A DNA stretch of 64,000 nucleotides from Rhizophagus irregularis (taxonomy: Eukaryota > Glomeromycota > Glomeromycetes > Glomerales > Glomeraceae), in assembly GCF_026210795.1 (NCBI RefSeq), contig NC_089452.1, positions 806,001 through 870,000 of the forward strand, read 5' to 3'. A program made the translations under genes and the position numbers. A model generated the notes under the pieces. The model ran no database searches. It saw only the letters and a program-made list of their open reading frames with translations, and had not been told where the DNA came from. How positions within the stretch are numbered: the first letter of the stretch is position 1; each line of letters begins with the position of its first letter. Positions 1 through 64,000 of this stretch are shown here, piece after piece.

Positions 1-27
1 TAGCGTCATTTATTCTAATTTAGAAAT

Positions 28-47
28 TGCGGGCAAATTTGCCCGCA
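28..47. repeat. 20-bp perfect palindrome
   Basis: The 20 bases read the same on both strands (TGCGGGCAAA and its complement TTTGCCCGCA). It is a GC-rich island in an AT-rich region. It could be the end of a transposon or a fold-back site. No partner copy was seen elsewhere in the window. Confidence 0.5.
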
Positions 48-60
48 AAACAGTTTAAGG

Positions 61-240
61 GATAATATATCCGATGTTAAAGATTATCCATTTGAGCTAT
101 TAAATCCTGAATTTGAACAAATAAAATATGATAATGAATTGAAAAAATTAATAAATAAACCAATAAAATTTAGTTATTATTTCAATAGTCAGTTTTATTA
201 TTGTGGAGCTGAATATGTTAAAGGAATGAAAATTTATTAG
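61..240 (+). pseudogene. C-terminal remnant of an unrecognised protein gene
   Basis: An open frame of 59 codons runs from about base 61 to a TAG ending at 240. It starts with DNISDVKDYP and ends with EYVKGMKIY. Composition is coding-like (mixed acidic, aromatic and hydrophobic residues), unlike the surrounding low-complexity DNA. There is no ATG near its start, and upstream lies the 20-bp palindrome, so it is either the last exon of a gene starting outside the window or a truncated copy. I do not recognise the family. Confidence 0.4.
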
Positions 241-299
241 CTTATCTTCAAAGAATTTTTTTAATTTTATAATTTAACATTTAATTTTATAATTAGTAA

Positions 300-500
300 G
301 ATATTTTGTTGAAAACAATATTCGAAGTTGCACAAAAATACAAGAATGCAAAGTCGTACGATTGTACGAAAACTCAAATTAATACGAAAATTTTAAAACT
401 TTCGTACGTACTAGTATTAAAAAATTGATTAGCTGTAAATGTACGTACGAACAAAAAAAACACACGTACGTACTAATTTGCGTTAGCGTACTGTCCTATT
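300..500. repeat. CGTACG-rich stretch
   Basis: GTACG, CGTACG and GTACGTAC recur many times in about 150 bases (roughly 355-490). The motifs are self-complementary, so the stretch can fold. It resembles the subterminal motif cluster of a DNA transposon, but I could not define ends. Confidence 0.3.
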
Positions 501-758
501 TTACTCAATACCTGTTATTTCTTATACACTTTATTTTTATTCATTGTCTGTATTTGGTTAATTTAATCCCTTACTTGCGTCTGATCATATAGGCTATTTG
601 GAGAGCTATACCATATTCGCATTTGATCAGATTTTTGTTAAGATTTACATTGAATTAATTGAATTAGTATAAGATCTACGCCGATCCTATAAATTTCCGA
701 CCCTACCAATCCTTCTGCTTACACTAAATATACCGCTTATTTTTAAGCACATAAGAAC

Positions 759-1603
759 TAGTGCTCCTACCGGGTCAGATTCAGTCGGGTTTGGAGAATA
801 TATCCGACTTGACCCGGCAAAAATAGGAATGATCCGATTTTAACCCGACCCGAGTATATTTAATTCAAATAACCTGGGTTAAACCCGAATTTTAGTAATT
901 TTCGTTGCTGTATGCTTAGTAATATATCAAAAATATTTTTTCAAACATAATTTTTTCAATAACGCAAGGTAATTGATATCATATAGGTCATACAACTTTT
1001 TATTATTAAAATTAAAGCTAAGCACGAATTTAAAGATATCTTCAATTCCTGTTTATTTATTGCTTTATATTTGAACTATAAAATCGAAATTGTATCACTT
1101 GCTTTAACAGAAATTGACTATATTTTATGTCTGCCAGGACTCTAAACACATGCATGCTCTAATTGTATCTGCTTTAAGACTACATCTTTTTGCAGCTATC
1201 AAATCGGTTCCACCGGCAAATACTCTTTCTACTGGAACGCTGGTTGCTTTATTAATTATCAAAATACACTTATTAGCTAATGTAATATTAATAATTAAAA
1301 TATTAATTCATACACATATCTGTAATTGCAAGGTGTCTCTAGCAATTTTCGCTATACTACCTCATTCATCTAACAAAATTATATAAAATTAATCAATATT
1401 AACACGTAATCAATATGTGATCAGTGATTTTAATGATCATCCGGGTCTAATACGGGTCAAAACCCGAGTCAAGGAAATGAATAACCCGACCCGACGGGTT
1501 AGGTCATGCGGGTCACGGGTTATTAAAATTGTTTGTACCGACCCGATTTAAAATTCACTCGGGTTGAATTATCCGGGTTAGACCCGAATTTTGCGGAGCA
1601 CTA
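759..1603. mobile_element. hAT-family DNA transposon, degenerate, 845 bp
   Basis: The element starts TAGTGCTCC and ends GGAGCACTA, which are exact inverted ends. The 8 bases ATAAGAAC stand directly before it (751-758) and directly after it (1604-1611). An 8-bp target duplication with TAGNG-type ends is the signature of the hAT superfamily. Both end regions are packed with CGGGT/ACCCG motifs (about 770-890 and 1440-1590), like the subterminal transposase-binding repeats of hAT elements. A related 756-bp copy lies in inverted orientation at 29367-30122. The interior carries a remnant of a hAT transposase C-terminus on the minus strand (1125-1259), so this copy derives from an autonomous element. 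Confidence 0.85.
1125..1259 (-). pseudogene. hAT transposase C-terminal (dimerisation) domain remnant
   Basis: Read on the minus strand, about 44 codons end at a TAA at 1125-1127. They contain ATSVPVERVF, followed by AAKRCSLKADTIRACMCLESW-like sequence (shown in part). The pattern A-T/S-S-x-P-x-E-R-x-F, then K/R-R-x-x-L, then a hydrophobic M/C-x-L-x-x-W stretch is the conserved C-terminal block of hAT transposases. Upstream (higher coordinates) the frame breaks down, so only the end of the gene survives. It lies inside the element bounded by the TAGTGCTCC ends. Confidence 0.65.
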
Positions 1604-1611
1604 ATAAGAAC

Positions 1612-2401
1612 TGACATATAACAGTATGTTATAGTCATTATAAATTATAATAGCAACTAAACATCCAAACAACATCAAACTTTATATTATAAAAAAAGAG
1701 GTTGATAGTAAATTAGTGAGAAATAGGTTTTTATGTAATTTTTAAACCCTAGTTTTTTTGAAAATAAATTAATACATACAATTATTGAATTATTGGTTAA
1801 ATTATAATATATAAATTCTAATTTTTGTATCTTGTGATATATATAAATAATTATTTTATTGAATCTAATGGATTTTTTTTGAAAACAATTTTTTTATTTG
1901 TGAATACAGCAGGCATTATGTGTATTAGTGTCATTTCAAAATTATTGAGAAAATTAAACTTGCATAAAATGATCGTTGATAATGAAATTTATATACATGA
2001 GGTTCTTTAATAAAGCTTTTTTATTTTCATCATGGAAATTACTATGTATATTAAGTGCGTAAATACCTTTTAAAAGTAAAAAATATAAATTTATTTCTTC
2101 TCAAAATACAAAATTAAACATGTCAATTCTAAATAATAAATTTTCGAGAATTATACAGTATAAATAGATAACAAAAGATCGGCACTCAACTCTGCGCATC
2201 AGAATTATTATTAATTTTTTTTTATTACACTGTAAACTTTATTAGTATTGAGATAATTACTCAACGTAAATACAAAGTAAATACATTGTGTTAATAAAGT
2301 ACCTGTCTATAAATCTATGCTAATACAAAAGATTCTTGATCAATACTATGAAAAAAACCTAGCTATTTTGTCATAAATTTATTCTAGTATAAAAGACTAC
2401 T
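1612..2401. other. AT-rich intergenic sequence
   Basis: Short AT-rich sequence. The longest open frame (1825-2010) has no recognisable domain and a non-coding look. I see no RNA gene or repeat here. Confidence 0.4.
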
Positions 2402-2623
2402 CTATTGAAGTATTTTCTCACTACTTCCCTGGTATACAGTTATACGTTTATTGTTTTCATTCAATTCCTTATTATCAGATTCAACTTCTTTACGTACTTT
2501 TACCTTTGTTTCTTGTGCATTGCCGTTAATATCTTTGATTCTTTCACTAAAATCCGAATTCAATTTGTTAAAATCTTCAACCTGCTTATCGTTTTGAACC
2601 TTTGAATCCATTGGGCTATCCAT
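2402..2623 (-). CDS. hypothetical 73-aa acidic/basic protein or exon
   Basis: An ATG-initiated frame of 73 codons, very rich in Lys, Asp, Glu and Asn, with a heptad-like hydrophobic spacing that suggests a short coiled coil (around residues 15-60). Just upstream on the same strand, another frame (bases about 2625-2690) is also open and coding-like. A frameshift or intron may therefore separate two parts of one gene. No family is recognised. It may be a single exon of a larger gene or a remnant. Confidence 0.3.
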   Translation of the reverse strand: MDSPMDSKVQNDKQVEDFNKLNSDFSERIKDINGNAQETKVKVRKEVESDNKELNENNKRITVYQGSSEKILQ

Positions 2624-2914
2624 TGCTTCGAAGTTTGTTCGTCTTTCGATGAAGAATTAGCGTTATTTGCTGGCTTCTTATGAGTTCTCCGATCCTGAAT
2701 TTACCACCCACCCTATTAATTGATCCTGATGTTTAATTAACAAACTTGATCCTAAATCATTTTTCATATTTATATTTGTTGCCGTAATTACCACCGTACA
2801 ATAAATATCTGTATATCGTAAGACTAATGCAGATCATGCTTTAAGACTTTATATTCATTCTTATTACTATGTCTTATTACTATATTACTAGAAATTAATT
2901 TAACATTACTATCT

Positions 2915-3340
2915 TTGAATTATTGTGAATACATTAAATTGTTTTCATATAAACCATATAAACATAAGTTGCTGACTACTACTTGTCACCTGATCGCCAA
3001 CTTGAGGCGCAGCAACATTGATCAGGGGGAAGGGGAACGAAAAAAAAAGAAGGTAAAACACCACCCACACAAAAACCCACACAAGCCCACACTCCAAACC
3101 CACATACATAAAGGCAGACACAAAGAAAAGGAGCCTAAGCGAAGACCTAATTCTTTCCCAACTTCATCTTTCCAGGACATATTAGACGCATTTTCTAATA
3201 AAAAAAGAACTAGACGAGAGAAGACAGACCTAAAAAAAAGCCAAAAAAAAAAAGAAAGTAAAACACCACCCACACATCCCCAACCCACACTCCAATTTAC
3301 ACTCCCAACCCACACAAGCCTACACTCCCAACCCACATAC
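2915..3340 (+). repeat. low-complexity C-rich and A-rich tract with an open frame
   Basis: The region repeats the CCCACAC(T/A)CC motif (3060-3110 and 3260-3340), with A-rich runs between. A 146-codon frame (2915-3355) crosses it and encodes Lys/His/Pro/Thr-rich low-complexity sequence, so I do not treat it as a gene. The middle part (about 3150-3250) resembles the purine tract at 15.6 kb (AGACGAGAGAAGACAGACC versus CAGAGAGAAGATAAACC). Confidence 0.3.
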
Positions 3341-3352
3341 AGTATGGCAAGC

Positions 3353-3581
3353 TGAGTTGGACAAAATTATCAGATATTGTGTGGTAAAAAATCAAGCATG
3401 GTTAAACAAAATGTCACCCCGTGTCTGCCATTTTACCTGTTTATGCTTGATTTTCATCTGTCCCGTGCTTGATATTTTTATCTGATGTTTATCTGTACCG
3501 CCTGTACGTGCTTGATGTTTTATCTGTACATGGTTGATGTTTTATCTGTTCGTGCTGTACTTGATGTTTTTGTCCAACTGT
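3353..3581. repeat. short inverted-end repeat with 22-bp minisatellite
   Basis: AGTTGGACAAAA at 3353 is matched by TTTTTGTCCAACT near 3568-3580 in inverted orientation. Between them, variants of TGCTTGATGTTTTATCTGTACG recur about five times at roughly 22-bp spacing (3430-3560). The ends resemble Tc1/mariner-type inverted ends next to TA, but the left end is not clean. It is probably a small non-autonomous element. Confidence 0.4.
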
Positions 3582-3649
3582 ATTTGATTTTAATTTTATC
3601 TTGTCAACAATTAGTTTCTTTGTCAGCACAGGGGTGATATTTTATGTTT

Positions 3650-4690
3650 TTTAAGTTTAGCATAGTTTTACACGAAGAATCTTTTTTATTTTATTGGCTT
3701 TTTTTTTATAATACAAATTTTGTAGAGAATTTTTATTTTTAATCTATTTTTGATAAAATTCTTTTGGGATTTTTTTTTTTTTAATAAGACTTTTTTTTGA
3801 AAAAAAATTTTGTTAGAGAATTTTTTTATTGATAGTGACATTTCTGAGTTTTTATTTCGATGGATAATTTCGTTAAAAAATTAAAATTTCATTGGAGAAT
3901 TTTTTTTTAATAAGAATTTTTTTTTAATGATTTTTTTTTGGACATACAGTATACTACCTAATTTGTTGGAACAATTTTTTTTACAGGATTTTTTTTTGAT
4001 AGAGAATTCATTGAGAATTTTTTTTAATAGGAAAGATTTTTTTTTGATAAAAATAATTTTGTCAGAAATTTTTTTAACAAATGAGATTTTTTTTTTGATA
4101 GAGAATTTCGTTAAGAATTTTTTTTAATAGGAGAGAGTTTTCTTTGATAAAGAATTTCTTTTGGGAATTTTTTTTAATAGGTGAGAGTATTTTTTGACGG
4201 AGAATTTTATTAGAGAATTTTTTTTTAATAGGAGGATTGTTTTTGATAGAGAAATTCATTAAAGAATTTTTCTTTAATAGGAAGATAAATAATTTCGCTG
4301 AGAATTTTTTTTTTGATAGAAATTTATCATAGAATTTTTTTTTAATAGGTAAGATTTTTTTTTTGATAAATCATTTCATTAGTAAATTGTTTTAACAGGT
4401 GAGATTTTTTTTTGATAGAGAATTCGGTAAAGAATTTTTTTTTTTTAATAGGAGGGAAGTTTTTTTTTGACAAAAATTCTTTTAAGAATTTAACTTTAAT
4501 AGGAAAGAATCTTTGAATTTTTTTTTAATAGGGAAAATGTGTTTTTTTGATGGAGAATTTTATTAGAAGTCTCAATAAAAAATTTTATTGAAAATAGTTT
4601 TTTTTTATTAAGTGTATCAAGAATTTTGGCTTGAAAATATTTTTTTTTAATAAAGAATTTCATTAGAGATCTTTTTTTTTATAAAATTAA
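3650..4690. repeat. left arm of a ~1-kb inverted repeat (T-rich array)
   Basis: Built of about 20 degenerate units of roughly 50 bases, each like GATAGAGAATTTCATTAGAG followed by a T-run and AATAGG. The order and sequence of units match, in reverse complement, the A-rich stretch at about 5860-6560. For example 4080-4260 aligns with about 6260-6450 nearly unit for unit. The two stretches are therefore arms of one imperfect inverted repeat, not independent simple repeats. No gene is supported here; open frames are by-products of the repeat. Confidence 0.6.
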
Positions 4691-4794
4691 AAAATATTAA
4701 ATTACATTAATAAGATTAAGATAAAATTAAAAAAAAACTATGATAGAATCCTAAATAACATAGCTGATAGTAAATTAAGCAAATTTTATATACT

Positions 4795-4915
4795 AGTAAA
4801 GCTCTGCATAAGCTGAGCCAGCTTGCAAGCTGAGCCATACTTAATAAATTGGCTTGATGCTTGACAAGCTGGCTCAAAAAAGCTTGAGCTGGCTCACCTG
4901 CAAAGTAATAAAATA
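4795..4915. repeat. AGCTGGCTC-motif hairpin repeat
   Basis: Motifs GAGCCAGCTT, AGCTGAGCC and AGCTGGCTC recur in both orientations within 110 bases, giving a GC-richer fold-back. The two flanks (GCATAAGCTGAGCCAGCTT and its inverted counterpart ending GAGCTGGCTCACCTGC) look like degenerate terminal inverted repeats of a small MITE. No clear target duplication was found. Confidence 0.4.
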
Positions 4916-5025
4916 AAAATTAATCATTAGTATTTTTTTTTTTTTTGTAATTGGCATAAAAACATTTTTTGAAATCTACTATTTTAAATACTTTTAATAT
5001 ATATAAATAAAAATTGGAGATTGTT

Positions 5026-5230
5026 AAACGTCGCCTGGGCGATCATCACCTGGTTTTTTTCCAAATATGTCATATAATGTATCTAATTTTTGATCGGTTA
5101 TTATTGCAAAAGATATTTTTAAAAAATTATTTTGCAAACATATTTATTCAAAATAATCTTATTTAATAAAATTTTATTTGCAAATATTAAAATTTAAGTC
5201 ACACATTTTTGATTTTAAAGAAAAAAATAA
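5026..5230. mobile_element. end of a Mutator-like (MULE) element, inverted relative to the copy at 46-47 kb
   Basis: The sequence beginning GGAGATTGTTAAACGTCGCC at about 5026 is the reverse complement of the right end of the element at 46050-47152. Homology continues through the ATGTTTGCAAAA block and the GTCACACATTTTT block (about 5100-5225) into the minisatellite. The other end of this copy was not found; it may be lost in the A-rich arm that follows. Confidence 0.5.
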
Positions 5231-5339
5231 CCATATATATTTATTTTCAATGAAGTAATACAAATAAAAAAACAATAACAATAAATAAAAAAGATAAGTA
5301 AATTATAATGATCGAGGAGAAAGATGCTAATAAAAAATG

Positions 5340-5800
5340 AAATAACAATGGAGTAATGGAAAGTAATAGAAGATGAAAGGGAGTAAAAAAGGGTAATGAG
5401 AAGTGATAGGAAACAAAAAGGAGAAATAGGACATGATGAGAGATGAAAAGGAGTGATGGGAGACGAAAAGAAGTGATGGGTGATGAAGAGGAGTGATGAG
5501 AGATAACAAGGAGTGATAGGAGACAAAAAGAAGTAATGGGAAGATGAAGAGGAGTAATGGGACAAAAAGAAGTGATGGGAGATGAAGAAGAGTGATGAGA
5601 GATAAAAAGGAGTGATGGGAGACAAAAAGAAGTGATGGGAAGATGAAGAGGAGTGATGGGAGATAAAAAGAAGTGATAGGAGACGAAGAGGAGTGATGAG
5701 AGATGGAAAGAAGTGATGGGAAGATGAAGAGGAGTGATGGGAGACAAAAAGGAGTGATGGGAGATGAAAAGAAGTGATAAGAAGATGAAGAGGAGTAAAA
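5340..5800. repeat. GAGTGATGGGAGA minisatellite
   Basis: About 20 imperfect units of roughly 20-21 bases, alternating types such as GGAGTGATGGGAGACAAAAA and GAAGTGATGGGAAGATGAAG, all purine-rich on the plus strand. The same minisatellite, inverted, is inside the MULE-like element at about 46560-46830. Ser/Leu/Phe-rich frames on the minus strand are artefacts of this repeat. Confidence 0.7.
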
Positions 5801-5859
5801 ATTTATTAAAATTGTAAAATTTAATAAAAATTTTCCAATAAATTTTCAATCAATTTTTT

Positions 5860-6560
5860 ATAAAAAAAAGATCTCTAATTATTAAAAAAAAAAATTTCAA
5901 GCCGAATACACTTATTAAAAAAAAAACTATTTTTAATAAAATTTTCTACTAAGATTCCAAACAAAATTCTTCATCAAAAAATAAAAAAATTTTTTCAACA
6001 AACAATTCTCTAATGAAGTTCTCAATCAAAAAAAATATCCCTGATTAAAGAAAAATTCAAAGATTCTTACCACCTATTAAAAAAAATTTTCAAAAAATTT
6101 CTATATCAAAAAAAAAAAAACTCCTCTCCTATAAAAAAAAAAATCTCCCTGTTAAAATACATTAACGAAATGATCTATCAAAAAAAAAATCTTACCTATT
6201 AAAAAAAATTCTATGATGAAATTTCTATAAATTCTCAATGAAATCTATTAAAGAAAAATTCAAAATTCTTTAATGAAATTTTCTATCAAAAACAACCCCC
6301 CTATTAAAAAAAAATTCTCCAATAAAATTCCCTGTCAAAATACTTCACCTATTAAAAAAAATTCCCAAAAGAAATTCTTCATCAAGGAAAACTCCCTCCT
6401 ATTAAAAAAAAAATTCTTAATGAAATTCTCTATCAAAAAAAAAAATCTCACTTGTTAAAAAAATTTACTAACGAAATTATCTATCAAAAAATAATCTTCC
6501 TTATTAAAAAAATTCTTCAAATAATTTTCTACAAAAAAAAAAATATTCTCAATGAATTCT
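5860..6560. repeat. right arm of the large inverted repeat (A-rich array)
   Basis: Reverse complement of the array at about 3650-4690, with matching unit order. It ends where the ~670-bp tandem repeat begins (AATACAATCCAATGATAAG, about 6564). Together the arms enclose about 1.2 kb containing the MULE end and the minisatellite. Confidence 0.6.
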
Positions 6561-6563
6561 CTA

Positions 6564-7632
6564 TAAATACAATCCAATGATAAGAGGTAATATAACAAAT
6601 ATATAAAGTATAAACAAAAAAAAAAAGAATTTCATATTTTTAATACTTAATACACACTCTTTTTCAAGAACTCCTCTAAGAAATTTCTTCATTTTATCAG
6701 TGATTATAAATCTCTGCATTTACTTATTATGACAAAGAAAAATTATTAATAGTGTGCTAAATTTTTATTTAATGGTAAAGAAGACATAGCCAATTCCTCC
6801 TTTAGAATTAGCAGACTTTATCAATAACAAAGTAGGATGTTATCTGCTTGAGTTGGTTATCAAGTGAACAAAAGAAATAAAAAAGAAATAAAAAAAAAGA
6901 AAAAAAAGGGAATAAAAAAATAAAAATAAAAATAATATAAAATAAAAAAGAAAAAGCAGGTAATTTCATAGGAATTACCCACTTTGCTCACCCTTACCCA
7001 ACCCAAACAAACAAATCCAGTACCCTCCTAAGTAAAATTTGTGAACTCCCCGACTCAATGAGTTATCCGTTCTAATTTTGACTTAGGAAGTTACCCACTT
7101 TGCAAATAAAAAAATACACACCTCTTTTAAAGTTCTCTTGAGCCATTTACACTCATCTAGAAAACCAGTAATGCTCCATTCAGAGAACTTTCATCTGTTG
7201 TCCAGTGTTTCAATACAAAATATTGCTATAACTGATAAATAAAAAAAGGAATAAATACAATCCAATGATAAGAGATTAGATAACAAATATAAAGTATAAA
7301 CATCACATTTTTAATACTTAATACGCACTCTTTTTCAAGAACTCTAAGAAATTTCTTCATTTTATCAGTGATTGTAAATCTCTGCATTTACCTATTATGA
7401 CAAAGAAAAAATTATTAATAGTGTGCTAAATTTTTATTTAATGGTAAAGAAGACATAGCCAATTCCTCCTTTAGAATTAGCAGACTTTATCAATAACAAA
7501 GTAGGATGTTATCTGCTTGAGTTGGTTATCAAGTGAACAAAAGAAATAAAAAAGAAATAAAAAAAAGAAAAAAAAAGGAATAAAAAAATAAAAATAAAAA
7601 TAATATAAAATAAAAAAGAAAAAGCAGGTAAT
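6564..7632. repeat. ~670-bp tandem repeat, units 1 (partial) and 2
   Basis: Unit 2 starts at about 6961 with TAATTTCATAGGAATTACCC and runs to the CACTA insertion. Unit 1 is its 3' part, from about 6564. The same unit continues at 13865-15571. Each unit holds a GACTTAGGAAGTTACCCACTTTG block, the block ATAGCCAATTCCTCCTTTAG, and an A-rich tail of AAATAAAAAAGAAAAAGCAGG type. No coding potential was recognised. The array was split by the CACTA element between bases 7632 and 13865. Confidence 0.8.
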
Positions 7633-8055
7633 CACAGGTCGAATAAAGAGGTATCGGGTATATTAAAATCGGATAAATATCAGGTTATATCGGAAAATTG
7701 AAATTTGCCGATAGACAATAAACATATAAGGTAAGATTCAGTATACTTATTGACATATGATATAATGCCGATGTGTTAATATAGGGACCAGGCAATTTCG
7801 AAGCTAAATCGGTAGATTATTAATAACCCGATAGATTCCATAAAGGTATATTTGATATGTATATCAACAATCGGAAACCTATCAAAATCTGATACGAGTT
7901 GTATATTATTTTTGGAGCAAAATATTTTGTAAACATAAATTTATTATATTTATATGAGATTATATTAGTGTATTTTGCAAAATAAAAAGTAAAAACTATC
8001 TAGCATTATGAAAATAAAAAATTACGAAATTGTTAAACAACAAACGTATATAAAA

Positions 8056-11000
8056 TTAAATATGAAATTTCCTATTTATTGGAATAACTGCCATATACTT
8101 TTTCGGATTTCTTTGCCCTACTTCGAAAGTTCCTGAAACAAATCTACATAAAATATTATGTATAGGAATGATACAATCTCTTCCCATCTCATAAAATTTA
8201 TCACTCCATAATTCAATATTACATGAATTAGCATCATCATCAATTTTAAAATAAAATCTTGTTTTACGATTTTCGGCTGGCTTATACCATCTCACAAAAG
8301 CTAAATAATGCGTTCTGGGGCCCTCTTGCAAGTAAACAGTGTGTTCAAAAAAAAATTGAACCTGGCCGGGAAATGTTTCAATAGTATCATCATTCAGAAT
8401 AAACTGTGCCAAAATTTTTGCTGATTTGGCATGTCGATAGGACAATACTGAACCAAATATCTCCATTCCGATTTTTAATCTGCTAAACTGGTTGACTTTT
8501 GGAAGAACAGGAATAGAATGTTCTGGAGCATTATGAATGTGCGACAATGCAACAAAATCTTTTTCATAAACATTACAATAAAATTCTGTTAATAATAAAT
8601 AAATATCTTGCGTAAGCAATACATCTTTTTTTGATGGACCTAAAAAGGAGCCTGGAAATATTTCAAAACCGAAAGCTGCGCCTTCTTCAATTGTAGTTGA
8701 TAACAAGCGAAATGCTTTATAATCTTCGTCAGTATATTCATCATACATTGAAAGGCTTCCGACCGAATCTCTAGGTTTTAATATTATAAGAACTTCCTGA
8801 AGGTGAGGATTTTGGTCGGCATGGGATGTTAATTCATCTAAAAGAGCATTATGTTGAATAATTTTCATAAGCTCAATTTCGATCTTCCTATGACTGTTGT
8901 GAAACGATCCTAAAAATAAATTTGTGTTATAAAAAATAAAGGGTGTGAAAATTGATCATTTTTATTCTATAATTTACCCACCCAATAAGCCATTCATACG
9001 CTCCGTTGAGAAACACCAAAAAGCGTACAAGGGTCCATAGTCCAAAGAGCATTCACATAGATGCAAGCACAAGTGCAGGTTTGGTGTTATTTTTTTAGGC
9101 CCGTATTCTCTCTCTATATCCTTTACCATTTCTACTAAACGTGTATGAGCTTCTTTAAGACCACTTATTGATACTATTCTACACACTAAAATACTACACA
9201 CACGCACGAAGTTTACCAAAATTCTCTGGTCTGCTTCGTTTAAAAGATCCCAAGTAATAGGTATGGCAAATATTAACGTGAATGTTTTCCACTGATCGGC
9301 AGAAAAGCCAGAAAAGCCTTCGCCTGTTGATATTTTACTTGGAATCCTACCAATGTCTACTGGCACCTGGATATTGCTGGCCCTCTTTTGCATAAGTGAG
9401 AGATTTTGTGGCGTTAACTTTCCTTTTTCAATCCAAAGTCTCGTCACGATCCATTTTGCAATTCCAAGGAAAAGACAGTGCATAGGATCTATGACTAAAA
9501 ATCGTATAGGATTAAAGTAGGGTAGGCGATACATTTCAGACCATCGTACCAATGTTACTGATACATGGTTCCGTCATTGTTCTTCTGTTTTACACTGTTT
9601 CCATGCAAAAGCATTGTTCTTAATTTCTTCAACATCTCTTTCTACAAACCAGTTATTCATATCATCAAGTCCTCCAAAATTCGGCTGATTCCTGTCATCG
9701 TAATTGGCATGTTTGAGACACCTATAACATGCAATTCTTGCAGATATATGTCCACAAAGCTTTCTTGCGGCAGGTATGTCACAAGAACAACATATCACAG
9801 CGGCCTTAATTGTTTTTCTGTCGGAATGTTCAAAAGTTTCTGATAGATCAATACCATACCATAATTCAATTAACTGGTCGACCAGAGGAGCAAGGTAGTG
9901 GTTTAGGCGATGTAATGATAGTTCATTTGGTCCTGGGATTAATGCCAACGTTAATATATTAGATGGTTTAAATCGTTCATTCCTGGGTAAGTTGCAAATG
10001 ATAGCATAAATTGCTCCGGTGCTATATTGGGAATTTTCAAACGGTTGAAACCAATCTATGTTAAGCATTATTCCAAGATTGGTATCTGCTAAGTCTTGCT
10101 GAAAGAAGGTTGACCCATTTTCGTCTTTAAAAGATTTCCATATTCTTCCATCATATATATCAGCAAGAATTTCTGGATCAGAGGGACGGTTAACCCACTT
10201 TCTGCAAGCTTCTTCAAAGCCTTTTCGCTTGAACAAAAGATATAATTGATGTTTCAAGCTAATTGTGGGAAATATCAATGCTGGTTTTTTGATTATACCG
10301 TTCTTCGTAGGGACAAGTTTATATAAAGGATTTCTGCAGATCTCTCTTTTATTACTCATTGGGTGGTTAGGAAACTCTTGGAACACACAATCTGTGAATT
10401 TAGGCGTAATATCAGGACTGTTACTAGACACATCGGCAATTCTATACAATTTGCAACACTTTTCGCAAGCCGCATATTTTGTTAGATGCGCGCAAATACC
10501 AAGATTCTTGTGTGCCATATAGAGAGATGTAGGAAACGTCGAAAATAAGTTTTTGTTTATATTCATGAGAACATAGCGGAAAAACTTAAAAAGAGAATTC
10601 GTAGCCACATTAGGTAGACGAAATCTCTCTTGGTACTTCAAGATCCATATAATGATCCAAGAAAAGGTGTCATCTAATCCTTCTTTCGGGTACTTAAGAT
10701 CATCTTCTAATTCCAATTCTGGAGCGTCAAAATTCAATTCAGAATCATCTGATGAATATCCTAAAGTATCATCATCAGAGTTTTGTTCATTTTCCTCTTC
10801 AGATACATTATCACCATCATTGTCATCACCACCATCATCATTATCATCTCCTTCATCATCATCAGAGAATAGTTCATTAGTTACTTCTGGAACCGAAATC
10901 GTAGATTTTATGTTTTTTTGAAATACTGGTAACATTTTTCTAAGTAAGAATTGATAATTTTCTTGTGGATCGTCATCATCATTCGTTTCCATAAATTCTC

Positions 11001-11217
11001 CCAAAGGAGGTATTGGATCAATAGGTTGATTTTTTGATTCAGAATTTCTAATAACTTCTCTTTGAGGTACGATCCTATCTTTTTTAGCATAATGACTTTT
11101 TTTGGTTCTAGGATCTACCAGTTTTCCTTTACAACTTGGACAATAACATTGTACAAATTTTCGCGTTCTAGGAGGATAAACATATGAAGGAGTATTTTTA
11201 TTATTGATATAAGACAT
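8056..11217 (-). pseudogene. Tnp2-like CACTA transposase, two exons, one premature stop
   Basis: Predicted exons (minus) are 11217-8982 and 8909-8056. The intron is 73 bp with donor GTGGGT and an acceptor after TTTTTAG, and the model totals 1030 codons. An N-terminal CPSC-type zinc knuckle lies at about residues 26-40 and a very acidic Asp/Glu segment at about 115-180. The core has likely DDE residues at the D of DWFQPF (about 386), the D of DPMHCLFLG (about 576) and the E of ERMNGLLG (about 740). IPGPNE (about 424) and CDIPAARKLCGH (about 477) are typical family blocks. Codon 548 is TGA (9574-9576). The same frame continues on both sides, so one substitution separates this copy from a full-length gene. 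The start is the ATG at 11217. It would bind the element ends and catalyse cut-and-paste. A Plavaka-type relative is a possible alternative name. Confidence 0.85.
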
Positions 11218-11341
11218 TATTTAATTGAAATTTTATTACTGAATAGATAATTTTGATATAATAACAAACATACGAAAGATCGTAAGTAATAATTGATTTA
11301 ATCATTTGTGTATTATCTAATCCAACCAAAAAGCTTAATTT

Positions 11342-11356
11342 TAGTATATAAATAGT
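11342..11356 (+). promoter_or_regulatory. TATA-like box of the second CACTA gene
   Basis: TATATAAATA at about 11345-11354 lies roughly 60 bases upstream of the ATG at 11413. The 195 bases between this ATG and the transposase ATG at 11217 must hold both divergent promoters. Confidence 0.45.
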
Positions 11357-11412
11357 CTACGGATTATCCTAATTGTATTGTAATTCTTTCTCTCACGCAG
11401 TCACTCCTTATC

Positions 11413-13296
11413 ATGAGAAATTCTAGATACAGGTAATATTTGTTTGTTTAATTAAAAAAAAAAATATCGATTTTATTTTCATTTAATTTAAAAAAAATAT
11501 CAATTTTATTTTCATTTAATTTAAAAAAAATATCAATTTTACTTTCATTTAATTAAAAAAAATTATCGATTTACATTTTTACTTTTTTTTTTTATTTATC
11601 AGTATGCAAAATTCCGGAGAAGAATTTATCAGGGAAAGTCCGTTTCAACGAAGAGGAAGGACGATATACAACAGAAAAGAGCCATTGTACAGCGGGGTAG
11701 CTTGCATGAAAAAGAAAAGTTGGTACATGAGAGAGGCAGAAGCCGAACTCCACGTAATCCTCCTTCATTAGAAGAACGCTACAATAGGAAACGAGAAAGG
11801 GAAAGAGACGTGAGTGGAGAACGCTACAATAGGGAACGAGAAAGAGAAAGAGACGTGAGTGGAGAACGCTACAATAGGGAACGAGAAAGAGAAAGAGACG
11901 TGAGTGGAGGTTATGGAAGGGAGAAAAGGCGCAAAAGGAATGAGAGTAGAGAAATTCGAAATCAAGAAGGTAATTTATTATAAAAAAGAAATTGTGTATG
12001 AATGAATTTTATAATGAAAAAATTTGAAAATAATTAACATTAATTTTATTTAAATCAGAAATTACAGAGTTACGTTCAATTGTGATGGAATTGACGGACA
12101 AAATCGAAGAACTTCACAGGAATAGAAGTCGAACAAGAATACCTTCTGCGTCACCTGATACTTCAGCAAGTATCAAAAAAGCTCGGAATAATTTAGAACC
12201 TATGAATAAAGATTACAAAAAAGTTTTCCGGGTCAGTATTTGTATTATTGCGCTCAAGTTGTGTAGTTTTTTAAGTAATTTACTTAACTTACTTCTCTTC
12301 TATCTATAATAGGATGATGTTGTCAACATATTAAAAAGCTTGGATGCCTCTTTACAGTTAGACTATAAGAATCGGTGGACTGACATCGAGATATATGTGG
12401 TTCAAAATGTAATTCCGGCTATAAAGAGAGCGCTTGGCGAAAGATTTCACTACACTGACACGGAATTGAAGAAAGTTCTTCAGAATTATCATCGTCACCA
12501 AAGAGACACCTACATTTTGTCATTGAATCCTCAGAAACAAAAAGCAAACAGACAAAGAACGGGTATAAACAGTAGAAGGAAAGATGTAAGTACAACTTTA
12601 CTTTAGGTTTGAAATAGGATGATGGCGCTCTTTATTGAATATCATCATCAAGTTAGTAAGATATAAGACGTCTCAAATTTGCAGAATATCTATTTAACAT
12701 TTTATGTATTTATATTATTTTTGTTGCAAAGAAAAAGGAAAGACGTCAAAGAGGATTGAAGCGTATGATAGATACCAAAGATCAAATGCTCACGGATTTA
12801 GAATTTAGCAATTTGATCAAGGATTTAAGAGAAATCATTAATGATTCAAATTACCATTCAGACGAAGTTTCGGAAACAGACGAAGAAGAAGGTTTGTGTT
12901 TTCTGCGTATAATAGTTGCTACTATCATTGAAATACTAACACTTTACGATATCGTTTTTTCCTTTCACATAAGCTCAAGAAGAGAAAAACATGAAGATTC
13001 GTCCATCTAGGAATGAAAATACGAATCACGTTCTTCATGTATACGATAAGAAGTGGAGATCGCAAAGGGTGAGATATATGCTGAATTATTACATTGTATT
13101 TTTTTTCAATTACTTACATAATTAAACTTTTTAGTTGCGGATTCTCTTGCGACGTGCTGATGAAGTAGGTGAAGCCACTCAGAACTTAAAAATAGTAAGG
13201 AAACGATGGTACGACGATCAAATGTACATAGATAATTCCAAGCCACCTCGTAATGCTCCGGAATGGGCTATTTCATCTTCCTACCAGTCCGAATAA
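11413..13296 (+). CDS. Second (accessory) protein of the CACTA element, 8 exons
   Basis: My model is 11413-11432, 11620-11969, 12059-12231, 12313-12585, 12732-12891, 12974-13068 and 13135-13296. All junctions are GT-AG and in frame, giving 411 codons; the first junction is the least certain. It ends GAA TAA TAA. Exon 2 carries three perfect-length 45-bp repeats (11774-11908) encoding the 15-aa unit ERYNRERERERDVSG, a charged Arg/Glu helix. A short coiled-coil-like piece follows (ELTDKIEELHRN). Later come a basic stretch (KKERRQRGLKR), an acidic block (SDEVSETDEEEG), a W-R-S-x-R block and a C-terminal PPRNAPEWAI motif. I believe this C-terminal arrangement recurs in other Glomeromycete element proteins, but that is from memory. 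It lies in the place of TnpA-type DNA-binding partners. Function is inferred from position only. Confidence 0.65.
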
Positions 13297-13812
13297 TAAA
13301 TATTTTTTATTTTACCAAGTAAGTTTTTTATTTGTTCGTTAATATTTTATAATAATTAGTTTATTAATAATTATTTTAATTTTTTTTTCAAGTAGATTCT
13401 ATAATATAAATGAAATAAATAAATCGGAATCAAGCAAGATTTAAACTTACTACTTCGTATTTGTAATAACATAAGTTGAATATAATGTAGCAATTTATTT
13501 ATTATAATTTAAATAGAACAATATTACATGCAATATTTAATTGTAAAATAAAATACTATATTTATTTAAATTAAATTTTCGTGATTTTATCAATATACAA
13601 TTTACAACTGATATTCAAATGATATACACCTGATTTATCGGAATATTATAGTCATATCGGGATGCTTAGATTCCTCCTGGTTTTGGCATTGAACTTACCC
13701 GATATTCTCTAATTCGATAGCCATGTTATTTATCCCTGATTTACGCTAAAAATCGGTTAAATTTCATATAGGCCTGCCAGATTCTATTCAAAGCGGAATC
13801 GATGGAAAAACA

Positions 13813-13850
13813 TAGGGCTATCAGGTGATTGAAAATCACCTGATAGCCCT
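13813..13850. repeat. subterminal hairpin of the CACTA right end
   Basis: AGGGCTATCAGGTGATT is followed after a 4-base GAAA loop by AATCACCTGATAGCCCT, a perfect inverted repeat just inside the right terminal repeat. The left end carries only one imperfect copy of the motif (GAGGTATCGGG). Confidence 0.7.
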
Positions 13851-13864
13851 TTATTCGACCTGTG

Positions 13865-15571
13865 AATTTCATAGGAATTACCCACTTTGCTCACCCTTAC
13901 CCAACCCAAACAAACAAATCCAGTACCCTCCTAAGTAAAATTTGTGAACTCCCCGACTCAATGAGTTATCCGTTCTAATTTTGACTTAGGAAGTTACCCA
14001 CTTTGCAAATAAAAAAATACACACCTCTTTTAAAGTTCTCTTGAGCCATTTACACTCATCTAGAAAACCAGTAATGCTCCATTCAGAGAACTTTCATCTG
14101 TTGTCCAGTGTTTCAATACAAAATATTGCTATAACTGATAAATAAAAAAAGGAATAAATACAATCCAATGATAAGAGATTAGATAACAAATATAAAGTAT
14201 AAACATCACATTTTTAATACTTAATACGCACTCTTTTTCAAGAACTCTAAGAAATTTCTTCATTTTATCAGTGATTGTAAATCTCTGCATTTACCTATTA
14301 TGACAAAGAAAAAATTATTAATAGTGTGCTAAATTTTTATTTAATGGTAAAGAAGACATAGCCAATTCCTCCTTTAGAATTAGCAGACTTTATCAATAAC
14401 AAAGTAGGATGTTATCTGCTTGAGTTGGTTATCAAGTGAACAAAAGAAATAAAAAAGAAATAAAAAAAAAGAAAAAAAAGGGAATAAAAAAATAAAAATA
14501 AAAATAATATAAAATAAAAAAGAAAAAGCAGGTAATTTCATAGGAATTACCCACTTTGCTCACCCTTACCCAACCCAAACAAACAAATCCAGTACCCTCC
14601 TAAGTAAAATTTGTGAACTCCCCGACTCAATGAGTTATCCGTTCTAATTTTGACTTAGGAAGTTACCCACTTTGCAAATAAAAAAATACACACCTCTTTT
14701 AAAGTCTCTTGAGCCATTTACACTTATCTAGAAAATCAGTAATGCTCAATTCAGAGAACTTTCATCTGTTGTCCAGTGTTTCAATACAAAATATTGCTAA
14801 AACTGATAAATAAAAAAAGGAATAAATACAATCCAATAATAAGAGGTCAGATAACAAATATAAAGTATAAACATCAAAAAAAAAGAATTTTCACATTTTT
14901 AATACTTAATATGCACTTTTTTCAAGAACTCCTCTAAGAAATTTCTTCATTTTATCAGTGATTGTAAATCTCTGCATTTACCTATTATGACAAAGAAAAA
15001 ATTATTAATAGTGTGCTAAATTTTTATTTAATGGTAAAGAAGACATAGCCAATTCCTCCTTTAGAATTAGCAGACTTTATCAATAACAAAGTAGGATGTT
15101 ATCTGCTTGAGTTGGTTATCAAGTGAACAAAAGAAATAAAAAAGAAATAAAAAAAAAAGAAAAAAAAGGAAATAAAAAAATAAAAATAAAAATAATATAA
15201 AATAAAAAAGAAAAAGCACGTAATTTCAAGGAATTACCCACTTTGCTCACCCTTACCCAACCCAAACAAATAAATCCTGTACCCTCCTAAGTAAAATTTG
15301 TGAACTCCCCGACTCAATGAGTTATCCGTTCTAATTTTGACTTAGGAAGTTACCCACTTTGCAAATAAAAAAATACACACCTCTTTTAAAGTCTCTTGAG
15401 CCATTTACACTCATCTAGAAAATCAGTAATGCTCAATTCAGAGAACTTTCATCTGTTGTCCAGTGTTTCAATACAAAATATTGCTATAACTGATAAATAA
15501 AAAAAAGGAATAAATACAATCCAATGATAAGAGGTCAGATAACAAATATAAAGTATAAACATCAAAAAAAA
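13865..15571. repeat. ~670-690-bp tandem repeat, units 3, 4 and partial 5
   Basis: Units start at about 13865, 14532 and 15222 (TTTCA(TA)GGAATTACCC). Each is 90 percent or more alike by eye to unit 2 at 6961, with small differences such as a missing TA and AACTCTAAG versus AACTCCTCTAAG. Unit 5 breaks off at about 15571 in an A-run. No gene is supported. Confidence 0.8.
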
Positions 15572-15589
15572 AAAAAATTCATACCTAAA

Positions 15590-16290
15590 GGAAGATGTGA
15601 AAAGGGGGCTTAAGGAAGATCTAATAAAGAGACCTAAAGAGACCTAGTCAGAGAGAAGATAAACCTAAAAAAAAAGATGACGAAAAAAAGGATAAAGAAA
15701 GCCTAAAAAAAAAGACAATGAAAAAAACAAGATGAAAAAAAAGAAGATAAAGAAAGCCAGGATGAAAAAAAAATGACGAAAAAAAGAAGATAAAAAAGCC
15801 TAAAAAAAAAGATGATGAAAAAAAAGATGAAAAAAAAGAAGATAAAGAAAGCCAGGATGAAAAAAAAGATGACGAAAAAAAGAAGATAAAAAAAGCCTAA
15901 AAAAAAAAGATGAAAAAAAAGATGATGAAAAAAAAGATGATGAAAAAAAAGATGATGAAAAAAAAGATGAAAAAAAGAAGATAAAGAAAGCCAGGATGAA
16001 AAAAAAGATGAAAAAAATGAAGATAAAGAAAGCCAGGATGAAAAAAAAGATGACGAAAAAAAGAAGATAAAAAAAGCCTAAAAAAAAAAAGATGATGAAA
16101 AAAAAGATGAAAAAAAGAAGATAAAGAAAGCCAGGATGAAAAAAAAGATGAAAAAAAAGAAGATAAAGAAAGTCAGGATGAAAAAAAAGATGAAAAAAAG
16201 AAGATAAAGAAAGCTTGAAAAAAGGTGATGAAAAAAAAGATGAAAAAAAAGAGATAAAGAAAGCTTAAAAAGATTAATGAGATATTGAGA
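15590..16290. repeat. 700-bp near-pure purine tract (GATGAAAAAAAAGATGAC type)
   Basis: Imperfect units of 27-54 bases such as AAAGATGACGAAAAAAAG and GAAGATAAAGAAAGCCAGG recur over 700 bases. The plus strand is almost entirely A and G. It would encode Lys/Asp/Glu repeats, but all frames are interrupted by TAA/TGA at the AAGCCTAAAA units. I take it as a minisatellite, possibly derived from a Lys/Asp-rich gene. Confidence 0.7.
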
Positions 16291-17166
16291 TATTTATATT
16301 ATTTAAATCATATACTCAATTACTCATGACGAAACCCACATCAAGATTATGTGTTACATGTCATTTTTTTCGCGTAACTTTTTATTTATATGAACGATAT
16401 GAGTAATTATTGTTGTTTATGGCTAAATGATTAATATTTTTTTTTATCGGCTAAATATGACTATAATTAATCCTTCAATATAATAACATGTGACTGACGC
16501 AATAACTATTATTTAAAGTCAGAAGTGTTATTGTACATCGTCACGTGCTGAACAAATTAATAAAGTAACTATAATATAAATTTTTGGTCACGTCATGATA
16601 GTATTATGTCATTACTATGTCATTCCGCTTTTATAGCAAAATTACCGTTCTACGCCTCAAGGAGAGATATATGATGTCATGTGATTGATAAAATTAAAGG
16701 TCGGTTTGTCAATTGTATTGGTAGATTGTACTGAATTTTTTTTAACATAACGCAGGCCAAAATTAGAAGCTTGACCAGCATTATAATTTAACTAATAACC
16801 ACGAGCGATAATTTAATTACCGATACTTTTCCACCAAAATATCAATGCCGATATAGAGGAAAAAAAAATAATCTAAATAAATACGCAAAAAATTAATATT
16901 TCAAAGATTTTTAATAACGTTCATATGTGTTATAATTATTAGTAATTTATAATATTTTTAATATTTTAAATTCCAATAATTAATATTTTCGCTTATATAA
17001 TCCTGTCACCACTATAAAGGTATATAAAAACTTAAAAACTATAGTATAGATAAATTAGATCACAATTTCCTATTGTAATTATCCATTAAAGTATGAAATG
17101 TAAATATTCATTTGCATTAAATATTCTAAAATACATATTAATACATAAAAATTTATTCATGACTTA
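16291..17166. other. AT-rich intergenic sequence downstream of the methyltransferase
   Basis: No coding frame, repeat or RNA gene was recognised. It holds the 3' flank of the methyltransferase gene, which ends at 17167. Confidence 0.4.
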
Positions 17167-18423
17167 TTATTCCGATAATTGTTTTTGGGTCCAAAATCTG
17201 ACATGAACACTCTCAGTACTAGTTTGTTTAAATTCTTCAACTAGATTTTCTACCATATTTTTGTATTCTTCTTCAGAAATTCCCATTTCCTCACTTAAAA
17301 CCTTGATTGACAATTCTGATTTATGATAAGAAAAAGTCAAATCTTGAAAAACTAAACCAATTTTATCACCATTTGGACCTATAATAAGATCTTTTTCAAT
17401 TCGATGAACTTTTCCTATATTTGGTTGTAATTCAAATTTTGAATCTAGTTTATACACCAATTTAACATCAATATTTCGTTTTGAATATGTTGACCAAACT
17501 ATGATTAATTATGAAAAGTAAAATTAATAATTTATAATACACATAATACATGAATTAAGATGAATATAAATATAATTACTTGCATCCGTCAATTTACGAA
17601 AAATTGGACCTTCGCCAATATAACCGTTACGTCTATCAGATATTTCAATGTATCCACCTGGTTTCGTTACTCTAATAAAAAATTATATAGATCAGTGTAC
17701 GCAATTTTCATTGCAACGTCTCATACATGTCGAATTGTCGATAATAATTATTTTTCTTCTTTAAAAAAAAAAAGAAATACCTCACGAGCTCAGAAAGAAT
17801 GAAATCCCATTGATCTGGTGTAAATACAAAGCTCATATTTTCTAAATGTGTAAAATCAAATTCGTTATCATGAAATGATAATCGATTAGTTACATCGGCT
17901 TCGATGAATTCAAGATTATTTGGTTTTATCTATCGAATTTTATAGATTAAAAAGGATCAAAATTTCGGTTTTTTCTTCATAATAAAATAAAATTTAAAAT
18001 TTTATTACCTCTTGTGGATATATTGGTTTAATATCAACTCCATAAAAATAAGAATTTTCATATTTGTTTGATAAATCTAATAACCACGTCGCAGCTCCAC
18101 ATCTTAAAATATATATTGTCATAAAATTCCTCGAATATTAGAAATTATTCACTTTAAAGATATGATATCACTTACCCGACATCTAAAACCTTACACCCTC
18201 CTTCAATTAATTTATCTTCAACTGGGGAAGAAAATCTACTTTGAAATATATATGCTCTAAGAAAATGATATATATGTAATCTATCAATGGAATCGATACT
18301 AGTCGATAAATAATAGTCAATTAGTTTCTCATTTCTTTCTTTGTCTGATTCTATTTGGTCAAATTCAGGTATTTTTTTTATTGATGGTCGTTTATGTTTT
18401 AAATGTGATTTGATATTACCCAT
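17167..18423 (-). CDS. Class I SAM-dependent methyltransferase, five exons
   Basis: Exons (minus) are 18423-18176, 18102-18009, 17929-17781, 17671-17580 and 17498-17167. All are GT-AG and in frame, giving 305 codons. The glycine-rich SAM-binding motif I is VLDVGCGAATW, starting about residue 79 and split by intron 1. The acidic end of strand beta-2 is in YGVDIKP. EFIEADVTN and a FDFTHLENMSFVF segment follow (motifs II-III), then VTKPGGYIEISD (post-motif with a PGG turn). The fold is the standard Rossmann methyltransferase. The N-terminus (MGNIKSHLKHKRP) begins with the MG of a possible myristoylation signal. The start ATG at 18423 gives the family's usual length, with a ~80-residue lead before motif I. 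The substrate cannot be told from sequence. Introns are 73-91 bp and AT-rich, as in neighbouring genes. Confidence 0.88.
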
Positions 18424-20149
18424 GATTTTAGTTTAAGTGAAATAATTTTAGTAATTTTTACTAAATAAGCAGTTAAACTAATTAAGATGTTTTTTCTTCG
18501 TCAAAAATAAAGGTTCTACAATTTCTATTTATACTGCATCGACGGTTTATTTGCATTATATAAGAATTTGTCAGCGATAAAAAGCCATATTGATGTTTGT
18601 GTTACTAAACTTACATATTTATGTTTTCACAAAGTTAAGTAATGTGTGATTATCAACAAAGGAATTTCCCGGCATGTCCCGTGCGTAAAGTAAAACTTTA
18701 CATCTGTGATTATGTGATATTTACGGCTTTCAGAAATTTATAAACACAACAAATATTATAAAGATTGTCACGTACAGACGGTACAGTACGTGCATAATTA
18801 TTAAAAAAAAAAAATTTTTTTAATTTAACCGGTTAAATATTTCCAAAATTTTTAATTGGTTAAATTTATTTTTTTATTCTAGTATTCCTTTACTTATTAA
18901 GAAAATATTTGTTTTTTGGTATGAAAAAATTTCCGATCGGCAGATTCAGGTGCACCGGCGACCATCCGTGTTAGTAAAATTATATGACAATCTGTTCTGT
19001 ATACGATCATCATTTTTTCCCGGTTTTTCCATTTTTTTTTTTTTTGATTACGTAAAATAATGTAACGTATTTTTTGTAGCCCATTAATGACAATTGTTAC
19101 CATTATAATTTTATATTTAAATTTTCATATAAACAATTTAGGAACCAAATTTATAGTATTGACCTGATTTTATAGTTTGTACCACTGATTATTAAGAAAT
19201 ACAAATATGCATTATATTCACGTAAGTACTTAGTCATCATTCTAGAAAAATAACATAATATTATAATATTTTCATGAATATTTTTTATTCTAATTACATT
19301 AACGATTAAGAGATTTTTTTTTTTTAAAATGGTATGATATAATACCAAATTATTTAAAATTATAAAAAATTAAAAAAATCGAAAAAAGGATGCCTGCCGA
19401 TCTTTCGAAGAAATTAACGTAGACGACATATTAGTGATGTTGAATAACATATTTCGAAAATTTTTTTTTTTTTTTCACCAGTTGAAAATAAATTATTTGA
19501 TACTCTTTTCATAATAATAAAATAAAGAAAAAGTATTTAAAATAATCTTTTGATTATTTCCATTAGCTAATTATAAAAATTATCGAAAATTCTAATCATA
19601 AGTAATTCTTACCACAAAATTTATTATTTCCAAATATTGGCTCATGGTTCATACTTTTATTTTAATAAATAAAACCATTTGTTATCACCGAAATCTATTT
19701 CACCGAAGCCAGGGATATTTCATCGAAGGGATATTTCGCCGAAAGGACGTTTCGCCGAAATACCATTTGATATTTCGCCGAAAAATTATTTATTTCATTT
19801 GGTTATTTTATCTGAATTTATTAAATTTATCTCGTTGTTCATAATATATTAATAATCTTTTTTTTACTTACTTTTTCGTGAATAAATGATTCAGGAAAAT
19901 AATGTTATTTATTTATTTTTTAACAATTAATATCAGTTACTTGAATGTTAAAGTGATAATATCCTGGAAAAAAAAATCTAAAAATAATTTAATTTTTATT
20001 TTTCATTGCGCGATGAATATTTTTATAAAAATGTTAATCGCTACCATTTTCGGCGAACGTTCTACAAAATCAAAAATCAATGACAAAAAAAAGTTTTACT
20101 TTGGAACCACCTTATATTTAGTTAACATTGCAAATATTGAAAAATATAT
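18424..20149. other. intergenic, with a TTTCGCCGAAA repeat
   Basis: Mostly unremarkable AT-rich DNA. At about 19689-19790 the palindromic motif TTTCGCCGAAA (or TTTCACCGAAG, TTTCATCGAAG) recurs five times at 14-34-base spacing. A related TTTTCGGCGAA lies near 20047. This may be a subterminal motif cluster of a DNA transposon, but no ends were defined. Small open frames here show no coding character. Confidence 0.35.
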
Positions 20150-20158
20150 GATATATTC

Positions 20159-20602
20159 GGGATCATCCAAAAATCCCGACACCCATAATATCTACAGTCT
20201 ATAATCCTGATAGTCTAAAATCCTGTCTGAGATTCGATCAGATGAATTTGAGATTACTTAATTTCTTTAATGCAATTATTTCTAATTTTAGAAGATAAGG
20301 AATAGTTTAGTAATCTAGTAATATACTGTACATAATCCTTTTAACTATTATGTAATAATATATTAACGTTAGTTAATTTGCATTAATATTAATAAACAAT
20401 TTACATTGGTATTAATAAAATTTACAGATTATATTTTAATAATATTGAATAAATTAGCGCGCTACTACAAAAAAAATTTTGATATTTTGACGGTCAAGAT
20501 TTTTTAACTGTCGATATTTGTGGCTATCTGGATTTTATTTCAACGGGATTTGGGTTTGTCAGGATCTTGGTGTCCGGATTGTCAGAATTTTGTGGTAAAC
20601 CA
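20159..20602. mobile_element. candidate Mutator-like MITE, 444 bp
   Basis: The 9 bases GATATATTC flank the segment exactly (20150-20158 and 20603-20611). The ends are degenerate inverted repeats: AAAAATCCCGACACC near the left and GGTGTCCGGATTGTCAGAATTTT near the right. Motifs TCCTGAT/TCAGGAT recur in both subterminal regions. A 9-bp duplication fits MULE elements. There is no coding capacity. Confidence 0.45.
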
Positions 20603-20611
20603 GATATATTC

Positions 20612-22129
20612 ACTCTTAAATTAACAAAATAACACAAAAAAAAACTTTTTTTGATATTTTTGTTTTTTGGCCATATTTTGGTTCTAACCTTTTTCTAGTA
20701 AATTTATGAAGTGTTTATGTCGCTGTTAAGTGTTTTTTAAGATTGTGCAAACATCACTCGAAGAGCAATGGTATTGAACATATAGAAGTACGACAAAATT
20801 AATTGTAAATTGCCGAAATAATAATTCATTAAGTTTTGCGAAGTATTATATATATTAAATATTAATAAAAATATATATATATACCAATTTTTATAATAAA
20901 AAATTAATATTTACAAATTTTTACATAGTAATAAAAAATATTTAGTTGTTTGCGAGTTGCGACACAATAATTAATTAATATATTAATACTTGCAAACATT
21001 TTAAAATTATTACACATTAATAAAAGTATTACTAGTATTTGTTACAGGGTGTTACAAATTATTACGTCTAAAAAAAAAAATAAATATAAATTATAATAAA
21101 AAAAAGATAAGTGTTGGGATAACAGAATTCTTCATTTCGTGAGAATATTTCAAAGTTTCATTGAAAAATAAAAAATATTCATTTATCAAAATAAAATCAA
21201 TCAATCTAAATTTGGAGAAATTTAATCATTCCGATGTTCCCCAAACTTTTTGAAGTTTTTTAAGCTTCAGGAATATGCAAGTATTTGTGTAGAGGGCAAT
21301 AATTGGTATTGATTATGAAAAGGAATATCTATTAGATTTAGGTAATATTCTCTAATTTTTTAATAGTTATGATTATCCAACATTTTTTATAGGCACTTAT
21401 TGATTTATTCATCATGATTTGATATTTCAAAAAAGATAGAAACAATATTCCACCGGTATAAAAAAAGTATAAAAAAGTATAAAATGGGTATCTAATAAAT
21501 ACTCCATATAAACCGATGTTCCCTCTCTTCGGGGGCTCCAAGGCATCGGAGAATATTTCAGTTATTCATTGATACCCATGGAATAACAAGTATAAATTTT
21601 AATTCATAAATTATTTTTCCATATCTTATATTTCTGTGCTTATAAAAACTAATTTACTTTTCAAAATAAATAATTCATATTTTCAAAGATAAAAACATCA
21701 TAAAATATTGGGAATTACTGAAAATTATTGGTAAGATAAACTTTTTATTAAAGAAATGGTTCGTATGTTTATATTTAATATTTAGCAAAGTAATCATTCG
21801 TATTAAAGCTTTAAATTGAAATAAGTAGTTATTTACTTTGCAAGTTTTAATGAATAAAATTAATGTGATTAAAATTTATATTTAATATTAAGATAGTATG
21901 AAATAAATAAAAAAAAAGAATTATTTAAATTACAAACTAAGAAATATGTAAAATATTTTACTACTCTATACTTAGTGTTTAAATAATTCTAATAAAATAA
22001 ATAAGAAGAATAATTACTATTTGAATACAAAATATCAAATATCACTTAATACTACATATTATAAAAATTTCATCTGGTTTAATATCAAATAATTAAATAA
22101 ATAAAAATAAAATAATTTATCAGTATATG
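20612..22129. other. AT-rich intergenic sequence
   Basis: No gene or repeat supported. Short frames such as the one at 21338-21541 lack coding character. The last part is the 3' flank of the kinase copy on the minus strand. Confidence 0.4.
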
Positions 22130-25100
22130 TTACATATCCAATGATTCCATATCATTAACCATGCAATCCAAACATTCACTTTCTAGAATTTCATTCACTT
22201 TTTCACTAGTAAAATCAAGTAAGCGACTTGCATAACATGCTTGTGGATGAGGTTCAGCAATAGCAAGATTGTTATGCCCAATTGGTGCATTTATAAATTC
22301 CATAATATGGCTTTTTAATTCTTCATTAATTTCATCACCATAAGGATGGAAAATCCAACTTCCAATGATAACTTTCACTTCTAATGCAGTTGGCCTTTTT
22401 AACGGATCGTCATTCCAACATTTTTTCATTAAATCTATATAACATTGTGGTGTATTTTCAACAACTTTAGGACGTTCACCTTTACAAATGCTTAAACTAA
22501 GTTGAAGATCATGTGCCCTATCATATCATTAGCTGGAGTATAAGGTTTGCCTCTTAAAATTTCGGGTGCCATAAATGGTACAATACCATAAATATCTTCT
22601 TTTTTTAAAAAAGATTTAACAGGTCGACACAAACCCAAATCACTAATATAAATTTTATCCACTGTATTTACTTCATCATAAGCATTATCATTATGATTTA
22701 AAATATTACCATCATGAAAATCACAATGAATAAGATTTTTTCTGTGTATTTCATTAAGTCCAGAAATAATTTTATGTAACATATATAATTTTTGTTTCCA
22801 ATTATTTCCAATTACTTTTCCTAAATTTCCTCTTAAATTACCTTTATTTGCATAATCCATTACCATCATATAATTCAAAGTATCTGGATTTTTCGTAAAT
22901 CCATGTAAGTTAATAATTCCATAAAAATCTAAACATTTTTCATGACATTCCCACTATAAAAATAAAAAATCAAATACATACATCAAATACATACAATTAA
23001 AATATAAAAATAAATAAATAAATAAATAATGTATTATCATACTTCATTTAAAAATTCGTCCAAATTTTCATTCAAATTATTAAGACATTTGAGAACCACT
23101 TCTTTATTTCCATTTAACCAAATAGCTTTATATATGATACTAAACCCTCCTTTATCAAGATATTTAACATTTTTAAATTGATTGTAAGGAATCCATCTTA
23201 ATTTTTTACCAAGAATAAATTTATCTAAAATTGTATTTCCGCTTTTTCCAAACCTATAATTCAAATAATTATAAATCAATATTAAATTTATAATAAATTA
23301 TGCTAAAATTTAAAATTAAATACTCACTCTAAAATTTTATTATGAATATAATAAAATAAAAAATTAGTTTTTGTATAAATATATATAAATAAGTAACCTA
23401 TAATTTATAACTTACCAACTATAGTATCAGATATATTTTTTTTTTAAACAAAGAATTTTAATTAATTGGAACTTTAAATAAATATCATATATCATAAATA
23501 TAATAACAAAACCAACTTACAGGGGTCTAAAATTTTAAATGAAGAATTTAGCTATTTTAAATTACTGTATATATAAATTTTACTGTATACAAATATGCTG
23601 ATAAATGATAATATAATCTTATAACTTACCAACTAAAATAAATTACCAAATAATTTTTTAAAGAAAGAATTTAGATAGTTTATATTTTATAATATGTAAT
23701 AACAATAAATAACTTACCAGCTAAAGTAAATTACCAAATGATTTTTTCAATAAAATATTTAGTTAGTAGTTTATATTATATGTAAATACTGTATAAAATA
23801 TGTTAAATAAATAACTTATAACTTACAATCTAAAATATAAAATAAATTAAAAATTTTTGTAAATATTGCAATATGTAATAATAAAAAATAAAAGAAATAA
23901 CTTACTAACTATATTATTAAATAATTTTTAATAAAGAATTTAGTTATTTATTGTAAATATTATATAGGAAATATAATTAAATAAATAACTTACATCCTAT
24001 ATTATCATGTATAAAAAATTTCGTTAGTTTAAATTATATAAAAATATTAACATATGTAATAATTAATAACTTATAACTTACGATCTGAAATAAATTACAT
24101 ATAATTTTTTAATTAAGGAATTTAATCAAATTATTTAAAAATATTATGTGTAATAGTTAATAACTTACTACCTGAAATAAATTACAAATAATTTTTTAAT
24201 TAAGGTTAGTTAGCTTAAATTATATTAAAATTTATATATCGATATGTTATAATTAATAACTTATAACTTACTACTATCTAAAGTTAAATTGTCAATCAAT
24301 TTTAAATAAAGAATTTAATTAATTTAAATTATACACATATATTATATAGATATGTAATAATAGAATTAAAGAAATAACTCATAACTTACGATCTAAAATA
24401 AATTATCAAATAATTTTTTTAAATAAAGAACTTGGTTAGTTTAAATTATATGTAATAATATAATGCAATGTAATAATAGAATTAAATAAAATAACTTACA
24501 CCCTATATTATTAAATAAGATAAATAATTTAGTTAGTTCTGTATTTCTACATAAATATTATACAAATATGTAATAATAAATAACTTATAACTTACGATCT
24601 AAATAAATGACCAAATAATTTTTTTAAATCAAGTTTAAAATTTATATGTAAATATATGTAATAATGAAATTAAATAAATAACTTACATCCTATATTATTA
24701 AATAATTTTTAAATAAAGTTATTCATTGGTTTAAATTATATATATATATATATATAATACATAATAATATAATTGAATAAATAATTTACCTTCTATATAA
24801 TTAAATAATTTTATAAATAAAGAATTTGGTTAATTTAAATTCCATCTGATATGCAAACATTATATAATTATATAATAACAGAATTAAATAATTGTCTTAC
24901 CTCCTATATCATTATGAAATAATTTTTTAATGAAGAATGAGTTTAAATTATTTGTATTAATATGAATAATGCGGTAGAATTAAATAAATAGCTTATAACT
25001 TACCAACTAAAATAAATTACAAATATATTTTTTTAAATAAAGAATTCAGCCAGTTTAAATTATATATTTGATATTATATATGCAATAGAATTAAATAACT

Positions 25101-26551
25101 TACCACCTGTATTATTAAAAAATTTTTTAAATAGTTAGCAGTTAGTTTAGATAAATATAGATATTATATAAATACATAATAATACATGACTTACCCCCTA
25201 TATTATTAAGTAATTTTTTAAAAATTTAAACAATTAAAATTTTATGTAAAATAGTAATAATAGAATTAAGTAAATAACTTATATCTTACAAGCTAAAGAA
25301 ATTAACATATATAAAAATTGAGTTAAAATTATATGTGAGTGTTATATAAATATGTAATAATAGAAATAAATAAATAACTTACAATCTAAATAAATTGCCA
25401 AATAATTTTTTTAAAGAAAGAATTAAGTTCATTATAAGTAGATATTATAATAATAGAATTATTAATTAAATAACTTACTCCCTATATTATTATAAAATAA
25501 AGAATTTAGTTAATTTAAATTGTTAAATATCATACAAACATGTAATAATAGAATAAATAAATTAATTATTATAACTTACGATCTAAGTAAATTACCAAAT
25601 GGAAAATTTAACCAGGTTAAATTATATGCAAATATTGTATAAGTATATAATGCTAAAATAAAACAACTTACCCCCTATATTATTAAGTAATTTTCCAAAT
25701 AAAGAATTTAGTATATGCATACATTGTATAAACATGTATTAATAGAATTAAATAAATAACTTACTCCCTATATTATTATATTATTGAGCATTAAGAATGA
25801 GTTAGACCAATTTATTTAAATAATAGAAATATAGATAACATATTAACTTACACCCTACAATCATTAGTTATTAGTCAATTAGATGTTAAAAATAAATTAT
25901 ATGCTGTATATTAAATATATAACTTACAATCTAATCATTCAAATAAAGAATTACAGTTAGATGGAATTACATGTAAATATTAAATGGATATATTATAATT
26001 GAATATCACAACCTACCATCTAAATTATTAATTATTAATTAAATAAAGAATTTAGTTATTTGAATATTATATAAATACAGTAAAAAAAGTGAATGATAAC
26101 TTACTAACTATAGTATTATCATCATCAAATAATTATTTAATCATATAGAATATAACAAAAATAAGTAATTCTATTTATGCAAATTATAAGATAATCATTA
26201 ACTTACGAGTTAAATTATCTAAAATAATTTTTTACATGAAATATATTTAGTTTAAATAATATGTGAATATTACATGAAATCGTATAATAAATAAATTATA
26301 ATTAAGAAAAATTTTTTAATATTCAACTTGTTTAGTATATTATATTTACCTTTAGATTCCTTAGTACAAATTCCTTCAAATTCTTCAGTGCTACTTCCTT
26401 TAGATTCCTCAGTGCTATTTCCTTCAAATTTATCGGTGCTACTTGAAACTAGTTATTATGTTTGAAACTTGTTTTAATAATTTTAGAATAATTCCAATCT
26501 GTATTAAATATTAATGAAATATGCTTTACCTCTATCATTGCTGTAAGCCAT
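22130..26551 (-). pseudogene. Ser/Thr protein kinase copy 1, with a tandem intron-like array and a 55-bp frameshift deletion
   Basis: Exon 1 is 26551-26530 (MAYSNDR) and exon 2 is 26448-26350, encoding a repeated 8-aa unit like GSSTEESK. About 30 intron-like units follow (23341-26229), then kinase exons 23253-23043 and 22953-22130. The kinase domain shows a Gly-rich loop LDKGGFSIIY, the lysine in EVVLKCL, the catalytic loop HCDFHDGN in place of HRDLKxxN, DLG in place of DFG, MAPE, and KRPTALEV of subdomain XI. Compared with the paralogue at 50.8 kb, about 55 bases are missing after PYTPAND (near 22522), removing the D-I-Y-S-F-S-M-I-M-W-E-F helix and shifting the frame to an early stop. Downstream sequence is otherwise intact to the stop at 22130. 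This is probably a recent loss. The kinase is of the expanded tyrosine-kinase-like type of Glomeromycetes (inference). Confidence 0.85.
23331..26240 (-). repeat. Tandem array of ~30 intron-like units separated by 3-nt micro-exons
   Basis: On the minus (transcribed) strand each unit starts GTAAG(TTAT) and ends in (T)AG, and the next GTAAG follows after exactly 3 bases. Examples are TTTTAG-TTG-GTAAG, TATAG-GAT-GTAAG, TTTCAG-ATC-GTAAG and ACAG-GTG-GTAAG. I counted 31 junctions: one of 12 nt at the start, two of 6 nt (ATAGTA, ACCCCT), 27 of 3 nt, and a final one of 1 nt (TTTTAG-A-GTGAGT). Units are about 75-125 bp, the size of ordinary introns in this window. Exon 2 leaves phase 1; after the multiples of three and the 1-nt junction the phase is 2, which is what the kinase exon needs. 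The joined micro-exons contain no stop codon. Whether splicing uses them is untested. Confidence 0.8.
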
Positions 26552-28923
26552 TACTATATAACTGTATCAAAATTGTCCTTAAAAAATATTTTTTTTCTTT
26601 ATTATTAATGTGGTAAAGTTGATTAGGTAATAAATGTTTATGCAAAACACAGTAACGGGTGTATTAAATGCATTATGTACAAGCTATGTCGATCACTAGT
26701 AACACTAGAATGTACGTCACCTCGTTGTGGCGCAGAAAATGTTCACGAACAGAGAAATACATATCATCATTTTATTTCTAAAATCACCAAATGTTAAATA
26801 AACGCAATTTTGGTTGCTTTGCAAGTTTACTTAGAGTGACAAAGGTAGTTTCAAAACTCATTTTTGACTTATTTGAAATAAACTTTTTTCCGGTTAAAAT
26901 CCATTTTGGAAGTGATCGGCAGACGGTAGAAGCGATCAAAACCGGTATTAGATCTAACAAACTTTTAGAGTAGTTATAGATACGTCAATTAGAGCATTTT
27001 AAAACTTCTTTTAAATAAAAAAATACAGTATAACCTATCGCAACGGGTCTTGCCAGTATCATCACTTGGTTGAATAACGTAAGGACAAGGATTGATTGAA
27101 GTAAAAAAACTTTTTTGGTGTGAGTCTATCGCATGACATGACAAAAGGTGATGCTACACTACATGATGGTGAATTAATATCTTTTCATATTAAGTAACTG
27201 ATTTCGGCCTTACTACATCATGTGAATTGGGATTAAAAGTATAATCCATAAATGTATGTGCTGTGAGAAAAGTTGATCCATTTTTTATATTTCATATTTC
27301 CGGAATTAATAACCTTATATCACGGAATTTATCAAATTATTTACATTTTCCGTTAATGCGGAGTTTTTACAGAAATAACGGGTAAAATTTTTTAGTTCAT
27401 GATTTGAGTATATTAATACGATCCAATAATTTAGAGCCGAATCATATGAAAATATTTTTTTGTATGCGGCACGGTGGAGGACTTTTTGTAAAAGGAAAAA
27501 ATGCGTAAGCCATTTACTAATTTGGTATTTGTGGCTTGAGAATTTACATTTGTGTGTATCTTTAAGATTTCATTGGTACTTATAAGATGATCAGCTAACT
27601 CAAACTTACTTCCTTTGATTTTCATAGATTTTGTTGTGAAATTTTTGTTAATGTTTTTTGACGGAGCGAAGGTAACGGGTTTAAAAAAAGATATAGTAAA
27701 GATACTTTTTAAAGAAAATATATACATATATTATGGGCGACAGCACACTATAAGGTATTATGCACAACTGTGTGGAGTTTAAGCGTTGTAGCAAAATATT
27801 CTACTAAAAGGTTTCTGTTTTACTGCGCCATTTTAACGAAAAAAAAAATAGCCGAGCCGTTGAAATCACATGAACCGTTACAAACAGAATATCCACGACG
27901 ATTCCCAGCATTCCAGTAATGATAAATGTATTTTTCATAGATAATTATGTAATAAACAAGTTCAAACTCGCAGTAAAGTTTGAATACACTATACACTAAA
28001 TATCCTAATTTACCAATTTATATACAAATTTTTATTAATAAAATTATACTAATTCTTGTTGTTAATAATTAAAGTAATTAAATAAATACATCATTATCCA
28101 TAAATACACTCTATACACTGCTTTTTTTAATTAAATAAATTCATAAAATTAATTAAAAATAAATAAAAAAGAAGGAATAACTATTTGCTTCTCTTTGACC
28201 TTGTGTCCAAAATTTATTTTTCGCCTATATATATCCGTACAAATGAAAAAAAAAATAAAAAAATGAAAATGAAAATAAAGGCGCGCCGCAGCGTTAGTCC
28301 GATCACTGATCCAAACATAAAGGGGAAAGAACAAAAAACAAAAACTGTGAAAGGAAAAAAATATTATTAAAAAAAACCCAGTCATAAAAGAACCGGAAGG
28401 AAGAGGAAAATTTTTTTAATAAATGTTGAGCTTAAAATAAAAGAAAAAAATCTGGTTTTAAAAGACTGGAGAGCGAAAAAAATAATAAACCTGGTTTTCA
28501 AACCCGTAAAAAGGAAAGAAAAAAAATTTTTCTCGGTCCTTTAAAGAAATAACCAAAAAAAAAAATTTTAGTTTAATAAGAAACGATGGATAAATTCGGT
28601 TTAATGACATTGTTACTATCACAACCGAAACTGGATTAGTGTTAGTCACAGGACGTGCACATGACCTCAATAGCCAATCAAACTACATGGAATAGATCAG
28701 GCGCAGACAATTCAAGAGGGTAATCTAAACATCACAATTTTTTTAGTTATATATGTTATATATATATTAAAATCTTTTTTCTTTAGTATCATCATTATTC
28801 AATATATTTGCGTTAATATTGTCCTATTTGAAAATTTAGATCAAAATAATTATTTTCAAAATATGTAAACAATTTATAAATATTTTTCGTTAGTCGTTAC
28901 CATTAATATTTGACTTATTCAAA
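26552..28923. other. intergenic, with two small coding-like frames
   Basis: Holds the upstream flank of kinase copy 1. A 60-codon ATG frame at 26791-26973 (plus) and a 98-codon ATG frame at 27727-27431 (minus) have mixed, coding-like composition, but I recognise no domain in either. 28140-28560 is A-rich low complexity with a single GC-rich spot (GGCGCGCCGC at about 28281). Confidence 0.35.
27431..27727 (-). CDS. hypothetical 98-aa frame
   Basis: ATG-initiated, 98 codons. The middle (KSMKIKGSKFELADHLISTNEI shown only in part here: SKFELADHLISTNEI) looks coding, whereas the flanks are AT-rich. It could be an exon of a decayed gene. No family is recognised, and no splice partners were identified with confidence. 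Confidence 0.22.
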   Translation of the reverse strand: MYIFSLKSIFTISFFKPVTFAPSKNINKNFTTKSMKIKGSKFELADHLISTNEILKIHTNVNSQATNTKLVNGLRIFSFYKKSSTVPHTKKYFHMIRL

Positions 28924-29228
28924 ATGACAAAAACACATACCGGAGATGACAACTCAAATCAAGAAAAAGAAGTATTCAGAATATATTTTTTAAAAGTAAT
29001 TTCAAAATTAATTATAATTTAAGTAAAATTTATTTATTTATTATTTTGTAATAGTGAAATTAACATGACTAGGAAAATGGTAACCGTTATGAAGTCTGGA
29101 GCTTATCACGTTGGAAATGATATAATAACGTGAAAGGACAAAATTTATTTCGCATTTTTGGTATAAAATTTTACAAGAATAATAAAAATTCTAAAAACTT
29201 TACATCAAAAAATTTTAAAAATATTTAA
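28924..29228 (+). pseudogene. small two-exon gene remnant
   Basis: Exon 1, 28924-28995, starts ATG (MTKTHTGDDNSNQEKEV, polar). A plausible 77-bp intron (GTAATTTC to GACTAG) leads to an exon at 29073 reading ENGNRYEVWSLSRWK, then a TGA, then YNNVKGQNLFRIFGIKFYKN in the same frame to a TAA near 29228. The protein-like text on both sides of the TGA argues for a pseudogene. The family is not recognised. Confidence 0.35.
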
Positions 29229-29366
29229 AAATTATAATACGAAAGAGGTAAACCAACACATGGATTAATAGCAGATCGACGGAGATATTTTCATAGTATA
29301 TTTGTAATACAGTATATGAAAGAACAAATTTTATATTGACTCAAAGGACAAATTCTAATATATTGC

Positions 29367-30122
29367 TAGTGCTCCGAATGATACGAGTCGACCCGGGTTA
29401 ATTTGACCCGACTCGACTTTTAAATCGGGTCAGTACTAACGATTTTTAATGACCCGTGACCCGCATGACCCGACCCGCCGGGTCGGGTTATAAATTTCCT
29501 TGACTCGGGTTTGACCCGGGTTTGACCCGGATCGACCCGGATGATAATTTTGGCCAAAATTAAGCCAAGAATTAGTTTTAACAAATATTAACATAGCTTA
29601 ATCAGAAAAATAAAAAAATTAACCTTGGCTTTTGAGAATAATATTTTTCTGATAGCTTTAGAATTCCAATTTATCTTTGATTTGAATATCTGCTAATTAT
29701 TTTGCCTAATTCTTTGACTTTTATTATATTAAACCAGGTTCAAAATTCGTATTTTTAATTTTATTTTATTTAATTAGTCTAGGAGAAAATAAGAGCTAGT
29801 GTTACATGTTTTGTATAACCATTCATGATACAAATTTTAGGTGGCTACTAGTGGTTAATCACTAAGTTGCCTTTTTTTCAAATAAAAAAAAATTAATTTT
29901 GTTATTATTATAAGAAAATCTCACATAATATAAGTTAGTACCCATTTTACTTAAATGTTCGGGTCTAACCCGGGTTACACGAGTTAAATTATAGTCGGTC
30001 GAGTCAAGGGTCGGGTTACGAAAATATGAGACCCGAATAAATACGAGTCTTATATTTTTTTATTCAGATCGGGTCGAATATTTCCTCAAAACCCGACCTG
30101 ACTTGACCCGGTAGGAGCACTA
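29367..30122. mobile_element. hAT MITE, 756 bp, second copy of the TAGTGCTCC family
   Basis: It starts TAGTGCTCC and ends GGAGCACTA. The 8 bases TATATTGC flank it directly on both sides (29359-29366 and 30123-30130). Both ends are rich in CGGGT/ACCCG motifs, and the right end reads as the reverse complement of the left end of the 759-1603 element, so the two copies are inverted relative to each other. No transposase remnant was recognised inside this copy. It is a non-autonomous derivative. Confidence 0.85.
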
Positions 30123-30130
30123 TATATTGC

Positions 30131-30825
30131 TATAATGTATTGATCTAAAACATCATTTTATATCTTCCTAAGAACAAGTTCTAGCTAGAAGAATAGAAAA
30201 ATGGTCTAGAGGAAATCCTGAATTCCTGATATTGATAAGTTTATAAAATATACAATGTATAAACAAAAATATACATGGGTATCGTTCGATAATTTGTAAA
30301 TATAAACTAGAAAATGTTGTTTTTCATGTAGTTCTTACTGCTCAGTTTCTTCAAATAAAAAAAAAACAAATGGTAATAAAACATACATATTTCTAAAAGT
30401 GTTTTCTATTGTTAGCATATTTATGAGTTATTGTATCAAATGATCTGTGCTCCTTAGAATACTCTTGTGATTGGCAATTATTAGTGATGCCGATGACGAT
30501 TGGTTTTAACAGAATTATAATTAAAGTAAAAAACCAACATTTGTTGAAATAGTTTTATTTTTTTTTAGCTTATTTTCATATCATGTTAGTAAGATTAATT
30601 ATATAAATAATACTTTGCATTATTTAATGAAAAATTTTCAATATTATTAATTTTTTTTTTTTTTAAAAAAAAATCAAACTAATTAATTTAGGAAATTTAA
30701 ATAAATTTATTTAATCTATATTAGTAATTTTCTTATAATTGATTACAAACTGGTCTATCTAATAATAATACACTATCCATAATTTCAGTGATCAAATTAT
30801 AAACTAATATAATATTAAAAATTAT
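30131..30825. other. AT-rich intergenic, 3' flank of the ion-channel gene
   Basis: No feature recognised apart from A/T runs. Confidence 0.4.
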
Positions 30826-33800
30826 TTAACATGCATTTCTTTCCAATAATTTTTCTAACTTATCTAATATTTCACAATGAGATTTTTCTAATGTTTCCAA
30901 CTTACCTAATTTCTCTAATATCTCACACTGAGATTTTTCTAATATTTCCAACTTATCTGATTTTTCTTCCAACTTATCTAATTTCTCTAATTTCTCTTCT
31001 AATTTCTCTAACTTATCTAACTTATCTAATTTCTCATCATTAGATTTTACTTTCTCCAATATTACCTTATTGTCATCAGGATTATATTCAATTTGAAGTA
31101 CTTTGAATAAAATTTGCCACATCTCTGTGAATTCCTTATTATCCCATTCACCATTTTTAATCAATTTTTTAATTTCTACTTGAGTCTTATCAACATCAGC
31201 ATAATAATACCTTGAAAAATAAATTTGAATAATTAATAAAATCATATTTTTTTAAAAAAAAAGCAAAATTACATACATTACTTCCGGAAACCATGTTTCC
31301 CAACGTCTCTGATGTGGTAATAGGTAAAATAACTCAATCTCAGCCAAAATCTTTAAAAAATAAAAATTGAGAAATATTAGTATATTTATAGAAAATAGAA
31401 TGATTAATATTAATATTATTTACTTCTGCCTTCTGTAACAAATATGAGACTCTATTATTATCTTCTTCAATTGCATTATTGAGTAATCCAATCAACAAGT
31501 TCATAAGATATACAACAACCAAGAGGGAAAATAAAACAATCAATATTGCAATTGATGGATTATCTGCATATGACCAATTGGATAATGCACTTGAATCACC
31601 TATTGATAAGAAAGAAGAATTGCTTAAAAATATTAGAAAATACTTATATATAATTATGAAAGATTTAAATATACTGCACCTGCTAAAAATAAATATATAG
31701 CAAAAAGCGAAGTTCTAATATCTATAAACATATTTGTATTTTTATCAGGCGTTTGAATCATAAATGGATTGGAGTTTATATTTCCATCATTATCAATTAC
31801 TTGACTATAACTAGGAGCTAAATTCCAAGGATTATTCGGATCATCATTATTTGTATGTTCAAGTGAAAATTCAGATTTTGGTGATAATAAAATATAAAAT
31901 GCATGTGCAAAACTTATTATAATAATGAATATGACTATTATAAAAGAAAAAATCTTTTTTCCAACACTGATAATAATTGCAAAATATACACCAAAATATT
32001 CAAATGCTCTAAAAAATAACAAAAACTTTATATCCAAGAATAAGCATGAAAAAGAAAGTAATTGAATTAGACAATTATTGTTCTTATCATTTGTTTGAAG
32101 CCAATAAATAGAAGTGTAAGTTGAAAGCACATAAGCAATTATATCTGAAATATTAAAATATTATATAATTAATTTCATTTTCTTAAAATATTGTAAATAT
32201 ATAAATTAAACATTTATATTTACCAAAAATATTCCAAAAATTATAGAACCACATAGTAATATTATAGAAAAGTTGACGAATTTCAAAAATCAGATGAATA
32301 AATCCAAGTATAATCGAAGCAATAAAAAGTTGTTCTTTAACTTCTTCATTGATATATTTCTGAGGAATTGTTGCAGCAGCAGTAAAGCATCCAAGTAAAG
32401 CCATAAATAAAATCCAAATCATTGCATAATAATGTTTTCCATAAGCATTCCATTTAAAATTAATTATTGCTTCACCATTCCATGTTTTATAGATATTTCT
32501 ATTTATTGAGTTAGTAAATGGACTAGGTTGAGGTCTAATTAATTCTAAGAACCAATTATAATCTTTTGAATAATTAACAAACTTAATATAAGGAATCATA
32601 AATGTAATTGTTGGTGTTGTTGTTGTATATTTTTTAAAAATTTTAAAAATTTTCAATACAGTATATATAAAAATAAAAGAAAATGCATCTGAAATGTAAA
32701 TATCATCAATAAAATTGTATTCAAATAAAATATAAAATGTAGCCAAATAAAGAGGTAAAGTTAAAAGTATTATTAAAGCTTGAATAGCATAATATATAAT
32801 TAACAAAATAAATATTAATAAATTTGTCTTTTTAGCTTTGCGATCAAGTTTATAAAGTTTATAAAGTTTATAATGGTATTTTGTCCATAAAAGAGATTTC
32901 GATAAATTATCTAAATGAGAAAATTGAAAAAAAGAATGAAGATGGAAATTTTTATTTTGATGCTCTATACTATAAAAAGAAGAATCTATTATCATATTCG
33001 TTTCTGATGAATATTTTAGAATATATTCTGGATAATATTTATCTAGTAATGGCATTGCAGAAGTGATAATGCTTAAAAATGACTTATTGTTCATTGGATC
33101 CTCTTTAAAATAAGTCATACATTTTTTATAAATATCATCAATTAATTCTAACTTATGTTCTTTAATTGCAAATGTTAATAATTCAACTCCATATTTCAAA
33201 AGACTTGACTTATTATTTATTGCAACTAAAACCCATCCATTTAATCTAAAACCATCATAATTTGGCAATGGTAAAGTAGATTTTGAAAATATTCTTTTGT
33301 AATGTTGAACCATTTCCTTGTAAGTGTTATAATAATCGGCATTCACAAAATAAAAATAGTTTAAAGAAATAGATTTGTTATTTTCACTAAAAGTATAAAT
33401 AAGAATACCAAATTCCGCTAATATAACAATATCATTATTATTAAATAATGAGCTCGCAATTAAATAATGATTAAATCTATAAGGATGATTTTCAATTCTC
33501 GTGCTAATTAATTCCCATTCAGTATTAATTTTTTTGAAAACTTCTAGTCTAATTTTATAATAATCAGAATATATTTCCCATTTAATTAAATTTTCAATTG
33601 ATTCAGTTAATTCTTCTTTATAACCACCATTTGTTGTGACCTTTTGAAATAATGTAGATACAGTATCCATATATGGATTAAATGAATGAACATTTAAGTG
33701 ATTGTAAGTTTTCTTGTCATCATCATCACATTTAATAACTTTAGTTTTTGACGTATTTTCGTAAAATTTAGATTTCCAAACACGTTCATTTAGAATTCCA

Positions 33801-35018
33801 AACACAAACTTTGTTTGATCATCAGTTGGTGCATCAGTTGGTTCATCAGTTGGTTTGTCAAATAAAGTTTGATTATCCATATTTTTGTATTTACTATTCC
33901 AGCAATATTTGATTTCTTTATCTGGTGTATAATAGAATAAAGAAGGTAAAAGAAATAGACCAGTATGATACATAAAATTATAAAGTTGAATATCTAAATA
34001 AAAAACAATAGTGATTTAATATGAGTAATAATTAAAGTATAAATAAAATTTATTAAAAATGGTTACCATCATTTATATCCAAAGAAGCAATAATAATTCC
34101 CAATTCAATTGAATAAACGATGATTTTATCATTGACTTTTAAAATATTAAACTTTTCATTACTGAATATTCCAATATTTTTTGTTTCAATCTAATAAATA
34201 AATAATATTTAATATATTTAATTATAATTTAACATCAATTGGTTTGAAAATAATTTTATAATATTTATTACCTTATTCTTATCCTTATTATTAACAAATA
34301 TGTTTACACGTTTTTCAGTATTAATATTCCATTCACAAATGTAATCATTTGAAAACAAGTAAACTTTATCATATTTTGATATACTAATTACATAATAATC
34401 TTTAGATATCCTGTAAAATCTCTTACATTCCCATTTGTTATTTTTTGTTTGTGTGGAATAAATCCAAATAATTTTATGATATCCAAAATAAGTTGTAACT
34501 ATACTATATAAAATAAATTCACCTTTTAAATTAAAGGTACAATACAATGGATCAATATTTTTATCAAAACTTAATGCAATTTTTTTATCTTCATTATTCA
34601 TATCGATTATATTGATCATATAGCCTACAAAAAAAAATATTAAAATAAATATCAATTACCATAAGTTTATAATTACATAATATTACTCACCATATTTATT
34701 AACGTTAATATAAGCAAGTTTCTTATCATCAGAAACACATAAACAAATGATTTCATCTTCATTAATTTTAACAGTTTGATCAAATTTAAGTTGAACCTTA
34801 TCTTTATCTTCAACATTCCAACCGACAATTGAACGATCTTTTTCACTATAAGTAATAAGGTATTTTTCATTTGGTGATATTGCTATAGTAGTAATAGGTT
34901 TACCATTATGTCGTCCATCATCGAAGGTGAATATTTTATCATCATTTTTATCGACATCGATTTTATCAACATCGATTTTGTCAGCATCATCGTTAATTTC
35001 GACTGAAATATCACTCAT
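30826..35018 (-). CDS. Ion-transport-domain (TRP-like) channel with WD40-like N-terminus, 8 exons
   Basis: Exons (minus) are 35018-34691, 34624-34272, 34190-34067, 33993-32224, 32144-31680, 31599-31424, 31350-31277 and 31210-30826. All junctions are GT-AG and in phase, giving 1225 codons. Residues 1 to about 300 hold beta-propeller-like repeats (TIAISPNEKYLITYS, IVGWNVED, ICEWNINTEKRVNIF). A PTD repeat (EPTDAPTDDQT) is near 320. Hydrophobic helices occur at about 655-720, 790-860 and 885-930 (S1-S5 region), a pore segment at about 1000-1030, and a final helix at about 1033-1058 containing LLVVVYLMNLLIGLLNNAI, typical of S6 in TRP/voltage-gated-like channels. The C-terminus is a strong coiled coil of KLDKLEKLEEK-type heptads (about 1130-1220), likely for oligomerisation. 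It is a plasma or internal membrane cation channel by family. Gating and ion cannot be told. Intact. Confidence 0.85.
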
Positions 35019-35099
35019 TTGGTAATTGCTTATAAATATATAAATTTATTGCCAAAGAAATTTTTTTTTTTTTATATCGTCCATTTGCGATTATATACT

Positions 35100-35335
35100 T
35101 TTTATTATTTGAAACACGTGTGTAAATATGCATGGCTGTACGTAAAAAATCTCAGCCTCTTGCAGAAAAAAAAAAAAAATTTTTCTATTATGAAAAGTTA
35201 ATCGAGTTTTTTTATTTTGAAACATATGCGTAAATATGTACGTAAAATTTCAGTCTCTTGCAGAAAAAAAAAAAATTTTTTATTATGTAGAGTTAATTGA
35301 GCAATGATCATCTTTCGAAATAAAAAAAAATGTTT
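35100..35335. repeat. ~110-bp direct duplication upstream of the channel gene
   Basis: Two copies of the sequence TTTGAAACA(C/T)(G/A)TG.GTAAATATG…TACGTAAAA(A)TCTCAG.CTCTTGCAGA, followed by an A-run and TTATGAAAAGTTAATCGAG-like text, lie at about 35107 and 35216. A partial third block with GTACGTGGCTGTACATAC follows at about 35340. They lie in the 5' flank of the channel gene and may carry regulatory sites; that is inference. Confidence 0.5.
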
Positions 35336-35545
35336 TTTTTTGTACGTGGCTGTACATACAGATATATAAGGAAATCTCAAATGAAAATATATTTTTTTTA
35401 AAAATGAATAATCTGTTTATTTTTAAATTATTTATTTATCCTTAAACTATAATATCAAACATAAAAGAAATTATACATAGTAGTCTTGTATTAAAATACT
35501 GAGATCAGCATCATTGGAAAAATCCTTATTAAGAAATGTTGGTTT

Positions 35546-35976
35546 TGTTACAAAGATCGTTGGTCACGTGGCGGTAATAGGAAGCACACGGATTTCTAAT
35601 TGTCCGACGACCGAGTCGACCGACGTTTCTGTAACTTATATTTAATATAACTTATTAATATATAACTTATATCAAATTTAGATAATTATAAATATCGCCA
35701 GTAATAAGAACGAATTGGATTTAGGATTAGTTTGATAATTCGATGGTTCCTTAGACATATTGCAGATCGCCGGCTGTGGCAGCAATATTGGTTTTCGTTT
35801 TATTACTGTCGTATATTCTTCTTATTATATTTATTCTATCGTTTATTTCATTATTTATTACATTGTTATTTATTTCTATTTTATAAATCTTATCATTAAT
35901 AAATAAAGCATACATTTTTTTTAAAAGTTATATTTACTGTTACTATCACGTGACTAAACCGAAAGTGGTGGTAACA
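35546..35976. mobile_element. candidate solo LTR, 431 bp
   Basis: It begins TGTTAC and ends GTAACA (TG…CA with 6-bp inverted ends). GTTT stands directly outside both ends, a possible 4-bp target duplication. A polyadenylation-like AATAAA lies at about 35899. GTCACGTG-like motifs occur near both ends. No internal retrotransposon domain follows, so it would be a solo LTR. A second LTR-like stretch with TATAAATAG (about 37071) and AATAAAG (about 37207) lies at roughly 36750-37260 but lacks convincing ends. Confidence 0.4.
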
Positions 35977-37967
35977 GTTTCATACTTATTATAAACAATT
36001 GATTAATAAAAATGTAGTAAATATAGAAATTAAGATATGAATACTATGTGTTACATGCCCACAATTTCTAAAGGTAAATGATATTCAAAATTTAAAATTT
36101 TTTCGGTATTATCCGAATCATTATAAAATTCTGTAATCATTTAGTTTCAAATTTTATTTTATTTATTTTTTTTAATTTCAATATGGAATCTACATATTAA
36201 TAAAAAAAGGATAAATAAAAAATTTTCACTTTATATAAAAAGATTCTATATAAACTGTACTCATTAAAGATCACGAAAATTTTATCTTGCTTTAATATAA
36301 AAAATATTTTACTATAGTTTAATTTATTAAACAAAAAATGATAAAGATACATAAAATTAAAGAAAATAAATTGAATTATTTTAATACTGAACAATAAATT
36401 ATAATAAGATAATTTAAAATAATTTAATTAATACAATGGTATTTAGTGTAAAATTAAGCTGTATGTGATAAATCATTATAGGATAATAACTTTGTCAAGA
36501 TAATGACCAAAATTTGGATTGTCGGGAGTGAGCTTTCGAGATTATCGGATGAACGATCTTCGGGATTTTGATTGGATACCGAAACAAAGTAAGCTAATTG
36601 AAAAAAATATTAGATTTTATGTAAGTAATAATTTTTTATCTTTTTATCCGGTACCACGTCAAAAATCGTGTAAAAATCGCAAATTTTCCAAATCACGTGA
36701 TACCTTATAAATCACTTAGGGATTATAATGTAAAATTTTAATAATTGAATAATTGTGCAACGTTACAAATTACGTCCGAGATGACGTTAAACTAGGGAAC
36801 ATGTGATTTACTAGATAATCTATAATTAGATTTGAAAAAGGGAATTAGGATCGGGGACTTTATATTTTAAGAAGGAGACTTGAAGATCTAAAAAGAGAGA
36901 TTTCGTAGAGTTCATAATTTTTGATATTTGTTATATTTTTTAACATGAAATATGGTTCTGAGAAAAAGGTTCGTTAGGTTCGTTAAGAGCAAAAATTGTG
37001 AAAATGAAAATTTGAAAATTTGAAAATGGAAAAATCCAAAAAGTGTTTCTTGGAGAGTATTTTTAGATCATTATAAATAGCCAAGGATTCCGATTTAGTA
37101 AAAAGGAGAGATTTTTAAAACATTAATTTTATTTTTATTTATTTTTAGATATCGATATATTTAGTTAAGATGAACCAAGCATATTATTGTATTTATTTAT
37201 ATTATTAATAAAGTATTATTTTGTTAAGACGGTGGTGGCAACGTGAATTATCACGGGCGTTAGTCTTACACTCTTACAGGATTTACAGTTTATCATGCCG
37301 ATTGCCGAATGACTGTTACTAATTATCAAACACGAATCTTGAAAATTTTCAGTTTTTATCTTCGTATCTCACTTTGCAAGGCAGTACTTATTATTTATAA
37401 TTAGAAATTCAATATAAATAACTAACGATAATAATATAGAATTTAAATTGACATAATACATAATTTCTGTATTAATAGAAAAAATTATTTTATTATTTAT
37501 TTTAAGATTAAACAATTTCCGATTTTTAGAATAAATTATCTAGTACCACGTTAAAGCAATAATGTTTTGTTTAGATCTTATGTATTTCAAATTCTATTTT
37601 ATATACAGTGCCTAGAATAATGAAATATCTGCGATGATGGAAAAAAGTTAGTTATTATAATAATTAAATACTTATAAAATTAATATAGTTATAGTATATA
37701 GTAAATTGAAAATACATTTATATACTAACAAATATTATAAAATTATAATAGCATTCCAAAAATATATTGGTTCATCAAGGTAGTACCATCAAATTGACTG
37801 ACCTTGGATTATCAAAGAGGTTTAAATGATAGACATTATTCAAAATTATTGGGAATTATTTCCTATGTAAACCCAAAAAAAATAATTGATCTAAAATATG
37901 TTAAATGGATAGAGTGATGTCTATAGTATTGGCGTATTGATACCCGATGATCCATGGATAATCCGCA
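35977..37967. other. intergenic with possible coding scrap and LTR-like sequence
   Basis: At 36519-36620 (plus) a short frame reads VSFRDYRMNDLRDFDWIPKQ and looks like an exon scrap ending at a GTAAGT donor (about 36619). 36750-37260 has promoter-like (TATAAATAG) and poly(A)-like signals. A Tc1/mariner-like end (TACAGTGCCTAGAATAATG) is at 37604, without a partner. Nothing else is supported. Confidence 0.3.
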
Positions 37968-37975
37968 CCTCTAAT

Positions 37976-38188
37976 TAGTGTTTCGATCCGGATAAAACCT
38001 CAAATATTTTAACGTGGGATTATGATTAAAAAGGTTACAAATTTCGGCTTTGAATGGACTATAATTTCGGCCAGAATTAAAATAATATTATTCCATAAAT
38101 TTTTATTAATTTTGGTGGTCCCATCCTAAATTAACCGAGCCGGTATCCGGATAAAAACCGGATAAAACCGCTACGGATCGAGACTCTA
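37976..38188. mobile_element. hAT MITE of a second family, 213 bp
   Basis: It starts TAGTGTTTCGATCCGG and ends CGGATCGAGACTCTA. These pair as terminal inverted repeats with two mismatches. CCTCTAAT stands directly on both sides (37968-37975 and 38189-38196), an 8-bp target duplication. CCGGATAAAACC motifs occur near both ends. There is no coding capacity. It is unrelated in sequence to the TAGTGCTCC family. Confidence 0.75.
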
Positions 38189-38506
38189 CCTCTAATTCAT
38201 TCATGTATCAAATGTCCGGTGCTGAAGTAGAAGCTGGTGAAAACCTACAAAAATAAAGTAAAGAAACGTTAGAAACGTTTCGTTGAAAAAATAAAAATAA
38301 AAAACATTTCGAAGTATACCTTCGAAACGTTGAGTTCCGTCCATCCAAAGACGTTCCATTAGTTAACAGCACTTTTATAGTGAGAAGTGAGAACGTAGCA
38401 TTTAGTATTTATTTGATATATGAAATTACAAAGGTCCTACTAGAGAAATCCCATTCCTGCTTACGTTAAGCTCTATACAAGCAAATATATACTTTTTTTT
38501 GGAATT

Positions 38507-39059
38507 TTGGGATGGAAACCAACTTTTCGTTCAACATGTGATCAATTGAAAGAAATTATATCTTCAATTGACGAAATTAACGAAAGTGATTTGTATAATA
38601 TTGTACATGAATCACGGTCAAATATTGACGAAAATTCTAATGCTTCTACTATTGGTTTAAATAATATTATTACAAATAAAGTATGGAATATCTTGAAGCG
38701 TACCATTATTAGCAAATTACTAATAAATAGTTGTTCAATATATCGCTTTCATTCATTTTGACATAATTAATCGTATTTACGATTAGTATTTTTACAATGC
38801 CTGGTTAATGGGTAACATAATAACATTAACAGAATTTTATTATTTCATAATTCACATTTTTTACTTGGCATCTAAAAATATTTTAATCCATCAAAATAAA
38901 TTCAGGGAATTAACGAGTTATAATACTTCTATTACTATTCTTAATGGTGAAAAGAACAACCTATTCCAAATACAAACCGTAAATTCTTTACGAACTTTTA
39001 GTATAGTTGATTCTATTGATTCTGAAAACAACATAAACGTATTAAATAATTTTAAATAA
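38507..39059 (+). pseudogene. remnant of an unrecognised gene, two coding-like blocks
   Basis: Block 1 (38510-38680) reads GWKPTFRSTCDQLKEIIS and continues with an Asp/Glu/Asn/Ser-rich, clearly coding-like stretch. Block 2 (about 38870-39057) reads SKNILIHQNKFRELTSYNTS onward to INVLNNFK and a TAA. They are separated by AT-rich sequence without a clean intron and are in different frames. Neither has a convincing start. They may be two exons of one decayed gene. Confidence 0.3.
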
Positions 39060-40369
39060 AAAATCAAAAAGAAATCATAATTTTTGAATGAATTTCTTTA
39101 GTCATTGAATCAGGAAGTACTGGAGAAACGAGGTATTGATCATTAATAATGGTACTGGGTTATCTTGAAGATATTGTTGAGTAATTCCTTCTACTAGTGA
39201 AAACATAATTTATCGATTTAATAATTTAATACACTCTAATAACAAAATCTAGTCGTATATTTTATAAACACTAATAATTACCTAACAAGGAAAGGTTTCT
39301 CTTTAACTTCCATACTTGGGTACCCATTTCCTCGATAACTAATCCTATAGCTATAATGGGTATTGCTACTAATTATATGGGATCCAAACGCGATGTATAA
39401 AATCACGTGATACCGGCGATGATGCCGGTGATAAATAGCAAAATTATAATAAAAAAAAAACTATTAAAAAATTCTACTTAATTATTAATATTATAAAAAA
39501 AAGAAACAAAATAATGTATTCTTAAAAGATTTAGGTAGATAGATTTTGTATAATCATAAAAATCTTGAAATCTGATTTTTCAGCCCGTTCCCATATTCAA
39601 AATTTACATTTTTAAAAAAAGAATGAAATATTATAGCTAGTGGCAATTGCTAAACGTGGTAAAATGGGTTATATGTTATATTCACTGGCTATATTTTCGC
39701 CTCTAGTTCCATTGATTCTGGCTGGTGAACCGGGTTCGATTGATCAACATCTGGAATTTTTTGATTTGTAATCATTTGTAATCATCCGGTCCCATGTCTT
39801 CTGCCGTTTACATGGAATCTGAGCTAATTCCACATCGGACCTGGGGCGAAAATCAGTATAGCCATATTCACTTTGATACTAATTTAAGTAAATTAACATT
39901 AAAAAATAGCAAATGATATAATATCAAAGGCGCACAAAAAGTGTTTATTGTTAAAACCAGTCGTTATTGACGAATGTGAAAATGTTTCCTTAAATTGACT
40001 GAGTAACATTAAAGTTTAAAATATTTTCATCGATTCTCAGCCATCTAATAAATATTAAATATAATTTTAGAACTCCATCAATGAAAAACAATTTTATACT
40101 CACTAATTATTAAAGGCAACAAAGATAGTGTTTTATTTAATGCATAATTTCTAAAAGTTGTTCTTTTTTTAGTTAGTATGTGTAAAAATTTTTCATTTAA
40201 TGATTTCATTAAACACTATTTTAGGTTTACGCTACAATCAGAACATTTTGTACTACATAAAAATGCACCACGCACGTGTATGACTGCGCATCAAAGTGCA
40301 CACAAAAATAGACTTTATACTATTTTTTATTAACTTTATTTTAACTTTGCAAAATTATAATTTGCTTCG
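39060..40369. other. intergenic, no gene recognised
   Basis: Contains short GC-richer patches (39700-39860) that might be transposon remnants, but no frame or repeat partner was found within the window. Confidence 0.35.
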
Positions 40370-41279
40370 GAACCTTTCTTTCACTCAATTTTCTTTAAAT
40401 TAATGAAGTGAAGACGCGGGGACGATCATCATTTCCACAAATTTTAGGAAAAATGATAAAACAAAAAACGGAAGAGTTATGTTAGAGTAAATTTTTGAAC
40501 CAGACAAATGTTACCAACTGTTTATTTACTCTTTTACGGACGTTTAGAGTCGATTTTCGCACTAGGTTGATAAGAAAAAAGCTTCTTCTGAGAAAGTCTG
40601 TCACAACTGTCAAACAGCTTCAAATTTGAAGACTCTCGCTAACAATAGTACTGTTGGTTCACGGAAGTGATGACAGAGTTCATACCTCCACTTTGGTCTT
40701 GTCGGCAAGTGGGTTTTTCTTCTCTTCAATCTTTCGGTCTTGGGCGACGCAGTACAAATTTTGAGGTGGGACTATCAAAAAGGAAATTTATGAAATCTCG
40801 GGAAACCAATTAAATTGTATGGAAATCGCATCATTGGATCGTCGGCTAGTCGTGCATAACAATAGTCCCAAATATATTTTTGTCGTGAGGACTAATACAG
40901 GACGTACGTGGTGTCTGAGTGCCTTGAGGGGTAAGAGTATTGGGTATCTGGCAGCTAGCGGGAGTTTCATTGTTTAGTGGTTGTTTATGTTGTTTCTTTT
41001 TGTTTGTTTTTTTTCTCTTTTGTGACGATCTATTATAGATTTAGTTCTAGATTTTGATGCGATGTTTGGTTTAATGTTGTTTATTTCTTTATTAGCTAGG
41101 AATACTTTATACCTCATTTTATTATACGGAGATTTTGGTATGGGAGAGATTAGGTTAAATTAGTTTAATTTGACTTGATTTCAAGTATTTCTGTATGTTA
41201 ATGTAATTTGTTCTTTTACAATTGTTAATAAAGAAATACGTTTATCAAAATAAAAATAAAATAAAAATAAAGTTATCTA
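40370..41279 (+). mobile_element. candidate 3' end of a LINE-like retroposon
   Basis: A GC-richer segment (40370-40980) without open frames passes into T-rich sequence. It ends with AATAAAGAAATACGTTTATC and then an (AAAATA)n-type tail at about 41245-41279. A low-complexity A-rich tail after a polyadenylation-like signal is characteristic of 5'-truncated non-LTR retrotransposons. No reverse transcriptase sequence is present and the left boundary is unknown. Confidence 0.35.
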
Positions 41280-41824
41280 TAATAAGTTCTTACTAAAAAT
41301 GGATGGGGAAATAAATAATGAAGAAATTGATAATGAAGATTAAATAAAATCATATGTTAATTTTGTTATTATTGTTAAAACATAATGCAACTTTGTGTAA
41401 TACATATTAATTATCACGCACTACTCAATCATGTGCATCATGCAGTGCGTATGGCATCACGTGCATGAAACCACCCAAAAATGCGAATTTTTTTTGCCCA
41501 TCACTAAATTTGGTTGTAAATGAATTTTAACTAGCACAAATTAGTCTAGTCATAAAAAAGAACAATATTAATAAACACAATGAAACGCTGATTACTTGTA
41601 ACACAATCAAATTAGATCTGCTGATCTTCTCATGATTATTGTTTGAAAGACAGTTGTTTCTTTCCTTAAAAAGGGGTCAAAGAAACAAAATGATTAGGTT
41701 TTATTATCCACCATTTTAAGTTTAAGTTTACTGATTTTTTTTTCTTCCAATAATAAACAAATTAGATAAAGTATTTTTGATTGAATGTCCTAGATAAAAA
41801 AAAAATTTTTTTTTTTAATCCTAT

Positions 41825-41835
41825 TTTACTATAAA
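41825..41835 (+). promoter_or_regulatory. TATA-like box of the HMG-box-like gene
   Basis: ACTATAAAAGGG at about 41828 lies some 50 bases upstream of the ATG at 41881. Confidence 0.4.
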
Positions 41836-41880
41836 AGGGTTTAAATTTCAAAATTTTTTTTTTGTGTGGGAAAAATCAAT

Positions 41881-42732
41881 ATGCCCAAAAAAAAGCAAAA
41901 AAGCAGAAATAAATTAAGAACGGAGGAAAGAGAAATAGAACGCAGAGAAAATTATTCAATATCTGAAATAGTAGAAATAGTATTCGAACTGGAAGACAAA
42001 ATCAAAAATATGGATAATAAATCAAGAACGGAGGAAAGAAAAATAGAACGCAAAAAAGATTATTCAATATCTGAACTAGAAGAAAAATTATCCGAACTGA
42101 AAGTCAAAGTCAAAAATATTGAACATAAGGGTAGAAGGGGTAAAAATAAGGATAGAAATAAGGGTAAAAAAAGAGCAAAGAATGAATTTTCAGAAGAAGA
42201 CAAAAAAATCATTGATAATTTAAATGAAAAAAAAGTCGCCCATGATATACAAACACTCTTAGACCTTCATAAAAAACTGTATAGTAAAGAGGGAAAAGAG
42301 GTGAAACAAGGAAAGAATGGCTTTTTCATTTATCAGCGACTTGTCAAAAAGGTAGTAAAAGAATTTATTGAAAAAAGCGAAAACGAAAAAAAAATTAGCC
42401 TTAAGGAAAATGTTCTCACTCATTATTCTGGAAAACTGTGGAACGAACTCAGTAATGAAGATAAGGCTGAGTTTTCCAGTCTTATGGACAGACCTAAAAA
42501 AGGAGAAACAGTGTTTGTCGCCAGGTACAGTGCTCCTGAATGTATTGTTATCAATAGTGATAGTGAAGATGATGTAAAGCAAAAAACTGGTAATTTAAAG
42601 CCTATTATAAAACTCCCCTTCCCTTCGATTTGTACTCAAATGCCACCATACCAAATAGTTACAAACAAAACTAGTAAATATAAATCTCTTACGGACCAAA
42701 AACAAATATTAGACAAACAAGTACGAATCTAA
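41881..42732 (+). CDS. Lys-rich protein with HMG-box-like domain (MATA_HMG-like)
   Basis: Intronless frame of 283 codons from the ATG at 41881 (an in-frame GTG at 41866 is less likely). Residues 10-80 contain two tandem copies of a ~35-residue unit (RTEEREIERRENYSISE and RTEERKIERKKDYSISE), predicted charged helix or coiled coil. A basic linker GRRGKNKDRNKGKKRAK follows. Residues about 140-210 fit an HMG box: GKNGFFIYQRLVKK, then ISLKENVLTHYSGKLWNELS and EDKAEF, with the aromatic start, the S/H-x-x-G-x-x-W core and the K-x-x-F end. Similar boxes are abundant as MATA-HMG genes in Rhizophagus. It would bind DNA in the nucleus. There is an acidic patch INSDSEDDV near 225. The assignment rests on pattern only. 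Confidence 0.65.
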   Translation: MPKKKQKSRNKLRTEEREIERRENYSISEIVEIVFELEDKIKNMDNKSRTEERKIERKKDYSISELEEKLSELKVKVKNIEHKGRRGKNKDRNKGKKRAKNEFSEEDKKIIDNLNEKKVAHDIQTLLDLHKKLYSKEGKEVKQGKNGFFIYQRLVKKVVKEFIEKSENEKKISLKENVLTHYSGKLWNELSNEDKAEFSSLMDRPKKGETVFVARYSAPECIVINSDSEDDVKQKTGNLKPIIKLPFPSICTQMPPYQIVTNKTSKYKSLTDQKQILDKQVRI

Positions 42733-43131
42733 AAATCCCAATAAAGATAGAAAAAAATTGATCACAAAAAAATTCACAATCCCAATTATTTTTTGCTCAA
42801 TTAGGAAGTTTCGATTTATTTTAGTTCCATCTGGCAAACCTATTTCTTGTTTACTTTTTTTTTTAGAATTTTTTACATATAAATATGTAAGACATTTAAT
42901 ACGAGATTTTTCTACCATCCAAATTTGTTCTTATTTATACTCGTTATTCGTTAACATAAAATTTTCTTTTAATTCGTATTAAAAAATTAAGCTATTTAAA
43001 ATAAGATTTTTTTCCTTATTATGTTTTATTTTATCAAGTAAAAAATTAATTTAAGATTATGAATTTTTAAGTTTTATAAAATATGTACTTATATAAACTT
43101 TAAATTTAACCTATGTGAGGCAAAAACATGA
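42733..43131. other. AT-rich intergenic sequence
   Basis: 3' flank of the HMG-box-like gene. No feature recognised. Confidence 0.4.
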
Positions 43132-43518
43132 AAAAGCGGAGGCCATATCTCAATAATAAACCTTAGTGGTAATAAAATTTTGGTGTGTGAGGGCTGTTAT
43201 GACCCAGCTGACCCTCCAAAAATAATATACATCGGAAAAGATAATACTAACGAACAAAATAAAATCACTTCCTACACTAAAGTCAATGACAGTAATCCTT
43301 CTGAATACATAACAAATGAAAATGATGCTGTATCTCCAGATATTGATTATTACCGCAAAATGTTTGATAAATAAATCAGATTATTTAGCCGCCCAGAAGA
43401 TACTAGAATAATAATCACTGATCGAGGTTCAGCCAAAAGTAAGAATACTGCTATTTATATTCTAGCGCGTATTGCCAGTGACCCTAATTATGAGGGCTCT
43501 TTCCTAATGAGGAATTGA
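43132..43518 (+). pseudogene. unrecognised coding remnant with one in-frame stop
   Basis: A single frame is open from about 43132 to the TGA at 43516-43518, except for a TAA at 43372-43374. Text on both sides is coding-like: before it NKILVCEGCYDPADPPKIIY, after it IRLFSRPEDTRIIITDRG and ILARIASDPNYEGSFLMRN. No ATG lies at the start, so the 5' end is missing or in another exon. The family is not recognised. Confidence 0.4.
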
Positions 43519-44331
43519 AATTTTAATTATAATATTATAAACAACCTTTATAATTAAATAGGATAAATACAGTTATTACAGTTTATCTTACAGCCAAATA
43601 GGATTAGGACCTGTGATGTTAACATATACAATAATTATCGGTTATATTGTGGACTGTGGAGCTTTACGCTTGCTTAAATAATTCACAATCTCGAATTTGT
43701 AAAATTTAAAGAAATCCGCTACAAAAATTTAAAAGAAAAAAAACATTTTTATACGAAATGTCTGAATTTTTTTTTTTTGAGATCAGAGTATCGTATAACT
43801 ATAATGAATATTTATTACTAAAACATTTATTCCACCCATACACATTCTTATTGTTGTCCAGTAATGTTGTCCGGTAATGTTGTCCAGAAATATAGTTGTC
43901 GTCCAGATGCCAAAAGCTGAATAAGCAGATGGGAGGTATTCCACCCCATACACATCTTACCTTTAAAAAGTTTCCTTCTTTTAATTTCGTTAAACTGTTT
44001 CATTCGAAATAATTTCTTATATCATTTTTACATAATGCTCTGAAAGGACGATATTTTTGTTTGAGATTTCTTTTAGGCATTTTTCATTTTTGTTGAAGAT
44101 TTATTTTGTTGAAGATTTATTTTTGAAGATTTATTTTTTCAGTTTGAGTGAATTGAATGTGTCTTTAAATATTAAATGGAAGTTAACATATGACTCATTA
44201 TTATAGTGTTGGAAAGTGACATAAAATGACACAAATGATCTAAATGAAATGTCATATGTCATGGAGAGCAAATATTTGTCATAACTGCGGCATTTTGGTG
44301 TTAGTCATTTACCTTAGATTATATATCCCAT
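43519..44331. other. intergenic with short direct repeats
   Basis: TGTTGTCCAGTAA is repeated three times at 14-base spacing (about 43850-43890), followed by GTTGTCGTCCAG. GTTGAAGATTTATTTT is repeated three times at about 44090-44135. CCCATACACAT occurs on both sides of the first cluster (43836 and 43947). There is no coding evidence. Confidence 0.35.
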
Positions 44332-44799
44332 GTGCCCATCGTAGCATTTGTATTATCAAGAAACCGTTGGCGTTGCAATCACCACGCCAAATACATACTT
44401 AACACAGAAGTTGGACTTCAACCTATACGACTTACCAATAACAGATATGAACAAACCTTATCGGAAGTTGATCGCCCGAGAAGCAACTGTTTAAGTTTGG
44501 AATATATATTACTATCAAACGTTATGATAATAAAAAACAGTAAAAAATGGGAATTTCGAGAACCATACAATTATTTCTTTAAAGAATATAAAACTTTAAA
44601 TTTGATATCGTCAGATCACAAACCCAAATTTCAAGTTGGAACCGTATACCTCGAATCAACAATCATTGATGAAAATGACACTCATACCTCTGGGTCTAAG
44701 AGGACGAGTGATTACCATCTCCCGTCTCTCTCCATGAATAGACCACCTTTCATTAGGACAATAATATCCCTGATAGAACTAGTAACTGGTCATGCCTAA
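44332..44799 (+). CDS. hypothetical protein or 3' exon, up to 155 codons
   Basis: An open frame with coding-like composition that is somewhat richer in GC than neighbouring DNA. It starts without ATG (GTG at 44332), so it may be the last exon of a gene. It contains RWRCNHHAKYILNTEVGLQP, LSEVDRPRSNCLSLEYILLS and KPKFQVGTVYLEST, which look like globular protein. The stop is TAA at 44797. No domain is recognised and no upstream exon was identified. Confidence 0.4.
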   Translation: MPIVAFVLSRNRWRCNHHAKYILNTEVGLQPIRLTNNRYEQTLSEVDRPRSNCLSLEYILLSNVMIIKNSKKWEFREPYNYFFKEYKTLNLISSDHKPKFQVGTVYLESTIIDENDTHTSGSKRTSDYHLPSLSMNRPPFIRTIISLIELVTGHA

Positions 44800-45897
44800 A
44801 TAGTTTGAGGTTTGTTTTTTTAGGCGAAATGGTCTTATTCGTGGATTAGGTTTCAACTTTTAGAATGTTATATTACTTTATTTTAGAGTGATTGCTACAT
44901 GGTGTTGTACCTTCGTTCTGTCATATTAAAAATAAATTTTTTTTCAAAAATCTTTTTTTAAGTTTCGAACAAAACGAAACTTATTTTTTAAAAACTTTTT
45001 TATACATGAAGTTTCGAATTGAAAATGACATGACAATTTGAAATAATAATTAATCTTTAATAAATTGACATTTTACTAATATTACTTTAAAAAATAATTC
45101 TCTTTTTAAAAAAAATAATAATATAAATACTTAATAAATAATTAGGTTCATTAATTTAAATAACATTATTTTTAACAATTTTATTAGTAAAATTTATGGT
45201 TCGGTCGGTGATTCTGATAGAATCGTCCCCAATACTCCCATCCTTAATTATTAGTTGCACGTTTTGTATAAGTGTCATATTATTATTTTAAAAAGTATAA
45301 AAATAATGTCGTAATCATGCAGGAATATTTGATAAAAGTATATTAATTGTATAAAAAAACCATGTCCATAGATGTATACCAGTAATTAGAATAAAATATT
45401 CAATTATTAAATAGTTCACTAAATCAAGTGATTTTCTTCCTCCAATTTGAGCAAGAATAAATTTTAGTGTTAGATTCTCTCGTTTATTGTGAATAAATAT
45501 CCTGATATATAAATACAAATTAGGCAATTAAATATAGTGCTTTACAGACATTATATTATCTTCTTAATATAAAGCTTAATAAAGTATAAAATTAATTCTC
45601 CAACTTTATAATTTATAATTTTGACTACACTTTTATGATTTTATTCAAAAAGGTGTTTGTACAGAGAAATTCCTTTGATAACTAATTTCAAGAATAATAA
45701 ACCTTCAGAGCAGCCAATGTTATGTTTACATAACGATTTTAAAAGTACGGTTCAATTCAAGATCGGATCGGATTGATCGAAAAAAAAGTAACCAATCAGA
45801 TCAAAGGTGCAATTGAGTACAATTTTAATTGATCGGATAGTATTTACGAATATGATTGGCTTTTAAATCCGGTCATAAAATTTACTTTTTTTTTTAA
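44800..45897. other. AT-rich intergenic sequence
   Basis: No gene recognised. At 45745-45880 GATCGGAT/TTGATCGG motifs recur in both orientations, directly upstream of the Harbinger-like start codon. They may be subterminal motifs of that element. Confidence 0.35.
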
Positions 45898-46049
45898 TGA
45901 ATCGCAAAGACAAAATTTGTAGGGCACTATGGTTACAAACCCTTTTAGAAGATGAAGCTGAAGGAGAAGAGGAAAAGGAGGGGATTTCAAGTGAGGAAGA
46001 TGAAAATATTATTATAAAAGCTACTTTATTACAAAGATTAAATACAAAA

Positions 46050-47152
46050 GGAAATTGCTAAACATCGCACTGTCTTTTGATTGGCCAGATCGGCCACATG
46101 ATCGCATCGAGGGTTCGTTTCCTCAGTTCTTTCGGTCTCAAGATATTTTTTTATTTTTATTTCTTACATTTTTACACTTTGTTTCTTACTAACTCTATTT
46201 CATTATTTTTAGGTCCTTTAGTCCTTCCGGTTCTGCAATTAAGGTTTGGTTGTTTTGTTGTTTTTCACTTTACGTTTCGTTTCTTACTCATTTTTCATTT
46301 TTTTTTATTTTGTTTCTATTTCATATTTCCACTAATTTTATTCATTTTTTTTAGGACTTCTAGTTCTTTCGGTTCTACAATTAATAAAGGTATGTTTTTT
46401 AATTTTATATTTATTTTTTATTATTTGTTTCTATCTTGTATTTCGTTTCTTACTAACTTCATCTTTTTTTTACTTTATGGTTTTATTTTTTACTTGGTTT
46501 CCTATCATTATCTTTTGTTACCCAACCTTCCATCATGATCTTTTTTTATTTTTTGTCTCTCATCATTTTTCACCTCCTATTACTTCTCATTATTCCATCC
46601 TTTTCGTCTCTCATCACTCTTTCGTCTTTCATCACTCCTTTTCGTCTTGCCATCACTTCTTTTCGTCTCCTACCTCTTCATCTTCTTATCATTTCTTTTC
46701 ATCTCTCATCACTCTTTTTCATCTTTAATCACTCCTTTTCGTCTCCAATCACTCCTCTTCATCTTCCCATCATTCCTTTTCGTCTCCCATCAATCCTCTT
46801 CATCTTCTATTACTTTCCATTACTTCATTGTTATTTCATTTTTTATTAGCATCTTTCTTCTTGATCATTGTAATTTACTTATCTTTTTTATTTATTGTTA
46901 TTGTTTCTTTTATTTGTATCACTTTATTAAAAATAAATACAGTGATTTTTTTCTTTAAAATCGTAAATGTGTGACTTAAATTTTAATATTTGTAAATAAA
47001 ATTTTTAGATAAGATTATTTTGAATAAATATGTTTGCAAAAAATTTTTTAAATATTTTTTGCGATAAAATTTTTAAAAAATCAGCCGTCAGCCGATTATA
47101 TATTGTACATCATGTGACATATTTGAAAAAAAAACGACGTTTAACAATTCTC
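46050..47152. mobile_element. Mutator-like (MULE) non-autonomous element, 1103 bp, nested in Harbinger remnant
   Basis: AATACAAAA flanks it exactly (46041-46049 and 47153-47161), a 9-bp target duplication. The ends GGAAATTGCTAAACATCG and, inverted, GAGAATTGTTAAACGTCG agree at 14 of 18 positions. A homologous end, inverted, is at 5026. It contains three near-repeated intron-like blocks (46121-46389), the inverted CATCACTCCTTTTCGTCTCC minisatellite (about 46560-46830), and AT-rich sequence shared with 5100-5340. Frames through it are Ser/Phe/His-rich repeat artefacts. Confidence 0.75.
46560..46830. repeat. CATCACTCCTTTTCGTCTCC minisatellite
   Basis: About 13 imperfect 20-21-base units, the reverse complement of the minisatellite at 5340-5800, carried inside the MULE-like element. 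It is followed by non-repetitive sequence also shared between the two loci (46800-47110 versus 5100-5350 inverted). Confidence 0.7.
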
Positions 47153-47412
47153 AATACAAAATACTTAAAACCAAGAATATATCGTGTAGTAAAATCAAAA
47201 ATGTTGGTGGCAGAACGTTCTTCCATTTTATGATCCTGGTCGATTCAAAAAACTATTACGAATGTAGTCCACAGTATGCAATTAGCTGATCTTATACGCT
47301 TCCATCCAGTATTTTCAGTAAGAGGAAATAAATCTCAGGCTTCTGTTGAATTTCAACTAGCCGTATTTCTTTGTAGACTTGGATCTAATGGAAGTATATT
47401 AAAAAAATTTTA

Positions 47413-47660
47413 GTTAGTTAAGACGCGTTGAAATATTATTTGCATCGTGGCGAACACCAATCGACCGATCGTGGTTGACTGACCGCTGATCTTTTTTTTT
47501 TTTTACCAATCATATAAGGGTACATTTTGCGTCCGACCTAGGGCTTAGTTATTTGTGATCAACATAATGAGTATTTTGAAACTTGTAATCTGCATATCCA
47601 ACTAATAAAGACGTTTAATAAAAAACACAATTTTTTAAGGAAATTTTTGATACAATTATA
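47413..47660. other. intergenic between Harbinger remnant and kinase copy 2
   Basis: Contains a GC-richer patch with GATCG/CGATC motifs (about 47450-47500), probably transposon-derived. No gene. Confidence 0.3.
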
Positions 47661-47667
47661 CAATAAT

Positions 47668-50600
47668 GATTCAAGGTAAAAAGAATATATCATGAATATT
47701 TAATAAAAATTAGAATTATTCTAAAGTTATTAAACCAAATTTCAATATAATAAAAAACTAGTTCCAAGAAGTACTAAAAAAGATATACTAAAAGCTATTT
47801 AGTTATTATAATTTACGTGATAATCAAACTAACTATATTTTATTTAAAATTATTTTAGCTTACTTCGTACAATTTGTAAGTTAATAGTTATTCTATAATT
47901 AGAATAATAATGGAATTACTTATTTTTGACATATTCTGTATATTTGATGATCAATAATACTAACTTTTTTACTGTATTTAACATTCTTCATTTAATAATA
48001 TAGATCGTAAGCTATATATTTAATTCTATTATTATTTATATATATATTATTACATAATTGTATAATATCTGCATGTAATTTAAACTAGCTAAATTCTTTA
48101 TTTATTTATTTAATTCTATTATTACTTATTGTTGTAATATTTACATATAATTTAAACTAACTAAATTCTTTATTTAAAAAATTATTTAAATAATATAGTG
48201 TGTAAGTTATTTATTTAATTCTATTATTTATATAATATTTACATATAATTTAAACTAAATAAATTCTTTATTTAAAAAATTATTTAAATAATTTAGTATG
48301 TAAGTTATTTATTTAATTCTATTATTTATATAATATTTACATGTAATTTAAACTAACTAAATTCTTTATTTAAAAAATTATTTAAATAATATAGTGTGTA
48401 AGTTATTTATTTAATTCTATTATTTATATAATATTTACATATAATTTAAACTAAATAAATTCTTTATTTAAAAAATTATTTAAATAATATAGTGTGTAAG
48501 TTATTTATTTAATTCTATTATTTATATAATATTTACGTATAATTTAAACTAACTAAATTCTTTATTTAAAAAATTATTTAAATAATATAGTGTGTAAGTT
48601 ATTTATTTAATTCTATTATTTATATAATATTTACATGTAATTTAAACTAACTAAATTCTTTATTTAAAAAATTATTTAAATAATATAGTGTGTAAGTTAT
48701 TTATTTAATTCTATTATTTATATAATATTTACATATAATTTAGACTAACTAAATTCTTTATTTAATAGATAGATAGTAAGTTACTATTTATTTAATTATA
48801 TTATTAATTGTTGTTATAATATTTACATAATAATTTAACTAACTAAATTCTTTATTTAGTAGGCAGCAGTAAGTTATAAGTTATTTAATTTTATACATAT
48901 TATTAAGTAATATACGTGAAATGTTGCCATTGTTTGAAAGGGGTTATTAATTCTTATTAAAAATTATTGTTCATATAGCTAGTAAGTTACTATCTAATTC
49001 TATAATTTATATAATGATATTGACATAATTTTAAACTAACTAAATTCTTCATTTAATAGATCGTAAGTTATCTAATTCCATTATTACATATTTTTATAGT
49101 ATTACATATAACTTAAATTGATAAAATCCTTTAATTAAAAAATTATTTAATAATATAGGGAGTAAGTTATTTAATTTACTATTACATATTTATATAATAT
49201 TGGCATATACTAATTTAAACAAAATTTTTTATTTATAAATTATGTAATAATATAGCTTGTAAGTTATTTATTTAATTCTATTATTACATGGTTATATAAT
49301 ATTGCATATAATTTAATTTTAAAAAATTATTTGATATTTATTTAGTTAGTAAGTCATAAATTATTTATTTAATTCTATTATTGTATATCTATATAATATT
49401 TGCATATAATTTAAATTAACTAAATTCTTTTATTTAAAAAAATTATTCAATAATATATAATGTATATAGCTTGTAAGTTATCTATTTAATTCTATTATTA
49501 CTTATTTATATAATATTAGTATATAATTTGAACTAATTAAATTTTTTTATCTAAAAAATTATTTAATAATGTAGCTCGTAAGTTATTTTTGTTCTATTCT
49601 TTCAGTATATTTATATAATATTGATATATAACTTAATTCTTTATCTAAAAAAAATATTTTATGATATAGCAAGTAAGTTACTTATATAATTCTATTATAA
49701 TTAACGTAATTTAAATTAATTAAAATCTTTATTTAAAAAATTATTTATATATAGGGAGTAAGTTATTTGTCTAATTCCATTATTACATATTTATATAATA
49801 TTTACGTATAACTTAAACTAATTATATCTTTTAATTAAAAAATTATATTTTAGTTGGTAAGTCATAAGTTATTTATTTAATCTTACTATTGCATATTTAT
49901 ATAATACTTACATATAATTTAATTGTAATTCGCAGTTAGTAAGTCATAATCCTACTATTACACATGTATATAATATTTACATATAATTTAAACTACTGAC
50001 TAACTAAATTCTTTATTTAATAAAATTATTAAATAATATAGGTTGTAAGTTATTTATTTGACATATTTTTATATGATATTTAAATTAACTAAATTCTTTA
50101 GACTATTTATAAAATTTGAATTTAGATACTTGTAAGTTATTTTATTATAACATAATGTAATGTTTATTTTCAGCTTTATTAACTAAATTCATTTGAAAAA
50201 CTCAAAAAAAAAACTTAGATTCTTGTAAGTTAACTTTATTAGTATATTCATGTAATAATAATTCTAGTTTAATTAATTAAACTCTTTATTTAAAATTTTT
50301 CTGATACTTTAGTTGGTAAGTTATAAATTATTGATTTTTATATATATTATATAAATACTAAGATTTTAATTTTATTATATTCCTAATTAAATTTTAGAGT
50401 AAGTATTAATTTTATTTTTTTTTCTTTAATTTTAACAATAATAACAATTTCTAATTATCTATAGATATGAAGAAAAAAGTGGAAATGCAATTTTAGATAA
50501 ATTTATTTCTGAAAGAAGATTAAAATGGATTCCTTGTAATGAATTTAAAAATGTTGAATATCTTGATAAAGGAGGATTCAGTATTGTATATAAAGCCATT

Positions 50601-51639
50601 TGGTTAGATAGAAATCGAAATAATCAAAACAAAGAAGTAGTTCTTAAATGTCTCAATAATTTGAATGAAAATTTAGATGAATTTTTAAATGAAGTATGAT
50701 AATTATTGTTAATGTTTTTAATTTTATTCATTTATTTATACTAATTACGTATTTCTAATTTTATTTTTATAGTGGAAGTATCATGAGAATTGTTTGAATT
50801 CAAATGAAATTATTAGTTTATATGGATTTACAAAAATGCCATATACTTTGAATTATATGGTAGTATTGGATTATGCAAATAAAGGTAATTTAAGAAGAAA
50901 TTTAACTAAAGTAATTAAAAATACTTGGAAACAAAATTTATATATGTTGTATAAAATTATTTCTGGGCTTTATGAAATACATAAATTAAATCTTATTCAC
51001 TGTGATTTACATGATGGCAATATTTTAAATCACAACAATGAAAAGGATAAAGATGATTTAGAAAATGAAGTTGATAATAATTTAGTTTTTATTAGTGATT
51101 TAGGATTATGCCAACCTGTAAAATCTTCTTTAAAAAAAGATAATATTTATGGAGTCATGCCATTTATGGCACCTGAAATTTTAAGAGGCAAACCTTATAC
51201 TCCAGCTAGTGATATATATAGTTTTTCTATGATTATGTGGGAATTTACATCTGGAGTTCCACCATTTAATGATAGAGCACATGATCTTTAACTTAGTTTA
51301 AGTATTTGTAAAGGTGGACGTCCTAAAATTATTGAAAATACTCCACAATGCTATATAGATTTAATGAAAAAATGTTGGGATGAAGATCCATTAAAAAGGC
51401 CATCTGCATCAGAAGTGAAATATGTTGTTGGAAATTGGATTTTCCGTCCTGATTATGATGAAGAAATTAATGAAGTAAAAAGCAATATTATGGAATTTAC
51501 AGATGCACCGATTGAGAATAATAATCTTTCTACTAAATCTCATCCACAAGCATGTTATACAAGTCGCTTACTTAATTTTACTAGTGAAGAATTGAATGAA
51601 ATTCTCAAAAGTGAAGATTTGAATGAATTTATGATATGA
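47668..51639 (+). pseudogene. Ser/Thr protein kinase copy 2, with intron-like array and a nonsense codon
   Basis: Degenerate 5' exons near 47668 (ATG ATT CAA G, then GTAAAA) and 47770 (TTCCAAGAAGTACT) align with exons 1-2 of copy 1, including the intron between them. The array runs to about 50400. Kinase exons are 50465-50693 and 50773-51639. Motifs: LDKGGFSIVYKAIW, lysine in EVVLKCL, HCDLHDGN, ISDLGLC, MAPEILRG, SDIYSFSMIMWEF and RPSASEV. The frame is intact except for TAA at 51289-51291, where copy 1 has CAA (Gln). A single C-to-T change therefore cuts off subdomain XI, about 116 codons. Copy 1 lacks this change but has its own deletion. The start exon is damaged: the donor of exon 2 reads AAAG-CT. 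Confidence 0.85.
47870..50405 (+). repeat. Tandem intron-like array of kinase copy 2, including five near-identical 98-bp units
   Basis: Junctions of the form TAG-NNN-GTAAG recur about 24 times on the plus strand: ATC, TGT, TAT, TGT (several), ATA, GCAGCA, CTA, ATC, GGA, CTT, TTA, CTT, CTC, CAA, GGA, TTG, TTA, GTT, ATACTT, ATTCTT, TTG, and finally TTTTAG-A-GTAAGT. GTAAG starts at 48202, 48300, 48398, 48496, 48594 and 48692, exactly 98 bp apart, each unit being a 95-bp intron-like body plus 3 nt. These units differ by only a few bases, so they were amplified recently. Two units near 48003-48202 appear fused by loss of one junction. The array matches copy 1 in design but not in the order of trinucleotides. 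Confidence 0.8.
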
Positions 51640-53700
51640 ATTATGAAGTCATTAGGTATGTAATATAGTATACAAAAAAGTAATTTGCAAATTATTTTAT
51701 GTGAAATTAATTTATTTATTTTAATCATTTTAGATATTAAAACTGATGAAATTTATTAATTATTTGTGAATTCTTTTTTGAAATTTTTTTAAGATATTTA
51801 ATATTATGATGCATTCAACAGAAATTATTCTTTATTTTATTTCATTAGAATTATTTAAACACTAAGGTTAGAGTAGTAAAATATTTTACAAGTTTCTTGG
51901 TTTGTAATTTAAATAATTATTAGAATTATTTAAACACCTAGAGTAGTAAATATTTACAAATTTCTTAGTTTGTAATTTAAATAATTCTTTTTTTCGTAAC
52001 TTATCCAATTATTCCAAGAATCCGGCAACCCGAACGCCCGACAAGTACTCGGCATTAAATTTTACTAGGTGTCCACGCATTTATGGAAACAACTGTAATA
52101 TTTTAATATTTTAATATTTGGTATTTAATTTTTTTTTAAAAAATGTTTAAAAATAAAAAAAAAATGTGTGCCGGTAATTATGTAGATGATTTTGTTGAAT
52201 GTAAAATTTATAATCGGACAAATTTAACCATTCATTCATTTAAAAAATACATATATAATATTGGGGATATCGGTCACAGGACCGAATGATTGAATGAAAA
52301 TGGGCCACGTAGTTGTCATTTTCACCAATCAATGAAGGTCCCTGTGACCGATATAGTGCTATCGTTCTGACGTTTATTTAACTTTCTATAGATTTCATTT
52401 TTATGCTATTTTTAATCCACTTTATAAGCTTTATTTAAGTTTTTCCTATAAAATATTCACTTACACCATATTTTTTTACTTCACTTTATTATATCAATCA
52501 TGTATTGTTGCTATGCCTAATAAAAATATCGGTCTATGAAAATCTGAGAGCTGAACGATAACAACATTTATGTAATAAAAATTATAAACATTTTAAAATA
52601 AAAAGTTAATAAAAATAATGCGCATATAAAATATATTAAATAAAAAAAAGTAATACTGAAATATGATGAAATCTTAAATGCTCAAATAAAAATATAAAAA
52701 TCATTCTGTGGCGCAATTAAATCATTGATATTTGATATTTGATAGTAATTAAAAGAAAATCTTGGCCAAAATTAAAAAAATCCGGCAATCTTCTACAGTA
52801 AACAATCTTTAGCGTTAGTTGGTAAAGTTTCTTTCATAAGGGATATTAGGAATTGCTTAATTTTTTTGTTGGATCGAACCCAATGGACTAAATATGTCTA
52901 AACTATCAACAACAGGTAAGGAAGAGGTAAGAAAATTATTTTGTTGTTTCTTTCGCCAATTATGTTCTTTTTAGATTCTTTAGTTAATTGATTTCTTGGA
53001 TTTTAAAGACAGCAAACATGCTGTTTTTATTTCTTTTTTCCATTTCTTTACCTAATTACAACTTTTTCAAAGATTTGAATTTTTTTTATAACTTTTAGCA
53101 TACCTCTTAAACTCAAAAATCGGTTAATATCACGAGAAAGACATAGGAACAGATCGATTTTTTAAAAAAATTCATGATACGAACAATTACGAACGTTTCT
53201 ACTAAATATATTCTTGAAACAATGTTCATTTATTATATTCTTGCGCAACAGAAATTACTTTAATTTCTTCGACCAGATTAAAACTGACTTAAAGACAACT
53301 TATTAAGGAATAAAATAGTCTCAGACGCTAAAAATTAAGACTTAAAGTGAGTAAGACAGGGAATTTTGTGGTAATATAAGTTAAAAAATGATATTCTCTT
53401 ATTTAATGATTTTAATTTCGCGTAGTTATTTGAAATCGAACCAACCGAATTGATACGTTCAGTGTTTTTATTCTTTTCACTAATGTATTTTTTTTAGATT
53501 CAGGACAAGTATTCTCATTGAATTTTTTTATTAGACGGGACTCAGCTTTAGCTTTTCGACTTCATTAATTTGAGATGACAATTAAATTATTGAAAATAAT
53601 TTTTAATTTATTCAAGTACAATATTAAATTCGTCTACCGAGTTAATTTACAAATACAATATAAACTGCTCTTTTTTAGAAGGGAGTAGACATCATGTATG
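51640..53700. other. intergenic with one MITE
   Basis: 3' flank of kinase copy 2, then AT-rich DNA with a hairpin MITE at 52267-52354. ATG TCT AAA CTA TCA followed by two GTAAG donors (about 52896-52930) looks like a first exon, but no continuation was found. Confidence 0.35.
52267..52354. mobile_element. 88-bp hairpin MITE
   Basis: ATATCGGTCACAGGACC at the left pairs with GGTCCCTGTGACCGATAT at the right. The pairing continues inward (GAATGATTGAATGAAAATG against CATTTTCACCAATCAATGA) with few mismatches, so nearly the whole element folds on itself. Target duplications are not clear. Confidence 0.5.
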
Positions 53701-53713
53701 ATAAACTAGGAAA

Positions 53714-53852
53714 CGGAAACCGTTGTAAGTCCGGACTCCGGAGCGAAAAAAAAGATAAAAGCAGTTTTACGATTTCATTGGATGACGTCACGTGAGGGAC
53801 AGAGAAATCCACGCGACTCATAATGCGTAGACCTTCGCTCCGGACAACTAAT
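53714..53852. repeat. inverted repeat GTCCGGAGCGAA, MITE-like
   Basis: GTCCGGACTCCGGAGCGAAAA at about 53730 is matched by TTCGCTCCGGACAACTAATT at about 53833 in inverted orientation, enclosing 80 bases that include GACGTCACGTGAGG. It is probably a small DNA transposon. The left arm carries an internal duplication of TCCGGA. Confidence 0.45.
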
Positions 53853-54169
53853 TGGTCTCGCAACTTTTAACTGAATAAGCCTAAAAGAAATCAATAATGC
53901 CAAATTTAAACACAATCTATTATTTTAAACATAAACAACGTAAATAATTATTAGTATCTTTAAATTTATAAATAGTAAATAATGTTTATAGTACTTCTCA
54001 ATTGTAATAAATTGGAAACTTCCAAGTCGGTTAATTGAGAATCACAAATTATCAAAATAACAGAAATTAATATCAAAAAAACTTTTCATAATTAAAACTT
54101 TTTAAATAGAAAATAACTTCATTATTAATATACGAAGTAATAAAGAATTAACAGATTTTGGCAATAATT

Positions 54170-54770
54170 ATTAAATGTAAATGCTCTACTAGTACAGTAT
54201 ATATATAGTTTCCACTATATATAGCTAACGCTAATTCAGCCATAACTACACCAAAACTGTAAATATCAGATGACGATGTATATAATTGACTTCTGGAGCA
54301 ATATACGGCAATACTCCGTATAATACTATATTATCTGATTTTTGTTCATTTGCTGGTCCAGATAATCCAAAGTCTGAGATATGAGAATAAGTGATTTTAC
54401 GTATTTTGTTTTATAAGATAACGTGTGTAATTCTTTTAGATGTAATGATAATTCAAACAATAATTTAACTTTATTTTTCCATAAAATATCATTAAAATTA
54501 TTTGAAAGATTACATCTCAAATTTCCTTTATTATTAAATTGTATAATCATCATAATTCTTTAATTTTTCATTCCATAAAACTCTAATCTGTATTTTTTAG
54601 ACATATTCCAATTTATTTTAAGATAAATTAAGTTATAAATACTAATAAATTAAGAAAACTTACTTCATTTAAATATTTGTCTGACATATTCTGTGATTCA
54701 TTTAACCTTTTCAAAACAGAAAATTCATCTATAAAAGATTATTTACTATTTCTTACATTATAACATTGTA
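54170..54770 (-). pseudogene. third protein-kinase fragment
   Basis: On the minus strand the first block (about 54730-54665) reads FSVLKRLNESQNMSDKYLNE and ends at a GTAAGT donor, like the lysine-containing exon of the other copies. The next block (54553-54440) reads NNKGNLRCNLSNNFNDI and ends in LKELHTLSY. The third (about 54390-54240) reads ISDFGLSGPANEQ, then LYGVLPYIAPE, then in another frame SSDIYSFGVVMAELALAI. The catalytic HxD loop is missing, and at least two frame changes are present. DFG is canonical here, unlike the DLG of copies 1 and 2, so it belongs to a different subgroup of the same kinase expansion. Confidence 0.6.
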
Positions 54771-55829
54771 TCCCTTATAAACTTATCAATATCGGGATGC
54801 AATTTTTGGTGTACTTAAATTTTGAAAATAGTCCGATGGAAAGCGAATTTAATAAATTATTTTACATGGAAAAAAAAATATTTTTTTTCTTTCGTTTTGG
54901 AACGAAAAAATATTCTTTAATTGTTTACTTATTTTATTTTATTTTAACCAAAAATAGAAATTACCGCATTGTGCATTATGTAAATTTTGTACTTTATTAT
55001 TATTTACCATGTTACTAAAAATGATCCCAACCATCGATAAATTTTTTTTTTCGATTCTTTCTATGCATGATGCATCGTTCTGCCTTCTACATTATTATTA
55101 TTTGCTGGAATTTCTTACAAAAACTTAAATAAATAAAAAGTTCTTAAAATACTAAATCTATAAATCAAATCAATATATAATATAATACCATAATTACAAC
55201 ATAATTTGTCGGTGTTTCGACTTTCGATTTATCATAATTATTATTATTGCATTTTGATCCATATTTTGATCCATGTAGATTACAAAATATGAACACAACA
55301 AATTGGCAACTTATTTTTGAAACCGAATTTTAATTACAAACAAAAAAAAAACGGAGAATAGTTTCGTGGATATACAATGTAATTTTAAAATAAGTTATCA
55401 AAAACACGTAAACGCTAAGTTTGTACGAGGAATACTTGATTTATATTTTATAACGAATTTGGGTTTAAAACTTTGACAAATTAATCAATATCATTTTTTA
55501 GGTAAATGATGATAACAACTGAAATATCTTATTACCTAGAACTAAAATACATATTAAATTGTGGAATGATTGACATACTTGTCATACAGAATGAATTGTA
55601 GATTGAATGATTGAGAATAATGTCTTCTGCCCCGTAAAGATACCAAATAATATTAAAAATTAATAAAAGTAAAAAACATATATTAAATTTGCGTTTTCAT
55701 GGTTAACTTTTAAACTTTATAAAGTACACTTTTTTTAAATAATGTCAGGAACGAGTTTTCTTTATTTTTAGTTACGATTAATCCAATAATCTCGTTTAAT
55801 TTAATTCGATAATTAATTGGATTAATTGG
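54771..55829. other. AT-rich intergenic sequence
   Basis: No gene or repeat recognised. Confidence 0.35.
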
Positions 55830-56159
55830 ATGTGCAGTGTGCACTTACAAATTAGGCACGATAGAAGACCCAAAACAGAAAACTTAAAACACGTGCGCAC
55901 ATCCTGTGCGACAGTAGGTTTTCTTATATACAGTGTTTTCTGCAAAAAAAAAAAAAATATTCTTCTCTCATATTGGAAATTAGCCCCATTTATTGGATTG
56001 ATTGGAGTTAATGTAGAATTACGTGAAAATTCTCATTTTGGTATATTAAAAGATCTACTTAAAGGCTGTAAAGGAGATCAGAACTTGTGCAATAAAAGTA
56101 GCCATGATCTAGGAGGATTTACAGTTAACGAAATAACAGAAATGCGCTATTTAAAATGA
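55830..56159 (+). CDS. hypothetical 109-aa frame
   Basis: ATG frame to TGA at 56159. The first half includes a run of lysines from an A-tract and a TACAGTGTTTTCTGC motif that resembles a Tc1/mariner end. The second half (PFIGLIGVNVELRENSHFGI, then LKGCKGDQNLCNKSSHDLGG) looks coding. Probably part of a decayed gene. No family is recognised. Confidence 0.25.
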   Translation: MCSVHLQIRHDRRPKTENLKHVRTSCATVGFLIYSVFCKKKKNILLSYWKLAPFIGLIGVNVELRENSHFGILKDLLKGCKGDQNLCNKSSHDLGGFTVNEITEMRYLK

Positions 56160-57403
56160 TTATAAATAAAGGGCTCACAAAGGTAAAGTTTTTATCCGAG
56201 TCAAAATATACTATAAGTAATTTCTAACAATACCAGAAGAAACAAAAGAGAGAATTTGCGATTAGAATTCTTCCAATTAGTATAAATTTATTCGCTATTT
56301 TTGTAAATATTATAAGCATTTAGTATAGAGAAGGTCTTCAGTTTAAGAGGAGTTGGAATCATTTTAGCTGTCACAAACTTTATGTCGTTCATGTCAAGAA
56401 AGTAAGCATTTGTTTCATTTTCATAAAATTGGTAAAACTTTATTAACAATACTCGAATTACTGACAAGTATTTTTATCTACCAATCAAGACGAATGAGTT
56501 CAGGCATGATGGGCGGCTCCCTTACATCATAGTGCATCACGCTTCCTGCTTCTCTCTTTCGATGTGACCTCAATGAAGGAAGTAGTTACTGACAATCAAG
56601 TTTCTTCTTGTAGCTCCTAAAGATCAAATCATTAAGTTCAACTTTTCTTGCACGTATCTCTTATATTAATTGATACGTCCACGTTTTGAAGACTAGGCGT
56701 GTACTGGGTTACTTTGATGATAATATACTGTTACAATCTAAATTTTTTTGGTTTTTGATTTTCAACGAAATGTTATGTATGATTGCAACTTCGAACATTA
56801 TTGGTTAGTATAAATATTTTACCTTTTTTTATGTATATATATACGTATTTTTTTTAATTACTTTTTCTAAATTTGTTTGTCAATTGTACAAATTCTTCCT
56901 AGATAGAAGGAAAGGTTTCATAACTCCGAGAATTAAAGGCTTTCAGGCGACGACTTTAACAATTTTTATGTATTGTCACAATAATGAAGGATCGTCACTT
57001 GTTGCTATATCTGATATGGTCCGATTAAATTTCGCGAGCAAGCGAGTTCCCTATGATACCGAATTTATTAAAAAAGACTCCAAGGAATGTAAGAGTTGCG
57101 TAAACGTATGAAATATGTTGGAAATATAATAGAATTTCAATTATGTGGATAAATCACCGGAGAGTAAGAGGATTAGAATAGAATTAATTGTTCTAGGATG
57201 GCTATGTAAAACGTTTACGTTTATGTAATAAAACCATCAAGGTATTCTTGGAAATTTATATTTGAATTATGCATATTCGTTTGTTTTTCTACGTGTGAAA
57301 ATCGCTGGTATTAAAAAAGCTGGTTTATAGAAAGAGCACAAATTATGGAGTAGTGATAGACTGACGAAGCTAATAAAATTTTCAATTCACAACCGTTAGC
57401 AAT
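56160..57403. other. intergenic with one coding-like frame (56884-57111)
   Basis: The frame at 56884-57111 contains RRKGFITPRIKGFQATTLTI and DMVRLNFASKRVPYDTEFIK, which looks protein-like, but it has no ATG near its start and no recognised domain. It may be an exon scrap. Confidence 0.3.
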
Positions 57404-57945
57404 AATGGCATCAGCTTATTTACTGGAACCAAATGACTACAGTGAAATGGTGGTCTATATATACTGGATGGTTGTTTACTGTAACGATAATCACAGTATC
57501 TTAAAGGAGCAGAATACTAATAATATAGCTTTTACTTCTAGGTGTATACATGCATTCAGCAGGCGATGACAGTAGATGAGATTCACTGTACCGAAGGATG
57601 GAAATTATGTCCTAGATGCAACGTTTATATATATCCATAATTAAGGGAGTTACTACTATACGAGGTAGATCTAGTTGGTCCCAGAAATTCAAATTCGATT
57701 GTCAATTGATAGCGGGACTACTGTAAGGGCAAATGAGCATATCAATTCAATTAGAAGCGTTGGTAAAGGTAATATTTACAATTACGATGACCCTGTGGAC
57801 ATTCATTTATTGGAAAATCATGCAGAATAGCTGTATTAATCGGATTTGTACTTGGTCTCATTTATTAGAGTTATTCATTTATTAGTGCTATTTTTTTTTT
57901 TGTATTTACTGTATTATCAACATTGTAAGAATAAACAATACATTA
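57404..57945 (+). pseudogene. Beta-sandwich/tail-anchored family, copy A (decayed)
   Basis: DNA similarity to the 58833-59576 gene is visible throughout: TCAGCTTATTTAC, GAACCAAATGACTA, GATTCACTGTACCGAAGGATGGAAATTATG, and GATATTCATTTATT-like text. There is no usable frame: several deletions, stops and a missing 5' end. It is the oldest-looking member of the tandem array. Confidence 0.7.
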
Positions 57946-58832
57946 TGATGTTATCCGATGATTTTTCTTGACTATTTATTTTTTATTTGGTATTTTTTAG
58001 TTATAAAAAATCCGGCTAATTATGAGGTTATTAAATAAGTGTTATTGTGAAAAGTAATTTCTCCTATTCATTTAATTTTATTTATTTTATTTTTATTTTT
58101 TTTATTTTTAGTTATGACAAATTACAGAGAATTAAAATTTGCATGACTTAAGATGTAGTATAATGTAGGTGTAAATGTATTTACACGATAAAATTATTAA
58201 TATAATTTAGAAAATAAATTATACATTTATATTATTTATATTTAAAAAAGCTATATATTGCTAACATATTGTGTAATCGTACGATTTTGTAATTAAGTAC
58301 ATCCTAAATAAGTTGTTTAACTTTGTTAATTGACCTTTATCAAATATCTGAATACTCTCGATTATCTATCTCTTCAATTGTATCATACATCTTTGCAAAA
58401 AAATCAATCTCAGTTTTAGGGGTGATCACGTTATATTTTTAATTACGCCTGTTTGTCCTATCAAATAATTGTATTGAAGCATGTGAAAGCGATATTGATA
58501 ATCTTGCAGGAGCTGGGAACACTTTTAAAGTCGAATCCTTTATTCGAGAAGCATATTTTATTTAGAACAACTACCATAGATATATAATCCTTCGTATAAG
58601 AACTTGTCTTATCATCAATTTGAGCGGATAATATCTATGTTACAAAACAGAAACATTAGATAATAGGAAAAAACTTAACATTTCTACTCTTGTTTAAAAC
58701 ATGATCTTGATCTTCATGTGAATCAACATGATCTTACATCTACCGATCTACACATCTCTTATACGTTGATCATTTTGCAACATTTGAGAACGTTACCATT
58801 TTTTTTTTTTAAATTAACAATTATTTGAAATA

Positions 58833-59576
58833 ATGCCGACTTGGTCATTAAATTCTGACTTCTCTCTTATACATAATCCTTCTTCAGTATGGTCTTACGG
58901 CTCAAAGCCTGCCAGTTATCACGTAACCGGAACGTTCAGCTTATTTACACACACAGATCCGGAACCAAATAACTATAGCGAAATAATCGCATGGTTTGGG
59001 AGTGATACCGTATGGTATACTCACTGGCTAGGTGTTTATCATAACACCAAGCCAACGAATGTTACCTTAAAGGAACCGAATAATCACACTGTATCATTCA
59101 CTGCTAACGGTGTATCTATGCATCCAGGAGACGATGGTAGATACTCTGTCGTAAGATTCACTGCACCAAAGGATGGAAATTATGCCTTAAACGCAACGTT
59201 TACACATATTCATAATTGTGCAAAACATTCAGGAGTTTACGTAGTATATAATAACCTAATGGCTCTTTGGGAAATAGACCTAGTCGGTCCCGGAGATTCA
59301 AAATCGTTCAAAACAGATGATAGCGGGATTACTGTAAGAGCACATGAGCCTATCGATTTCATTGTAGGCGTTGGTCTAGATAATATCTTCAATTGCGATA
59401 TGACTCTTGCTCGTGTGGATATTCATTTATTAGATCATCAAATAGAATTTTTCGCAATTGTTGGAATAACCGGGTTTGTACTGGGTGTTTTTGTTAGTGC
59501 TATAATAGCTTGTATCCTTTGCCAATGTTGTAGGAGGAGACATAACGTTAATTTTGGTTATATGGCTATCAACTAA
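58833..59576 (+). CDS. Beta-sandwich-like protein with C-terminal membrane anchor, copy B (intact)
   Basis: Intronless, 247 residues from the ATG at 58833. It starts WSLNSDFSLIHNPSSVWSYG, and later carries GVSMHPGDDGRYSVVRFTAP, then KDGNYALNATFTHI, then a VYNNLMALWE strand and DSITVRAHEPIDFIVGVGLD-type text. The set W-x-x-x-x-DFS-x-x-x-NP-x-x-V/W-x-YG, HPG-x-x-G-x-SVVR-x-TAP and D-G-x-Y matches, from memory, exported beta-sandwich proteins of bacteria (some with PEP-CTERM tails). Residues about 207-232 form one hydrophobic helix, followed by CQCCRRRHN and a 10-residue tail. There is no signal peptide, so it would be tail-anchored. The only full-length copy of five. Function is unknown. A bacterial origin is possible, but inferred. 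Confidence 0.75.
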   Translation: MPTWSLNSDFSLIHNPSSVWSYGSKPASYHVTGTFSLFTHTDPEPNNYSEIIAWFGSDTVWYTHWLGVYHNTKPTNVTLKEPNNHTVSFTANGVSMHPGDDGRYSVVRFTAPKDGNYALNATFTHIHNCAKHSGVYVVYNNLMALWEIDLVGPGDSKSFKTDDSGITVRAHEPIDFIVGVGLDNIFNCDMTLARVDIHLLDHQIEFFAIVGITGFVLGVFVSAIIACILCQCCRRRHNVNFGYMAIN

Positions 59577-60534
59577 GTGTAAATTGTGAACTTAGATGAT
59601 TTCTTTCTTCTTTCTTTCTTTTTTTATTTGTTTATTTTATTTATTTAATTATCTGTTATGAAAATTGAATCAAAATTATAGGAATCTGTATTATGGTAAA
59701 ATGTAAATTTATAAGTGTATGTATACGATTAAAAAATAAAGCCATTTATTAGAAATGTAATATAAATAAATTATACATTTAATATTATACTAAAGAAACT
59801 AACATAACGCCATGATTTCTAAACTATTTGTGATCATTACAATTTTTCGCTTGATCCTGGTAATTAAGTATATCCTAATAAGTTATTTTACCCTTGAACC
59901 ATTGGATTAACTTTGTTAATTGACCTCATCAAATATCTAAATATAAATGATTATCTCTTCCAAATGTATCATACATCTTTAAATTAATGATGATGTCGCC
60001 AAATCATCATTCGTTGATCAAGTTGGATTTTTATACTGGATGAACCTATTGAACATGATCACACGGTTATATTTTTTATTACGTCATTTTGAAGTCTGTC
60101 CTATTAATAATTGTTGAAATCAAATCAATCAAATTCGACTTATTGGATCTTGCAGAAACTTTAAAGGCCGGGAACAACTCTTAAAGTTAAAATCTTAAGT
60201 GAGAAATAAATCTTGTCTTAATTTCAACTCGAGAAGGAGAGTACGCAAAATATCATCAATTCCTCTAAGTTGCAAAACAGAAGCATAATATAAAATCAGG
60301 AAACTCTAACAATATCCCATGTGAGAATCAACAATGATCTGTTCAGTACATGTTGATCATTATGCACACTGTCACATGTGAGAACACTTCCTATAAGAAA
60401 AAATGATCACCATGTCAGAGTTTTTTTTTGGAATAAAAATCAGAAAAAATAGTTAGAAAATTAAAATTTTTATAGGGATTCAAATCTCGATACTTTATAA
60501 AAGCTTTTACACTCACAACCATTAGAAGTAAATT
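59577..60534. other. spacer of the tandem gene array
   Basis: Each array unit (about 1.6-1.8 kb) carries a conserved 3' flank (TTAGAAATGTAATATAAA…AAATTATACATTT, about 59747) and 5' flank blocks (GATCACACG, TTACGTCATTT, TTGATCAAGTTGG), also seen at 61.4-62.1 and 63.0-63.9 kb. Upstream of copy C the blocks are more divergent. Confidence 0.5.
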
Positions 60535-61207
60535 ATGAAATGGTTATTAAGTTCTAACTTCTCTCTTAAAAATGACCCTTCTTCCGTATGGTCTTACGGC
60601 TCAAAACCTGACGTTCAGCTTATATAAGTGGATAGTCGCCTGATTTGGGAGTGATATCTCATGGTGTACTCACTGGCTGGGTGGTGTCTATTATAATACC
60701 AAGCCAACGAATGCTATCTTAAAAGATCGTACTATGGCGGGATTTATTGCTAACGGTGTAGCCGTGCATCCAGGCGATGATGGCAGATTTTCTGTCGTAA
60801 GATTCACCACACTGAAGGATGGGAATTATGTCCTAGATGCAACGTTTACACATATCCATGATTGTGCACTACATTCAGGAGTTACATAGTATATAATAAC
60901 CTAATGGCTCTTTGGGAGTTAAACGGTCCTGAAGGTTCAAAATCGTTCAAAACAACTGATAGTATTACTGTTAGAGCAAATGAACCTATCGATTTCATTG
61001 TAGGCGTTGGTCTAGATAATATCACCAATTGCGATATGACTCTTTGCTCGTGTGGATATTTATTTATTAGAAAATCAAATAGAATATCCCGTAATTGCTG
61101 GATCAATCAGATTTGTACTGGGTATATTATTAGTGCTTATTCTATTTTGTATCTATTACCGATATCGTAAGAATAGACAGAACGTTAGGTTATGAGGTTA
61201 TCAACTA
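60535..61207 (+). pseudogene. Beta-sandwich family, copy C (frameshifted)
   Basis: It starts ATG AAA TGG and reads LSSNFSLKNDPSSVWSYG, then loses about 70 bases found in copy B after SKP and meets a TAA. Later parts are alternately in and out of frame: GVAVHPGDDGRFSVVRFTT, then a 1-base loss at GGAGTTACATAG, then an NNLMALWELNGPEGS frame, then another shift at ATGACTCTTTGCTCG. The end corresponds to GYEVIN and a TAA at 61207. At least three frame lesions. Confidence 0.75.
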
Positions 61208-62123
61208 AATGTAAATTGTGAACTTAAGATGATTTCTTTTATTTGTTTGTTTATTTATTTTATGAAAAATCAACCTCAATAATTTTATTAAGAATAATCT
61301 GTATTTAGTATAATGTAAATTTCCAAATGTATCATGGTTAAAAAAATAAAGGCGTTTATTAGAAATGTAATATAAAAATAAATTATACATTTATATTCTT
61401 TATTTTTATATTTAAAGAAACTATGTATCATCATGATCTCTCTAAATAACATGTGATCGTACGATTTTTCGTTTAAAGACTGCATTATTTTGGTAATTAA
61501 CTAAATAAGCTATTTACCTATAGTAGTAATTGAATCATTGGGATTAACTTTGTTAATGATCTTCAACAAATATCTATTGTCTCTTCAATTGTATCATACA
61601 TCATCTTATGATGTTCGCGCGGCTTTTCGTTGATCAAGTTGGCAACCATCTGCTTCTATACCAGACGAATCATGTTATATTTGCTGCAAAAAACCTATTA
61701 AACCTATTGATGTATCAATCGCAGTTTTGGGACGTGATCACACGCTATATTTTTTAATTACGTCATTTAAAGCCTCTGCTGAAGTCAAATAAAAGCGATA
61801 TTGATGATCTTGCAAAGATTTAAAGCATGTTCGGAACTTTAAGTCGAATTCTTTCTTCGAGAATTTAAAACTAGCTAGATATTTAATCCGGACTTAGGAT
61901 GTCGTATAAGAACTTGTTCAATTTGAGGAAGAGAATGCGGATAATATCTATGTTACAAAGCAGAACATACATACTAGATAATAGGAAACTTACTCATGTT
62001 AAAACTAGAATCAACAGGATCTGAACAGATCTACTGATCTACGCGACGTCTTTTATACGTTGCAGATTATTTAGTAACACTTGAGAAACGCACCATTTTT
62101 TAAATTCACAACTATTTGAAATA
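61208..62123. other. spacer of the tandem gene array
   Basis: Matches the spacer at 62852-63927 block by block, including CAATCGCAGTTTTGGGACGTGATCACACG and GATCTACGCGACGTCTTTTATACGTTG (shortened here to GATCTACGCGACGTC). Confidence 0.5.
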
Positions 62124-62851
62124 ATGCCGACTTGGTCATTAAGTTCTGACTTCTCTCTTATACATAATCCTTCTTCGGTATGGTCCTTCGGCTCAAAGCC
62201 TGCCGGTCATCACGTAACCGGAATGTTCAGCTTATTTACACACTTAGATCCGGAACCAAATGACTATAGCGAAATAATCGCCTGGTTTGGGAGTGATACC
62301 ATATGGTATACTCACTGGCTTGGCGTTTATTATAACACTAAGCCAATGAATATTATCCTAAAGGAACCGAATACTAACATTATGACATTTACTGCCAACG
62401 GTGTAGCTATGCACCCAGGAGACGATGGTAGATTCTCAGTCGTAAGATTCACTGCACCAAAGGATGGGAATTATGTCCTAGACACAACATTTACACATAT
62501 CCATAATTGTGCACTACATTCAGGAGTTTACATAGTATATAATAACCTGACGCTTTGGGAAATAGGCTTAGCTGGTCCTGGAGATTCAAAATCGTTCAAA
62601 ACAACTGATAGTTTTACTGTTAGAGCAAATGAGCCTATCGACTTGTTGGTCTAGATAATATCTTCAATTGTGATATGACTCTTGCTCGTGTGGATATTCA
62701 TTTATTAGAAAATCAAATAGAATTTCCCGTAATTGCTGGATCAATCGGATTTGTATTGGGTATTATTGTTACTACTATTCTACTTTGTATCTATTACCGA
62801 TATCGTGGGAATAGACAGAACGGTAATGCTGGTTATGAGGTTATCGGCTAA
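62124..62851 (+). pseudogene. Beta-sandwich family, copy D (10-bp deletion)
   Basis: Intact from the ATG at 62124 through about 173 codons and highly similar to copy B. Then ten bases present in copy B between CCTATCGA and GTTGGTCTAG are missing (about 62641), so the frame ends in TAG at 62652. The sequence after the deletion is open in the shifted frame to the TAA at 62851 and encodes a membrane helix like that of copy B (IEFPVIAGSIGFVLGII) and a GYEVIG tail. Without the helix the truncated product would be soluble. This could be a recent loss or a soluble variant. Confidence 0.8.
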
Positions 62852-63927
62852 GTGTAAATTGTGAACTTAAGAAGATTTTTTTATTTGTTTATTTATTTAT
62901 TTTATGAAAAATCAACCTCAATAATTTTATTAATAATAATCTGTATTATAGTATAATGTAAATTTCCAAATGTATCATATTGATATGGTTAAAAAAATAA
63001 AGGCGTTTATTAGAAATGTAATATAAAAATAAATTATTTTTTTTTAATATTTAAGTATCACCATGATCTCTCTAAATAACATGTGTGATCGTACGATTTT
63101 TCGTTTAAAGACTGCATTATTTTGATAATTAAGTACATCCTAAATAAGCTATTTACCTATAATAGTAATTGAATCATCGGGATTAACTTTGTTCAACAAA
63201 TATCTGAATATTCAATTGTCTCCTCAATTGTATCATACATCATCTTTTAAATTGATAATGATGTCGCTCGGCTTTTCGTTGATCAAGTTGGCAACCATCT
63301 GCTATACCAGACGAATCATGTTATATTTGCAAAAAACCTATTAATGAATCAATCGCAGTTTTGGGACGTGATCACACGTTATATCTTTTAATTACGTCAT
63401 TTAAAGTCTGTTCTATTAATAATTTCTGTCTGCTGAAAGCGATATTGATGATCTTACACAAAGCTTTAAAGCATGTTCGGAACACTTTAAGTCGAATTCT
63501 TTCTTCGAGAATGTCTTATTTAAGACTAGATATATAATCCCCGACTTAGGATGTCGTATAAGAATTTGTTTTATTATAAATTTGAGGAAGAGAATGCGAT
63601 AATATCTATGTTGCAAAACAGAACATAATAAAAACTTAACATTTCTACTCTTGTTTAAAACAAGAATCAACAGGATCTGAACATCTATCTACTGATCTAC
63701 GCATAGTGATGGAATCGGTTCAAAATGAGTCGACTCGAGTCGATTCTGGAACCGATCTTAAATTTAAAAGATTCCGGAACTTCGAACCGACTTCAAGAAC
63801 CGATCAAATTGAGTCATCTGACGATCACACACCAACTACCAATCAAATTTTTCTGATTGATCGTTTTTATATTTGTTGCACGTTGCTCATCTACGCGACG
63901 TCTTTTATACGTTGTATATTTGAAATA
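62852..63927. other. spacer of the tandem gene array, with a 186-bp insertion
   Basis: Collinear with 61208-62123 except for the insertion at 63703-63888 and loss of about 60 bases just before the ATG at 63928. Confidence 0.5.
63703..63888. mobile_element. 186-bp insertion with 8-bp flanking duplication
   Basis: ATCTACGC stands directly before (63695-63702) and after (63889-63896). The paralogous spacer near 62036 has a single ATCTACGC, so the 186 bases are an insertion with an 8-bp duplication (hAT-like). The left part starts (A)TAGTGATGGAATCGGTTC and is full of GGAACCGA/TCGGTTC motifs. The right end (TTGCACGTTGCTC) does not mirror the left, so one end is degenerate. Confidence 0.65.
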
Positions 63928-64000
63928 ATGCCGACTTGGTCATTAAGTTCTGACTTCTCTCTCATACATAATCCTTCTTCGGTATGGTCTTTCGGCCCAA
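63928..64000 (+). CDS. Beta-sandwich family, copy E (5' end only, runs off the window)
   Basis: From the ATG at 63928 it reads MPTWSLSSDFSLIHNPSSVW and then SFG, nearly identical to copy D. The window ends after 24 codons, so its state is unknown. Confidence 0.7.
   Translation, partial: MPTWSLSSDFSLIHNPSSVWSFGP

Follow-up and report, generated by a model that had tools for sequence, protein, structure and literature searches.

The genome of the fungus Rhizophagus irregularis carries tandem arrays of intron repeats separated by exons of a single codon, and the stop codons that these exons avoid indicate that they are very probably included in the mRNA and translated upstream of a kinase domain. 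We assign a probability of roughly 0.84 to the phase-1 model, in which each intron is removed, every 3-nt exon is joined and one residue per repeat is placed before the kinase domain. In this model the frame is set by the outer exons, a codon being made of the last base of one micro-exon and the first two bases of the next.

The analysis covered a window of 64,000 nucleotides (contig NC_089452.1, positions 806,001 to 870,000, forward strand) and array loci fetched from the same genome. An earlier sequence-only reading of the window had described about 30 intron-like units with one-codon micro-exons in a kinase gene. A regex search over 26349-23254 (minus strand) listed 31 junctions, each composed of a 3' splice site, a micro-exon and a 5' splice site, and 27/31 of the micro-exons measured 3 nt, in agreement with that description (Table 1). 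The remaining spacings that had been proposed, 6, 12 or 1 nt, correspond to exons at 26218-26207 (12 nt), 23526-23521 (6 nt) and 23328 (1 nt), together with the exon at 24273-24272, which is 2 nt long by regex and 6 nt long (ATAGTA) with the upstream TTTAG acceptor. With this last 6-nt reading, the joined chain that begins with the 12-nt exon is open in the outer-exon frame and stays so into the kinase exon, bearing out the proposal that the outer phases fit and that the joined codons contain no stop, and stops are present in the two remaining frames. It should be noted that 1,472/10,000 shuffles of the exon order were also stop-free; the open chain of array 1 by itself is weak evidence and not significant, and it is the genome-wide counts that exceed chance. 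Position 26350 is a codon position 1 and position 23253 a codon position 3, and joining them directly would shift the frame; the chain must therefore include, at the least, the 1-nt exon at 23328.

Table 1. Features of the two array-bearing kinase genes in the window.
Feature	Position	Strand	Description
Gene 1, likely first coding exon	26530..26551	-	ATGGCTTACAGCAATGATAGAG = MAYSNDR + 1 base; ends in phase 1
Gene 1, likely second exon	26350..26448	-	99 nt; 24-bp repeats; phase 1-1; acceptor assigned by eye
Array 1	23328..26218	-	31 junctions; micro-exons 12, 3 (27/31), 6, last 1 nt; introns 73-116 nt
Gene 1, 1-nt exon A	23328..23328	-	TTTTAG-A-GTGAGT
Gene 1, kinase exon A	23043..23253	-	first base completes Glu codon G+A+G
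Gene 1, kinase exon B	22130..22953	-	looks broken; frame lost near 22495-22525
Gene 2, likely first exon	47666..47675	+	ATGATTCAAG; phase 1
Array 2	48004..50398	+	25 listed junctions; last exon = 1-nt A at 50398
Gene 2, kinase exons	50475..51639	+	in-frame stop ~51289-51291 within second kinase exon

The window also contains another such array (array 2), which the earlier reading had not mentioned. Seven of its units, at 48.1-48.8 kb, are almost identical and mostly carry TGT. The kinase pieces of the window match protein kinase (PF07714 / PF00069), and from their sequence the kinase copies of gene 1 and gene 2 both look broken, which the earlier reading had likewise not mentioned.

Across the genome, a search of the kind that the sequence-only reading had called for (TAG-NNN-GTAAG) returned 4,268 exact TAG-NNN-GTAAGTTA junctions (175 for the reversed-pattern control); with one more base between the sites, that is a spacing of 4, it returned 86 (control 214). 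When 32 arrays were parsed with exon lengths of 0-40 nt allowed, 998/1,049 internal exons measured 3 nt and 13 measured 1 nt. Anchored on the donor, AG stood at exactly -5/-4 in 862/882 GTAAGT[TCA] donors within arrays; anchored on the acceptor, GTAAG followed at +3 in 462/524. In a body-anchored test with 686 usable junctions, the nearest AG stood 3 nt before the donor in 524 and 1 nt before it in 71; the acceptor- and donor-anchored counts are preferred because the 1-nt class can include AGN exons, in which the nearest AG lies inside the exon. The sequence-only reading had described constant splice-site bases around diverged trinucleotides, and had named equal divergence of splice sites and unit bodies as the result that would speak against it. 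The acceptor-anchored information amounts to 0.27, 0.48 and 0.16 bits at the exon bases, compared to 1.79, 1.83 and 1.71 bits at the next three (donor) bases, and divergence is thus far from equal.

The units bear the marks of putative spliceosomal (U2-type) introns, with a GT donor (GC in 12 parsed introns), an AG acceptor and a branch-point-like motif. CTAAC was present in 604/1,017 introns and a looser motif in another 330, with neither in 83; shuffled sequence gave 16, 412 and 589, respectively. Between the introns, the exons are very short and frame-keeping, as is characteristic of coding micro-exons. Intron length has a median of 97 nt and a 5th-95th percentile range of 76-120 nt, and the spacing stays at 3 nt although intron length varies. 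Such constancy is difficult to reconcile with the view that the array is a non-coding tandem repeat forming part of a single large intron that is spliced out in one piece or stepwise, so that the 3-nt pieces never reach the mRNA. Whole removal up to the kinase exon would, moreover, shift the frame.

The stop codons formed at joins bear on this alternative more directly. At adjacent joins in phase 1, stops numbered 0/617 in the first set (22.4 +- 3.7 in shuffles, 0/2,000 of which were as low) and 1/327 at held-out loci (shuffle 17.1 +- 3.1), giving a pooled 1/944 compared to 40.1 +- 4.9 expected, with the reservation that the join counts are not independent because the arrays are related. In the phase-2 control, 138/944 adjacent joins were stops. 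These counts exclude loci L001-L008 and L039-L041 and joins to exons of other than 3 nt (51/1,049 exons), and exons were partly missed by the parser (27/31 in window array 1; the L017 and L036 chains end early). A last base T was followed by AA, AG or GA 0, 1 and 0 times, respectively; the corresponding numbers were 18, 25 and 6 after A, 24, 13 and 4 after C, and 32, 35 and 10 after G. With one count per array, Fisher's test gave p = 3.1e-5 for AA/AG versus AT and p = 0.019 for GA versus GG. Among the chains that parsed without irregular exons, 20/21 were stop-free, the longest having 56 micro-exons (L013); 11/32 parsed chains include an exon whose length is not divisible by 3, three 4-nt exons occur in L014, and the L038 chain contains an in-frame stop. 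In L040, which lies outside the stop counts, one adjacent join is a stop (TGT AAC; list read by eye).

Stops are thus depleted for adjacent joins in the frame predicted from the outer exons, which is why we consider the micro-exons very probably included and translated, and which strongly supports the earlier guess of a peptide built one codon per exon. A non-coding satellite constrained by homogenisation alone would not account for a depletion specific to both frame and adjacency. It would fit the homogenisation of units within arrays, the one array found without a kinase (see below) and the lack of database proteins matching the peptides of 14 arrays at E <= 10; on balance we regard it as very improbable.

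Joins that skip exons contain stops in 32/896 cases at lag 2 (one exon skipped), 40/851 at lag 3 and 43/807 at lag 4. These values bear on a variant of phase-1 translation in which many micro-exons are skipped at will, so that each gene yields many peptide lengths. Every 3-nt skip keeps the frame, and most one-exon skips would be tolerated, as only 32/896 create a stop. If skipped forms were important, however, stops would be expected to be depleted at lag 2, and this is not clearly seen when compared to the 1/944 of adjacent joins; free skipping therefore seems to us a slim prospect.

A further alternative is translation in phase 0, with the trinucleotide itself as codon and a last exon read as AGTAA|GT. 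Phase 0, with a different last exon, appears to be the reading in several GenBank models that include residues from the micro-exons. By eye, the N-termini of P0005, P0011, P0015, P0019, P0030 and P0036 look like phase-0 chains, and GEEGILELV in P0030 matches units of L036. Phase-0 stops are also rare (2/992), the expectation being 2.2 or 43.5 depending on the shuffle. By contrast, first exons end in phase 1 in all 17/17 cases found (21 loci), and the phase-0 reading of P0030 depends on an exon that extends across a consensus donor. Judged against donor weights, AGTAA|GTAATA is also a weaker donor than A|GTAAGT, and phase 0 offers no reason why joins of T to AA, AG or GA across introns are missing. 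We consider it hardly credible compared to the phase-1 model.

The arrays belong to a gene family. The same tyrosine-kinase-like (TKL) kinase lies directly downstream in 19/20 first-fetched array loci and also beside both window arrays, whereas at a further locus, L040, the 5 kb fetched around the array contain no kinase; L029-L038 were picked by kinase and are for that reason uninformative on this link. The protein predicted from L010 matches PF07714 (E 3.4e-43) and PF00069 (E 4.5e-39), above the curated cut-off. A 1-nt exon A site, which yields Glu with the neighbouring bases, stands upstream of the kinase in 31/32 arrays, and the number of introns per array in these TKL-type genes ranges from roughly 20 to at least 85. 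Introns share more 8-mers within an array (Jaccard ~0.35) than between different arrays (0.20), which fits the suggestion that an intron was amplified together with a one-codon exon. Within arrays, similarity hardly drops with distance (0.355 at lag 1, 0.353 at lag 7 and 0.332 at lag 12), and we therefore propose no specific duplication model.

The concatenated phase-1 and phase-0 peptides of 14/32 arrays had no protein-database match at E <= 10, in a search that scores only word-sharing proteins of 0.55-1.75 times the query length and with a phase-0 query of low complexity. For the first 100 residues of the predicted L010 protein there were 66 matching proteins, R. diaphanus and R. clarus kinases among them, that covered 25-64% of the query, a share that would fit the kinase-proximal half; none of the listed database sequences had an L010-like peptide upstream of the kinase start, and P0044, which resembles the L010 gene itself, begins inside the kinase exon. 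The joined junction TTYGARTTYGGNAARAGYGG, the single pattern used as a retrocopy test, occurred at 0 places in the genome, and the joined sequence of 10 micro-exons of array 1, GGTGGAGGGATCGGAATTCTTGGGGTGTTG, was absent from the window and the fetched loci. The public gene models examined miss these segments or read them otherwise, and kinase studies may consequently use wrong N-termini. For strain DAOM197198, which the genome matches, Manley et al. 2023 (PMC10234402) report Nanopore RNA-seq of spores and list Illumina data under PRJNA722386; their Nanopore reads were mapped with introns limited to 3,000 nt, and spliced alignment easily loses exons of 3 nt.

Schistosome micro-exon genes resemble the arrays in that their coding sequence consists mostly of many short, symmetrical exons, but those exons are longer than one codon and, to our knowledge, their introns form no tandem satellite. 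Exons of 1-3 nt are known from plants, with the 1-nt exon of APC11 and VPS55 (PMC4674806, PMC8831610), and from Drosophila, with a 3-bp exon in homothorax (PMC7392893). The plant cases share GTRAGT donors with the terminal A of the arrays, but there the tiny exons are isolated or, as in a rice example, two very short exons are adjacent (PMC8831610), whereas the R. irregularis exons come by tens in tandem repeat. Introner-like elements and repeated stwintrons are likewise near-identical intron families multiplied in fungal genomes, but these are described as spread to many sites or nested (PMC4457414, PMC8469720, PMC9024468), whereas the array units follow one another directly at a single site and, among the array loci fetched, mostly within a single gene family: 19/20 of the first-fetched loci and both window arrays adjoin the same kinase type, and a further locus, L040, has none within 5 kb. 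In recursive splicing, a 3' splice site is closely followed by a 5' splice site usable in a later step (PMC6224609), as at the array junctions, but here the piece between the sites appears, from its sequence, to be kept and translated. We found no description of such an array in the openly licensed PMC literature.

Taken together, the architecture, phase, splice-site constancy, exon variation and near-absence of adjacent-join stops, all read from the DNA, point to transcripts that would be spliced as in the phase-1 model. The repeat unit would be a complete spliceosomal intron, with a GTAAGTTA-type donor, a TAG acceptor and in most cases a branch motif like CTAAC, plus one codon's worth of exon, and such introns would follow one another in tandem from the short N-terminal exons to the kinase exon. 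Splicing would join the chain of 3-nt exons to the 1-nt exon and then to the kinase exon, every repeat contributing one residue to the segment before the kinase domain. The spliceosome may remove the introns of the ladder singly, in a recursive-splicing order, since simultaneous occupation of two sites only 3 nt apart is hard to envisage. As every residue depends on a pair of adjacent micro-exons, units could be gained, lost or reshuffled with the frame intact, and the peptide would thereby be rewritten. The arrays may change through exchange or slippage of whole units, and the product could be a variable recognition or regulatory segment.

We give about even odds to the broader proposal of a 'coding satellite', a one-codon-spaced intron repeat whose tandem-repeat turnover rewrites a variable peptide residue by residue, without damage to the frame, in some 200-300 kinase genes, a number that is a rough extrapolation. 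It would be a system of gene diversification that uses introns as the scaffold for variation, and in arbuscular mycorrhizal fungi it might help to tell self from non-self or to recognise partners. If the micro-exons are spliced in as proposed, the splicing machinery would have to process tens of consecutive introns accurately with intervening exons far shorter than ordinary exon recognition requires, and the arrays would put intron definition and stepwise splicing to a test supplied by nature. Repeat instability would then yield diverse proteins, free of frameshifts, in a gene family that has strongly expanded in fungi living with most land plants.

On the minus strand of the window between 26349 and 23254, introns of 73-116 nt alternate with very short predicted exons. 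The regex listing of this array 1 gave 31 junctions, each made of a 3' splice site, a micro-exon and a 5' splice site; 27 of the micro-exons are 3 nt long, the tally at which the sequence-only reading had also arrived, and one each is 12, 6 and 1 nt long, the remaining one being 6 nt (ATAGTA) when the upstream acceptor TTTAG is chosen. Array 1 and a second array (array 2) are each preceded by a short first exon and followed by a kinase exon. At 48135-48858, array 2 holds seven near-identical units with a 98-bp period, their exons being TGT or TAT; this block appears to have expanded recently, and the gene that contains it has a stop within the kinase frame. As both kinase copies look broken, the window shows two decaying members. 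Elsewhere in the window, two 20-bp tandem arrays have reverse-complementary consensus sequences (TGATGGGAGATGAAAAGGAG and TCCTTTTCGTCTTTCATCAC), and three similar ORFs, the first of which has no Pfam match, look like a small local gene family.

Features of the window
Feature	Positions	Strand	Basis
Array 1	26218-23328	-	regex listing
Array 2, same unit as array 1	48004-50398	+	regex listing
ORF of 548 aa, Transposase_21 (tnp2) match, E 1.7e-15	9574-11220	-	Pfam match
20-bp tandem array, one of two	5434-5796	+	
20-bp tandem array, distant partner of the preceding	46598-46806		
Three similar ORFs (MPTWSL...SDFSLIHNPSSVWS)	58818-59576, 60862-61170, 62085-62654	+	

When junctions were anchored on strong acceptors alone (n = 524), the next three bases carried 0.27, 0.48 and 0.16 bits and bases four to six 1.79, 1.83 and 1.71 bits, with GTAAG exactly at +3 in 462 of the 524. 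This acceptor-anchored result may favour donors slightly because training of the acceptor weights used junctions having GTAAG at +3. With donors alone as anchors (n = 882), AG falls exactly at -5/-4 in 862. The motif CTAAC lies close to the 3' end in 604 of 1,017 introns, compared to 16 in shuffled introns, and GC donors are found 12 times in total, 8 of them in one array locus, L014.

The genes carrying these arrays follow a common plan. The first exon measures 10-31 nt, and in all 17 cases that a script found in 21 loci its final base is the first of a codon. Some genes have a further exon, containing 24-bp repeats, between the first exon and the array. First exons differ among paralogues, some beginning MGQCIS, which resembles an N-myristoylation/palmitoylation signal, and others MDQCID or MAQSND (for example L010 compared with L016 and L013). 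The final 3-nt micro-exon is mostly TTG and is followed in 31 of 32 arrays by the site of a 1-nt exon (A), flanked by TAG on its 5' side and by GTAAGT or GTGAGT on its 3' side. The kinase exon mostly starts A-TTT-GGN or G-TTT-GGN, and the G of TTG, the 1-nt exon and the A or G of the kinase exon together form a Glu codon. By the phases of the outer exons, removal of a whole array in one step would cause a frameshift.

These phases set the frame in which coding was tested, each codon taking its first base from the 3' end of one micro-exon and its other two from the start of the next. The parser was given splice-site weights but no knowledge of codons, and it could choose any exon length from 0 to 40. 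In the first run, on 21 arrays, none of 617 adjacent joins is a stop, whereas shuffling micro-exon order within runs gave 22.4 ± 3.7 and reached zero in 0 of 2,000 shuffles; the neighbouring frame, with 95 stops in 617, is not depleted. Eleven further loci outside the weight training gave 1 stop in 327 joins against 17.1 ± 3.1 expected (pooled, 1/944 against 40.1 ± 4.9). Joins skipping one, two or three exons yielded 32/896, 40/851 and 43/807 stops. Stops are thus all but absent from adjacent joins and present in skipping ones, which argues that selection has seen every micro-exon joined to its direct neighbour. In the contingency table of pooled joins, whose cells are non-independent events since the arrays are related, a last base T is followed by AT 74, GG 67 and TT 63 times and by AA, AG and GA 0, 1 and 0 times; AA/AG/GA follow A 18/25/6, C 24/13/4 and G 32/35/10 times. 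When every combination is allowed a single count in each array, Fisher's test returns p = 3.1e-5 (AA/AG versus AT) and p = 0.019 (GA versus GG).

Shuffles of array 1 by itself are likewise stop-free in 1,472 of 10,000 cases, so the argument for coding rests on the family. Reading each trinucleotide as a codon (phase 0) gives 2 stops in 992, for which shuffling third bases predicts 2.2 and shuffling first bases 43.5, so that stop counts cannot judge this phase; it is nevertheless at odds with the phase in which the first exons end. All exons are multiples of three in 21 of the 32 parsed chains (L017 and L036 among them, though only partial), and 20 of these are stop-free, the exception being L038. 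In each of the remaining 11, one or more exons are irregular, either because splice sites have decayed or through choices of the parser, and several of these chains then show stops. L014 has three 4-nt exons (GATT, GGAG, GGAA), which between them would add three bases, and its kinase frames look open, judged from ORF lengths.

Six N-termini among 66 database proteins resemble one-codon chains by eye (P0005, P0011, P0015, P0019, P0030 and P0036). GEEGILELV of P0030, aligned by eye, matches the L036 units GGA GAA GAA GGA ATC TTG GAA TTG GTC. This model reads phase 0, the last exon apparently being AGTAA, and it reaches that phase via an exon running over a consensus donor; we infer that the gene-finding software avoided the 1-nt exon. 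Phase-1 peptides of 14 arrays had no match in the protein database.

The arrays are spread through the genome (146.7 Mb, 32 contigs searched). For a 506-bp piece of array 2 the genome yields at least 419 matches. It contains the pattern TAGNNNGTAAGTTA 4,268 times, against 175 for the reversed pattern as control, and TAGNNNNGTAAGTTA 86 times (control, 214). The 998 three-nt exons found alongside 705 exact pattern matches in the 32 parsed arrays extrapolate to about 6,000 genome-wide. The number of arrays, themselves uncounted, may be guessed at 200-300 from match density among the matches listed and in the parsed arrays. A kinase exon lies directly downstream on the same strand in both window arrays and in 19 of 20 loci chosen by their arrays; in the exception, L025, the fetched stretch stops before any kinase. 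Three more array places appeared without a kinase among the matches listed, of which L041 does contain one. L039 (C22:2758600-2763600) continues as an array to the end of the stretch, adding 39 junctions whose exons are mostly TTG and AAC, and the nearest same-strand kinase match among those listed is about 6 kb further on, so that it may be one of the longest arrays. L040 (C23:3393600-3398600) lacks a kinase in the 5 kb fetched and carries an insertion; it looks decayed, and one adjacent join read by eye (TGT AAC) would be a stop, which loss of constraint would lead one to expect.

A constitutive 1-nt exon has been described in Arabidopsis APC11 (PMC4674806). Exons of 1 nt whose donors are GTRAGT are also reported from plants, as is a transcript of rice in which microexons of 5 and 12 nt lie next to each other (PMC8831610). 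In R. irregularis, genes with the tyrosine-kinase motif PF07714 are reported as expanded, the excerpted text leaving micro-exons unmentioned (PMC6123716). Searches of openly licensed PMC papers brought up no description of a comparable array. We rate the splicing chemistry of the arrays as ordinary and regard their architecture as new; on a stricter view they might be called an extreme variant of micro-exon genes.

The introns, short and with strong sites, would suit recognition across the intron. Because two sites 3 nt apart could hardly be bound simultaneously, stepwise intron removal is most likely, perhaps starting at the 5' end during transcription, and with every step a micro-exon would become the terminal portion of an ordinary exon. 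As all units are symmetrical, gain or loss of units would alter the peptide by whole residues. The predicted segment is composed of 13.2% Arg and 7-8% each of Tyr, Asn, Phe, Glu, Trp and Asp, a bias that the codon grammar itself may cause. We speculate that it could be a variable part of the protein that acts in recognition or regulation.
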